Shown here: positions 1 to 64,000 of the stretch, piece by piece | Numbering within the stretch: position 1 is the first letter of the stretch | How the letters are laid out: every line of letters begins with the position of its first letter | DNA from: Ascidia mentula | Lineage: Eukaryota > Chordata > Ascidiacea > Phlebobranchia > Ascidiidae | Assembly: GCA_947561715.1 (NCBI GenBank) | Contig: OX387203.1 | Coordinates: 5,890,001-5,954,000, forward strand | DNA: 64,000 nucleotides | Reading direction: 5' to 3' | Position numbers and translations under genes: made by a program | Notes under the pieces: model-generated | What the model was told of the DNA's origin: nothing | Databases searched by the model: none | Seen by the model: only the letters and a program-made list of their open reading frames with translations

Positions 1-2984
1 AAACACGCGGTCTATTCTAAAATACGAAAAATAGTTGCTTTATTATTTGGGCCAAACGTAGAGATTTACTTGTGTCGTTTAAACGGATGCGCAGGTACAC
101 AAAGTAAATATCTGATCGCAAAGCACTTTAGAAGAACCGAACTTTCAACGCGTTGCTGTTAACATCGAATATTTCTCATAACGCTCAACACTTTCATGTC
201 AGGAAATTCTATATTTGTCTTGTGACGTAATCGTTTTGTGACGATTACTTAATTGCGCCCTTGGTCTGACGGTAGTCTATATTTTTATTGGCACGAAACT
301 CGTTTGCATTTCCTGCTGTGGTCATTGGCCGAATTCAGGCAAAATAATAGTCAGTAAACGTAATAAAATAAGAAGAAGTGTTTCATAAAAACACACGACA
401 ATGCAGGATTGCTCCACTGCCCTACTTGACGCTCAAAGCCATCGTATCGAGATCATGTGGTTCGCTGGCATGGCAGCCAAGTCATATTTGTAAAGGTTGC
501 CTGGAAAGTTGTGCGCTTTCGCACCAGTAAACCTTGACCATAATATGCCCTGTTTAACCGCTGAACCCGTGGGTAGAGCGTGGGACCTGGTTCGCCTAAG
601 GTCGTGAGTTTAAGCCTCGCTGGGAGCTTGATTTTTCAGAACCTGATTCAACTTGTTAGTGGCTGATCCAGCTTGGTCCAGAAGCTAATGAACATGATAT
701 ATATATGTTATTATTTATCAATATAAGGTTCTCTGGCATCGCAAGCCAATAATATATAATTGAACCTTATTATCTAAATATTATTAATATTACAATAATA
801 ACATTAATGTAACCTATCGTATGTCGATACGTTGTAGTATTCATGCACTACTACGACAACCCTCGGGGAATGATTCCAGCCATGGTTGTAAACTGGGCGG
901 CGAAGACCGGAGTACCTACATTCCTAACTACATTGGAGGAAGCTTGCAAAAACTTCGAGAACGCGCAAAATTAACGACTTGAAGTTCTTGTTTTTTTTAA
1001 TTGATCAACATCGCGACAAGGTGGCTTCCCGAACTCATTGCGACCAACTTTACATTTACGCTTTTCGATGTATCTTCCGGCCAGAATTTCATTATTATGA
1101 ACCGTCCATGTCGCGCCCTTGTGTACATTAGCCGACAATCATTGACAAATCGTCACAGCTAATTTTCTCCCTTAAACTTTACATTATTCCTGACAACGTC
1201 AGCAACAAACTGTTTCTTTCCCTTTTATTTTCGACACGTATGTTATCTCAGTTAAACTTGGCATCTTGCTGCTCTTATTAAAGTGGTGACTTAACTCAGT
1301 GCAAGTACATGTGGAGTGAATCGTTCATGCGAAACCAGCAATACTGTATACGCTTGTTTTGCTACAATATTAACGCGTGTACTATTTAACTGTTTGCCCT
1401 TAATCGCTTTTATTGCGATGTACATCAGTGAACACAGTCAGTGTACTTTACTTTACTAATAACTGTTTGGCATAAGATTATAACGAATTCGTTTGAAACC
1501 GCTGCCGTCTCACAGCCACAGTTTTTGCTTAATTTGTACACATTTAACCAAGGAACGTTGTTTTTGCGCAAGAGCACTTCAGACGCCGATCGCTCCGCCC
1601 TAGCATGTGACTTTCTTCTGGCGACTCATGTAAAACGTCCTGGCGTATCGCGTAGCGCTATCTATGCACAATGCGTGGGCACTTGTACCCCTTTTAACGG
1701 CGTTTTTATTATCGCATCGCTTATCATTATACGTTTTGGACATGATTGCAAGTTTGGTATTGTGTAGCGTACTGTTGCATTGTGGGTGCAAAATGGACCA
1801 GCCAAAGTTGGTTGGTGAGAATCCCGGTCCGTACGTATTTGTGTCACGATCGTACTGTTTTTGTCCACTCTATACATTTATGTGTATTCACATATCTATC
1901 TCGTAGACGATACGATAAAGTCAACCCTGAAATAGTTGCCCTCTGCTTGTCACTTCATGTTTGTCTCTTGGGACAATATAAAGTCGACCTTCACCGTAAC
2001 TTTCATCCCAAAATACATTTCGGTTCAAGAGCAAGTTAAGGAGACCCCTCCAGCGAACTATTGTATCTCAAGAACACTTCCAGCACCGGCGACTTTTTCA
2101 ATGTCTTGCTTTGTTGTATCTGTTTAACGTGGTATTGTTTTCGGGAAAACAGGATTGTTTATCACATCTATCGGTATATCAAAATAAGTCTTTTTCGTAC
2201 ACAAAGGTTTGCGTAGTAAACATTTTTACATGTTATTCTCCACTGGTCGATTCAGTTTTACAAAAACTGTCTTGCGTCCTTTTCCCTCAATGTCATTGTC
2301 GCCCGTACTTTTGTACATATCGTTTGTATCGTACTCGTCCAATCACGCTTGATATCTTACATTTCATTTTATAATTACATCTATACATTATACCACTCGT
2401 ACGTTACGCGCTATGAGATCACTGCTCACTGCAAACGTGAATTTGTGCGCATTTATATGAATTATGTTGTGTTCGGATCGCGTATGTTCTCTCAAAAGCT
2501 TCATTCGTCACCTGGAGTAGTCGGTGATATATTTGTTCGTTTTTTTGCGTCATTGGAACAAGCGAATCTTACCATTGTCGTCGCATTGTGACGCATTATA
2601 AAGGATGTGTGACGTAATACAAGCATTTAAAACGAAAAAGATTTGTGTTCTAAGAAATGTTTCAAACAATGAAAATGTAATGTTTCAAACATATAATCAT
2701 GAGAGTTTTACATGTCGGCCAATCCACAAGTCCCAAAGGTTAGGGTTATTGGAACCAATCGTCAGTGAAGCTGTTTGGTCCGACCATGCGAAGCTAATAA
2801 ACTTCATGGGGATAGATGTGCGAGATGGTGTGGGTTCTAATCCCAATACGGGTGTATATGAAATAAAGAAAAGCCGAACAGCTGAAAACAATGCTTCAAA
2901 ACTACAGGCTCTAATTGGAGATTGGGTTTTTTATGCCTTATTACTCAATCAGAACGCAAAAAGCGCGGTTGGTTCTCATGAAAC
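1..2984. other. Gene-poor spacer at left edge
   Basis: No gene can be supported here. Short open frames occur on both strands, but they overlap one another, lack spliceable partners and show no family resemblance. The stretch holds a tRNA-derived SINE near 540-690 and a small inverted repeat at about 725-771 (arms of 9 bases). A B-box-like sequence near 2829-2841 suggests that another degraded SINE lies under the longest frame. Confidence 0.6.
540..690 (+). repeat. tRNA-derived SINE copy
   Basis: An A-box-like stretch (GTGGGTAGAGCG) is followed about 35 bases later by a B-box-like stretch (GTGAGTTTAAGCCTC), as in a tRNA-related SINE head. The tail AGTGGCTGATCCAGCTTGG recurs almost unchanged near 45325-45343, which shows that this is an interspersed family. 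It does not fold as an intact tRNA, so I do not call a tRNA gene. Confidence 0.5.
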
Positions 2985-3450
2985 ACCCCCAGGGAAATTC
3001 GCGTGCTTGTTTCTTCAATTCTCCTGTTTATTAGGGTCCCTGCAACGCAAATCAAAACGCTGATTAAGATTGGGAAACGTTTTTCTCTTCGCCTTCAATC
3101 CAACAACGTGTTGTTTCATTCGCTCAAGTTTTCACAAAGGAAGGTTGTGCTTGGTTTCATCAGGTGAGTCTTCCCATAATGTTTTGTAGTATTTGTATTA
3201 CGATAGTTAATTAATTTAAAAGGGGTTGTATAATATTCTTTAGATCGATCCCAACATTTGCATGCTCGTTGTTGTGTTTTGTGATGTGATTTGGCTTGCT
3301 TTGCATGTTTGTCACTGTCACGCATCACGTGTTCCTACTATAGCATAGGAAGAACACTAATATGGCGCCTAGCCCTAGTTAAAGCCGCGCGCGTAGCGAA
3401 TGAGGATCACGTGATGCATATTCTCGTAACGTTGGGGTCGCATCCGCCTT
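2985..3450 (+). repeat. Left arm of large inverted repeat
   Basis: This stretch aligns with the reverse complement of 9460-9900 over most of its length. Shared blocks include GCTGATTAAGATTGG, a block around TTGTGCTTGGTTTCATCAG, the GATCGATCCCAACATTTGCA region and a block around GGATCACG. Small indels and substitutions separate the arms, so they are not recent perfect copies. They could be the ends of a composite DNA element of about 6.9 kb, or two opposite insertions of one repeat family. No transposase is visible between them. Confidence 0.75.
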
Positions 3451-4337
3451 AGTTGAACATAATACAGATCCTTACAATGCCTCCTTGTTACAATGAACTT
3501 TTAACATAGGTTAATGACTGAGTATTCTTGTTTTTGCATGTGGCAACGGAGAGGTCATAATTCAATGTTTAAAGCGACCTTGGCGGTAAGATTAATCTGC
3601 AATTGTTCCTTTTGATACGGATTCAAATTTGGCAATTTTTTCAGACCCTTCATGCGTGGACGAGCAGGCGGTTTGGTATGAATTCAATATGAATACTTTG
3701 CATTAAATTCATTGGATTTGATCAATACAATTGAATGGAGAATTCATTCGCGAAGAACGTTTCTTTTAGGTCAGTTTAATATTAATTTAAGTCTTTAAAC
3801 AAACTATTAGTTACAATTCTAAGCAAGTGGAACCAAAAAATAATTTTGTGACCTGCTCACAGTGACAATTTTATTTTTAGGAAATCCTAACCTCAAAACA
3901 ATGCATTGTAGCCATGTATGTGTGAAGTAATCATGGCCACACAATCACTCAATCATCATCAATGAAGACCTACTGCAAGAAGATTTTTACGTATATCGGT
4001 TGTGCATTTTTACCTCGTATTCGCACGATTTTCCACTTGTTCCATTATCAGAAATTAGGTTGAGGTTTACAAGGTTTGTAGCTCTTCTTCTGGGTGCACA
4101 CAGAGGTAGTGCTACAAATGTTGCAAACGCGGACAGTCGGACGATGATAGCAGGATAGTGTGAAGTTTTATTAGCGTATTTGAACTGAATTCTTTGGGGA
4201 GGTCGACTGGGTCGGCGTGCATCGCATCAAAATCCGGCGTAAATAAATTCAAAAACAACCGTCTGTCTTTTTAAAATGTTGTCCGAATGTTTAGATGAAA
4301 AATTAACCAAAACTAATGAACAATTATTAGAATGTGT
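3451..4337. other. Spacer, nothing recognised
   Basis: AT-rich sequence lying inside the large inverted repeat. I see no coding exons, RNA gene or clear repeat here. Confidence 0.5.
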
Positions 4338-5170
4338 GCCAAAATATGCGCATAGAATCGTTTGCAACTATCATATATGTATAAATTAGATGTAGTTTTG
4401 GCCAAAAACTGGGTATATGTGAATGATTCATCTGAATGTGATTACCAGAAAATTTAAGGCATTACAGCCAGCAAGTTATTCAATTTTGGAAAAATTTAAA
4501 CAGTCGTGTTAGTGTTAAATTGTGCATAGAATCGTTTGCAACGATCATATATGTTGGAATTAGATGTCGTTTTGGCCCAAAACTGGGTATATACTCAAGA
4601 AAATCGCAGTGAATGATTTATCAGAAATTGATTACCAGGAAATTTAAGGCAATACATCCTGGAAGTTAATTAAATTCGAAAAATTTTAAACAGTCGTGTT
4701 GGTGTTAAATTGTGCATAGAATCGTTTGCAACAATCATATATGTTGGAATTAAGCGTCGTTTTGTCTAAAAACTTGTTAAACCCACCCTAAAAATTGCAG
4801 TGAATGATTTATCAGAATGTGATTACCAGAACTTAATAAGGCACTATCCAGGAAGTTAATCGTTTTATTGTTAAATTGTGCATAGAATCGTTTGCAACTA
4901 TCACATATGTTGGAATTAGGCGTCGTTTCGGCTAAAACTCCAGAAAATTGCAGTGAATGATTTATCAGGAATTGATTACCAGAAAGTTTAAGGCACTACA
5001 GCCCAATTAACAGGCAGTCGTGTTGGTGTTAAATTGTGCATAGAATCGTTTACAACTATCATATATGTTGGAATTAGATGTCGTTTTGGCTAAAAACTGG
5101 TTAAAACCCCCCAAAAATACAGTGAATGATTTATCAGAATGTAATTACCAGAATTTATAAGGTGACACAG
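4338..5170. repeat. Five-copy satellite, unit about 155-190 bp
   Basis: The block GTGCATAGAATCGTTTGCA, followed by a conserved run containing ATATGTTGGAATTAG, starts at about 4345, 4523, 4714, 4880 and 5035. Each unit ends with a segment containing CAGTGAATGATTTATCAG. Unit length varies by internal deletions and the copies differ at several positions, so the array is not newly made. It lies between the two arms of the large inverted repeat. I see no coding frame across it. Confidence 0.9.
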
Positions 5171-6239
5171 CCAGAATTTTTAAAAATAAATTTCAAAAAA
5201 TAAAATATATTGGGTACTATGGTCCACTGCTCCATCCGGGTTACTTTTGTGGGAGTACCTCATTACGAAAGATATTTCTGAAATCACTTCTGAAAGCATA
5301 TACGAATATCTTATCGACGTTTAAATCAAGAGATGAAGATTATAGCACAACGTTTCACCACACTACGGTAAGAACCTGCCGAAACATGGTGCCTATAACT
5401 ACATTCAAACGATTTTTCTTACTTTATGTTTAAACTATCAGCTGTGGCCGCAGTGCGTTCAGTCGTGAGGTGAGTATAGCGCTTAGTAGCAGTGATAGAG
5501 GTTACTGGTTCGAATAACTCTGCGCCTGTTTCTTTATTTACTTTCAACGATAACTATAGTGACAAAAGGGCAACTGCAGCGCTAACCCAGCGTGTGTCCT
5601 GATGGTCTGGTGGTCAAAAGAACATGTCACAATTATTCTGGTCCCGATATCGAACCTCCGTGTAAACCATGGCTCGGTTGTTTCAGAGCAGCAACAGGAA
5701 TTCAACGTCTAAGTCTCTTTTTTGACTTTTCCAATTTTAAGTAAAAATATAAACTTAGGTAACACTTTGACCACAACATTTCGTCACCAGACTTGGTGTA
5801 GAGGTTAACGTCCCCATCACACGATACTATGCACCAGAGTTCGAACCCCGGTAAAGTTCAAATTAATTCACTTCGCTTCGGACAAGTTACTTTTAGGTTA
5901 AAACTATGCACCAAGAAACTTAAGAGGGCAATTACTTTCCTAAACCCTCGTCACCAGCCGTGGTGTAGAGGTTACCGCCCCCCTCTATTGATGCTCTGCA
6001 CCACAGTTCGAACCCCGGTAAAGTTAATACTTCTTTCCCGGTAACCGTTAATTCACTTCGGGTTCGGACTTATCCCACTCTAACTAAATTCTTCCCGCTG
6101 GTGTCACCTCTCCGTGTGTGTGCCTGTCACGGATGGGTAAAAGTAATTCGGTAATTATCTCCCCCACCCCCGTTAACTCACTGAAATCAGGCTAAGGATC
6201 GCGGCCAGGTAGCCCTGCGTTTAGTCAGGCTAAGAAGTC

Positions 6240-6359
6240 CCCGCTTCTGAGTTGGCCACCGAGATCCGAAAACACACCTTATGCTCCATCAGGGAGCGCC
6301 CCACCAGGGGGCAAGTGTCCCATCAGGGGGCATAGGCAGGTGGCCAACTCAGAAGCGGG
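6240..6359. repeat. Perfect 21-bp inverted repeat hairpin
   Basis: The arms at 6240-6260 and 6339-6359 are exact reverse complements (left arm begins CCCGCTTCTGAGTTGG). The 78-base loop carries three variants of CATCAGGGGGC. This is GC-richer than its surroundings. It may be a small foldback element or a MITE core; no coding potential is seen. Confidence 0.8.
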
Positions 6360-6496
6360 TGCATGAGGAGATTAGTCAGCCAATGATTTTGCAAAATTTA
6401 AGAAAAATTTGTGTATGTCCCCTTGTTTTTTCTTGATTTTTTGTTTAGGTTAAGTTAGTTTTTATCAACCATGCGATGACGACTGCGATGATAGTT

Positions 6497-6725
6497 GGGT
6501 TAATCCCGGGGCCTTACGATTAATTCATTGGGATAGCGGTGACAGATGGGTTAATCCCGGGGCCTTACGATACTGGAGAGCATGTCATGGTAATTACCGG
6601 GACAGTTGTTATTTGTTACTGAAAGGCATTACATGAATTACATTATGGTTGGTGGGTTAAACCCGAGCGTTACAGTGGCGATAGTGATGGAACTTATATC
6701 ATGTTGGGTTAATCCCGGGCCTTAA
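6497..6725. repeat. Four short repeats of a GGGTTAATCCCGGG motif
   Basis: Related words occur at about 6497, 6544, 6652 and 6702. The first two share GGGTTAATCCCGGGGCC and the following CTTACGAT, and the last two are diverged. Spacing is irregular (about 47, 108 and 50 bases), so this is a degraded cluster and not a clean tandem array. Confidence 0.6.
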
Positions 6726-7483
6726 GATAATGCAGAGTAAGGTTCTGAATTTTTTCTCACTGTTACTGACTGCTTGAAGATTTGTTAACATGGAGATATT
6801 TGTTTATTTAGAGTGAAGGAGATTATGTTATGGAATCAGACCTCCGTATTAAGGAGGATCGCCAGTTTAAGTTTAAGAGGATAGTTCGAACCCAATGTGA
6901 CTTATCGGTTATGGAGAAAGATGTTAACTTTACCGGGGTTCGAACTCGGGTGCAGAGCATTACATGAATGTGACTTTAACCTCTACACCACAACTGACGA
7001 CGGTTCGTTGGAGACGGAGTTGTCGTTATAACTTTTGTTTAAAGTATTTTTTGAAAAAACAATGGGCGCAAATTTCACAGCGAGGTTCGAACCGTGAACT
7101 TCGTCCTAATGTGAATAGTAAGGAATCTTAACCACCAGACTAAACCGGGAGACGTTTGCATCATTTCTACACATTACAGTTGAATCCATTTAACCCTCGT
7201 TGGGTGATATTCAAGACACACTTAAAAACAATTGCACCCTTAAATGAATTTAAAGCAAGAAAAGTGTGTCAGGTCAGTTAGTGTCTGGAGTAGTTTGTGC
7301 AGCAGCAGGTTATAGGGTAAGCGGTAGGTTACAGGTTCAGAACTCCCTGACGTCGTGTCGATCATTGACTGGAGCATCAACGGAAAAGATAAAGGATTGG
7401 ATCATGTGCGAAACAACACTTATACCATGATGATGTGCAATCTACCAAAAGCGCGCAGGATAAAAAATTGAAATAAAAAATAC

Positions 7484-7715
7484 GTTAATATGTGATTAGT
7501 AAATCAAATCTGGATCAAAAAAACCAAAGGCCCCTGGCAGGCTGTCGATCGCACACCGTATCAATAATAATGTATTAAAATCCAAACACAGCGATCGGAG
7601 AAATTTACCAAAATGGAGAAACTGATGATGCCGTTTTAGGCGAAATATATTTTTCTCTAAATAAATCGATCTGAGCTGTCTGAAGATCGCTGTGTTTGGA
7701 TTTTAATACATTATT
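7484..7715 (+). repeat. Interspersed repeat with hammerhead-like core and 31-bp inverted arms
   Basis: Arms at 7566-7596 and 7685-7715 are perfect reverse complements. Between them, 7615-7658 follows the hammerhead ribozyme order. It has a 7-bp outer stem (7615-7621 with 7652-7658, one G-T wobble), CTGATGA at 7622-7628, an extra T, a GCC/GGC stem, GAAA at 7642-7645, and a two-pair inner stem ending in TT before the outer stem. A second copy lies at about 38972-39125. The repeat itself is certain; ribozyme activity is an inference. Confidence 0.7.
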
Positions 7716-9459
7716 AAATACGTTAATAATTTTATGATCAGTTGATTTTAAGGATTTGTTTTTCGTCTCATTTTTACCAGTTATGTGCATTTGGTTGTAA
7801 TGGCCAATGTGTCGCAAACACATAACTCTAACTCTTTATTTTCCGACTTTAGTTTTTTGTGCCCAACCTCGCATTCATGCTGGATTACTACTTATTTTGT
7901 CTCCAAATAGTTGGTCCCCCCAAACTTTGCTTTTGGCGGAATAAAAGGTTTCGATTTTTTGGGTCCCAATCGTATGTTGTCGTATAACCGTGAAGTGTCG
8001 ACCAAGCCGTACTTATGATGCAACACTTCAACGCGCCTCATATCAACAGCGATTTGCATGTTAGCTGCCTCATGCTACCACATAAATAAGGATTCATGGT
8101 CGTGTTAGTGAATAATCCTGATTCAATAACTCACTTGTACCACATACCACGCGAGTCCTGCTTCCTAATCAGGTGCGAGATGTTAATTTTGTTCGTGCCG
8201 GAGCGTTACGGCAATAAAAAAAAACACAAATTGTGTGAAGGCGGTTCTTGCTTACTACTATCATTTGCTTGTAGAGGTCCAAGCAGCGCTACAACCTGTG
8301 GGGGAATGGGTTGCATGTTAGTCGTTTAAAATTTTACATCTTTGTTTTCCTACTTCTCACCGCGGTGTTTATTGTTTTTATCCCTACATAATCGAACATG
8401 TGCTAGTTTCTATTATTTTGCATTCTGCAGCAGAAAATGTCGTTAGATGCATTTAATTTTTCCAAGCCTGTTTTTTTCAGTGACAATGACGATGCCAATG
8501 AGTATGCGATAAACTGAAACGAAGCGCTTCGAAGACCTTAGCGTGGACAACAAACTCGCTTGCTAAAAAGGATGTCCTTTTATTGTAATATATTACGTCT
8601 CCCTTTTTCCCTTTTCTAAACCAACAAACATATTTCCCCCTTTTTTTTATTTACGCTGTGTTTTTGTGTTTGCGCAAAAGACATGTGTTTTTTCGCTACT
8701 TTTTGTGCAACCGATTTTAAACAGTTGAATCGCATACCGCAAGTTAGCGTAACCATCCTATGCTCTGTGTTCACAACGTTGAAAGCAACACCGCCGTGTG
8801 CACCCGGCGGTTCAGCTATAAACGTCGTGAACGTAGTTTTCTAACTTACAACACAAACAATGCCGCGCCACCACAACAGAAATCATACAACAGCGAAGTA
8901 AATACACAAGCGTTACGATTAAAAAGGTGAAATAATCTTCCACGAACACACATCTGTCTTTCCAGAGTAGGTGATGTAGTTGCTGTGTTGGATTTTTAGA
9001 AATCGGATTTAAAACCATATTCGCAAGTATGAAAGCAAATAACGATTCCATATACCTGTAATGACAAAATTTAACAGTTTGTTAGTAAACACGTTACGTA
9101 AATTTAACGCAACACTGACCTGAAGTGAAAAAACTGGGCAAGTCTGTTCATTATTTGTCAAATTTAAACGCCAAGCAACAAAGAAAATTCCAATTTATAT
9201 TAGTTATTATTCAAGTGGAAAACAAGAGTCCGGGTTTGTTTCATTCTGAAAAAAAAGTTAATGATAAAAAATTGCCATGTTTTCTGATACAAACGAAAGT
9301 AACAACTCACCAATAGATTAAAGATGCCTCACCAGAGCTGAATCATATTGTCCAGGTTGCAGCATGTAAAATAAAATGTAACACAGTTATAAATATTGCT
9401 ATAATTTTACTAGGAGCTATTCACTACATATAATACGAGGTATTTTTCCCAGTCGTTCC
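7716..9459. other. Spacer, nothing recognised
   Basis: T-rich and A-rich intergenic sequence between the hammerhead-like repeat and the right arm of the large inverted repeat. Short frames on both strands show no splice partners or known motifs. Confidence 0.5.
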
Positions 9460-9900
9460 ATCATATTCGATCCCAACATCACGAGAATGTGCATAGCGTG
9501 ATCCTAACTAAAACGCACGTGTTTTAACTGCGATTTGGCGCCATGTTATTAGTGCTTATGCTAGTGTTGGAAAACAAACAATCATGCAAGGCAAGCAAAG
9601 TCACACCACAAAATAGAACAACGAGCAGCATGCAAATGTTGGGATCGATCTAAAGAACAACCTTAACAGGCCTTTAAATTAATTAAATGTTACAAAAGAT
9701 TAGGCAAAATTAACCCCTCACCTGATGAAACCAAGCACAACCTTTCGTTGTAAAAACTTGAACGAATGAAACAACACGTTTTTTAGATTTAACGCGAAAA
9801 ACGTTTTCCAATCTTAATCAGCGTTTTGGTATGGGCCGCAGGGGCCATGATATAGAGGAGCATCAAAGAAACCAACAAGCACGCAAATTTCCTTGCTCGA
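9460..9900 (-). repeat. Right arm of large inverted repeat
   Basis: Reverse-complement partner of 2985-3450. Near its right edge the sequence passes into the region duplicated upstream of both SLC17 genes: a block near 9945-10000 resembles one near 15555-15605, and 10150-10200 resembles 15765-15810, including GGCTGACGTACGTCA. Confidence 0.75.
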
Positions 9901-10611
9901 TGTTTCGGGTGTGACGGTGTTTCTTGAAGAAACCGTGCCCCTTAAGCAAAGTTTGTGGCGTTCCCTATGAGCAATCAGCTCTGAAGGAATGTTTGTTGGG
10001 TTTGGACAAGAGAAAAGGAGGAAAAACAGAAGAAAATGTAAAGTTATCGTATTCGTGTTTACCTGTGAAACTCTTACAAATTAATCTGTTTTGAGTCATT
10101 AGATACCAACAATTTTTTTTAAATTAATTCCAGTCTAATATTTGGTGCATGGCAACGGTTGGTGAATGGCTGACGTACGTCACGCTTGACTGATCAAAGA
10201 GTGTTTTAGCTGCTGTCAGTGATGATTTTTGAACAGATTTATCAGTAAGTTTCAAAGTGTAGGCTGAGGCGTATTTAAAAACCTACCGAACTAATCAATG
10301 TGTATAGTTTTAGTACATTTGCATACAATTGCAGACAAAGCTTAACACAAACCATCAGTTTCGTATTGCTTCGCTCACTCGTGCACCAGCCAAAGGGAAA
10401 TATAGCGCAGACATTTTGCTTGATAAGGGAAAAACAAAAAAACTATCCTACATCCCGGAAATTAGCCACCAGTGAAACAATGGAAATACGGTTTATGCCA
10501 GAGATCCCCCACAAGTACTTTTTACGAAGGGAGTAATACATGCTACGTATACATTTCTATTGCAGACAGACCTACAAATATTTAATATAGCTTTTCAAAG
10601 GCTAGTGCAAA
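9901..10611 (+). promoter_or_regulatory. Upstream region of first SLC17 gene, duplicated before the second
   Basis: Patches of this stretch reappear in order upstream of the second SLC17 gene (about 15520-16250). They include the GGCTGACGTACGTCA word near 10161 and 15773 and an A-rich block near 10430 that resembles one near 16060. Shared non-coding sequence shows that the duplicated unit carried its 5' flank, so promoter elements were probably copied with the gene. No TATA box or start site can be fixed by eye. Confidence 0.45.
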
Positions 10612-13600
10612 ATGAAACAATCATCTGCAGTTTTGACTGAGGTTAGCAACATGTTTTTAGCTGTATGTAATATGGGAAGGGTAATGTGTTGTTTGCATTC
10701 ACGAACTTTGTCCTGATAAGGTCAATCGCTTGACGAACGAAACGCCGATCAAACAAATGGTTCCTTTGCCAGTAGAGCTTAAAAACTGGTAGCGTCAGCA
10801 GCAAGTTATTTAATGTTAAACAGATGCTGTGTTTACTGCTATATCCTACTCTACTGCATAAGAGCTATTGCTTTGAACCCCAAGGTTGCAAATCTCAATA
10901 GGTTTTGGTTTGTCGAGTTCCAAAACACACTGGTGTGTGCATATTGTGATAGGACAATTCATATGGCCGTTGTAATTGCCTTTAAAAATATGCAACCAAA
11001 TTAGAATGCTTGGTGTTGAAAAAGTTCATCACAAGGCCAAGAAACGTTATTTTATCAATCATTTATTCCTTTGCAATGCTGTTAAACATTCACTTACCCG
11101 ATGTGAAAACCTAATTATAATTTACGAAACACTAAAAATATTTTCCAATTTTAGGGACAAACCCCTGGCTGTTATATGAAGACACGATACGTTCTTGCGG
11201 GAATGATCACCCTCGGTGTTATCAACGTCTTCTCATTGAGAAACGGAATCAACGTTGCAATACTCGCTATGGTACGTATATTTCGGGCTACAGCACAACG
11301 CCAACACCAGTTGTGTCAGCTCACATCGGACGTGATCGTTAATACGCCATGTCTGCAATGCTATTCCATTTTCCATGCTTGTCACATCAAATGCAATGTA
11401 ACAAGAGAAAATTTATCGTCCCTGTAATCCGTCAAAATGAACTTGGGAATGATAAAATCGTGCGTAATTTGGAAGACTGTTGTCATTTATAATCGAGAAA
11501 GTCATACTTAGTGTAAAGTTAGCTCTGCAGCAATTTGCATTGATAAAAGTCACTTTTTCTCAAACAGGTTGACACCACATCTAACGCCAGCACATCCAAC
11601 TACTCTTATGAAAGCGATTGCTTCGCAGCAAACGAAACTGTCTCGAAAAGCACGAGGGTAAGCAATGTACGCTTTGGAAGATGTTGGTACTGAGTGCCAG
11701 CAACACGAATATTAAGGCATGAATTTAGGACTGTTTGGTGATTCTAAGAAACTACCAAAATAACAGATCCAAAAGATTGTACAACAGAACTTGTTGGCGT
11801 GCGCATTTGACCTAGAACATGTGTCTCTTACACTGAGTACATATAAGCTACATTTATCAAATATACATTGCTTCGCAACCAGAAGATGTCAAAAAAACCT
11901 TGCGTAGCACGACATCTCTTAATAAGATTTGGCAGAAACCCAATATGAACTTTTTCCTTAGTCCTCGCCATAGTTGTTTTAATGCTTTCTTGACGCGACG
12001 ACTTTGTGGTTTTATCGTTGCCAATGCAATTAATTATTGTGTTCTATTTATATAATCGATCGCTGGGCCTACTCTGTAAAATATGATTTTTGTTATTCAC
12101 AGGTTGGCGAATTTCACTGGACGATTTCTCAGCAGACTTTGGTCATAGCGAGTTATTACTACGGCTACATGTTCATGAACGTACCGGGAGCATTGCTGGC
12201 TAAACGCTTCGGAATCCGGTTGGTCTTCGGATTAAGCGGACTTGTCACATCAACGTTGACTCTGCTGATACCGACATTGATACGACAGAGCATATATTTG
12301 CTCGTTGCCGTCCGGACCATCATAGGATTTTTACATGTACGGTATCTGCATAGCCCACTGTAGCCTACCTACATCTTTGAAGGCCACGTTTTGTGTTGAA
12401 GTTCGTACAAATAGGCTTGGGGTCATTCGAATCTAACTTGGTAGTTCATACCAGTTAGATTCGAATGGCCCTCAGCCTATTGCTGAATGCGTCAAATTTT
12501 GAAAAACACGAGACACTAAGACCATACCAGCGTTTGCATATATCAAAATTTATATTGCACTATTTGTGGTACCCTACTAATCGATATTAATCGTTCAGAA
12601 TACTGTGAAAAATTTGCCGCCATAAGGTCTCTATCTATGAATGGTCTGATCTATTTCTGACCTGCAGGAAATAAGCTACCACATGTTAAACCCCACATCA
12701 ACATAAACCATAAGGCGTCAAAAGGCAGAGAAAATTTATGTCGCTTCGCAGGGCGTTACTTTTCCAACCACTATCACAGCGTGGGGATTATGGGCGCCTC
12801 CGTTGGAAAGAAGCAGATTGGTGTCGGTCACCTTTGGCGGTTTTTCGATGGGGAATTGTCTGATATTCCCCATAGTAGGCATGATTGTGAGTTCGGTTGG
12901 TTGGGAAGCTTCATTTTACGTTACAGGTAAGTCGTGGCATTTTTTCTGACAATTGTGTAAGGTTACAAGATTGATCCAAAGCAAAAGACCTGGTTGCGTG
13001 TTCCTGACAAACATTATTTATCATACTTACTTCTCTGCATGTTGTACAATTTCCTCAACGAAAAACAGATTCCCTTCATTGAAACAGACAAAGCACACAC
13101 AGACTGAAATATTGACTTATTTCGCACAGGAGCATTTGGGGTAGTGTGGTCCCTATGCTGGTTTGCATTGATCCATGACAGCCCAGCACAGCACCCGCGA
13201 ATTTCAGAGCAGGAGAGGAAATATATTCAAGAAAGCATCGGGTTGCAAAATGTAAATACATCAAGCTTAGAAATAATTTATACCTCGAGTCATGTAACAC
13301 TGCAACAAACGATTATACCCAAAAGATTTGTACAAAATAAAACAAGTTTACTCCATTACTATCCAATAGTAAAAGATTACATCTAGACAGACTAACTCTG
13401 CAAGATCTTCTACGTTTAAATGGTAAACTTAGGTTCCTAGAAGAAACAAAGGAGTGCCTTGGAAAGCTATTGCTACCTCCCCACCATTTTGGGGAACCTT
13501 AATTGCGCATATGAGTGACAATTGGATAACACTATGTTTAACGTCACTCGGCCCCATGTATATCGCAAGAGTACAAGGTTTCGACGTCAAGTCGGTGAGT

Positions 13601-15031
13601 GATTCTATGACACGTATGATTTTCCGCGAGCAATTACATATGGCTTAATAATTTGAATGCTTATTTAGATTGGGTTTAACGCAAGCAAAAATTAAACTAA
13701 ATAGGCCTAACTCCCTTTGTTACAGGCTGGTTTTTTCTCCTCACTACCATTTCTCCTTCGTGTGATTGTAACACTTTTGTGGGGATTCATTGCAGATGGA
13801 CTTATCACAACCAAAGTATTGTCTTTGTTGACAGTTCGAAAGGTGAATATATGCATTATTATGTTGCACTGCGTAAATATGACAGGACTTATTTGAAATA
13901 GGTGGTGAAAGCATCGTGACCAAAAAGGGATTGGTTTTACTTGTCAAATAAACTTTTCGTTGTCTTTTAATTTGAATGATACAAAGAGTGGGATTAAATT
14001 AGACAGGACACTTGTTGTGTTTTAATTTTGTCATTCAAAAATGTTTGACAGATATCATCAACAACTCCATTGCTACTATCAAGTATTTCACTAGTGGCTG
14101 TGATATATTTGGGATGTACAACATATCCTGTTGTTATTCTACTGGCATGTGCAGTCGGAATACTGGGAATGACAAGTAATCAATTTTTAAAATTTAAGGT
14201 GTTAAAACAATACATTAAAAAAAATTATTAGATAGCTAAATAAAGATAATATTTACACTGATTCATGTTTTAGCATCTGGACTTACCTGCTCATACTTGG
14301 ATTTAGCACCGATTTATAGTGGTGTTATATATTCCATATCAAATACTTTCAACTCCGCAATTGGGTTCATTGCTCCTCAGGTTTCTGGGCTTTTCTTGGT
14401 TGATAATGTAAGCAATTCAATTAATTGTTATTCTGTTATCCGTCTGATTAATTCTAAGAATAAAAAGACTGGCCCATATTGTTATTAACATTGTCATGTT
14501 TGAAATACGTTTCGGCAAGAACTTATGCCATCATCAGTTTGAATGACGCGGTTGGTGTAGTTCCGTTATTATACAGAGTTGACCTGACCGATGTCACAGA
14601 TAGACTTTTTATTCTCAGAATTATCAGGAAATCCGTGATTTGTGTTCCTACGTCTGATTAAATTATGTTTCTATCTTAACTTTTTACTTTTAGTTTGTTA
14701 AACAATCCTGATTAGTTTAAATACGTGCTGCAAAACTGTTCTGACGTTAATATGACAAAATGCTTAGCTCAAATACTTATTAACTCTTACACTTTTCAGT
14801 CCCTGGGCAGCTGGCAGAAAGTTTTCTGGTTGGCAATTGGCATTGCAATATTTGGGGCACTCTCATTTCTTTTCCTTGCCAAAGCACATGTACAGTCTTG
14901 GGCTATGGAGAAAATAAAAAACGGAGGTCGGCAAACAATAATATTACAAGCACACACCAATTCCACAATACTTTTTTACAGAGGAAATTGATGATAAACC
15001 ACTAATGGAAATGAGGGAATCAAATGCATGA
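10612..15031 (+). CDS. SLC17-family (sialin/NPT-type) organic anion transporter, tandem copy 1
   Basis: Major-facilitator membrane transporter of the SLC17 group, which moves phosphate, sialic acid, urate or glutamate with Na+ or H+. Substrate cannot be told from sequence. Twelve in-frame exons: 10612-10641, 11155-11271, 11568-11657, 12103-12336, 12752-12926, 13130-13251, 13433-13594, 13726-13842, 14052-14175, 14274-14407, 14800-14926, 14982-15031. They give 493 aa, the usual SLC17 length (human sialin 495). Family marks: a short cytosolic N-end before the first membrane segment, a first loop with possible N-glycosylation sites at N55, N60 and N71, GYMFMNVPGALLAKRFG at about 100-116, and FPTTITAWGLWAPPLERS in the region after TM4. 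The start in exon 1 was chosen because the paralogue has the same 10-residue first exon and no ATG at the alternative internal Met. A 72-bp inverted repeat sits in intron 4. Confidence 0.9.
12410..12481. repeat. Intronic inverted repeat in SLC17 copy 1
   Basis: Imperfect palindrome with arms of about 28 bases (each carrying a form of ATTCGAATCTAAC) around a 16-base loop. It lies in intron 4 of the first SLC17 gene and is absent from the matching intron of the second, so it probably inserted or arose after the duplication. Confidence 0.7.
14495..14540 (-). repeat. Hammerhead-like module, intron 10 of SLC17 copy 1
   Basis: Read on the minus strand it runs CTGATGA, extra T, a GGCA/TGCC stem, GAAACGTA. 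This is the same order as the 7.6 kb and 47.3 kb modules. The outer stem is only about three pairs, so it looks degraded. Flanking words shared with 47346-47400 (CATTGTCATGTT, and GGCCCATA in opposite order) mark it as part of a dispersed repeat. It is absent from the paralogous intron. Confidence 0.45.
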
Positions 15032-16309
15032 ACAACAGTGCAGAAGATTTTTTCCAAACATTCCTCAATGTGGTGCTGATATTTCCGTCTGACATTTTGA
15101 CGACTTTTTATCTAACTTAGTTTCAACTTTCTATAAGTGATAAACAGAAACCGGTGTGAAATTATTACGTGGAAAAATTGAGTGAATATTCGAAATTATC
15201 AGGTTATTTAATATGCAAATACAAAATGAGGATACGCTGTAATTAATAGTTTCGTTATCACGCCAGGTATTTCCTGTATGGAAGTGGATCCCACTTTAAC
15301 AAACCGATGACGCATTCATCCCTAATAGAATATAATAACGACGCACTCGAAAAAAGTTATGTCGAATGTTTTTGAGAGTCATAAAATCTAGCGTAGTGGA
15401 ATAATTTGTTTATTTTACATCGGTACAACAGCAACACTAAAATCTTCCTTGGTGAAAGCTTGAACGGCTCTACCCTTTACATTGAAAGTGAACAAAGAAG
15501 TTTTAATCCTCGTGTTGTTTTTGGCCGCAGGGAACCATGCTCTGTTTATTTTGGGGATATAAAATTGTTTGTGTTCCGAATGAGAAATCAGCCCTGAAGA
15601 ATTATTTGCAGACGTCGGACGCTGCAAAAAAAAAAAACTTTATGGCAACAAGGGTGCAAAATTACTTAGTTTTTGTTGTACTTATTTTCAATTGCTAAAA
15701 TAATCGAATAAAATGACAAACCGCGCATTATTTCTATTGGTAAAATATCTCTTGGCATGAATTGTGCGCATGGCTGACGTACGTCATGCTTGATTGAACA
15801 GAGAATGTTTCAGTTCTTTCCTGTGGTAATTTGGGCTCCCTTGGGAGGATAGAGCTATGAGTGGGTTTTAAGATGCATTTTAGCTGAATGTGGATTGGCC
15901 GACCCAACCAATGTTAAGCCTTCTGAAACATCAATAGGCAGCAGAGTTGCAACTATATCTGTCATAACAGACTGTATTTTTCGTCACCTCATCCTGTTTT
16001 GCGCATCGTTTAGCAGCAGTAAAAGGAAAATGCAGCGTTAACCTTTCGGTTGTTAGCAGAAAAATATAACAACCGGGAAATGTATATGTCTGGCATTATA
16101 TTACCTCCCAGTATCACAAAGGAAGCGTCAATTATTTCATTTCAGTAGAGCTAAAATGCCAGTGGCGTGAAAGTATTGACACAGACATACAGGAACTTTC
16201 AGGCATACATGAACTTCCATCCGTTGACAAAAGTACCAAAGCGTGCTCAGTTTACACAGCATTCTGATTTGTGCATGTTTACCAATAGCTTGTTAAGGAA
16301 AATAATAGG
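15032..16309. other. Spacer between the tandem SLC17 genes
   Basis: The second half (about 15555-16250) is related to the upstream flank of the first gene, as expected from a tandem duplication. The first half holds no recognised feature, and no AATAAA lies close behind the first gene's stop. Confidence 0.55.
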
Positions 16310-19300
16310 ATGGAGCCGTCAACTGCACAGTTAATGGAGGTCAGTAATTTGTTAAAACTTATTTTGGCGAAGGAAATTTGGTCATTGGAATATTATTATG
16401 GTAGTTAAATTGCCTTAGGGCATTTGGTTCGAACCTCGGGCAATCTAATCACCAATCTTCATTGGCGACTTTGTCGATCGCGTTTCAAAGTATATGTGGC
16501 CGTTCGCCTAATTCAATATTGCGGAAAATTACAACAATAAACTTATTAGCCTCTACATAGCGTTGTCCATGTTTAAATCTGGACAATTCATTTCAATTCA
16601 TTATGAAATATTTTCCACGTAGGGGAAAACCCCTGGCTGTTACGTGAAGACACGATACGTTCTTGCAGGAATGATAACCCTCGGTGTTATCAACGTCTAC
16701 TCGCTGAGGAATGGAATTAACGTGGCAATACTCGCAATGGTAAGTCAATGTGAAATTTTTGTGCCCCTGCGTGTTTCCGTGTGATTCACTTGTTGCGTTC
16801 CACCTGATGAAGTCTCGCCGCATGGCAGACGAAACGTCGTAAAAATACAGTACGTTTATGCCAGAAGATCACTACATTTTTAATTGTAAATCATTGTGTT
16901 TCGAGCTATAGCACAACACTAGTCTTATTTCTACACAAGCTTACATTAGGCTTGTTCATTGAAACGCCTTAAAACACACTCAAGACCTATTTAAAGGGAG
17001 GGTTTGAATTTCGTGTAGCAACACTCCTTCTTTTCCATTGTATTATCGGCACTTACTGAGATAGACCAATTAAAGGAATAAGTGTTGTAAAACGAGATTT
17101 CGCGTGACACTCTTTGCCTTATCAGGTCACATTCCCTATAGTAAATATGTGTAGTCTATACATAAACTGAAAACGTGCATATATGCAAAAGAATGTTACC
17201 ACATATCTCTCAAAAGCTTGCACGAAAGTCAAAATATTTAGAATTTAAATTAATAGATTGTATTTTTTGTCATTCAGGTGGACACCACATCAAACACTAG
17301 CACATCCAACTACTCTTACGAAAGCGAGTGCTTTGCGCCAAACGAAACAGTATCAAAAACATCGAGGGTTAGTAAATACATGTCTAATGCTGTGCGTATA
17401 TGTCCAACGACATTAATACAAGTGTATGGTGATTTGAAACTATGGCCAATATGGCAGATAAAAAATTAAGCATGGTAAAAACGTATTTTAGTCTATTTGT
17501 GCTTTTGTTTGGCAGCATGACGCTACGTTTATTGCAGCGCCTCTTAATCAGCTAAAGCTGAACAACATCTTGCTATATTATTGTGTAATATACACCCGAC
17601 CCGATTATAGGTTTATATATCTGCCTTTCTCTTAATTTCTAAGACATCGTGTAAAGTAAATTTATCTGACTTTTTATAAAGGTTGGCGAATTTCACTGGA
17701 CGATTTCCCAGCAGACCCTGGTCTTAGCTTGCTACTATTATGGCTACATGTTCATGAACGTACCAGGAGCACTGCTGGCTAAACGCTTCGGAATCCGCTT
17801 GGTCTTCGGAATAAGCGGACTTGTCACATCAACGTTGACACTGCTGATACCAACATTGGCACGACAGAGCATATACCTCCTCATTGCCATGCGGACATTT
17901 ATAGGATTTTTGCATGTACGGTATCTTCATAGTCCACTTGGCACAATCGTACTTTGTTTTGCAGCAGTCCAAAAGACATAAAATCACCATCCGCCTATAT
18001 CATAATTATGTCAAATTTTGTATAATCTTAAAGACAAAAATGAGCCCGTGGCCCAATGTTAGCGCATAACGTTCGCACTCGGCATCTCTGGAAATGTCAC
18101 TTCTGCGAAAAGATCTTGATAAAAACTTGACTTCCCCCATTTTATCGCTTTGGAAATAGTATATGCTCCTTCCCGCCAAAGCGTACATTGGCATAAAACC
18201 AAAACGCCTACTAAGCAAGAATAGAATTTCGAGCAAGCTCATTTGCACTTGCTTCGCAGGGCGTTACTTTTCCAACCACAATCACAGCGTGGGGATTATG
18301 GGCGCCTCCGTTGGAAAGAAGCAGATTGGTGTCGGTCACCTTTGGCGGTTTCTCGATGGGGAATTGTCTGGTATTCCCCATAGTTGGCATGATTGTGAGT
18401 TCGGTTGGTTGGGAAGCTTCATTTTATGTCACAGGTAAGTGGACATTCGACAAAAGCGTGCCCGAAACATTTCAATGTACTTGGTTGATCGGATGCAAAA
18501 ACAGTGTGTTGCGAATGATATTGGTAAACCTTTGCTGTTATCTGTACACCTTCCTACACGAAAAGCAGGATGTGTGGGACAAAGCAACACACTGTAGTAG
18601 TAACGCAGTTATGTTTCATGCAATGGCATGATCGGCAGAATCGCAAAGGTCCTTGCTTGGCGATCACAGCTATCGTATCAACGATATAGTGTCATTGCGA
18701 TCAATTCCACTTTTACTGTATCAGCAACTTGTTTTATTATTAAACCGTGGTTAATATGCCAGCCACACAATATTATATGTGTAATAGCCTATAGTATATA
18801 CATGTAGCCAGACACAAAACTCCAATCATTTAAGCACATAACGTGTGGAATGGGGCTCTTTATAGTACACCTTGATAAACGCACATATCATGCTTTAAAC
18901 AATCAAACTGAAATATTGACTGATCACACAGGAGCATTTGGGATAGTGTGGTCCCTATGCTGGTTTGCATTGATCCACGACAGCCCAGCAGAACACCCGC
19001 GAATTTCAGAGCAGGAGAGGAAATACATTCAAGAAAGCATCGGATTACAAAATGTAAATACATATAACTTAGCAAAAATTTGTAACTCGAGCCATGCAAC
19101 ACTGCAACAAACGACATGCTCACTGTCAAACAGTCGCGTCTAAAGATAATATAAACATCAACACTATCATGTGTTAAAACATTTTTTGGGGAGCTTTGCG
19201 TTTTCAAAACATATATGGGTTTACTTTACAAGTTAAACGCACTAGCCATGTACAAATGCTTGGGGTGGGGCATGTGTTGTGGTGTAGAGTTTCGTTTCAA

Positions 19301-21062
19301 AAGCAATAGTAAGAGAAAAACCAACCCTGCAAGGCCACTTATATGTTTATTGTAAAATTAGATTCCACAAGAAAATAAAGCAGTGCCTTGGAAAGCAATT
19401 GCTACTTCAATTCCATTTTGGGGAACCTTTCTGGCACATATGAGTGATAATTGGACAACACTGTGCTTAGCGTCACTCGGTCCAATGTATCTTGCTAGAG
19501 TACAAGGTTTCGACGTCAAGTCGGTGAGTGATTCTGTGGTACCCGTGATTTACCGGTTCAACTCTATTCTTTGTTTTTTTCGGAGCCATGACATTCTAAT
19601 TTTTTTTCTACCATTTCACAAAAATAAAATGAATTGAAGATCAATGCAATATTTGATTTGATGTTTGAAAGTAAGTATATAATGTGAGACAAAAATGTTT
19701 TCCATTGCGCAAAGGTTGCGACAAGCGCCGTCATATTGCTTATATTATTATGCACTTGCACCTGGTTTGTGAAGTACAACTTCAAAAAGTTGCTTGAATC
19801 TCTTTATGTTTACATATACTGGGCTCACACATAAGCAAGAATTAAACTAAATAACTACCCTTACCACAGGCTGGATTTTTTTCCTCACTTCCATTTTTAC
19901 TTCGCGTGATTGTAACACTTTTGTGGGGAATGATAGCAGATGGACTTATCACAACCAAAGTATTTTCCTTGTTAACAGTTCGCAAGGTGAAAATATGAGT
20001 TATTTGCTTGTGTTGTACTCTGTAAATATAACATGACTTCTTTGAATTCGATATGGTGCCATTGCAATCAATTCCACTTTTACTTGACAAAGTCGATTTT
20101 CTTTTATCCTCAAAATTTTACCACTTTTCAATTGTTAAAAACTAAGACTATTAAGTTTACTGGGACCGTAGAAATCATTAACACTACCAAAAAAGTAATT
20201 ATTTTTTTTATATGGATAACAGATATCATCAACAACTCCATTGCTACTATCATGCATTTCACTAGTGGCTGTTATATATTTGGGATGTACAACATATCCT
20301 GTTGTTATTCTACTGGCATGTACAGTTGGAATACTGGGAATGACAAGTAATCAATTTTAAAAATTTAAGGTGTTAAAACATTACATTAAAAAAAATTATT
20401 AGAAAGCTAACTAAAGATAATATTTACACTGATTCATGTTTTAGCATCTGGACTTACCTGCTCATACTTGGATTTAGCACCGATTTATAGTGGTGTTATA
20501 TATTCCATATCAAATACTTTCAACTCCGCAATTGGGTTCATTGCTCCTCAGGTTTCAGGACTCTTTCTGGTTGATAATGTAAGCAATTCAATGAATTGTT
20601 ATTTCTATTTTGTAAACATAAATGAAGAAACCTAACCTGGCCTACTGCTTTAGTTTTTACTCTCCAATAAATGTAATTATGTTTTAGTTTACCTTGTGTT
20701 TCTGAAATGTATTTGACAAACAACAGAATGCTAAAAACCTGGAAATACACCCTAAAAAGCATCACTCATTGCTCCTCCACAAACACAATTTTTTTTAAGT
20801 CCCTTGGGAGCTGGCAGAAAATTTTCTGGTTGGCAGTTGGCATTGCAATATTTGGGGCACTCTCCTTCCTTTTCTTTGCAAAAGCACATGTTCAGTCTTG
20901 GGCTATGGATGAAACTAAAACAGAAGGTCAGTACACCAATAATATCACAACCACACACCAATTTTACTGTACATTTTTTCAGCAGAACATGAAAACATCA
21001 AACCACTAATGGAAACAAAAGAAAAAAAATCTATAAACAACAGTGCAGAAGATTTTCATTGA
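16310..21062 (+). CDS. SLC17-family (sialin/NPT-type) organic anion transporter, tandem copy 2
   Basis: Paralogue of the preceding gene with the same 12-exon plan and identical splice phases: 16310-16339, 16623-16739, 17278-17367, 17682-17915, 18260-18434, 18932-19053, 19362-19523, 19870-19986, 20223-20346, 20445-20578, 20800-20926, 20983-21062. They give 503 aa. The 10 extra residues are at the C-end (tail closing KSINNSAEDFH). The protein keeps the first-loop glycosylation sites, MFMNVPGALLAKRFG, FPTTITAWGLWAPPLERS and the HMSDNW segment. Exons 4-6 and 9-10 are nearly identical to copy 1. Around exons 9-10 the intron is also about 94% identical, although other introns no longer align, which points to gene conversion. 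A polyadenylation signal follows 43 bases after the stop. Substrate is unknown. Confidence 0.9.
16760..16850 (+). repeat. Hammerhead-like module, intron 2 of SLC17 copy 2
   Basis: CTGATGA at 16804-16810 is followed by an extra A, a GTCT/AGAC stem and GAAACGTCGTA. The core order fits a hammerhead, but I cannot find a matching outer stem, so it is probably an inactive copy. The stretch ATGGCAGACGAAACG is shared, one base apart, with the loop of the 29.2 kb foldback element. Confidence 0.45.
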
Positions 21063-21105
21063 TAAATATTTCTGGCTTGGGTGCTTTTTTTCTATTGTCA
21101 TAAGG

Positions 21106-21111
21106 AATAAA
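21106..21111 (+). terminator. Polyadenylation signal, SLC17 copy 2
   Basis: AATAAA lies 43 bases downstream of the stop codon, a normal position for 3' end formation of this gene. Confidence 0.6.
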
Positions 21112-22319
21112 AACAAAATTTAATAACAAATTCAAAAACACACCAACAATGTTTGCCGCCCTTTTTCGTACGGTTACCGTATCCGAAGTTCATGTTAAGA
21201 TTTTCAGAAGTTTAAAAAAAAAAATATGATTTGTCAATCATGCATTTAAATACTTTGTCTGAAAACCAACGATCGTAAGCATATAAATTGTCATTTTATC
21301 TTCAAAGTACATGCAGTTTTCACTAAAATAAATCAAATTGGCTTATTTGGTTACGTGAAATTGTGTACATACCGCTTGTTACGCATGAGTAAGTTTGGCT
21401 GCTGTTGATGTTGCTGGTTACACTGAGAAAGTCGCCCTGTTTTGTTTTGTTATGTGCTGTATCAAACCAGTTTACACTTTGGTAGGTTTGTAATTATGGG
21501 CTAAAAATGTACTGGTTGTTTTTTGAGACACTAAGATTGAAGGCTAGTGCTGAATTACAGGTTTTATGCCATTTGACTACAGCTTTAGTTATAATAAAGG
21601 GATGAAACTATTTGCCATCAGTCTTTTCACCATCTCAAAGTGCAAGTTAGATCTACAATTATAATCAAACAGAAAATGATATATTGTGTGAAGATATCTT
21701 TTTTAATTTTTTTTAAATTGTACTTGATTTAGTGGAAAAGTTCATTGCTGTGTTATGAAAGACAAAAAATATTAACACAGAAACTTGCTGTAGCCTACCT
21801 AAGGATTCAGCTGGTTTCGTGGTATTTATGTTGAAAGTTTTCTATTTTTTTGCATTGAAATCTTTTTAAAGCAACACCATTGCCAAGAAACTTCTATAAA
21901 CATTTTGTCTAATAATTTGCATTAAGTTTAGATTAAAGCAAAATGAAGTGCATAAGGTAGTCAAGTGCTTGTCTTCTGATGGTTTATAGTTGATTTTATT
22001 TCAAAATATCAGTGATAAAACGCAGTAGCCTACATGTTACAAGTGCCAACTTATATACAGTAAATAATAACAACATTAAACTGTTCAATACAGTACGTAT
22101 AATACAGCTCTGAAATATACCAAAGAAAGCACATAAACTTTAATTGGTAGTTTGTAAAATCTTTTGTCAGAGTATATTTCAGTAGCATACTTGAATTATA
22201 GTGGAGAGCCACTTTTTTTGTTGCATTGTGTAAATCCCATGTTTTTTTTACATTGCATAGCATTTAGATTTTGGATCACAGTCAATTCAGTCATTTTTGT
22301 AGCATATCTATGGTCAGGT
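21112..22319. other. Convergent intergenic spacer
   Basis: AT-rich sequence between the 3' ends of the second SLC17 gene (plus) and the mucin-like gene (minus). It may hold 3' UTR of either. No coding or repeat structure was recognised. Confidence 0.5.
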
Positions 22320-22337
22320 TTTATTTCAGGCCTATGT

Positions 22338-24995
22338 TTATAATGGTGGTGGTGGAGGAATGCCAGTGCTAGACGGTGGTGGAGGAATGCCGGTGCTTGA
22401 GGGTGGTGGTGGAATGCCAGTGCTTGAGGGTGGTGGTGGAATGCCAGTGTTAGACGGTGGTGGTGGAATGCCAGTGTTAGACGGTGGTGGTGGAATCCCA
22501 GCTTTGGGAGATGTAGGAGCATTGTGCAAAAAGGATGTCTGACGTTCTTTTTCTCCTGTATTAGCGACTGGGGCTCCAGTAACATCTCTTTCTATTTTTG
22601 GGCTTGCTCCGCTAGGTGGGGCTGGTGGTGGTGGCGGCAGGACACCGTCTGCATTTTTTTCGCCGGCAGGTGGAGCTGGAGGTGCGCTGTTTGCTTCCGT
22701 TTGGTGCGCTGGGCTCGTTGTCTTGAATGATTCGAGTGATTGGCCAACACTACGTTTTGGTGTGGTGTCCGATTTTGAACTGAAAACCGATACGGCGTCG
22801 TCTGTATCTGACACAGCTTTGGGCGCATCGCTTGTTTCGCTAACCGATGGTGTTTTGCCAATAACCGGAACGCTAACCTGTTAAATTGTGGAGTTTAAAA
22901 TGACGTGCTTACAACAGCTCGTATGTAAAGGTTGTTGTATAACGTTTTGTTCGCCTAACAATTGCGGATTAACAGACAAGCAAACCTTAGTAAGTGTTTT
23001 TCCGGGTTTAGGGGATGCTTGGCTCTGCTCAGTGCTCGCCACGCTGCTGATGTCGTCAGTGTCGGTTTCTTCCCTTTGTTTTTGAGTCAATCTGATGATG
23101 GTGGGACTACTTGCAAATGCTTGGTTATCGGTGTCAAACACGTTGATCTGACGTAAATAAACCGTTGAATTAAGAGAAATTGTCATAAAAGCCTAAAGAA
23201 ATAAGTATTTTCCGGGAAGGCCAAAACGAGTTAAATTTACGTCTTTTTTATGGAAACTGTTGCGTGATAATGGAACAAATCGCCCTTACACAGGATTTTC
23301 ACAGAGCAATAATATTGTTTACTTCGCTGTTACGCAGTAAAGAGAATTAAGTTGGGATCAAAGCAATCTAATCTGCCTAAGGTGTTAAATAAAGCGTGTT
23401 AGAATCTAACACCTCTTCTACTAGTTATCACAGAAATTACAAGACCAACTAATACTCATTACCGTTGTTTGATTTCCAACATACATGGTGGTTTTGTCCT
23501 CGATTGACTCCGAATTCCATATTTCATCCTTGGGAATTATGCTAAGTTGGACTGCACCAGCATCCGATATCCAATGCGGGTTTTGTGCAGCTTTTACCCT
23601 AAACGACTACACAAAATACAAAACATTTGTGGTCATTGTAAAGATACCTGGAAATACGGGTTATATCTAACCTCACAAACAATGTGGTCTTATAATTTTG
23701 CTCGTCTAGTGGTTAACAGCGTCATGATTAACTTGTTGGGAACGCATATTAAACACTGCATGCAACATAATGCTGCTTACCCTTCGTCTTTTCCGCATCA
23801 AGCAGATCATGACGACAATCAATATAATGAGCACTAGCACAACGGCCCCCGCCAGCACCCCAAAAAGCCACGGGTCCAAGCCAATAATTTTGTTTGGCTG
23901 GGTAACGGTATTAACATTTGTTGTGGAGACGACACTTCCCTGTGAAGCTGTCGAAGGCACAGCGGTAATATTTAAAGCTTGAAAATCGGTGGTAGCGTTT
24001 GATGGTGGTGAAGTGGTGATCCCTCCTGCTGATACCGTATTTGCTTGGCTCGTCACAGTAGTAACAGGGTGAACGGTTGTGCTTTCTGCAACTGTTGTAT
24101 CCGGGACAGTGGATGTAGCAACTGTGGTGTCAGTAACAGTGGATGTAGCAAATGTGGTTTCAGCAATTGTAGTTGTATCGACCGGGGTGGTTGTTTCCGT
24201 TACAACATTTGACGTTTGGGCAGTAGTTGTGGAGGCCAACGTGGTTGCAGTGGCTGTGGCATCCACGGGCGTAGTCGTTTCAATGACAGTCGTTGCGTTG
24301 GCAAACACAGCTGCAGTCGAATCTACCTGTGCGGTGGTGGCGGCCATCGTACCTACGTGTACATACAAAAAAGACATGCAAATTACGCACTTGGGTTATT
24401 TCCTCGTTCTATAGCGTGCGCCTCGCCCGTTCAAGGAAGCAACCGACACTTGGCCCGGTGAACGTAAGGCTGTGTTCCAGGCTAACTCTCATGATAAACG
24501 ATTACGTATATTTTGGTATCAATGTAAGCCAACTTAAACCATATTATGTACTCGGATACACTGTGAGTCATATAATCTTTTTCAAGTGAACTTTTCGTGG
24601 TGTATAATTTTATGCGCACGTATCTGCACTTTCAGTAAAATAACACATCATGGTTTAAATTTGCCTTGTGGCGGTTTCCTCTTTAGCGGGTTCCCAGAAT
24701 AGATCCATCACAAAAAAACAATGGAAAACGTGGCCTAATTTGTCGTTTATCATTCTACAATATTGCACTCTTCTGACTTGGTTTATGTAAATGCTTCATA
24801 AAGTGTAGATAATAAATATCCTATACTGCCCCAGTTACACCGTACAAATTACTGCAACAAGAACGTCTAAAAAGTCACAACACTTGTACCTGCGCCGTGC
24901 GCTTCCCTCGGCTCCCCTGTTGCAACAATGCCCATATCATCGCTGGTGAAATCTTCTAGTGAAACCACGGATGTTGCGTCAATCGTCGACGTCAT
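22338..24995 (-). CDS. Mucin-like single-pass membrane protein with polyproline cytoplasmic tail
   Basis: Not assignable to a named family. Five exons read on the minus strand (24995-24890, 24352-23781, 23606-23463, 23147-22986, 22877-22338) join in phase to give 507 aa. Residues 1-195 are rich in Thr, Ser, Ala and Val with repeats such as TTTPVD and TVATSTV, suggesting dense O-glycosylation. A 25-residue hydrophobic helix at about 197-221 is followed by RKRRR, a stop-transfer signal that puts the C-half in the cytosol. The tail has acidic Ser-rich patches (DTDDISS, DTDDAVS), PPPPPAPP, and a closing array of GIPPPPSNT units likely to bind profilin, EVH1, SH3 or WW domains. This layout suggests a mucin-like surface protein coupled to actin. 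No signal peptide is seen, so an upstream exon may be missing. AATAAA overlaps the region just after the stop (22325-22320). Confidence 0.75.
22341..22499 (-). repeat. 27-bp coding minisatellite, GIPPPP repeats
   Basis: Five units of 27 bases encode GIPPPPSNT (two) and GIPPPPSST (three), followed by GIPPPPPL and the stop. Units are nearly identical at the DNA level, which indicates recent expansion and likely length polymorphism. Confidence 0.9.
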
Positions 24996-27157
24996 CGTTG
25001 CAAAATATCTTTATGGCTGAAGGTAGCAGGTTAAGATAACAGCGTGTCTTATTGCTTCACCACGTGAGACCAGGACCTCTATACTTGGGTCATTAGGTTA
25101 CTGGTTCTTAAATTACATAGAAAGTGATGAATCAGCTATGACATAACTAACGTCAACTGGTTTTTAATTAAGGCCAAATGCCTTGCTTTGGAATTGCCGT
25201 CTGTGCATACGGTCGTTGCATTTATGAGATAATATCAAATCTAACGCACTGATAAATTCAAGCCATTTAAAGGATTTGTTTATGCAATGCCCTCTTACAA
25301 ATACTTGTTTTTTTAACGCTAAATTGGGCAAATATTACCCTAACAATCGATATTGTTGACCAATGGACGTTAATAAATACCCTAGGTATACATAAGTATA
25401 ATTACAGCCTTATTGTGAAATAATTTTTATACATGTAACATTTTTCGTGTGTTGCAATAAGGTTATGTTGTGCAGCATGTGTCTTCATTAACAAAACACA
25501 GCAAAGAAGAGTTGAAATTTTAATGCTTTCAGCCAGTTGTTATAAGCATTATTCCAATTGACAGCAAGAATACACAACTTAACAAAAAAACCTTCCATTC
25601 TTACTTCCATTTCATTACCTGGAGTGTTTAGCAATATCTTTGATACTAAAGACCTCTGTCGTATGCCTAATCACCACTAAAACTTAAACGCAGTGTTTGG
25701 GTTTGCTTGCATCAGAATGAGTAAATTGTAGGCATTTCCGTGTGGAGTTCGTTTGATCGCTGGTGAATCATTGCGCGCCCTCCAATTCAGTAACAAACAA
25801 AAGACGGGTTTTTGGCAAAGGATGGCGTGGTTTTATGCCTTTGTGCAACGCGGAACTCTTTACGCAAAACTTGACTAGGTATGATCATAAGAGGCACTAT
25901 GCAATTGTTTTGCAACACTTAACGCGGAAAATGCTTTTGCTTTGTGGAAAGTACAGTTTCGCCGCAGTTAAAAGGTCATTTGACGCCAGTTGCTTACACC
26001 CCGTTTTATATTTGTTTAATAATCAAATTCAGCATCCATCCTATGTTGCTTGACCACATGCAAGACGCGGACTAATTTCATGTATTTGGCGTGGAATATA
26101 CACGATGGGTTTGTAACTGAAGACATGGTTTTGTCAAGTAGACGTGTTTCAGTAGGTGTGATGTTGTTGCCTAAAACCGCACTGTACGTTGATACTGAAG
26201 TGTGCGTAATGCAAAAACTAAGTTATGTTGTGTTCAACGACCCCTAGTTCACCCAAACGCGATTATTGGACCCGGAACATTAAGCGGAAGTTCCTATATT
26301 CCCGTGGGTGGCTTGTGTAACCACAACACGTAAAAGCAATCTCCGGAAGCACGTTGCAACGACCTGTGAAAATCCTAACGTTTATCAAAAGTTTGTACTG
26401 GTTACAACAAGTACGTCGGGAGTGCAAATATGCATTAAGTTTCTTTTTCAAGTTAGTTGATTCCCGGCGTTAGAAGTTAAAACACGTTACTTTTTTGGTT
26501 TAATTCAAACGTTGGTGGTGAACGGGACAATGTTTGATGTGATTGACGCAACATTGTTGTTCAAGATACAAAACAAGTATTCCTTACGCAGTTTTGGATG
26601 AGTTATCAGAGTGAATAACAGTTGAGTCGCCTGCGACAATCATTTACCGAACCGTTAATGCATGATTCAGGATGTTGTACCGGTAACATTACGTGTGTGC
26701 TGGTTCGTGACGCAAACAGAATATCCCAGAGCGCATTGGTTCGGTTATGGTATATTTACATAGTATAGCCTAGTTTTGGTTCGAGAATGTTCTTGGCGTG
26801 ACATGTAATTGTTATTAAAACACCGACAACTATGTTTCCAAGTACTTAATACAACTTGATTCGCTTTTATGAAAGTCTTTTAAAACTTCGAGTATTCCAT
26901 AGACCAACGCTGAGTCCCATTCTACTTTTCATAACTAGTTATAAACGTACCTTGTAAACATGCACATTATAAAAACATTTCACTGCAAGTAAGTACGCAT
27001 TAACGGAGGTGTTTCAGCATATCAAATTAACTACTGTTTGTTTCACTTGAACTGTGTGATTTCATTGTTGAGGTTTTATTTATTAAATATGTGATGAACC
27101 AGAGCAGTATTTCCTGTAACAGAATTGAAACCTTTAAACATAATACCAAGTAAGTGT
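24996..27157. other. Spacer between mucin-like gene and SHOX gene
   Basis: No gene supported. It should contain the promoter of the mucin-like gene and the 3' UTR of SHOX (AATAAA in minus orientation near 27075-27084, about 75 bases after the SHOX stop). A frame at 25763-26053 has no recognisable content. Confidence 0.5.
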
Positions 27158-30029
27158 TCATCTGGGGTGCGTTTCCTTTCGTGAAGGTATGTAGAATGGA
27201 ACCGAAGGCAAAACACGGGTTGTTGTTTCGTTTTGAATTCCCGCTCTGGCTGCGTTCATTTTTGACGCATTAACAAGACGTTCCCAGTTTTCCACTGTTG
27301 GCATACAGTGCGCTCTGGCGACATCAGCGACACTCGGAAGCGATACAGCAGTGCCGTTAGGTGGCATGACAGGCCATGCTGGACTGCAGAATGGTACGGT
27401 GGGATAGCTACTATGTGGCAATAAAGGTAAAAGTTGAGCAAAGTGTCGTAACTGCGCCGTTCCTACTAGTGACGCGAGATGCCACTGGCGAAGCAAAAAG
27501 TTCTCAAAGTTTGAACCCTCGGGGAATTGGTGATTGGAATAATCACTAGCTGATATGCCGTGTTTCGTAGGCAGATTTCCAGCGGTTCGTGTCAACAGGT
27601 TTGGGACAATTGGGATTGGTTTCACGGCAGCAAGGCGTTGCTTGGGTGCTTGGGCAGTGAGGGAACTAATGTTTAAGTACGGCGCTACTCGGCATCCAGG
27701 TATCTCTATACCGCCGCCGGACATAAGCATGCCTGTAAAATGTAAACGGTTGATAGCTGGGTTTGGTTAATTGCGTTGGTATTCTATTGTTTGTTCTGTA
27801 CCTTTTTGCAGCTGACTCTCTTGTTTGCGACACTTCGCTCTTCTGTTTTGAAACCACACCTGTAAATGCACTTGATGAATTTCGGCAAAAACGTCACATT
27901 ATTTCTAAAGGTTAGTTTGCATCGGTGTTTGCTTGTTATTCTGCTTGTGCAGGTTGCGCTTAAGACCAAGAAAACCTTAATGGAAGTTTTAACGTGCGAA
28001 TTTACTGCAAGTTTATGTTGTCCTTTTGCGGTTGTTGCCGGGGAGTGGCAATTATACAATGTACCACTATCGTGTTCGCTCTCGGCGCATGTTTTTTAAT
28101 AAATACGACGCTTCGTGGACTCAAGATCGTGACATTGGTGTTCCTTTGAGGCAGTCCAAGGTTTTACGCAAACTAAACCGATTTGGACGCACAAGCTGCT
28201 TCCTGACCCAAATGAACCGCAAATTTACCGATGACAACCAAATCGCTGTGTCACGTGACAAGAAATGTACCAATCAACGACCACTATGACGTTGGCTGTC
28301 GTTATGCGCGCACGTGTTAGTTTCTGTAATTTAAGAAAACCGGTTCTACCTGTCAAAAAAACGTATCCGCTTTTTACGTTTTCAATATTTGACAGGTTGG
28401 TGAAACGCCAAATTGTTTGCGAATGTTTTGTGGGCATGTAAAATGTGAAACGTTATTTGTGCATCAGCGTTAAACGAGTAAAACGCGATATAAAAATTCG
28501 CTTTTTGTCGTGAAACTTGCATAAAACAAACAAAGAAATCAAACCTGCACGCGACCCTCGGATAAGTTGAGTCTTTTGCTGAGTTCTTCTCGCATAAAAG
28601 CATCAGGATAATGCGTTTCCTCAAATAATTGTTCCAGTTCGTTGAGTTGTTCCATAGTGAAGTTAGTTCGGCTTCTTCTTTGTTTATTTCCCAACTGTTG
28701 ATAATGAATATCGTTTCAAGGGTTCGTGTTTTCGATCAATAGAAATTGACAAGAAAAACGGAGAAACGCAAATACTTGCATGACAAAGTGGTTTAATTTA
28801 GCTTCTTTTATTGCTAACCGATTTTTCTGGCTCATCGCAAAATTTCGGTATTTTTAAATCAAAACAGTCGAAAAGAATTTGGTTGAATCGTGTTTGATAT
28901 TACGTTATTGTACCTTGCTTTCTCCACCGGGGCTCAAAGCTTCCATCGAACCCAGCACATCGGCGGAATAGCTGTCGCTCTCAGGATCTTTTTCATGTTC
29001 CGAAATCCCGTTTGCTATCAGGACGAAATAGATTGCAATATAACGGAAATAGTGCTTGAAAAAACACATTGAATGTATATAATCGGTCAGAATTAAATTA
29101 TTATGAAGGTTTTTCGCAAATAGTTTTGTTTAATTAATCGGAATTGCTCTTCTGGCACTTAGTTTCTAAAGCGTTTATTGGAAACCAACGTTTCGTCTGC
29201 CATCCGGCGATTTCCAATAAACACTTTAGAAACTAAGTGCCAGAAAAGCAATTCCGATTAATTAGTATGCCTGGCAACAAAAATAGCAGTAGTTTTGTTT
29301 AAACCAATAAAACATATATTTTAGCTTTTTAAAAGCAAATATTGTATTCATGCTGTTTGAAAATCAAATGTTTTGAGAGAAATTAAAAAATATTCTTGAT
29401 AATTTATCTGTAACTTTTCTTTTCCGTAAATAACTTTTTCGTGATTTTTGAAGCTTTTGGTGTGCGTCACGCATGGTGTATTGTTTAACAGTTTTCAAAT
29501 GAAAGTTTTTCCCAACTAATTTGTCACGGACTTTTGTTGTTCAAAAGTAAGCGTTATTCCAAAGCTGTATAACGATAGTTTTGTTGCCTATCATCAATGG
29601 GTGGCGAAACTCCAGAAAATGTTTCATAAAATTATTTTTGAATCGTCAAAATATTCTCTCACCGATAGTTTCTGTGGATGACCCGCTGTCTGAAGAAAAG
29701 TTTCGCGCAGTGCTCGACACGCCGCCATTATCCTCCACTGCGTGTTCCTCGCTACTGTGTCGGCTGAAGGTCGTGACCTTGTCAGACTCGTTAAGGGATC
29801 GCGACATCCCCTGTTGCAGCAGGTTAAGAGGATGCTCCGCTGTTGTGTTTCCGAGATCGGCGAGGTTTGTGTTTTGTGCAGTGGGAAGGAAAATTGTAGG
29901 TTTTGGAGTTAAGGGACGTAATCTTGCGACCATTGATTCAACTGAGAAAGGTAAAATGGACGACCCGCTTTCGTCTGCTTTATTCATAGCTGTTACTCCG
30001 TTAGTTTGGTTTTGATTTTCTTCGTCCAT
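27158..30029 (-). CDS. Shox: SHOX-class paired-like homeodomain transcription factor
   Basis: DNA-binding regulator of the short stature homeobox group. Five exons in phase on the minus strand: 30029-29663, 29014-28914, 28694-28545, 27859-27802, 27732-27158, giving 416 aa. The homeodomain (about 161-220) begins QRRSRTNFT, has [19 protein letters not shown] in helix 2 and [14 protein letters not shown] in helix 3. It has Gln at position 50 and is near-identical to SHOX/SHOX2. The intron inside the homeodomain lies just before VWFQNRR. Directly after it comes GCRVAPYLN, matching CRVAPYVN of vertebrate SHOX, which fixes the orthology. No clear C-terminal OAR motif is seen. The N-part (about 26-36) has [11 protein letters not shown], an eh1-type Groucho-binding motif like that of MSX. 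Start is the first ATG of exon 1 (MDEENQNQ); the frame is open upstream without another ATG nearby. Confidence 0.92.
29131..29264. repeat. Foldback MITE in SHOX intron 1
   Basis: Arms of about 54 bases (outer ends TAATTAATCGGAATTGC and its complement) are near-perfect inverted copies around a loop of about 26 bases. The minus-strand loop reads ATGGCAGACGAAACG, the same word as the hammerhead-like module at 16.8 kb, but the CTGATGA half is lost. High arm identity suggests a fairly young insertion. Confidence 0.85.
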
Positions 30030-33000
30030 CTTTGCGCTGAAATCAGGCAATTTGGTTTAGGTTTAGATCAAATTGAAGCGAGCTTAATATTTTTCATCCC
30101 TTTTTTTCGATTTTTCATGTAAATATAAAGGATAAAAAAAACTGGTATGGTATTTTTGTTACCTACCTGTAAAGCTTTTTCTGAGCTTGCTTTTGTTATT
30201 CTTCTTGCGAACGTTATCAATTCTTTTTCTAATTTTATCAAAAACATAAGTGTAACGACGCCTAAGCAGTAAAAAAATTATTTAATTCACTACACGACTT
30301 TGCGATCTCCCAAGTAAAAGTCATCCTTGCTTTGCACAAATGTCTATCGTGACCTGCAACTTAATTGCGGTGAAAAGCTTCATCCTTGCCAAGTGTCTTT
30401 TGCGCGAATGCACCGCGATTTGCAGTGAAACCCGGTTCTCACTTATTTATTCTCGTCATTACGAACGTTTTTCTCCCCTCGGCGGATTTCGAAAGTCCGG
30501 TGAGCGCCTTCCAGTCGGTTTCCAAACGAATGAGTGGATACGTCGAAACGGAACGCCTCAACGAAAAGATGATTTCCCCCATTATGTGCGCTCGCCTATT
30601 CCTCATCGATTTGTCTCCGCGCGTTTTATCTGATTGAACGCAAGTTTTAGCGTATGTCGGGCATAATAGATTACGCCGAGTGGCTTATTCGTTAGTAATT
30701 AAATATCCCCTGCGGATGGGAGAGGGACTCGCGCTGTTCCCCCATTCTCTCCGACCCGTTTGTGGACACATTTTGTCACCTTCAATCTCTGTTTTGCTCC
30801 CCGTATGACTCCCATGGGCCCTCCGTCGCGCAGTGTAGGCGCAACTGTGGACATCAAATGCTGTTTCAGATTTGACATACGTAATGGGGATCATCTCATG
30901 TCTCAATGCGCGATGTGTTTTTAGATTCGTTGATGCATCGCCCATGCGCCGTTATTTATCTCTATTACATTTTGACGCTGCCATCGGTTTGGAATGCAGG
31001 ATTTTCTTATGTGCAAGGGCTCAGTTTTCAGTTTCTGACAAATGACCTTTTAGCATAAATAAACGTACATTATTTGCTTACCAAAATTTTATCGAATAAA
31101 AATCTACGTTTATTGTTACCAGAAAGTCATTTTTTTCTTGCCTGGCAGCAATATCAACAAACTATAAGTTTATTTCTACGCTACGAAATAAATTTGCAAT
31201 AAAAATCGGAGGTTTTGCGTTGATAAACCGTTTTGCAAAAACAAGTGATAAATGGTTGTGATGTATTTTATGGAACGGACACATTGGGTTTTTAAAGTTT
31301 CCCGCTTTTTCGTTCTCATTTACGACGCACATTTGCATTTTTGTGCTTCGTGACGCCTGGGGTCGAATGTGGGATGAATCATAAGATTTTTTTGCACCAG
31401 CCAAGTCGTTGAACTTTGTACTTACGACGTATTAGTAAAATGTGAACTTTTTCAAAATCAAGGAGTTTCCCCGAAAAAGAGCACGGGACCAGCGAATATG
31501 ATTTTCTTTTGCACAAACTCTAACGCGATGCGACATTATCAAACCGCAGAATCTGCAAATCAATTTCTTAATCATGTCAGTCGCCTCAAAGCAATTCGTC
31601 TCGTAAGTTTCTGAGATGTGGATTGCAGCATTACGTTTGTTGGTCGAATATAGACGGGGCTTATGGTGAGATCGAAAGGCCAGGGTGCTTTTTTGTGAGT
31701 CGTCGCCGATTTTAGATCCCCGGTGAGATCTACGCCTTTGTCCCTTATCGGGTCGGGCACCTCTCGCGCCACTTGTCTTCCCGAATTATGAGAAAATTTA
31801 TTCCAGACGCCGCGTCGCAAAAAAAGCAACGGGTTATTTGTCCCCTAAGGGGACAACACTAAGCATTTTTGTTGTTGTTTTCAGCACAATTTTTTGATTT
31901 AATTCAGATTTGGTTGCTGCGAAGATGATAATAAACAGTATTTGGATTTTTGTAGAAACTTGATGCTTTTGTAAGCACGGTAGTCGCAAATTCTGCACTT
32001 CTAAAACTATGACTTTATGATTCACAACTGTAACACCCCTGCACATGATAGTATTGTGATATGCCTAAATGCTATCTCGTTGTGAATTTGTAAAGTGTGA
32101 AATGTGGCATTGTTGTTTTTGCTAGTGGTGTATTGATAGAATTAATCTCTTTGCTTTGGAGCAACAGTGGACACGGGACAGTATTTGTACATTTAATTAC
32201 AATTGACCACAATCACGAAAGGTAGAGTCATGCTGCTTTAGCAGACTCCTTTGTAGGCCATCTTGGGCCAAAAACGTCGTTCCTAAGTCACCTGAAAACG
32301 GACCAAGTTGATTTTGTCAGAAGCGGCTTACCTGCGTTCCCGTAAATGAATTAAGCCGACCGAAGCGACTAAGTGTCTTCATTAATTTCGTTTGGCTGCC
32401 TCCACCCTTTACTTCAGTCTTCCGCAAATGGGGGTCGATTAATTAAATGACGACGTGGAGGTATCCGCCTAATTTCGTTCAAATCTGATTGGAAACGAAT
32501 GCTGAATTGGAGCCACTTTCAATTGAGGGTAGGGGGGTGGCGGTTCACCCAACATCGCGGCGTAAGAACGAGGCGGGGGGTTACGTCATCACCGCAACGT
32601 TCGATTAAAAGTTCCTGCCCATGCAATGCTATATCATAGTATGTCGCGCAATTAACTCCTAGCTCGCGTTAGCTCTAACATTACAGTACTGTTGTTCTTC
32701 TTTTGGCAATTACTTGTTGACGCGTCTTTTTTACGTTTATTTGGTTTGTTCGGTCGTGTTACGGAAATCGTGTCACATATCGCGATCGTTTGTTTTCTTG
32801 GTTCGATTTTTTTGTTGTATTATCAGGCACTTGATCACGAGTTGGCCTTTTTATGTTGTCTGTCTATGAATCGTTTTAGTGACAAGTTTTTTGGAGAAAA
32901 AACGGATCCAAAATTGTGTTATGGTTTTTCAAAAAACCTGAAAGTTTGTTCGAAAAAGTTTGAAATAATCTGACATTGTATAAAATACTGGAACTTGTAT

Positions 33001-33075
33001 ACAATGTTGACGTTGTTACTTATTTTGTGTAGGCTTTCTGAGTAAAATTAATTTAGGCTGATATTACTGCGAGAA
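30030..33075. other. Divergent spacer between SHOX and RSRC1
   Basis: About 3 kb between two genes read outward, so it must hold both promoters and probably SHOX enhancers. No coding exon is supported; a frame at 32692-32973 looks like chance. I could not single out promoter elements by eye. Confidence 0.5.
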
Positions 33076-36000
33076 ATGGGGAGGCACTCCAGCTCCGATT
33101 CAGAATACAGGTATGTTTGCTGATTAAAAAACAGTCGTTTTGTTGAAATAACAAGCTATGCTTACATAAAGTGTTTAATCAATAACATGTGGCAAAAACA
33201 ATTTGCACGGCGTGCCAGAAAATGCAACTCACCACATAGACCTGAATTAATCAATTTTGTTGGAAATGAAAGCAATGAGCGTAGACTGCCATATCACCAA
33301 TGTATATTTTTTGCATTCCTTTACCTTCTAATACTTACATATATGGAAATTGTTTGAGCAAAAGTTTAATCAAGGTTCATTTTTTTATCAGAGAATCGAA
33401 AAGGAAGAAGAAAAAACGAAGCAGAAAGCACTCCAGGAGCCGTAGTCGAAGCCCCAGTTACTCACACAGGTCAAACAAATCTTCGACATCAAGAAAGTAA
33501 AGATATTCTTAACCTTATAAAGCACTCACATACGAATAGCTGCGTTGTTGATTTGAATTTGAATCACACTCTTATCTCTGCCATCAACCGTTACTATTAT
33601 TTCAATAGTTTTGATATGTCTTTTTGCTTTCCCTAAAGCGTAGACAATGGTTAAAGACTGCTCATATCTCATCGCATTTTCCATTTCCAACATAACTTTT
33701 TCAGAGTATGTAGTCCTAAACTTTATTGTAAAACCCAATACGCTCTCATTCAAGATAATTCTCATTTTCATCCATATGTAAAACAAGCAACAAAATTCAA
33801 CCCCTACACAGACGCCGTTCGCGAAGCAGAAGCCACAGTTCGGAAAGGGGTCGCGAAAGTTCTCCGCGAAGAAAAAGATCGAAATCTTACGACAGACATC
33901 GACGTTCATCCAGAAGATCAAGATCACGTTCCTCGTCTAGAGACAGGTACAAACCTGACACCAAACAACCATGTTAGATTTAAATTTAACACAAGTTACG
34001 ATTAAATATACGTCGCATTGTTGACACACAAACTTTCGTTCAATTTTATTGGTCAGTACCATTCTTGAAACATTGACACATGGTCGCTAAACGGCCTATA
34101 GATACTTTTGTTGTGACTATTTCACATACATTATTCTTTTCGTTATTTGACAAGCTATCTCATATTATGAATTGCCATTGGATTTTGCGTGGTTATGACC
34201 TTCACACCCGACCTATGGTGCTCTGAGAATCCATTAAACAAACGAGTAAATAATTACAGACATTCGTCATCGCGAAAGCGTTCGCGTTCTAAGAGTCGTG
34301 ATCGCTCAAGCAAAACGAAGAAATCAACGTCACGTGATCAATCTCGGAGCCCGACTCGAAGAAAAAAACACAAAGACGCCGTCCTGGGAGTTACCACCGG
34401 AACCCTAAAGTACGTATTAAAGTTTTTAGATTTACAAGGTTGCTACTTTGTTAAATATCTTAATTACATCCTATTATATTGTTTGTGTGTCGAATCTACT
34501 AAATGTCCACAACTTCCATAGAAAACTTGGTCATTGACCTGACGTTGATGTAATGGACTTTTGAATTTCTAATTGTGTTGTTTCTTTCAGAGATGTTATG
34601 GACATAGTGCCTGGATTTTCTAAAATGGTAGGTGCCAGTACTGTTATGCTGTTTACACTAAAAATATTTTGAAACTACACCCATGTTTTAAACATTAGTT
34701 TTCAAATCTGTCTAATCGAAACGAATGATAACGTTGGTAGTTGTATGGCGTATATTAGATTTGGTTGGTGTTCCTGTTGCCTAATAAAGGCACCAAGTAA
34801 CCAGAAATTCTTAACGCAAACATGACGTAAACTTTTACCTAAATTGTTAAAATACTGCAGCCATTTTGTTTTTAGACTGGTGTGGAGCAAAGCAAGATTA
34901 GAATTCAGCGAGCTTTGAAAGCGGCAGGTATGAATCGTACAGTTGATCGATATTCCAGGAAAGTTTAAGTCACTGGTTTTGTGATGGTGCCTCTACTAAA
35001 ACTCTACTATTGTATTTTGCGGTGTTCATTCCAATCGTTGCCCATACAATTAACAAAGGTTTTGTTAAGACGGTACAACTATGCGAACAGTGCTTACGTA
35101 TTGCTGTATGGGCAAAAATAATTCAATTCTATAAACACAAAATAGTAACCCCAAGTGTCCTGATTAACTTACAACATTTTTTGTTAACTTGTGTTTGCAG
35201 TTAGAAGTTCATCCAGATCTGATTTTTCTTTTATATTTTAGTCGAATCCACGACAAAAGACGAAGAGGCTGAGGCTAGAGAGAAGGAAAAGCAACAGAAA
35301 GAAGGTGTGTAGGTTGAAATTTCCGCTACAAACAAATAACTAGCTTATGCTTCGTGTTAAGGTTTAGCAGCCGTGTAAAGCAGTTAATACAGTTTCAACG
35401 AATCTGGCTTTCTGGCACAATTAAACGTAGATGTTTATATACCGACGTTTTGCCAGCTATCCAACGTGGCTTTATTAGGGTAATGGTGTACCGCACAAAC
35501 ATGTACCACCAAACTCACCAGTAAATAAAAATTTACGTTTAATTATACCCGAAGGACAGATTCTTTGAAAGTACAATAGACAGTAACAGCAACACAATAT
35601 TTGCAGGTTATACAAATTGTCATTTTTTTCGTATCCTTTTCGACTTACACTAGTTTTTTTTGTAATGTAATGTTTTTTTGATATTTTCTGACTTATATCC
35701 CACGTGTATTTTTCTGACAAACCTTTTGCTTGCAAAGTATTTTATCTAAAGGATAGAAAGTTCCATATAGCAATAAATCACAAGTAGTTTATGCTGCAAA
35801 TCCAACAGTAAAAAACAACTGGTTTGCCCCAAATATCCCAACGTCGAACATTTTTCTTCGTGTTGTAGACGAAGCAGCTGCCACTAGAGATAAGATAGAC
35901 CGTCTTAAAGCCATTGAAGCAATTGCTGATTCTGATGACGAGGGTGGCGATGACGGATTCATGCCAACACATTTTAAGTCATCGGTTAAATTGAAAAAGA

Positions 36001-38402
36001 AGTTGGCATTGGCCGAAAGCAAATCCTCGGAATCTGGCAAGCCGGTTAGTAAGCGTAGTTACAGTGTAACGCAGTGGTTGTTAACTTTTTTGCATGCGAG
36101 AGACACACTTGGAAAGATTCGCGGCACTTGCAACGCACAGATAATAAAATTCATCAGGAAGATTTGTTCCAATGTTCACAATTTTGAGACACGGGACTCA
36201 ACTTGTTATATGCCTCCATTTTTCTTAAAAAAAATTTTTTTAAATGTTACGCGACGCCCTTGGACACTGCGACGCACAGGTTTGAGAACCTGTATGGGTG
36301 TAACGTTATCAACTTTGACCTAATAGACTTTGTTGAGAGGTATTCATAACAGCTATAGCGTATCAAAAATGGCCGGCGTTTCTGTGTGTCGGTTACGTCA
36401 TTCGAGACGCTTTATATTGTTTTTAAATCGCCTAGAAAATATGTCATTTTGTCCCAAAAAATTTTGAAAATTTGAATAAAATATTTGAAATATTGTCTTT
36501 TTAATATATAAGGATCATGGTTAGGGTGAAGCCCTCCGTTCAAATCATTGTATGTACTTGTAAGTTATTTGTTGGAAAACATCGTGTTATAAAATGTAAT
36601 TTATGCACGTAGTGTGGTTATCCCCATTACAAATTGTGTTCGTTCGTTTCATTCGAATTTCCGCACGTTTCGGTTAACCTTTGTATATACTATACACGCT
36701 CTGCGGACAGGAAACCCAACGCATATGTGCATTTTACTTTATAGATCCCACTAAATGGAAAAGCCTGTTATGCCAGTCCAAGTTTATCTGATTGATTTCT
36801 TGGCTACCACTTACCTGCCTTGACCGAAACAAACAACTCTAAACTGTAGCCACTTATTGAGCGGAACCTCTTGTACAGCTGACAAATCTATCGTACCACC
36901 CTTTCCCACTGCCACGCAACGCACAATATTTTGCCGATTTTAGATTATGCCCTGACTGTTCGGGCAGGAAAATCTCATTCCGTCGCGTTGCGCCATACGT
37001 TTACACAGAAAGTAACTCGTTTCCGATTCAAAACGCAAGCTGTGGCCTAGCCGCGAAATTACGCCGAGGCATTGGACTTGTTGCTTGGCTGATACCTGCC
37101 TCGCCGTGCCAAAATGGGATCAGCTTGGCCGCGTGTTTGATGGAAAAGCACTCAAGGTTATATTTAATTCGCGTTTGGCAACTGGATTCTCCCTACCACG
37201 GTGACAGATGCCTGGCAAGGTCTTCGCCGGACGGGATACTTAACCTTTAGGGTGTAGAATAGAAGACTTTATAAACACTGCGGAGCCTTGTATAATCACT
37301 AAACAATAGCAATAAGCTAAATATAGAAGAGGTTTTTTTAGATATAGTTTTTCATTTACACCCGTTAAGCGGGTAACAAAAATGTTTGAAACTGTTTTAA
37401 CATGTTTGCAGTAAACTTTTCAATGACCATTACTATATATTCGACAAGGTTTATTGGCATCGCAACCAAACTGTTTTAAGGCTAGTTTTTCTTAACATTA
37501 ACTCTGCTATGATTGTTTAAGAAACTCTATATAATTCCAATTCACTTTTTAAGAGCTATTGTAACGTGTGTACAAGTAATGTGATGTGGGTATTCAGCAC
37601 GATTTCTATGTTTTTTTCAGAGTTTCATGGAACGGGAAAGCACCCATGAACTTGCCATATTTGGTCATACCAGCATGCTGTCATTGGATGAAGCGATCCA
37701 GAGCAGAAAACAGGCAGACCAAAAGGTCAAAAAACGAATGGAATTTAGTCACAGAGACCCTGAAACGTTGGTAGCAGACCAGGTGAGGTATTTTATGTCA
37801 TGCTACTCCGTGACCCATTTCATCACATTGCACACATATATTTTGGTAATGATTCCCGCTTATTTCGTTAGCTTAGCTATGCTTTCTTGGTTTTACGAAC
37901 ATTATTTTTGCCGTGAAAAACAAGGGATATATTTCTCGGAACCTATTTGTGAAGTGTTACACATGTCATGCTAAATGCTTGTTTGCCTTCGCTGCGCGTT
38001 TAATTGAAGATTTTGCTTTCACTACGCCTTGATAATATGCAAAGCTTTTTACAAAGGACACTCGTAACTTTTTGAAGTGTTAAATGCTCAGTTAAGTGGC
38101 ATACTAAAACTTTCACTTTGAATATAAAGTTAAATATGAGTAGTGGTAAACTGTTGTCGGAGCTACTTCTACAATTAAGAGATCGGTTATTGGCAAGATA
38201 CCTATTCTATGTTCATACAATCTGTGTTTTTACCGATAAAAGACCTTCGGCACCTATAAAATTACCATTACACCCCTGATTAACTTTTGGCACGTATTTA
38301 TTTAAGTTTCTTGCTACGCACGATGAGCTGCAACAAAGGTGGAAGGACAAGTTGCAACGACTTCGCGACAAATATTTTAAAAACCGACCCATCGCCGTAT
38401 GA
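33076..38402 (+). CDS. Rsrc1: RSRC1-type arginine/serine-rich splicing factor
   Basis: Nuclear SR-related protein; the human RSRC1 (SRrp53) acts in 3' splice-site choice. Ten in-phase exons: 33076-33110, 33392-33496, 33812-33946, 34260-34409, 34591-34627, 34876-34927, 35242-35304, 35869-36044, 37621-37782, 38307-38402, giving 336 aa (human 334). The start MGRHSSSDSE matches the human N-end pattern. Residues 12-130 are RS/RK dipeptides. Then follow a conserved block GFSKMTGVEQSKIRIQRAL, an acidic coiled region, DKIDRLKAIEAIADSDDE, HFKSSVKLKKK, and a C-end with DELQQRWKDKLQRLRDKY ending RPIAV, like human EEKWFKRLIALRQ...SPVA. Exon 9 (SFMERESTHELAIFG...) is weakly conserved but fits in phase on both sides. 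The intron before it (1.6 kb) is the longest. Confidence 0.88.
35410..35429 (+). repeat. Copy 1 of a dispersed TTCTGGCACAATTAAACG repeat end
   Basis: The same 20-base word appears exactly at 47838-47857 and, reversed with two changes, near 59168-59187. In this copy and the last it adjoins a module with AAACGT and a stretch like TAATAAAG, so it is likely the end of a short non-autonomous element. It lies in intron 7 of the RSRC1 gene. Confidence 0.65.
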
Positions 38403-38575
38403 CAAAACTGCCTTCCATTGGTCGAATTTGTCACGTGATTTTTTGGATCGGTCATTTTCTTGCTTGTTGAATTATGTTTTTCGACGTTTCACAAGTTGTT
38501 ATGATTTATTCGTGTATTTGTTGTCATAATAACGCATTGTCTGTTGTTGTGAGCAAACAAACGCGCAAAAGCGTC

Positions 38576-38581
38576 AATAAA
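38576..38581 (+). terminator. Polyadenylation signal, RSRC1
   Basis: AATAAA about 174 bases after the RSRC1 stop and about 170 bases before the 3' end of the convergent minus-strand gene's coding region. Confidence 0.55.
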
Positions 38582-38751
38582 GAAAGTTGTCGTACTTATT
38601 TAGTGGATTATTAGCTTGTTTTCTAGAAATGCAGGCAATGAAAGTGTTTGCTACACTGGCCCACAATTCCAAGTACGTGTTAACGTCCAGCTTCTCTGTA
38701 CAAATCGCAAACAAACTTCAAAGCAGTCAAGTCGGTTGGGAACTTTGAATT

Positions 38752-40138
38752 CTATTCAGAAAACACATTGGAGAGGCGTCGAAAAAAGTTTATGTCTTTT
38801 CGTGTATCTTTCGCAGATGTGGAATTCGCCTCTTCTTTCATCCGCTGGATGGTGCTCTGCATCTCTTGCGTCAGATGGTGATTCACACCCAATTCCATTT
38901 TGTATTGCTTCAGTGTGTCCTGTACGGTTTATGATGCGATCAAATAAAAACATGTTATTTAACTAAGGTTTTTGTATGTGATTAACAAATAAAAACTGGA
39001 TCAAAAAACCAAAGGCCCTAGAACAAAACAGAAACTGATGATGCCGTTTTAGGCGAAATATATTTTTCTCTTAATAAATCCATCTGAGCTGTCTAAAGAT
39101 CGCTTTGTTGGGATTTTAATATATAATTAAGGATTTTGTATGATTTCATTTGACAAATAACATCGTTTTGCTTTTGTAATTTTAGTGCACATATGTATAT
39201 GGGATAATTAACCGTAATTTAAAAACTTTCTATTGAGTTTTCTATGTCATTGTTCGCAATTTCATGCATGTTATTGACAGTGTTTGACTCTGTTACCGTT
39301 CTTGCCCAACAACATGAAGAGAATGCAGCCTAACACTTTGCATAGAGGTATAGGCCTAATTTTCTTGTGTACGTTTAGGTCCAGTTTGGGGCCACAGGTT
39401 CGAAGCAATATACCTGCAAGATTAGCAGAACCTCTTCTCGAACCGTGGCTATCAAGGGGTCTGGAAGATCGGTGGTAGCGTGTTTAGCAACGCTTCTTAA
39501 ATACTGCAGGTGTTCTTCGTTGTTCGCAAATTGACTGTGTGACGTCATTTGCGTCCATTGTTTGATCAACGTCATAGCTTTGATCTGTCGGTTAACGCGC
39601 TGTGCCACGGATTTTAAAGTTGCTTTCTGAGATTCTGAGTCGGTTTTGGCGTCAGCCTGTCCTTCAGCCCCAGTGTCCGCCGATTGCAATTTACCCCATA
39701 GGCTTTTCTTGGGCGTCGTTGTCGTTTTTTTAGCTGTTTCATTGCTCGTAGAGGGTTCTGAACTGCAAGGCATTTTTCAGAATTATTGTTTATCTGTTGT
39801 TTATTTTTCAACTTTTTCGGATGTTTTCTGGAACGGCTGATTTAAGCTCCACAAATTAAAAAAAATTAAGAGAAATTAAAAAGTATCTAGGGTTATTTGT
39901 ATAGTATGGACAAATATACTAACGTGCTGAAAACTTTTCTTTTTGGAACAACATACAACAAGTTCACTTACGACGCAGAAGTCGTTTCTGGACTGTCTGC
40001 GGTTTGTATACGCTTTCCTGTATTAACCTTCTTCGTTTCCGCTTCGCTTCTTGCAGCCGTTTCTACTGATTGCTCATTAGCGCTACCAAGCGGATCGTTT
40101 TTCTGCTTGGGTTCAACTTTTTTTGACGAATCGCTCAT
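38752..40138 (-). CDS. Unrecognised coiled-coil protein
   Basis: I do not recognise the family. Three minus-strand exons join in phase: 40138-39972, 39762-39414, 38919-38752, giving 227 aa. The N-third (MSDSSKKVEPKQKND...) is polar, Ser/Thr/Lys-rich and probably disordered. Then come a Lys/Thr run with SLWGKLQSAD, a helical segment around QRVNRQIKAMTLIKQWTQ, and a likely coiled coil around residues 155-200 (EEVLLILQDTLKQYKMEL and EMQSTIQRMKEEAN). The C-end is INFFRRLSNVFSE. The Met just upstream of the second exon (39773) belongs to the intron: the acceptor AG at 39763-39764 rejoins the frame exactly. Its 5' end lies 230 bp from a plus-strand start, so the two probably share a promoter. The last intron contains the second hammerhead-like repeat. 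Confidence 0.7.
38972..39125 (+). repeat. Second copy of the hammerhead-like interspersed repeat
   Basis: Matches 7484-7715 at both ends (TATGTGATTA, GGATCAAAAAACCAAAGGCC, then the core and AGATCGC with a TTTGGATTTTAATA-like end). CTGATGA at 39035-39041, a GCC/GGC stem, GAAA at 39055-39058 and a 5-pair outer stem (39030-39034 with 39065-39069) are kept. The left inverted arm is lost. It sits in the last intron of the minus-strand coiled-coil gene. Confidence 0.65.
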
Positions 40139-40368
40139 GGTAAAGTTTTACCCACAATTGACTGCTTTAATGACGTTTCCTTTTTGGAATCCCTGGAAAA
40201 TTCTACCGCAAACAGAATTAGTGCTGCCATTTAGTCAGATTTCAGGTATGTTGACGTAACAATGCTGGTTTGTTCACACTTGTGCTGTAACAATAAAATG
40301 AATAAGCAACACTTGGTCCACATGTTACCGTGACTTATCTTTCATCTTGAAATCAAGTTTTGTAGTAA
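40139..40368. promoter_or_regulatory. Probable bidirectional promoter
   Basis: Only 230 bp separate the ATG of the minus-strand coiled-coil gene (40138) from the ATG of a plus-strand frame (40369). The interval must contain both 5' UTRs and start sites if both frames are real. No TATA box is evident. Confidence 0.45.
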
Positions 40369-40581
40369 AATGGTTTCTTCTCAGAACGTACAGAGAAAGA
40401 ATGGTCGCTTTTCCGGCGTGTTTTCTGGCCAACATACATCAGTCGCTGATGACGAGGAATCAGAGCAACAGAGAAAGTATTTGAAGAAAAAAGCCAAGAA
40501 GCGGTACCTCCAGTTCCAAAAAATCCTTGAACACCGCTTGAGAAAAAGAAAAAGGCAAAGGAAAATAATTTATAATTGTTA
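40369..40581 (+). CDS. Small Lys/Arg-rich ORF, 70 aa, possible first exon
   Basis: Frame MVSSQNVQRKNG... with an acidic patch ADDEESEQQ followed by a strongly basic predicted helix (KYLKKKAKKRYLQFQKIL). Its composition and compact helix look coding. It ends at a stop about 130 bases before the next candidate start, and ATTAAA lies between. It may be a complete small protein, the upstream gene of a pair, or a first exon of the large gene that follows, although no convincing phase-1 donor was found. Function unknown. Confidence 0.4.
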
Positions 40582-40711
40582 GTCAATCGATTCGACAAAA
40601 ACGTTGACAACTTTCTTTTTTTGTTTATGTGTATGAAAACGTATAATTCTGCCTCATAAAAATTCGTTTCATTAAAATAATTTTTTTTTTTTTATGTATT
40701 AATATTTACAA

Positions 40712-43700
40712 ATGAAATATGCACAATTGGTTGATGTTATGGGAGTAAAATATGACCGTTTTGCAGGCGCATCTAAAAGCATAACCAGCCTTCAAACCAT
40801 TCCAAAGCAAGTCATTTATAAAAAATTTTCTCACCCTTCAAGAAGTGCTGACAAAATATATGACGACATTATTGAAGAGCGAACGATCCAATTTCGTGTG
40901 AAAACAGATGAAAAACATCCAACGACATCAACCAACAAACAAAGTTTCAAAGGCGAGACCATGATTCAATAATTTTGTTGTGTAGCCTTTAGCTAAAACA
41001 GAGCTTCACCACTAAGGGTACATGTGCCAAATTACTTTGAAAATGGCCTATTTTGACCTGTGTTGTCCTTGCTTGTATGTTGTTTTCCGTTTGAGTTGTG
41101 CACTCCAGACTAAAATGAATAACTAGGTCTGCTTTCCTTTAATATAGTATAATGCACATGCCCTTGTTTGCATATAAAGAGAAAGAAATGACACAGTTTT
41201 CAACAGGTCGACAGCCTGTTGAAGTAATTCTCAATTACATCCTAAATGCACTTAAAAAAGCTTTAATTTACGTTTTTAGATGCAAAGAAATTGATCGAAT
41301 TGACCAAAGAAAATTTAAAGTCAGTGCCCGACTTTCGGAAACCTGTTTCCACAACAAAAAAGAAAGGTGTTGTACTATTTTACCCATTTCCGTACCAGTC
41401 CTGAGCGTATTAGTTTCTTTAGATGCGCATGGCCGAATCAATGACATTCAATCGAAACCAAAACCTGATTTTCAAGACCTAATGAAAGATAGGAAAATTA
41501 CAACAGGAATTTTGTAAATATTTACAATGCATTGTTTACGTTTTCATAGATACGAAAGACCAAAGACGACCGACTCGAAAAGAGTTGCCAGGTAACCTAA
41601 TCGCGAATCCCCAACAAGGAATGAAATTATTCATTGCGTTTTGTTGAGAAACCAATATTTTACCACGAAACGGGTTTGAAGCTTATTGACTGAGAACTAA
41701 GAATTGACCGAATTCCTAAATCTCAAATTTGCAAATATCTTCTTGGTTCTTGTAGATTTTCAAGAACTGGACTCGACAACGCACAATGTAAGAGGCACTG
41801 ATCATAACAGAAGACATAAAGGTGCGGTATGCCGGTTACCTATATGCTGTACCAGTAATGAGTATTTTGACATGTTTCAGATACGCAGAACCGAATCCAA
41901 GACCGACAATCTAAATTTGAACCTGATTTTCAAGACCCAAGAACAGGTGCGAAATTTGTGCTTAAATATAACGAAATAAAGCGTTTCCTTCTGCATAATC
42001 TCTCACACATTTTCAGTGCGTTGTTCATGCATTCACAGCTAAAAAAGAGCAAAATCGACAGACTTTATTTTTCTTCGTTTAGACGCAAGGAAATTAACGA
42101 AATTGACCAAAGAAAATTTCAAGTCAACAGTGCCCGATTTCCATAACCCTGTTGCCGATACAACAAACTGGAATCAAAGGAAGCCACATAGAAATAAATT
42201 TCAAGATGAATATGAAGATATTCGTCGTCCAGGTTCTGATCTAATTCGTTATATATTTTATGTCAAAAGATTATTTGAACCAAGTTGTAAAAAGTTGAAT
42301 TTGTTCATGTAGACGAGCCTGCACATGGAACTAAGGACAAAAATCAACACAGAAGAAAGAAGGGTGCGATAATAGCAAATGTTACCCTATTTCGTACCTT
42401 ACCGAGAATTTTGTTTTTTTAGATGCACAGAACCGGATTCATGATCAACAATCGCAATTTGAACCTGACTTTCAAGACCCGAGAACAGGTGTAGAACTTG
42501 TGCTTAATTATATTGAAAAATTGTGTTATATTACTGCACAATTTTGCACATATTTTTAGTGCATTGTTCATATTTTTACAGATATTAAAGAGCAAAAATA
42601 TTCACCTTTTTTTTCTTTTTTCAGGCGCAAAGAAATTAGCGAAATTAACTAAAGAAAATTTCAAGTCAACGATTCCCGATTTTCATAAACCTGTTGCCGA
42701 TGCAACAAACTGGAATCAAAGGGAGCCACATAGAAATAAATTTCAAGATGAATATGAAGATATTCGACGTCCAGGTTCTGATCTAATCCGTTATATATTT
42801 TATGTCAAAACAATATTTATACCCGAAAGAATCAAAATTGCAAAAAATCTTTAATTTGTTTATGTAGATTTACAGGACATGACTACACGAGAAACAAAGG
42901 GCACTGATCATCACCGAAGAAAAAAGGGTGCGATAATACCCTACGCTTATACCTATTCCAAAACAGTAATACGCATTTTGTTGTTTGTTTAGATACACAG
43001 AACCGAATCCATGATCTACAACCTGATTTTCAAGACCCAAGAAAAGGTTGTGCTTAAACATATATAATAAAATACTGCGGTTTTACTGCAACATTGGCAC
43101 TTGAATGTAAAAAATTGGTTTTGAAAATATTTTTTTGTCATCATACCCAGGTCGGTTTAAAAACAGTTGCCAGGTAACCGAAATAACAAGGCATCGTTTC
43201 GTGAACAAGACACAGCAATTTATGCAATCTGCAGCTTTATTAACATTTTTCGTTTCGCAGAGAAGAGAAACCGCCTCGTATCACACAAAGACAAAATATC
43301 ACCACACACGAAACCTCTTGACAGTCATCTTACAGGTTCTAGATAGTGTATAGAACGGTTGATAATTTTATTTGTAAGAATTTTGTTTTATAATCCTATT
43401 TCATTGCAACGTCGAGCTAATAGTAGTTAAAATGGCTAAATTTTGTGCAAATAAATTCAGTATTTATTTTGTGGTAATCAAAGTGGCAATTTACAAAAAT
43501 TTAAAAAATCGTTCTATTCAATGTAGACCTTAAGTCCAATTTTCTTTAAATGAATAAAACTCGGGAAACTGTGATGTAGACAAACCCCAGTTGCACCCAG
43601 GAATCTCTCATTACTCAATACAACAAACATGTCAAACTTGAAACTGTTTGCTCTTCAAAACAAAATGTTTTGCAGAAAACTTCATCGATGGTCTGGAAAG

Positions 43701-46700
43701 CAGCTTCGGAGAAGTAAAATTACACTCTCGTTATCCGATATCGGGCGAGAAATTGGACAAGCAAATCGAAGGCGGTTTTATCAACAGCGACAGCTCGTTC
43801 AAGAACAGCGAAGACTCGACAAACAAACGTAAGAACCAGATAGCAAAAAAAAACCCCAAGGAAACCTTATTTGCTTCCCACATTTAAAACCGATAGTCGC
43901 GACAAGTAAATAATATTGCTTTCGCATAGTAATGTGCCTGGCAGCATCATCAACGAACTTTCTTTTGACAAAATCATCATAATTTTGAGGTTATTAAGAC
44001 GTTTTCTAATCAACTGCCGCTCTGTCGATACCGACCAACTGTATATGTTATTCAGCTTTTAGATGCTGCAACAACAACGTACTTATCATATTCAACGTCT
44101 TCATATATTTTTGTGCCATTCTTCTCATCGTTGAAAGAAGCATCGGTAACCATAGTGTTAGTTGATTGTCAGTAAGCCCGTTTACATGAACAATTGAAGC
44201 GAATTCGAATGCGCTTCGCTCAATCGCTCCTCCTGTTGTTTGCGCAAGAGGAGCGACGGAGCGCTCAATCCGTTCGAAGGAGTTGTATTAAATTCGCTTC
44301 GCTTTCAATCCACTTCGAGAACAGAAGAATGCGAAGGGTTTTCGGCGTGCGTTTTTTGAGTTTGCCATGTTGTATAAGATAAATGATAAACAGTAAAAGT
44401 TTAGTGCTTGACATAGGTTTTAAAGTTGTTTTAGGTGTATGCAGTCCACACTGCACGCAGTGCAATGGATTCCAGCACACTTAATGTTTTTAGTTTTTTC
44501 TTGTTTCATCGTAAACGGTATGTTGTTCAAGAGAATGCCGCGTATTTTAAGATGTTCGTTTATTTTGCCACGATTTTTAGTCAATAAAAATTACCAAACC
44601 TCACACATAAACACATGCGAATTATCGATTGGATTGAGATGTTCCAATTTATTTCACTTCCGGCTAATCCGATTCGCTTTCGGTCGCACATGTAAACGGG
44701 CTTACTGATATAAGAATTTTAGTGCGGCAAAGACTAGTGCAATATTTCCCAATCTGTGGGCCGCGTAAAATTTTTGTTGGGTCGCTTGTTGCAAGTAAAG
44801 CAAAAATTACGAATCAAAGTTTGTGTATCGGTTAGTTCTATTATTGTTTGTTACGTTAAAGTGTGAATTTCATGATTAGGTCGTGAGTATTTGCAAAAGG
44901 AAATAAAATAAAATAAGGGTTGCTTTAAAAAAAGGTTGGAAACAGTTGTATTACTGATCATTCATTCTGATGTCAGTATGTTGTTGACAATTTAATTCTC
45001 TTCTTCATTTTTACAGATGTCTTAAGTTGTTCTATAAACGATGATGGAAGCCCCAGTGTTTCACAGGTTAAAAGTTTCATAATTGGTCCACTGTAGGTCT
45101 TTTTATTTTTCTTCTTGTCCGCAGAACAACTCGCTCTTATCGACATTGCCCGGTCACCACCTGATTCCGCCACAACCCCCTCCAGTGACAGAACCAATCT
45201 TGGTACCGAGTCAAACACAGGTCACAATCTGCAGCATTGAATCATTTCATAAATTTCAATCCACTTCCAAGATTATGCAGTAATATTTCATGCAATGGCA
45301 TGATTGACAGGATCAGGAAAAAGTGGCTGATCCAGCTAGGCTGCAATGCCTGGGCTGCCAAGCCTGCAAACCACTTCCAACATTAAAACACGAAATAAAT
45401 TTTAATAAGGAACATAATTCATCACCGAAAGATTAATTGTTTTTCAGAAAACCACTACTTCGACAAAAGCAACCACAACACTTCCGCCGTCACCCATAAT
45501 TTCCAAACCCATGTTCATTATGCAACAAAACGTGCATTCCGTAAGCTACCTGTATTAAAAAAAACGTGTCCACTACATGGGCCCATGCAAGTAGTCAAAT
45601 TAGTACGACAAATTTAGCGTAGCACTTACGAAAGAAACCCACAATAGATGAAAAATCCCATCGCTTGTTTTGCTTATTAGTGTCAAGACTTATCGACGTG
45701 TGGTGCCTACTTCAATTTTAATGCTATACATTTTTTTACGCTTTTCATGCTTCGTTGCCCCAACAAAACTGGACAATCTGTTTCTCTGTAATTCACAATG
45801 TTTGCGGATAAACTCTCATCACGCTTTCACTTTTAGGGTTTGCCGTTGTATCTTCCTCCCATTCCTACGTACGATAAAAAGGGATCAGCTTACATGCAGC
45901 ACATTGGTTATTGGTCTAACCTGGTAAGTAACATATAGATATATACATTTTTGTAATCATAATATCTGAGAGCATGTCTGCTAACAGACCTATTCACAAC
46001 ATGTAAAAAAGATGTTTGTAGAAATGATTGTTGAAAAGCGATTTGTGTTGTTTTGGTATATTGTTTCGTCTCACGCATCTTAACAGGTGGAAAAAAGTCG
46101 TTTACAGAAGTTTTGTTTTTGTAAGATTAGTTTCTAATTTTTTGTTACTCTTCGCAGTACCGGACGTTTTTCAGCGGGAGTATGGGATTACAACACATTG
46201 ACAAAGTCCAAGTAGCAATGATTAATTACAGGACTGATCATTGGCTTAAACAGGTGTGTAAACTACAAAACCATCTGTTACGCGTCTGAAACACCCCATA
46301 GTCTTTTATCCGAAACTAAGAAGCACAAATCAATTCGTCGCCAGTTCACAAAACTTTGAAACCGTTTGTAAAATTTCATCTTCATTGCGTTAAAGTACGC
46401 AGTTATAATAAGCCACAGATAAACATCTTGAAACAGTTTACAGCTAACAGTATGAATCCGACTCTATTTATGTGCAAACCTGGTAAGTATTTAACAACTG
46501 TTTGATACTTGTGCTCATTACACGTCATATGAACGTAAGCTAATCTAGAGGTTCGCAAATGCTTCGCCGCGACGCACCGTTACGTCGTTTTAATGTGATG
46601 TCGGAAGCTTAGGCCTACTTGAATGCACCTATATTTACTTAACAAACTGAGTTATTGCAGTAATAAATAAACTTGCATTCAATTGGAATTTGTCCCACTT

Positions 46701-48227
46701 TTTAAGTGTCTCACATTGGTAAAAACTGTACTGTCACCCAAAAAATGAAGTCAACAATTTTACGATGCGTCGTCATAGCACTTGGCGTCCATGGTCCACG
46801 AGAGGATCAACTGAACTTATCAACGCGCCATAGTCCAAACAGAAAACGCCATACAACTTCCATTCCGCAGGTGCTTAGTCGTGTGCATGGAGACTACGAG
46901 AGAAACATTCCATTGTTAAAGTGGATAGGTATTGAACACGGGTATCCTCATTCCATCAATAGATGGTCAGCATGTGTTTCCAATCTCGTCAGTCACCACT
47001 TTAACCTCACTCATCCATCCTTTGTCGGTTTTGTGTCTCTGTTTGTTGGTAAGCTTCTCCGGGGGTGTTTTGCTGAAGTCATCATATTGTAAGAATTAAG
47101 AGAATAGCCCACCGCACTGTTGTCAACATTCAATATATTCGTTCCGAAATCGACCTTTTTCTAATGCCACTTGTTGTGCGTGACACAGGTGGAAACTTCA
47201 CGTTTGCAAAATTACAATATCTTTTTTACAAATCTATTTGAAAATTACAACTCTATTTGAATAAGAACTGAGGATGCTTTTAGCGAAACATGTATTCTTT
47301 GCAATGAATGCGATGGCACAAGGTTACTTTATATTGTAATTATTGTCAACATTGTCATGTTAATACGAAAAACGTTTCGAAACGTTGACAATAGTATGGG
47401 CCAGTCTCTTCATTCTGAACATCATATTGTATCATATAAGCTATCGCAGTATGCCTTTTCGGGTTCAATGCACACCTTTTTGTACGCAGCGTATGGAAAT
47501 AGTTCGTTTGAAAATATATGCGTCAGACATATAACTTGTTTCAAGACATTTTAATGCTCATGCGTTGCGACCGTTACTCCAATCTAAATAGTTTATTCCG
47601 TTTAAAATTACAATATAAATTCAAATAAATTCGCAGTGCAACCGTTTCCATCCTACGACGGGGGTAATTCGTTGTAAACCTTTTACATGGGTGCCTGCGC
47701 TCAATAACCCTTATGCGGTTTCTTGAAAGTCACTTTTCTTCCATATTTCTCTGCTTTCCAGAGGCAAATCTTGGAGCAAGACGAAATGATTTTATTATGT
47801 TGCTGTTTGCTGCCAGACGTATTTTAATTATCTGTCCTTCTGGCACAATTAAACGTAACTTTTGTTGACAGGGTAAAAACCATTACCACTAACGTATTAA
47901 AGCTTAGATTTTTAGAAATGATTTTATGTTCTATGGGTTGTGTTCTGAGATTTTGACCAGTTTTGCGTTGCTGATTTCTATGCGACAGTTGCAGAAGAAT
48001 TCTACGAGGCGATTGAAAAATCATCAGTGGCTGCATCTCGGTCTGCAAGCCTACCTTCCTACTTCGACCAGTGCAAAGACGGAAAGAAATGGCAGCTTCA
48101 CGATCCTTTCAGCTGCTATGCTCAAAACGAGTGGATTTGCCCAGAAACTGGTGAACGGGATTACTCATTTAAGGACCCCCTAATCTACGTGGATATCAAC
48201 AATGTGGAGTGGGAAGATGCACCGTAG
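40712..48227 (+). CDS. Large unrecognised gene with amplified exon array
   Basis: No family recognised. The 3' part is firm: exons 43676-43828, 45017-45066, 45125-45220, 45448-45540, 45837-45923, 46158-46253, 46871-46928 and 47989-48227 join in phase and end in TAG. They encode a Ser/Thr-rich start (NFIDGLESSFGEV), a Pro/Thr-rich linker (PPQPPPVTEPILVPSQ), then a possibly folded region with LPLYLPPIPTYDKKGSAY, YRTFFSGSMGLQHID, DHWLKQVLSRVHGDYERN and a C-end with WQLHDPFSCYAQNEWICP. Upstream, nearly every exon starts and ends in phase 1 (see the array entry). The extreme 5' end is unsure: 40767-40895 is also symmetric phase 1, but the same frame is open back to an ATG at 40712. Exon C1 (41423 on) lacks a GT donor. 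Confidence 0.65.
41280..43173 (+). repeat. Tandem array of duplicated exon triplets (A, B, C)
   Basis: Three exon types recur in order. A: 41280-41366 (short form), 42083-42232, 42625-42774, encoding forms of KLTKENFKSTVPDFH then NWNQR.PHRNKFQDEYED. B: 41756-41821, 42313-42363, 42868-42927, encoding a variable start and D(H/N)RR(K/H)K. C: 41423 on (no GT donor), 41881-41946, 42423-42488, about 42993-43046, encoding DTQNRI.D...FEPDFQDPR. A further type D lies at 41550-41591 with a possible relic at 43151-43173. Repeat period is about 540-570 bp and the introns between copies are also alike, so whole genomic units were duplicated. The full-length copies begin and end in phase 1, so any can be skipped or added without frameshift. 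Confidence 0.85.
44169..44708. mobile_element. MITE-like element with 20-bp perfect terminal inverted repeats
   Basis: Ends TCAGTAAGCCCGTTTACATG (44169-44188) and its exact complement (44689-44708) enclose 540 bp in an intron of the exon-array gene. Near both ends lie AATTCGAATGCGC-like and GATTCGC-like subterminal words. No transposase frame is inside, so it is non-autonomous. A CAG...CTG edge would suit a hAT-like element, but I see no clear 8-bp target duplication, so superfamily stays open. Confidence 0.8.
47250..47300 (+). repeat. Spliced-leader-like 16-mer joined to a hammerhead-like module
   Basis: 47250-47265 matches the published Ciona spliced leader (as I recall it, ATTCTATTTGAATAAG) at 15 of 16 bases. 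No GT follows, so it is not an SL RNA gene. The next bases form the best hammerhead-like core in the window: outer stem 47263-47267 with 47295-47299, CTGAGGA at 47268-47274, a GC/GC stem, GAAA at 47285-47288, inner AC/GT pairs and A at 47294. A nearby partial copy of CTATTTGAA at 47233-47241 means the leader match could be local chance. Confidence 0.45.
47838..47857 (+). repeat. Copy 2 of a dispersed TTCTGGCACAATTAAACG repeat end
   Basis: Exact match to 35410-35429. It lies in the last intron of the exon-array gene, about 130 bases before the final exon. Confidence 0.65.
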
Positions 48228-48241
48228 TGAATGGGACTGTA

Positions 48242-48247
48242 ATAAAA
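48242..48247 (+). terminator. Polyadenylation signal, exon-array gene
   Basis: AATAAA 14 bases after the stop codon, implying a very short 3' UTR. Confidence 0.6.
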
Positions 48248-51200
48248 TAGCTGTTGATTTCACAATGGAAATTGTTTATCGTTCGGCGTACTATCGGTTA
48301 AAGCGCCTAAATGAATGGTTTTCCAAGTAGCAGAATCTTGACTAGCCTGCAAAATTATCCGACGTTTGAAACAACATTGGCAATAAAATATTTTTAATGA
48401 CTTTGTTAAAGCTATAAATACATTGGAAAATGGTTTAGTAACTTAATGGTTACATTATTTTTGCATGAAAAAATCCGCCGTAAGTTCTGCGACAGTTTTG
48501 TTGTCTTGGTCACTTGGATTTGTTTATTCCTATGCCGAAACATCAACCAACCTGTGAGGTGCGATGCAGACGCATTTAATTGGGTTACATTCGCTACATT
48601 GAAATTGCTAGTGTTTCTTCACGTTCTAAGTTCACAGTCCAACTGGTTAAGTCTTATCTGCGCTGGGCGCCTGTGCAGTGTCCAGCGCTTTAGGTTTATT
48701 ATCGCCTGCCTTTGTCTGACTTGCAGCGGCGCGCTTTCGTCTTGAAAATGGTGCTGCAGCCAAAGTATTGAAAGGTGTAGCAAAGTAACACAAAAGAAAA
48801 GAATACAACAAAGTAACACAAACACAGCAACTTTTGCGTAAGACTTGTTTTCAGTGTCTATTGAGCACGAAGGTCTGCCTATTTTTTCAAATTGCGTAAA
48901 GAACTATACATAAACGTATCCCAATCGCAACATGTATACATGTAAATATTTTCATTAACACATTATAATTTTGTTGTCGTTGCCTTGTGTAAACCACCAT
49001 ATGCTTTACTCGGTAATTTATGTAAAATAATAATAAAGGCAATCACATAAATGTTGTAAACACAGTGGATAATCTTGTTTACACACTGGCAAATACTTTA
49101 TCCAACAACACACGTCGTTCGGTGGCAGTGCTTCTCAATAAACGGGGATATCCTGCTAAGCGCGACTTCGATATGTCAACAAATCCACGAGCTGCCTGCA
49201 CACCCCTGCAAGCGCTACATTCAGCACATTTCTTGGAAATCCGTTCGTTCGTTCGGGAGTCTTGCGTTCGCGCCAAGCACGGCACAAGGCAAATATTTGT
49301 GTTTACGTTCACGCAGAGTGACGTAGCGGCGTTGTTTATCGAAACGCACCAGAACGATTTTGACACCCGACAAGTCTTGACCATTTTACCTCACTTGACT
49401 CAAAGCGCCTTTTTAAATATAGGTGTCAAGTAAGTGGTTTTGGTTTGACGGTGTTTCAATGTATTGAATATGAATAAAATTGCTGCTTAACTGTCTTACT
49501 TCACAAAAATCTACAATAATACAATTTTAAACCTTGTTTACAAACTCAATTGGTGCACCAGATGTTTAATGCACCAAGAGAATAAAAGCGCTAATGTGCG
49601 ATTATTCCAACATAAAATAGCCTGAAAATAACGATGCTTGCAAATGTTTTCGTTCCCGTGTATTTTTCATTTACAAGAAAAATATAAGCATTCATATAAA
49701 ATATTGTCCTTTCCCATAGTGACGTCAGTTCGGTGTATCGTATAAATTGTTTCTTCTGTCAAGCTGGGTGTAAATACTCGTTTTCAAAAGTCTTTGGAAG
49801 CGCGTGTTGATAACACATAAATTTTAATAAAATATTGTCATTAACTTTGAACTGAAAAGACTACAAACACATGAGAGCGGCATTTTTATCATATGCCTGT
49901 TTATGCGCAGAACAGTTTATTTTTTTGCTGTCAAAAAAGTTTTTTTACTGTTTGCGGATTGTTACAACAGCACATTGTACCCATTCGCGCAATAAACTTA
50001 GCATTAATAATTTTTGATTTTTGATTATTTTGTTATAACGTACAACCCCAAACCCAAAACTATCAAGTAAACACAAACTTACAAACCAACAACGGAAACA
50101 AACAAGTCCAAGGTCGTAAGATTCTATTGTGACGAAACAATGCGACAGCTCGAAGGGCGTCCGTCAAGTTTACTTGTTCCGGCCATTGTGCGTCGCGCGC
50201 TCGCAACAAATTGTAACATGTCTCCTTTGTGGGGTTTCTTTGTGTTATGTCAGGGTTTGTCCCTTATCGAAACGCATTGTTCAGTCTTGAACTTGACATG
50301 TGAGTTTACATAGAAAAACTACACGAAGTTTGTGTTATAAAAACAGAGCGCTCCGTCGTCTTGTCAGTTGGATACGAAACATGGTTCTTGTATAAAGGTT
50401 TCAACAGCGCAGGTGTTTTGGTTTTGTTTGCCAAATGTCAGAATATCGTCATTAATATTAATGTTTATACGATTAGAATGCGATACTTCAAACTTTTTTA
50501 TGGTGTGAAGTACGACTTACCTTTTCATTCGGATTTTCGGCAATTTTGAGGAAAACAATTTAACACAGTTAAATGCAAGGTTTTGGTAATATTGTTTTTT
50601 AACACAAACTTATACTAAAATGTGGTATGTTCTATGAAAATTGGTTATTTTGTATGTAATACCTGTATTTTCATATAATTGTATATACCAGAATATGTCT
50701 ACATTTGGCTAGATTGCGTTATAAAAGCACTTAGACTTATATATTGTTTTGTTGTTAATTCAGGGCAGAAATAAAATCGCTGCCTAAAGATATTAAAACC
50801 AAAAGTGTCAGTTAATAAAATTAAAACCGCTATAATCCCAACAATTATCGCCGTATTTTTAATTGGTGGTGTTATGCCATCGTTTCGGTGGATTTAGAAG
50901 GCAATGTAAGGCATTGTGTTCGGATTGTCAAAATGCGCTGGCCAGCGATGGGAGACCTTTGTTTGGTTTCCGATGGCTTCGTAGCGTGATATCGCCGTTC
51001 CCCAAACGTACATGCAAATATCACGCAGGTAGAATGGTCCATTACATGGTATCCCGCTTATTAAGTACACATTAAATTGGAGTTTTGGTCTTGAAAAAAG
51101 TTCGATTTGGGCTTTAAATGCTCCCAAGTGAAACCAAAAGGTAGTACACAGATTTTGCATTGCACAAGCAAAGAACAGGGTGCGTCTATAATTTGTCTAC

Positions 51201-53751
51201 CATATCGGTAATAGTTTATAGTAACTTCAGTTGATGCGTATGTTGGCCAGATTTAAACAAAAAATATGACATTGGTATTTTGTTTAGCTTTTGAAGCAGC
51301 TGTTCATTAAAATTTTGTATGCAACAATATTTTGTATGCAAATCTACAATATGGTTGTCTTTTATTAATAATCGATAGCTTCGATAACATATTTACACAA
51401 AGAAGTGGTGATGCTTTTAGCGTTATGTCAGTGCTAGCCAGACTCTCTGTAGTCGCCGCTCTGTGTTTCTTATTGTAAGTTTGACAATAGATTCACTAAC
51501 CTTGTGACCTTTGTCTTTTGTCCGATGTTACAAGTTATTGTGTTAATTTTCAATGGCGGTTTAACCTTACGTTATCAGTACGACTACAGCCTTCGAAAAT
51601 GTTTTTGAAAACAAAAAACTTAGAACATATTGGTTTTCTAGTCGTGTATTACAAGTATAACGTGCTAAGAAGTGGTTGTAATTTAATATGCGATATAGCA
51701 AGTTAGTTAAAATAAAAAACGCCACAGATTACTTTTCGGTTAAAACTCGCAATACAACATTTACGCCACGCTTCGGATGTTTAGAAAGTGTCAAGTTTAT
51801 CACTTTTACAATATCGCTGTTGGAGGTATTGACTTTGTAGAGATCTTTGAAAGCCTTCACGCCACGCGTACCAGTCAAAATAACGGTATCCAGCGGCTAA
51901 TACAAATACATAGCAAGGACAAACAAATTGAAGAAGTTTGCTGGTACAAAACACGGTTGTGCTGCTCTGTTTCTGACAAGTTAGCCAATGTACCAGTAAT
52001 AGGTTGAGCTAACTGTTGAAGTGTAACAAACAAAACGGTTTAAGTTCGCGCTAACACGATATATTTATCAGAAGAGCAATGTATTTACTGGTTTTGTGTA
52101 TGGGAAGACAGAACCAGTTTCTACAATGATAGCATAACATATCGGAGTATTTCACTTAGTGGAAAAGGACACAGAGGTCTGATATACGCTTTTGTTTATA
52201 TCACGATTTTTCAGAATATCGCAACAATATTTGCCCTTCGCCATATTCTGTTGACACTTGCGCCGCAATTTGCGCAATTCGCTCGACTTCAAAAGTCACA
52301 AGTGTGTGAAAGATAACCAGGACGCGTGTCGTCGGTGACCTTGCTTCATGCTTATCAACGACTATGATAACGCATTGTGTTGGTCACGCGTACTTATCTG
52401 TAGCATTGACCGTCAACGCTTTGGAGCACCCGTGCCGCACGATAAGACTACACAGAACAGGGAAGCGACATTGACGCCAAAGATAACGTAACCTTACAGG
52501 TGGCACGAGTCGCTGGAGCCGAAAAAATGCTCCTTATGGTTTATATACTAAGGTAACTCGACCACTGGACTTGTATTCGAATTCTACCGTAAGCAGTTTA
52601 GTGCGTATAATCGGAGTATGTATAACGAACAATTGCGTCCCGCTGTTTAACCATTCTTGCGTTTCCTATACATGGTTTTAATATTTAAACTGCGGCGCAG
52701 AGAGCGACAATTAACTAAGATTCAACGACGATGAGCTAATCTGATTGGTAATTGGGACGCAGTAATACGCGAATTTATTTGTGCTATCTGTGTAATAATC
52801 TTTATCGTTTGGGCATTGGTGTTGCTCAGACCAAAACGCATTATGGTTCGGACGGTTTGTTGGGAGTCTATAGGTGCGTGCGATTTTTCCAGATGGTAGT
52901 TGCGTTTGTTGAGATAGGCGAGACGGCCCTTTGGCAACAAAACGCGGTTTACTGTTGACTGCGCGCGGTCGCCGTCTGTGCTTATTAGTCTATGATCGCT
53001 GTACTAAGATCTGTGTATAGACGGGTAGTCGTGCAGTTGGAGGCGGTAGTTAGTAAAAAGTGAACCCAAAATGCGTTAGGACACGGCAACTAACAATGCA
53101 CTCACGGAGAAGGGTACCATTAGGTCTTTTGTTTAGGAACCACGCTACAGGCATAAAGCAGAAAGCGATTGACCGATGTGTTTGATGTGTTGTTTTATGG
53201 CGACACGCCTTTTGGTTTGTTAAATCAATTGAAATGGTTGAATGTATGTGTGTCTCATGGGAATGAATGTGGAATGATGAAAAAAGTGCAGTAGTTAACG
53301 AAAGGCATTGGACTGCAGAGCTTATATCTTGTGTTTACACGGCCATGGACGCCAGTATTAGTTCTCCGGATTAAGGCACAGTTGTTTAGCGAGGGAAGTA
53401 TCCACAGGGTTCAAGGAAATACTGAAGTGGCTAAGATGCTTATGGAGTTTGATCAAGACCCTTTACCGGGACAGACAATATGAAATGTGCTAAGTCAAAC
53501 GCTTAGCTGGTATCTGGGGACGCACAGCAGGAATGGCTGATAGAGTTCGTCGCGGAAAGGGGGGAAAGCAAACTAGGCAACACCGTTATCAGTTCGCCAT
53601 TGCAGTTTGGAGCGAAGTCGCTCACCGTTTATCAGCAACTACAGCTAGTTACAAACACAGCAAAAAGAAAAAAGGGAGCTGTCAAGCGAGGGCCAGTCTG
53701 AGTTGTATTCAATCATTCTTCTCTTTTTCCCTTTGGGAGTAACATGTAGTT
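48248..53751. other. Long spacer before cyclin B3
   Basis: About 5.5 kb without a supported gene. At 49065-49433 three frames on two strands are open at once, which is typical of stop-poor GC-richer sequence and not of a gene. A degraded hammerhead-like word (GATGCTTTTAGCG) lies near 51410-51422. No known repeat family or RNA gene was otherwise recognised. Confidence 0.5.
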
Positions 53752-53840
53752 TGACGTCACTTCGCCAGTCAGTGTGAGCGCAGCACAGCCAATCAAAATG
53801 CGGGCATAACAACAACAAGAAATAGAGCACGAAATTCAAA
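53752..53840 (+). promoter_or_regulatory. Cyclin B3 promoter with CRE, CCAAT and CHR-like sites
   Basis: TGACGTCA (CRE palindrome) at 53752-53759, CCAAT at 53789-53793 and TTCAAA, the complement of the CHR core TTTGAA, at 53835-53840 lie in order about 540-630 bases before the coding start. CCAAT boxes plus a CHR are the known hallmark of G2/M cyclin promoters (NF-Y and DREAM/MMB binding). A short upstream ATG at 53953 followed by a GT donor may be a 5' UTR exon. Confidence 0.55.
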
Positions 53841-54380
53841 CGAGTCAAGTGACGTGGTTGTAAATCAACAGGATAATCGAAGATTTCCAAACAGTAACTT
53901 CACCAAAATCATTTCTTAAGACAGTACAGTTACAACATACTAGGATCGTAGCAATGAAAGTTTATGAGGTGAGTCAGGTTGCACAAAAAGAACAGCTGGT
54001 TTAGTCTAAAAGTTAGCAAAGAATCAGTGAATCACATTGTATAAGTTAAGAATACAATACCATATATGGAATGGATGTATTAAATTGAATGTTGTGTTGG
54101 TAATGTTTGAAATGTGACTGTTGGGTATGTATGCAATTGATTACTTTAAACAATTACTTTAATGCAGTACATACATATCTATTGGTTTTTGTTCAGCTAT
54201 ATTTGTCTCTGTTGAATGAAACATATATCTATAAATGCAAGAATACAATGATATGGGATAAGAATATTATATATCTTTAACACAATATTGTGTGTAAATT
54301 TGTTGACAAATGATATTTGCTTTCGCAGAACGAAAATTGCAATAGGTTTAGTGCACATATAACCCACACAAATATTAAAT

Positions 54381-56894
54381 ATGTCACACCGGATCGGTAA
54401 TCTACTTGATGTTACAACCAATATGGTTTTTAAAAACCAAACAAATGCACAAAATCAGGTAAATGTCTTATAATGAAGTTTGCCATCAGTTTTAGCATGA
54501 ACAAGTGATTTTACGGTTATCAATGTGCTTGAATATTGTTTGTTTGGCATGTAACTGTTTAATGTATAATCCTGGCATTATAGTGTTGATTAAAATATAA
54601 ATGCATGTTGTTATGTGTGTTTTATGTGTATTTATATGTTGGGTATCATTATACAATAGTATATCTTATATATTGCATGAATTGTTGTAATATTTTATAA
54701 TACATATATGGAATAACATTTTGCATTTACTGTGTGTTTGTGTGTGTGGATAGTAAACCAGTTGCTAATATTATCCATAGTTGCAAAGTGTTATATATTG
54801 ATTTTATTTTGTAATAGAAGAAAGCAAAGAATGACAAAAAGCCATCTTCAAAAAGACCAGCTACTTCGCCAGCCAAAGGAGCAATCCACAAGAGATCTGC
54901 TTTGGGTGACATCACCAATAATGTAAGTTAGCATAAGAAAACAGTTTGTGTTGAACAAAAGGAACAGAGAATAATAGGTGACTTTCATTATAGGCCGGAC
55001 TTCAAGCAAAGAGTCAAGCTGTTAAGGATGTAAACAAAAAGACAGAAAACACAAAAGAAACTTTAAGAAGAAGGTCAAGACGCTTGAAGCCACAAAATAT
55101 TGCTGGAGATGATGATAATGTCAACATGGACAATGTTATCAGGTGTGTATTGCAAAATATGAATTGCACTGATTGTATTGGGCGGTTGTGTTTAACTCAT
55201 TTGGCTTTGTTACAGCTCGCAAGACACTACAAGCTCAGCTGAAACCAGCTACAGCTCAGCATTGTCTGAGGAAATAAAGTCCCTTCCACGTGACTTCCTT
55301 TCAAGCCCCGAAGAATCCACACCAACCTGTTTTTTCGAGCACTTGGCGTCGCCATCGAGGCGTGAACTCAATTTCAACGACTTGGACGCAGCCAACAGTG
55401 AAAACATATACGAATCTCCGGAATACGCTTTCGTCATATTCGAGTACATGCGCGCTCGCGAACGCAGCTTCGTTATCGAACCGCGTTATCTGTCAAAACA
55501 AAAGGAATTATCGTCGGAGATGCGAGCGATCGTCGTCGACTGGATGGTCGAGGTAGGCACTGGCACCTGATAAAATTAACAATAGAGTAGATAATGTGTG
55601 AATGCGCGGCGCTAACTCCACCCCATCTTTTGCACAGATTCAGGAGAACTTCGAACTGAACCATGAGACTTTGTACCTGGCCGTAAAACTTGTCGATCAC
55701 TACCTGCAGAAGGTGTCGGTATCACGTGACCGTCTCCAACTGGTCGGTGCCACTGCACTGCTCATTGCAGCCAAATTTGACGTAAGTTTAGATTGAGCAT
55801 ATTAGAGAAGTGTGTTTGTTTTTTGTAAAATTTGAACATTATGTTGTCACTGCGCGTAGCTTTGACATTGTTATATATGTAATTTAGTGCCACTAACTCC
55901 ATTTACCAATCATTTATTTCGCAATGAATTAGCTTTTGTAACTGCTTTTCGGCTAAAACCTTTCCAAATATGTTTCAATAAACATTTTGTATTTACAAAC
56001 AGGAGCGTCACCCTCCATACGTCGACGACTTTCTTTACATCTGTGACGACACATACACGCGTCGCGATTTGCTCTCATTGGAGCGCGAGATGCTTAAAGT
56101 CATCGGATTCGACATCAACATTCCAGTTCCATATCGTTTTCTTCGTCGCTACGCCAAATGCGCCAAATCCAACATGCGATGTCTGACTCTTGCCAGATTT
56201 ATCCTCGAACTTTCGCTTCAACACTACCCTCTGGTACACGAATCTGCATCCAAGCTAGCAGCTGCCGCTTTGTGGCTGGCTTTCAAGATGGAAGGCTCCG
56301 ACCGTCAATGGGTAGGTGTTATAACTCGTATAAATGTGTTTTATTCAATATTAACTGTTCAATTAGTGATGCTAAAAAGGGGAAAAATGTGTACATACAT
56401 AGTCTTTGCATTTATTTTCAGTTCAACTGTTTTAAATAAAAAATAATAAGTTTGGGCGTAAAATATGATTTACGAATACCTGGGCAGCAAGGTGCGCAAT
56501 GAATTGGTCCCTAAAACGTTTTTTTTAATATTTGCAGGACGATACACTTCAATACTACAGTTCGCACACCGAGAAGGACATCATTGATATCGCCATCGAA
56601 CTGTCCCATATGATTGTGTCTCACAAGCAGAAAAACCTGAAGACGGTGAGTCGCACTTTTGTTATCTCACGCCCCAATTTGCTTTCCACATATGACACCG
56701 CACAGCCTGCGGCGTTTATCGGCAATGTAACTCAACTCAATCTTATTTTCCTGCAGGTCTGGACAAAATATTCACACCCGATCTTCTACGAGGTCGCAAA
56801 AACCGCGACCCTTTCCGAAGAGAAGTTGGCGGCAGAAAAGATCCGCATTTGTGGAAGCTCCTCTTCTCCAGTTCAATCTCTGCTCCAACTGTAG
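54381..56894 (+). CDS. Ccnb3: G2/mitotic-specific cyclin B3
   Basis: Regulatory subunit of CDK1, active in the nucleus in mitosis and meiosis and destroyed by the APC/C. Eight coding exons in phase: 54381-54458, 54818-54922, 54994-55142, 55216-55552, 55638-55781, 56003-56311, 56538-56645, 56757-56894, giving 455 aa. A destruction box RSALGDITN sits at 52-60 in a Lys-rich N-tail. The first cyclin fold has MRAIVVDWMVEIQENFELN (about 213 on) and PPYVDDFLYICDDTY. The second has INIPVPYRFLRRYAKC and SKLAAAALWLAFKM, then KYSHPIFYEVAK near the C-end. The PPYVDDFLYICDD and KYSHP.F.EVAK forms favour B3 over A or B1/B2. Start is the ATG that opens the D-box frame; no KEN box is seen. The N-tail is much shorter than in mammalian B3, as in other invertebrates. 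Confidence 0.93.
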
Positions 56895-59800
56895 AGAAAC
56901 AGCGTACTAAGAGTTTCCGACAGCAAGTCGAAATTTTTCGACGCTCCGTACAGTTCCGGGCGCCAGAAACGCAGAAAAAATCGCATCGACGCAGAACTCA
57001 AATTTATTTCCCAGAGTTTCACGACTAAATCGCCGGATTTCCGACTGGACTTTCCTTATTTAGTAGAACATTCCTCTGAAAGGTCTTTTTCTTCTCATCT
57101 TCCAATTCACGAACACAAACCTCAATTTACCACGTCACACATCACAAATACCCCAAAAGTTCCTGTATACATTTACATGTACACCCCCACAAAACAAAAC
57201 ATCACACCGAGAAATAATTTATATTTGACTTCTTTTCATTCTTCCTTTCGACTTTGACTTGAAAACGCTCGCGAATTGCTTTTACCGTTTTCACCGAGTA
57301 ACGCAACAGACCATCGTGGTCTGTTTCTATTGATTCCCGTACTGTTAAACGCCACTGCCCATAGCAGATAGCCATGTAGTGTCCGAAAAGTTATTTACAA
57401 GGACTGCCGATTTAGTTTTAAACGCCCCTGCCGCAACGTCAAAGCGTATATATTTTAAAAGCGTGACTGCCAGCGTGGATATGCAGATTGTTTTGCATTT
57501 TTACCTTCGCCGTGAAATATGTTCGAGAATTCCAAACCAGGTTTTGCGTTCGCGCGGTCTCTCACCAAATTAATTGATCCTTGTTTCCAAAACCATTCTT
57601 CCGCGTTCTCGCGTCGCCCAATTGTTTTTGGTTGTTGTGAACATTTTGATTTTTGTGTCGTTTCACCGTTGTTTACTGAAAACGCGGCTTGTGTGGTCGT
57701 AGACTGCCCCTCAATGTGTGTTGCACCATCTATGTTCCTGAGACGTCATGTCTTGATCAGCGCAATGCCGCGTTTCATCTTTTCGCGCCGCAGAGAATAC
57801 AAATTCATTTGAGATCCTACATTACATCTCATACTTACGATAGAGCAAGTTAGTGTGAGCTGCATATAGATGGTTTCGTCAGTGCAGGTTAGTGTGACTA
57901 TAGACGATCATACCGGCCAAACAGCAAGGCTATGGTGACTATATTTATCATTTGTTGTGCATCAAACTATCACCGTCAAACGACAAAGGTTGTGACTAAT
58001 CACCGTCAATTGTTGAGCAATAAACTGGGGGAAATCAATGTATAATTAAGTTCAAAAGTTTATGTTATTGACCACGCATCAGACAACCCGTTGCATACAT
58101 GGCAGAGGAAGCTTCTAATATTACAGGAAAGGGGTTTTGCATAACTCGTGTAGTTTCTTTGCCGTGACAAGCTAGCAATCAATATTTTTAAGCACTCAGT
58201 TGCATTTTTTATCAGAACCTTGCAAATAGCAATATTCGTAGAATGCCTGTGTTTTAAACCCACAACGTATTCCTTGAACTGTTTTAACAACGCAAGTAAA
58301 GGTGTTTAACCGTGACTTCATGACACGTGAAAGGAAGATGGTGATGGAGTGTCTGATGAGGTGAAGTAGAAGTTTACAGGAAAGGACGTGTACCGTGATA
58401 TGCCTCAGTCAACGAAAATGCTGACATACAGCAGGGGCATTTGAAACCTCGTCTGGCTTAAGTCATTGTTATAACAACTTACATTAAAACACTAAACCAT
58501 GTTCTGTTTTTACTGAATTTTATGAGAGAATACTACTTTATTGTTTTTTTTTTATCTGGTGTATTGGCGCTTATTGTGGCCATCCATCCGTTTGTCACAC
58601 CTGATAAAGCGAGGAATACTTCACATAACCTCATATTATAAAAGTTTTTTTCAAAAGTCAGTCTCTTTCAATAAGTGCCAATATACAAGAAAAGTTCTTT
58701 TATTGTTAAGAGATCCAGTTTTTGTAATGAAGAAAATCCATAGTGCTGGAGTTATTCCATAATACAAATCATGCAAAATTTTAGTTTTATTGGTTATGCT
58801 CGCTCGGTACTCGCATATCACACAGATTTAATCGTGATTAAGTCCAACCAAATTCGAAATCACGCAGATAATTAAGTTACGAAAAAAACTATAGCAATTC
58901 TGCAGTAACGTCGTTTGTAGCACCTGATAATGCGAAGACGAGCTTGCGAAAGCTGGTGCCATTAAAGTTGTTCTGTAAAAGCGATCAGTCTGTCACAAAA
59001 AGTGCACCAGAAACTGTAGAAGTTATATTTATCATTATAGGGTTTTAGTAACTGTTCCACATACTCTATTATCGTGTTTTTACGGTTCCTTAAACTTGGT
59101 TGTGTGCTGCACGATTACCCTGAGGAAGTCAAGCTGAATAGCAGGCGAAACGTGGGTAATAAAGTGTAGGTTTAGTTGTGCCAGAAGAACAGATTAATTA
59201 AATTACAATAAGCCTGGCATCAACAGCAACATAATTTCTAAAACACGTAAACGTGGTCAATGCTTTCCTTAAAAAAACGCAGACACGTTTCCAGTCACAG
59301 TAATTGATCACATCGCAAATACCAAGAACGGTTAAGGAAAAAATTCACACGGCCCGCGTTCTTACGCGGCATTTCCCCCTTCGATGAACCTAACTCGAAA
59401 AATTGCGTATTTGTCGGTGCGTCGCATCCTGTGTCTGTGTACTATACGATGGATGATCAAAGTTCAAACAAACAGCATCCAGTTGCGTTTGATCCCGACC
59501 TTGTTTGGTGTTTTTCGACAAAATTTTGTGAATTTCTAAGAACTAAGTCATAAATGAGAATGAAAAATGAGATACAAAATGACGTGGACCCTATTAACAC
59601 CACGAGTTTATCGAGCAAGTGTCTGGATTGACGAAACGTGGACACAAATGTAAAAATTGAAGACATGATCCGTTTTTTCGGTAATGAACACAGCTTAGAG
59701 GGCGCTCATTTTTATGACCTTTTTTGTATCTTATGGTCCTAATATTATCAGTGATACAGTTGACATTGCATGTTGTCATCATTGATATGTATATAAAAGT

Positions 59801-62247
59801 TATTTCAGTCAGTGCTTGTTTACAACGTCAACCATGCTTTGACTATGATTAAGAAAAGTTTAATACATGGTTTGGGGAATTTCTAAAATCAAACTTGATG
59901 TCTAAACTCGGCGTCTACACATTAAACGACCAGACGTAATGTGTTATGTAATCTTATTGTATGCAGACAACACATAAAACGATCAGGAAATTTTCTACAG
60001 TTATGTAACCTTTTCCAACAGTGACATTCAAGCCCAAAAATGCCCACACACTAAACGTGACGGACGTGTTGTCTTTTTATATACAACTGTGAGACATGAC
60101 TAAACTTTGACATTTCATCAGTAAAGGAGAAGTAATCGATGACGTAATATGGATGACACCCTTACACTGGTCACATGTCGGTTGTCCCGGCAAGGACCGC
60201 GAACAAACCGGACTTTGGTTGTCCGAATTCCTGGTATTCTCCACGATATTATGATCTAATGGCAAGATTTTTCTGATGATTTCATGTCAAACCACGAGGG
60301 TTTTTGTCAGGTCTCCAAAAACTAATCGGTGCGTTGTAAAGGTGCCCTGTACTCAACTTCCTTGACGCCGTCGCTCCGTTTAATTAAATCACAGGAACAC
60401 CTTAATGGTTTCATACAGGTTTAATGTATTTTTTTTATTTAACCACCTTATCAAAACGTGTCCTGGGTGAGAGCATACACAGGCAGTTTATTTTATGTTA
60501 AATCCATGCCTTTTGTTCACTGGTGTTAAAGCGTCTGTGTTTGACGCGAATTGAGTTTTTTTTACTGTCAACAAAGAATATCCGCTTCACGTTCAAGTTT
60601 TCGCAAAAGTTGTCGTTCCATGAATCGCAGTCAGACGGAGGAAATAAATTACGTTTTCGTCATACTTTTGTGATTTTAACTCCATCTCCCTAGCCGTGAG
60701 TCAGGGCGTGAGTTTTTCCAGAAACAGAGAGAAAAAATGGGCGCATTGAACCCCTTAGACCCTGTACACTCAATGTATTTCGCATCGGCTGTCATAAACC
60801 GGTCCATTCAGTAATATTGCACTGATGCGCTCGAGCTTTTTCTATTACTCACTCTTTGATAAGGAGATGCAAAATGTTGGTCTTTGTTGGTCTTAAGATA
60901 GGAAGCAATGCGATGAAGTGAGGTTTGTTGTCACCACTGGAAAGGAAGTAGCTTCGCATTGAATTTACGTATACAATGTGGCCCGCTGCGGTATCGGAGC
61001 TGGCGGCGTTTCCCATTTAATACAACGAAGCTTAAGGGAGCAGTGCAAGTGTTGTTTATGGTGGAAGCTCACCGTAATATATTTACAAATATTGCGTGAC
61101 GCTTCTTTAACTTAACGACAATTAACCGTCAGCGACTGTCGGGTTATGGGTATTATGCAAATTACGCCTCTTGTACTTAAAGTTGTATTCACGCAGGTTG
61201 TCCCGAAACGTTTTGGACATTAAATGTAAAAGATCTGATCATTCAGGAGAAGTTGATAAAAATGCCCAGAGGCTAACCGTATTCATATACATAGAGTAAC
61301 GACCTGTTCACTGGGGTACATTATATGTAAGTTGCACAGTTGGAGATTTGGTGGCAAAAAAGGTGTGGCTTGGGCTACTTTAAAGTTTTTCTGCTTCAAC
61401 TGACAAGCAGACGTGTCTCTATGCAGTATTAGTTCGATAGATTATTAGATATCCTGGAATTGCAATTTTGATCTACGGCTTTTTTTGACAACGCCTAGGA
61501 AATTTTTGACAGGTGATTGGGATTTCCTTGGCGTCGAATAAACCGGAGCAATAAAAAAAGGCCTTTATTCAATGTTCTAGCTCCCTTTACCGCGAAAAAG
61601 GAACGGCTTGTTTACAATGAAAGCCAAGTTCGGTTGAGGTTTCGCGCTGAAATGCGGTTTTGTAACTTACAAAAGCATCCCAAGATCGATAACATCGCAG
61701 ACGATTTTCACAAAAAGAGAAACGATGGGCAACGGATGTGGTCGCCGATAAGGCGGGTATTTAACTTTAAAATTGGCAACGTGCGAGCTGCGTCGGTTTG
61801 CTTAAAAAACGCCAATATGACGCATCAGAAAAAGGTCGTATGTAGTCTTCAAAGCGTAGGCGGGCAAAACGTTGCTTTGCCCTCAGGGTGACTGGCGCTA
61901 AAATTAAATCGCGATGACGGCCGTTTGCGTGAAAGGGTGTAAGGAAGTTGTGCATCATATGACGGCACACAAATTGCTCGACCTTCGCGATTTGGTAAAA
62001 AGGGCTGGTTCAAAACCAAACGCCCGTCTGGCGGTAATTTATTATGCGATACTGCAAAAGCAAGCAGTGTAAGAGCACGAAGATTTTAGTACGAGAACGT
62101 CAATCGTGAACGCGCGTGCGTATTTTGAAGGAATTCCGTGCGAATTTATGTTGGTAAACAAAGGACTTCCCGTTTCGGAGCAAACGCGTAACACGTGGTT
62201 TTGGTTGCAGAGTTTAAGGAATTGTAGTTGAAGGACAAGCGTTAAAA
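56895..62247. other. Spacer between cyclin B3 and the multicopper oxidase
   Basis: The first few hundred bases are probably cyclin B3 3' UTR. The rest has no supported gene. It holds dispersed repeat pieces near 58905-58980 (TGCGAAAGCTGGTGC with ATTAAAGTT, related in reverse to 62990-63030) and 59110-59187 (a CTGAGGA...GCGAAACG module plus the reversed TTCTGGCACAA end). Open frames at 57379-57812 and 61517-61891 show nothing recognisable. Confidence 0.5.
59110..59187 (-). repeat. Dispersed element end with CGAAACG module
   Basis: On the plus strand, CTGAGGA near 59121 and GGCGAAACG near 59146 are followed by GTAATAAAG and a reversed form of the TTCTGGCACAA word. The 35.4 kb copy, read in reverse, has the same order (GGCAAAACG, then the CAATT word), so the module and the end belong to one element family. 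Confidence 0.5.
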
Positions 62248-63586
62248 ATGTATTTGTGTACTGCTTTAGCGTTGGTTTTGGTGGTCGCTTTTCAGGTTCA
62301 GTTTGCACATGGACAAAACTGCTCGAATACGAACCCATGTCCTTTTAAAGGTAAGATTAATATAAAATTGCACCAAATGTTCGAAAAAATGTGTAAACTG
62401 TACCTATCCGATTTTTCTATGTAAATTTATGCAAATGATTATTAATGTAGCGACATGTTAAACGACTGAAAAATACTTTCACGTGTAGAATATCACGTTT
62501 ATAGCCAATATACTAAAATGCTGTGTAATCCTTAGAAAGAAAAACATATTGTGAATCATCTGGGCTTTAAACACATACTTTTTTATGTTTAGGCAGAACA
62601 GCAAAGCTCTCCTTTCCGAATCAGCACGTTTCGAGCAACGGGGAACTGCAGATAAACCTCACAGTTGACGTCACCAAACTTCAGTTCGAATGGTTCACAT
62701 TCTGGCGAAGAACTTACAATGGCAAATTCCCAGCGCCCACATGGAGGGTTAAACAGGGGGACAGAATCAAACTCCACTTGGTAGGGAGATCAGTTTCACG
62801 CTTTACTCGGCAATGAAGTAGCACTAACTGACTGGTGAAGCGAAATGAGCCCTTGACACAATATCAACAAAAGAATTTGCCAATTGCAAGAATTGCTAAT
62901 ATTATATTTCAATACGCTGTGTCAGTCCCAGGTCTGTAGGTTCCAGTAATTGCTGGTGCACTGTTTTGGACAGACTTATACCGTTTAAAAACTTTATTCG
63001 CACGAGCTTTCGCGAGCAAATGCTGAAAGTTAACATGCTAATTTTGCAATTGGAGATGCCACATTAGCACCTCTCACACTTTTCTTGGTGGAAATAAAAC
63101 TTTCAAACGTTCGCCTAAACACACCTGTTTGTTTAACAACAGAGAAAATGAATCACTCTTTCCACTGCATAGCACACAAAAATACGTGTGCTATATTTTG
63201 ACAGACAAACAACTTGTCTCTTGACCAAAGTTCCGGTAAGATGAACGAGCAGCGTTATCCGAACAAAACTAACATCCATACGCATGGCCTGCACATCAGC
63301 AGCAAGGTAAAAACAAATTCAAGGAGTTGGTAGCAGCTATATCTGCCGTTATAACTTTGAGACCATTTACTTGTGATGGAACTCGATGTTTAAAATACTA
63401 TTTATTTGATTAAATGGCCTCATCACACAACTGGTAAATTTTCCACACTTCCAGGCTCCAGGCGACAACGTGTTCACAAAAGTGCTGCCAGGGCAATCTT
63501 ATGATTACGTTTTCGACATTGATAGCCAAAACCCAGCCGGAACTTACTGGTATCATCCACACGTACACGGTTCAACTTTTCTTCAG
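62248..63586 (+). CDS. Secreted multicopper oxidase (laccase-like), 5' part
   Basis: Copper enzyme that oxidises phenols or metal ions with reduction of oxygen to water; exact substrate unknown. Exons 62248-62350, 62593-62780, 63205-63306 and 63455-63586 join in phase and encode the first 175 aa; the gene continues past the window. Residues 1-22 form a signal peptide (hydrophobic core ALALVLVVAF, cut near AHG). The first cupredoxin domain shows FPAPTWRVKQGDRIKLHL, then NIHTHGLHIS, supplying the first HxH copper ligand pair, and GTYWYHPHVHGSTF, supplying the second. Human-type ferroxidases differ in layout; this resembles the laccase-like oxidases found in invertebrates. Start is the only ATG giving a signal peptide in phase with exon 2. 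Confidence 0.88.
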
Positions 63587-64000
63587 GTATTGGGGTTTAA
63601 AATATGACAAAATTATACCTTAGAGCTGTGCGAACATTCGCAACATTACCTTATTTTCATAAAACGACATTGGGTATCAGCGTCACCAGTGGTGTGAGTT
63701 CTGTTAAAAATAATTTGAACGATATACTTACGCTTTTGTTGTAGATTTATTTGAAACCAAATCCTTTTTCCAACCGTGTAAAAATATCGTGTGGCGTGAT
63801 AGCGACATCTAGTGGTAGATCATTTGTAAACTGGTCACCTCGAGGTGTCAGCATCATTCTTTTTTTAATTTAATAACAATAGCATCAACATTGAGATTCA
63901 AATCAAATTCTAATGAGCTCTTAATTACGGATCAAAGACATAAGGCATTACGTCCAGCCTTTATAACTTTATTTGTGCAAATAAACAGGAGGTTTTTGTC
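63587..64000 (+). other. Intron of the multicopper oxidase gene, cut by window edge
   Basis: Sequence after the donor at 63587 shows no further exon with multicopper oxidase motifs, so the next exon must lie beyond the window. Confidence 0.6.

Follow-up and report, generated by a model that had tools for sequence, protein, structure and literature searches.

In the analysed window, a stretch of 64,000 nucleotides of the Ascidia mentula genome (contig OX387203.1, positions 5,890,001 to 5,954,000), we identified a plus-strand gene at 40370-48227, which quite probably is a live gene that carries in its middle an intact, protein-coding array of tandemly repeated exon blocks. The gene model comprises 21 GT-AG exons, which upon in silico splicing gave a single frame of 701 residues plus a stop codon, whereby the array accounts for residues 129-392 (264 residues). 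Splice sites were selected manually such that the frame stayed open, and were then checked by script; two array exons, A1 and D4, were excluded from the model. Since the exons were chosen in this way, the open frame and the exon lengths in multiples of three are partly a product of selection: the used frame is open in all 21 exons by choice, and both other frames are closed in 10 of the 21 (N1, N2, C1, B2, B3, C3, Y1, Y5, Y6, and Y7).

The repetition of small exons at 41280-43173 on the plus strand, which had been described in an earlier note, was borne out by a direct-repeat analysis of the region 40.0-48.5 kb. This analysis yielded a direct repeat of 220 nt with 90% identity at a distance of 542 bp, four copies of an A-type block with spacings of 458, 542, and 558-570, and three copies of a B-type block. 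Given the length of the match (220 nt at 90%), the array repeats are not due to chance. TRF did not report the array, the longest period in its output being 500. The homologous exons lie next to each other in the same orientation and possess homologous introns, such that exons and introns both align between the units. The earlier note had proposed an A-B-C exon triplet; A, B, and C are indeed repeated, but a fourth element, D, is present as well, and the unit reads B-C-A-D. D belongs to the repeat family D5. No shuffle out of 500 reached the similarity of D1 to unit 3. The same holds for the ends of D1 and D4, whose match covers 23 bases and spans the splice site (again 0 of 500).

Four units can be distinguished, two of which have kept B, C, and A. 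These are unit 3, consisting of B2 (42083..42232, 150 nt), C2 (42313..42363, 51 nt), A3 (42423..42488, 66 nt), and a remnant of D (42582..42597), and unit 4, consisting of B3 (42625..42774, 150 nt), C3 (42868..42927, 60 nt), A4 (42993..43046, 54 nt, an in-frame shortening by 12 nt compared to A3), and the short D-type piece D4 (43151..43173, 23 nt), which has both AG and GT. Unit 2 contains C1 (41756..41821, 66 nt), A2 (41881..41946, 66 nt; DTQNRIQDRQSKFEPDFQDPRT), and a D remnant (42039..42054), and a B exon is not recognisable there (226 of 500 shuffles as good). Unit 1 is made up of B1 (41280..41366, 87 nt), A1 (41423..41513), and D1 (41550..41591, 42 nt), the latter being the sole usable copy of D, whose coding use we infer, as all three of its frames are open. 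Length differences between the modelled copies of one exon type are divisible by three (B 87/150/150, A 66/66/54, and C 66/51/60). B1 combines the 5' part of a B exon with a C-type 3' end, and the intron that follows it is of the C-A type: 39 of 54 aligned bases are identical to the C2-A3 intron and 39 of 47 to the C1-A2 intron, the latter alignment having 21 gap columns. Because the next intron matches a C-A intron (a similarity reached by 4 of 500 shuffles), B1 is read as a fusion, and it looks like a B/C fusion that arose by a deletion, the direction of change being deduced without an outgroup.

Some copies seem to have dropped out of the coding sequence. A1 has an intact acceptor, but its donor is lost, as there is no GT at the homologous position; the next GT (41514) would give an exon of 91 nt, the inclusion of which shifts the frame and brings codon 217 out as a stop. 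If D4 is included, translation likewise ends early, at codon 439. In units 2 and 3, what is left of D lies upstream of the acceptors of B2 and B3, respectively, and continues into them, lacking a separate donor. Thus, A1, D4, and the remnants of D have probably fallen out of use. Older module copies were also sought outside the four units. In comparison with unit 3 at the DNA level, no similarity was seen for N2 and X2 (shuffles as good: 243 and 498 of 500, respectively) or for the region 40990-41270 (131 of 500). The X1 region (43261..43335, 75 nt, phase 1-1) could at best be a weakly similar, diverged module copy. Its DNA was matched by 23 of 500 shuffles, and the X1-A2 peptide pair, with 9 of 1000 shuffles as good, was the only one at or below 50 of 1000 among 44 peptide comparisons (N1, N2, X1, and X2 against 11 module copies); due to the many tests run, X1 is not claimed as a module. 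Between the exon types, four A-B peptide pairs were matched by 6, 15, 17, and 74 of 1000 shuffles, which makes a kinship of the A and B exon types possible. The other pairs between types gave 23 (C2-D1), 203 (C1-A2), and 508 (C3-B2) per 1000.

Symmetric phase 1, as suggested for the array by the earlier note, applies to 10 of the 12 array exons: B1, D1, C1, A2, B2, C2, A3, B3, C3, and A4 are bordered by AG and GT and have phase 1 at either end, but A1 and D4 are asymmetric. The expectation that symmetric phases permit a frame-neutral loss of modules was confirmed for these 10 exons together with X1 and X2, since all 4096 skip subsets of the 12 exons reach the normal stop, which is a consequence of the exon phases. 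The donor consensus is GTAAGT, and several donors of the array are far from it (GTGTTG, GTTCTG, GTGTAG, and GTTGTG); such weak donors could reflect regulated skipping or decay. It is in this context that alternative-splicing cassettes have to be considered, whereby copies of A, B, and C would be skipped in combinations to give many protein lengths, and, in one variant, A1 and D4 would serve as regulated truncating exons. The in-frame outcome of every one of the 4096 combinations, the weak donors, and the acceptor sites retained by A1 and D4, the use of either of which truncates the protein, are in agreement with this idea. However, symmetric exons are equally compatible with constitutive splicing, and decay would give weak donors too; we consider cassette splicing possible but rather doubtful. 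It can hold together with the preferred reading of an intact coding array.

That the array copies evolve as protein-coding sequence under moderate constraint is supported by the distribution of differences between them. In eight gapless blocks between copies (140 codons), 71 bases differ, with 18, 15, and 38 differences at codon positions 1, 2, and 3. These cause 34 residue changes, compared to 47.0 expected if the same substitutions are placed at random, and none of 3000 simulations gave a number as low. In frames displaced by one or two bases, which comprised 132 codons and 66 differences, 2287 and 2896 of 3000 simulations, respectively, were as low, and stops appeared. An earlier version of the test with six pooled pairs yielded 38 changes against 51.2 expected (0 of 5000 simulations as low), and the A and B exons alone yielded 20 against 28.3 (0.0022). 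For single pairs, the fraction of simulations as low was 0.253 for B1/B2, 0.118 for B2/B3, 0.027 for A2/A3, 0.116 for A3/A4, 0.058 for A1/A2, 0.055 for C1/C3, and 0.494 for C2/C3; hence only A2/A3 out of the seven is below 0.05, and the pairwise tests are not independent, as the pairs have copies in common. C2/C3 taken alone gives no sign of constraint (9 changes against 9.5 expected), and exon C of units 3 and 4 agrees in 36 of 51 aligned bases, which is less than for most introns. The estimated values of dN and dS were 0.065 and 0.217 for B2/B3, 0.079 and 0.974 for A2/A3, 0.072 and 0.532 for A3/A4, and 0.332 and 0.824 for C2/C3. For the pairs with A1, they were nearly equal in A1/A2 (0.288 and 0.339) and amounted to 0.274 and 1.223 in A1/A3. 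From these patterns we conclude that A2-A4 and the B copies are likely to have been translated since they arose, with C being loosely constrained.

These data also bear on the possibility that the array was once coding and is now decaying, with splicing bypassing some or all of its exons and the third-position signal being left over from the past. Such a decay would account for the lost donor of A1, the frame-shifting D4, the two D remnants, the missing B of unit 2, the unconstrained C2/C3 pair, and the weak donors. On the other hand, the 10 remaining exons retain AG, GT, and an open phase-1 frame, and the coding signal postdates the origin of the copies: it lies in the differences between them, and constraint must thus have acted after they arose. 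A decayed, non-coding array, which the earlier note had named as the counter-case to its proposal, is compatible with the state of A1, of D4, and of both D remnants, but is disfavoured by the codon-position test for A2-A4, B, and C taken together, and we regard the decay reading as improbable.

With regard to age, the recent amplification assumed in the earlier note would apply to a single tract at most. When pairs with A1 are set aside, the remaining eight have dS values from 0.21 to 0.97, and the intron identity between units 3 and 4 is 72-83%, with 88% for the B-C intron; the dS range together with the intron identity of 72-83% argues that the array as a whole is not very recent. The matching intron sequence GGTTCTGATCTAAT, which had been placed beside exon A, turned out to be the start of the intron behind the 150-nt B exon (KLTKENFKS type). 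It is here, in the 3' part of B3 and its next intron, that the sequence is almost identical to B2. The comparison of B2 and B3 with the next intron revealed 4 differences in 121 nt versus 16 in 80 nt, and 34 of 2000 permutations were as extreme. This clustering of differences is best explained by partial gene conversion after the duplication, which, with modest statistical support, may have homogenised B2 and B3 in part.

The array is preceded by two exons. N1 (40370..40577) contains the start codon and a very basic stretch, KKKAKKRYLQFQKILEHRLRKRKRQRK, and ends in the donor GTTAGT. N2 (40767..40943, phase 1 in and out) has an uncertain donor, GTTTCA; an alternative donor, GTGTGA after 40895, keeps the frame and gives a protein of 685 aa. 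On the minus strand, a possible gene lies head to head at 39375-40138, starting about 230 bp from the start codon of N1; a Pfam search with its larger reading frame yielded nothing up to E 0.01. Behind X1 follow X2 (43676..43828, 153 nt, phase 1-1, donor GTAAGA) and the exons Y1 (45017..45066, phase 1 in and 0 out, both other frames closed), Y2 (45125..45220), Y3 (45448..45540), Y4 (45837..45923), and Y5 (46158..46253), the latter four being of phase 0-0, as well as Y6 (46437..46482, phase 0 in and 1 out) and the last coding exon Y7 (47995..48227), which carries the stop codon. That the exons at 40370-43828 and 45017-48227 belong to separate transcripts of two genes is unlikely: X2 and Y1 are indeed separated by a 1.19-kb intron with a repeated inverted-repeat element (44169-44708), but X2 ends in phase 1 with the donor GTAAGA, Y1 is open in phase 1 only, and two genes would in any case leave the array itself unaltered.

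The introns in this 3' part contain repeated elements. The one at window positions 44169-44708 is a short inverted-repeat element with perfect ends of 20 nt (TCAGTAAGCCCGTTTACATG) and 500 nt between them, and looks like a MITE-type element. At least 50 similar stretches, including itself, occur genome-wide (40 of 167 candidates scored), and those listed are distributed over nine contigs. The intron between Y6 and Y7 harbours a dispersed repeat at 47150-47357 with at least 69 matched stretches including itself (40 of 553 candidates scored). Among the matches listed, many span query bases 1-71 or about 103-192, and some occupy a single place on both strands, which would suit a palindromic element. 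Within this repeat region, at 47250-47265, there is a one-mismatch copy (ACTCTATTTGAATAAG) of the 16-nt spliced leader ATTCTATTTGAATAAG, which PMC7986045 gives for Ciona intestinalis. This copy may be a chance occurrence, since three matches at up to three mismatches were found compared to 1.56 expected. In the genome the leader ATTCTATTTGAATAAG has 2157 exact sites (1091 forward and 1066 reverse), and a reversed control pattern had none, which speaks for an ascidian. Some of these sites are arranged in series, one every 719-720 bp, e.g., at contig C1 15239666-15297871, and others are dispersed; three dispersed copies that were read out of the 2157 sites had nearly identical surroundings, with GTGGAGCC after the leader, which is reminiscent of a mobile or retrocopied family. 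Elsewhere in the window, a cyclin exon, among solved structures closest to cyclin B1, is located at 55982-56446, a 27-bp tandem repeat with 5.7 copies and 92% matches at 22348-22501, which on the minus strand encodes GIPPPPSST repeats in a proline-rich frame, and imperfect tandem repeats with periods of 190 and 158 at 4419-5095.

As to the affiliation of the gene product, the encoded pieces match no known repeat family, as the earlier note had supposed, insofar as no convincing Pfam, NCBIfam, or PDB match was found for them. Pfam yielded nothing at the curated cut-off for the spliced protein. Its best match was CTF_NFI with an E value of 0.0034 and 17.7 bits against a cut-off of 27, covering residues 11-71 of the Y1-Y7 part, and was rejected together with further weak matches below the curated cut-offs, FidL_like (0.037), DUF1087 (0.047), DUF7632 (0.61), and DUF4736 (0.44). 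NCBIfam gave no match with one unit and the C-terminus as queries, and a PDB search with the complete protein remained empty up to E 10. With the C-terminus as query, the PDB returned two chloroplast-type ribosomal S17 chains (E 0.75 and 1.2), which were also dismissed. The genome was furthermore searched with B, mixed C/A/D/B, N-terminal, and C-terminal peptides, and no second locus was found; the locus was matched once in the one assembly searched (195.8 Mb in 79 contigs, the contig of the window having 19.9 Mb). Two matches of the N-terminal peptide beyond N1 and N2 themselves were at chance level (E 0.48 and 2.4). Among the papers listed in literature searches by subject, we recognised none as describing the gene. 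With a 701-residue frame and no surviving family match, the proposal of a modular coding array in a gene of no recognised family thus stands, and the gene would be a single-copy ascidian gene of an unnamed family encoding about 700 residues.

The array and the N-terminus fall on the disordered side of the charge-hydropathy rule, and the C-terminus of 153 residues falls barely on the ordered side. B2, folded alone with no alignment, was predicted to be coil for the most part, apart from two short helices (mean pLDDT 72.4, pTM 0.21), and Y7, treated in the same way, gave no usable fold (pLDDT 45.6), so that predicted folding lends poor support to a C-terminal domain. The A and B exons encode six repeats of a PDFxxP motif, PDF[RQH][KDN]P, a seventh motif, PDFQEL, is formed by the D1-C1 exon junction, and the array also contains basic patches of the RRKKG type. 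As the likeliest function we tentatively suggest a motif-array or spacer role, in which a putative disordered array would display the PDFxxP motifs in a multivalent manner, as their repetition hints. The array segment would be situated between the basic N-terminus and the C-terminal part, and its PDFxxP motifs and RRKKG-type patches would function as a multivalent binding array or as a flexible spacer. The protein is probably intracellular, judging from its basic start.

Exon arrays are known from other genes: the PEVK exons of titin are small and of a disordered type, and the modules of nebulin represent a recognised actin-binding repeat. For titin PEVK, PMC6469411 describes duplication and loss of exons, with the repeat length changing over evolution and by alternative splicing, and PMC9142044 reports recurrent copy-number variation of the titin duplication region among the people tested, as well as copy-number variation of the nebulin triplicate region. 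The ascidian array is like titin PEVK in that exons are gained and lost by duplication within a single gene, but it has only four ragged units and shows no sequence relation to PEVK in Pfam and PDB. With the nebulin triplicate region it shares the tandem repetition of a block within one gene, whereas the ascidian modules match no family in Pfam. Tandem exon arrays of the Dscam type, which according to PMC1397879 are spliced mutually exclusively, similarly consist of homologous exons in tandem inside a gene. Here, in contrast, multi-exon blocks are repeated that can be joined together in frame, and hence mutual exclusivity is not required.

Taking the preferred reading of an intact coding array as a basis, the middle of the gene would have arisen through tandem copying of a block of four exons, B-C-A-D, in which the phase-1 borders allow blocks to be gained or lost with the frame intact. 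Unequal crossing-over may have made and trimmed the units, and single exons have been lost from single units, as seen in the apparent B/C fusion in unit 1, the absence of B from unit 2, and the unusable state of A1 and of three of the four D copies. Partial gene conversion would later have homogenised the shared B2/B3 tract. A more far-reaching view, which we regard as no better than speculative, is that of an ascidian-restricted family in which the number of PDFxxP modules is tuned by unequal crossing-over among individuals and by skipping of symmetric exons among tissues. If this were true, binding valency would be a variable trait, and A1 and D4 would be kept as truncating switch exons.

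Most likely, the gene has an architecture of a known kind with a protein that is as yet unnamed, and represents a fairly ordinary case of growth by exon duplication. Within 1.9 kb it appears to record duplication, fusion and loss of exons, the loss of a splice site, a change in length that keeps the frame, and the homogenisation of one tract, and with selection apparently acting on the remaining copies it would make a readable case of a protein growing by the copying of exon blocks. It may be just another gene without known relatives that bears a tandem exon duplication; should its copy number or its splicing vary, however, the array would provide a natural test of selection on the valency of a disordered motif array.
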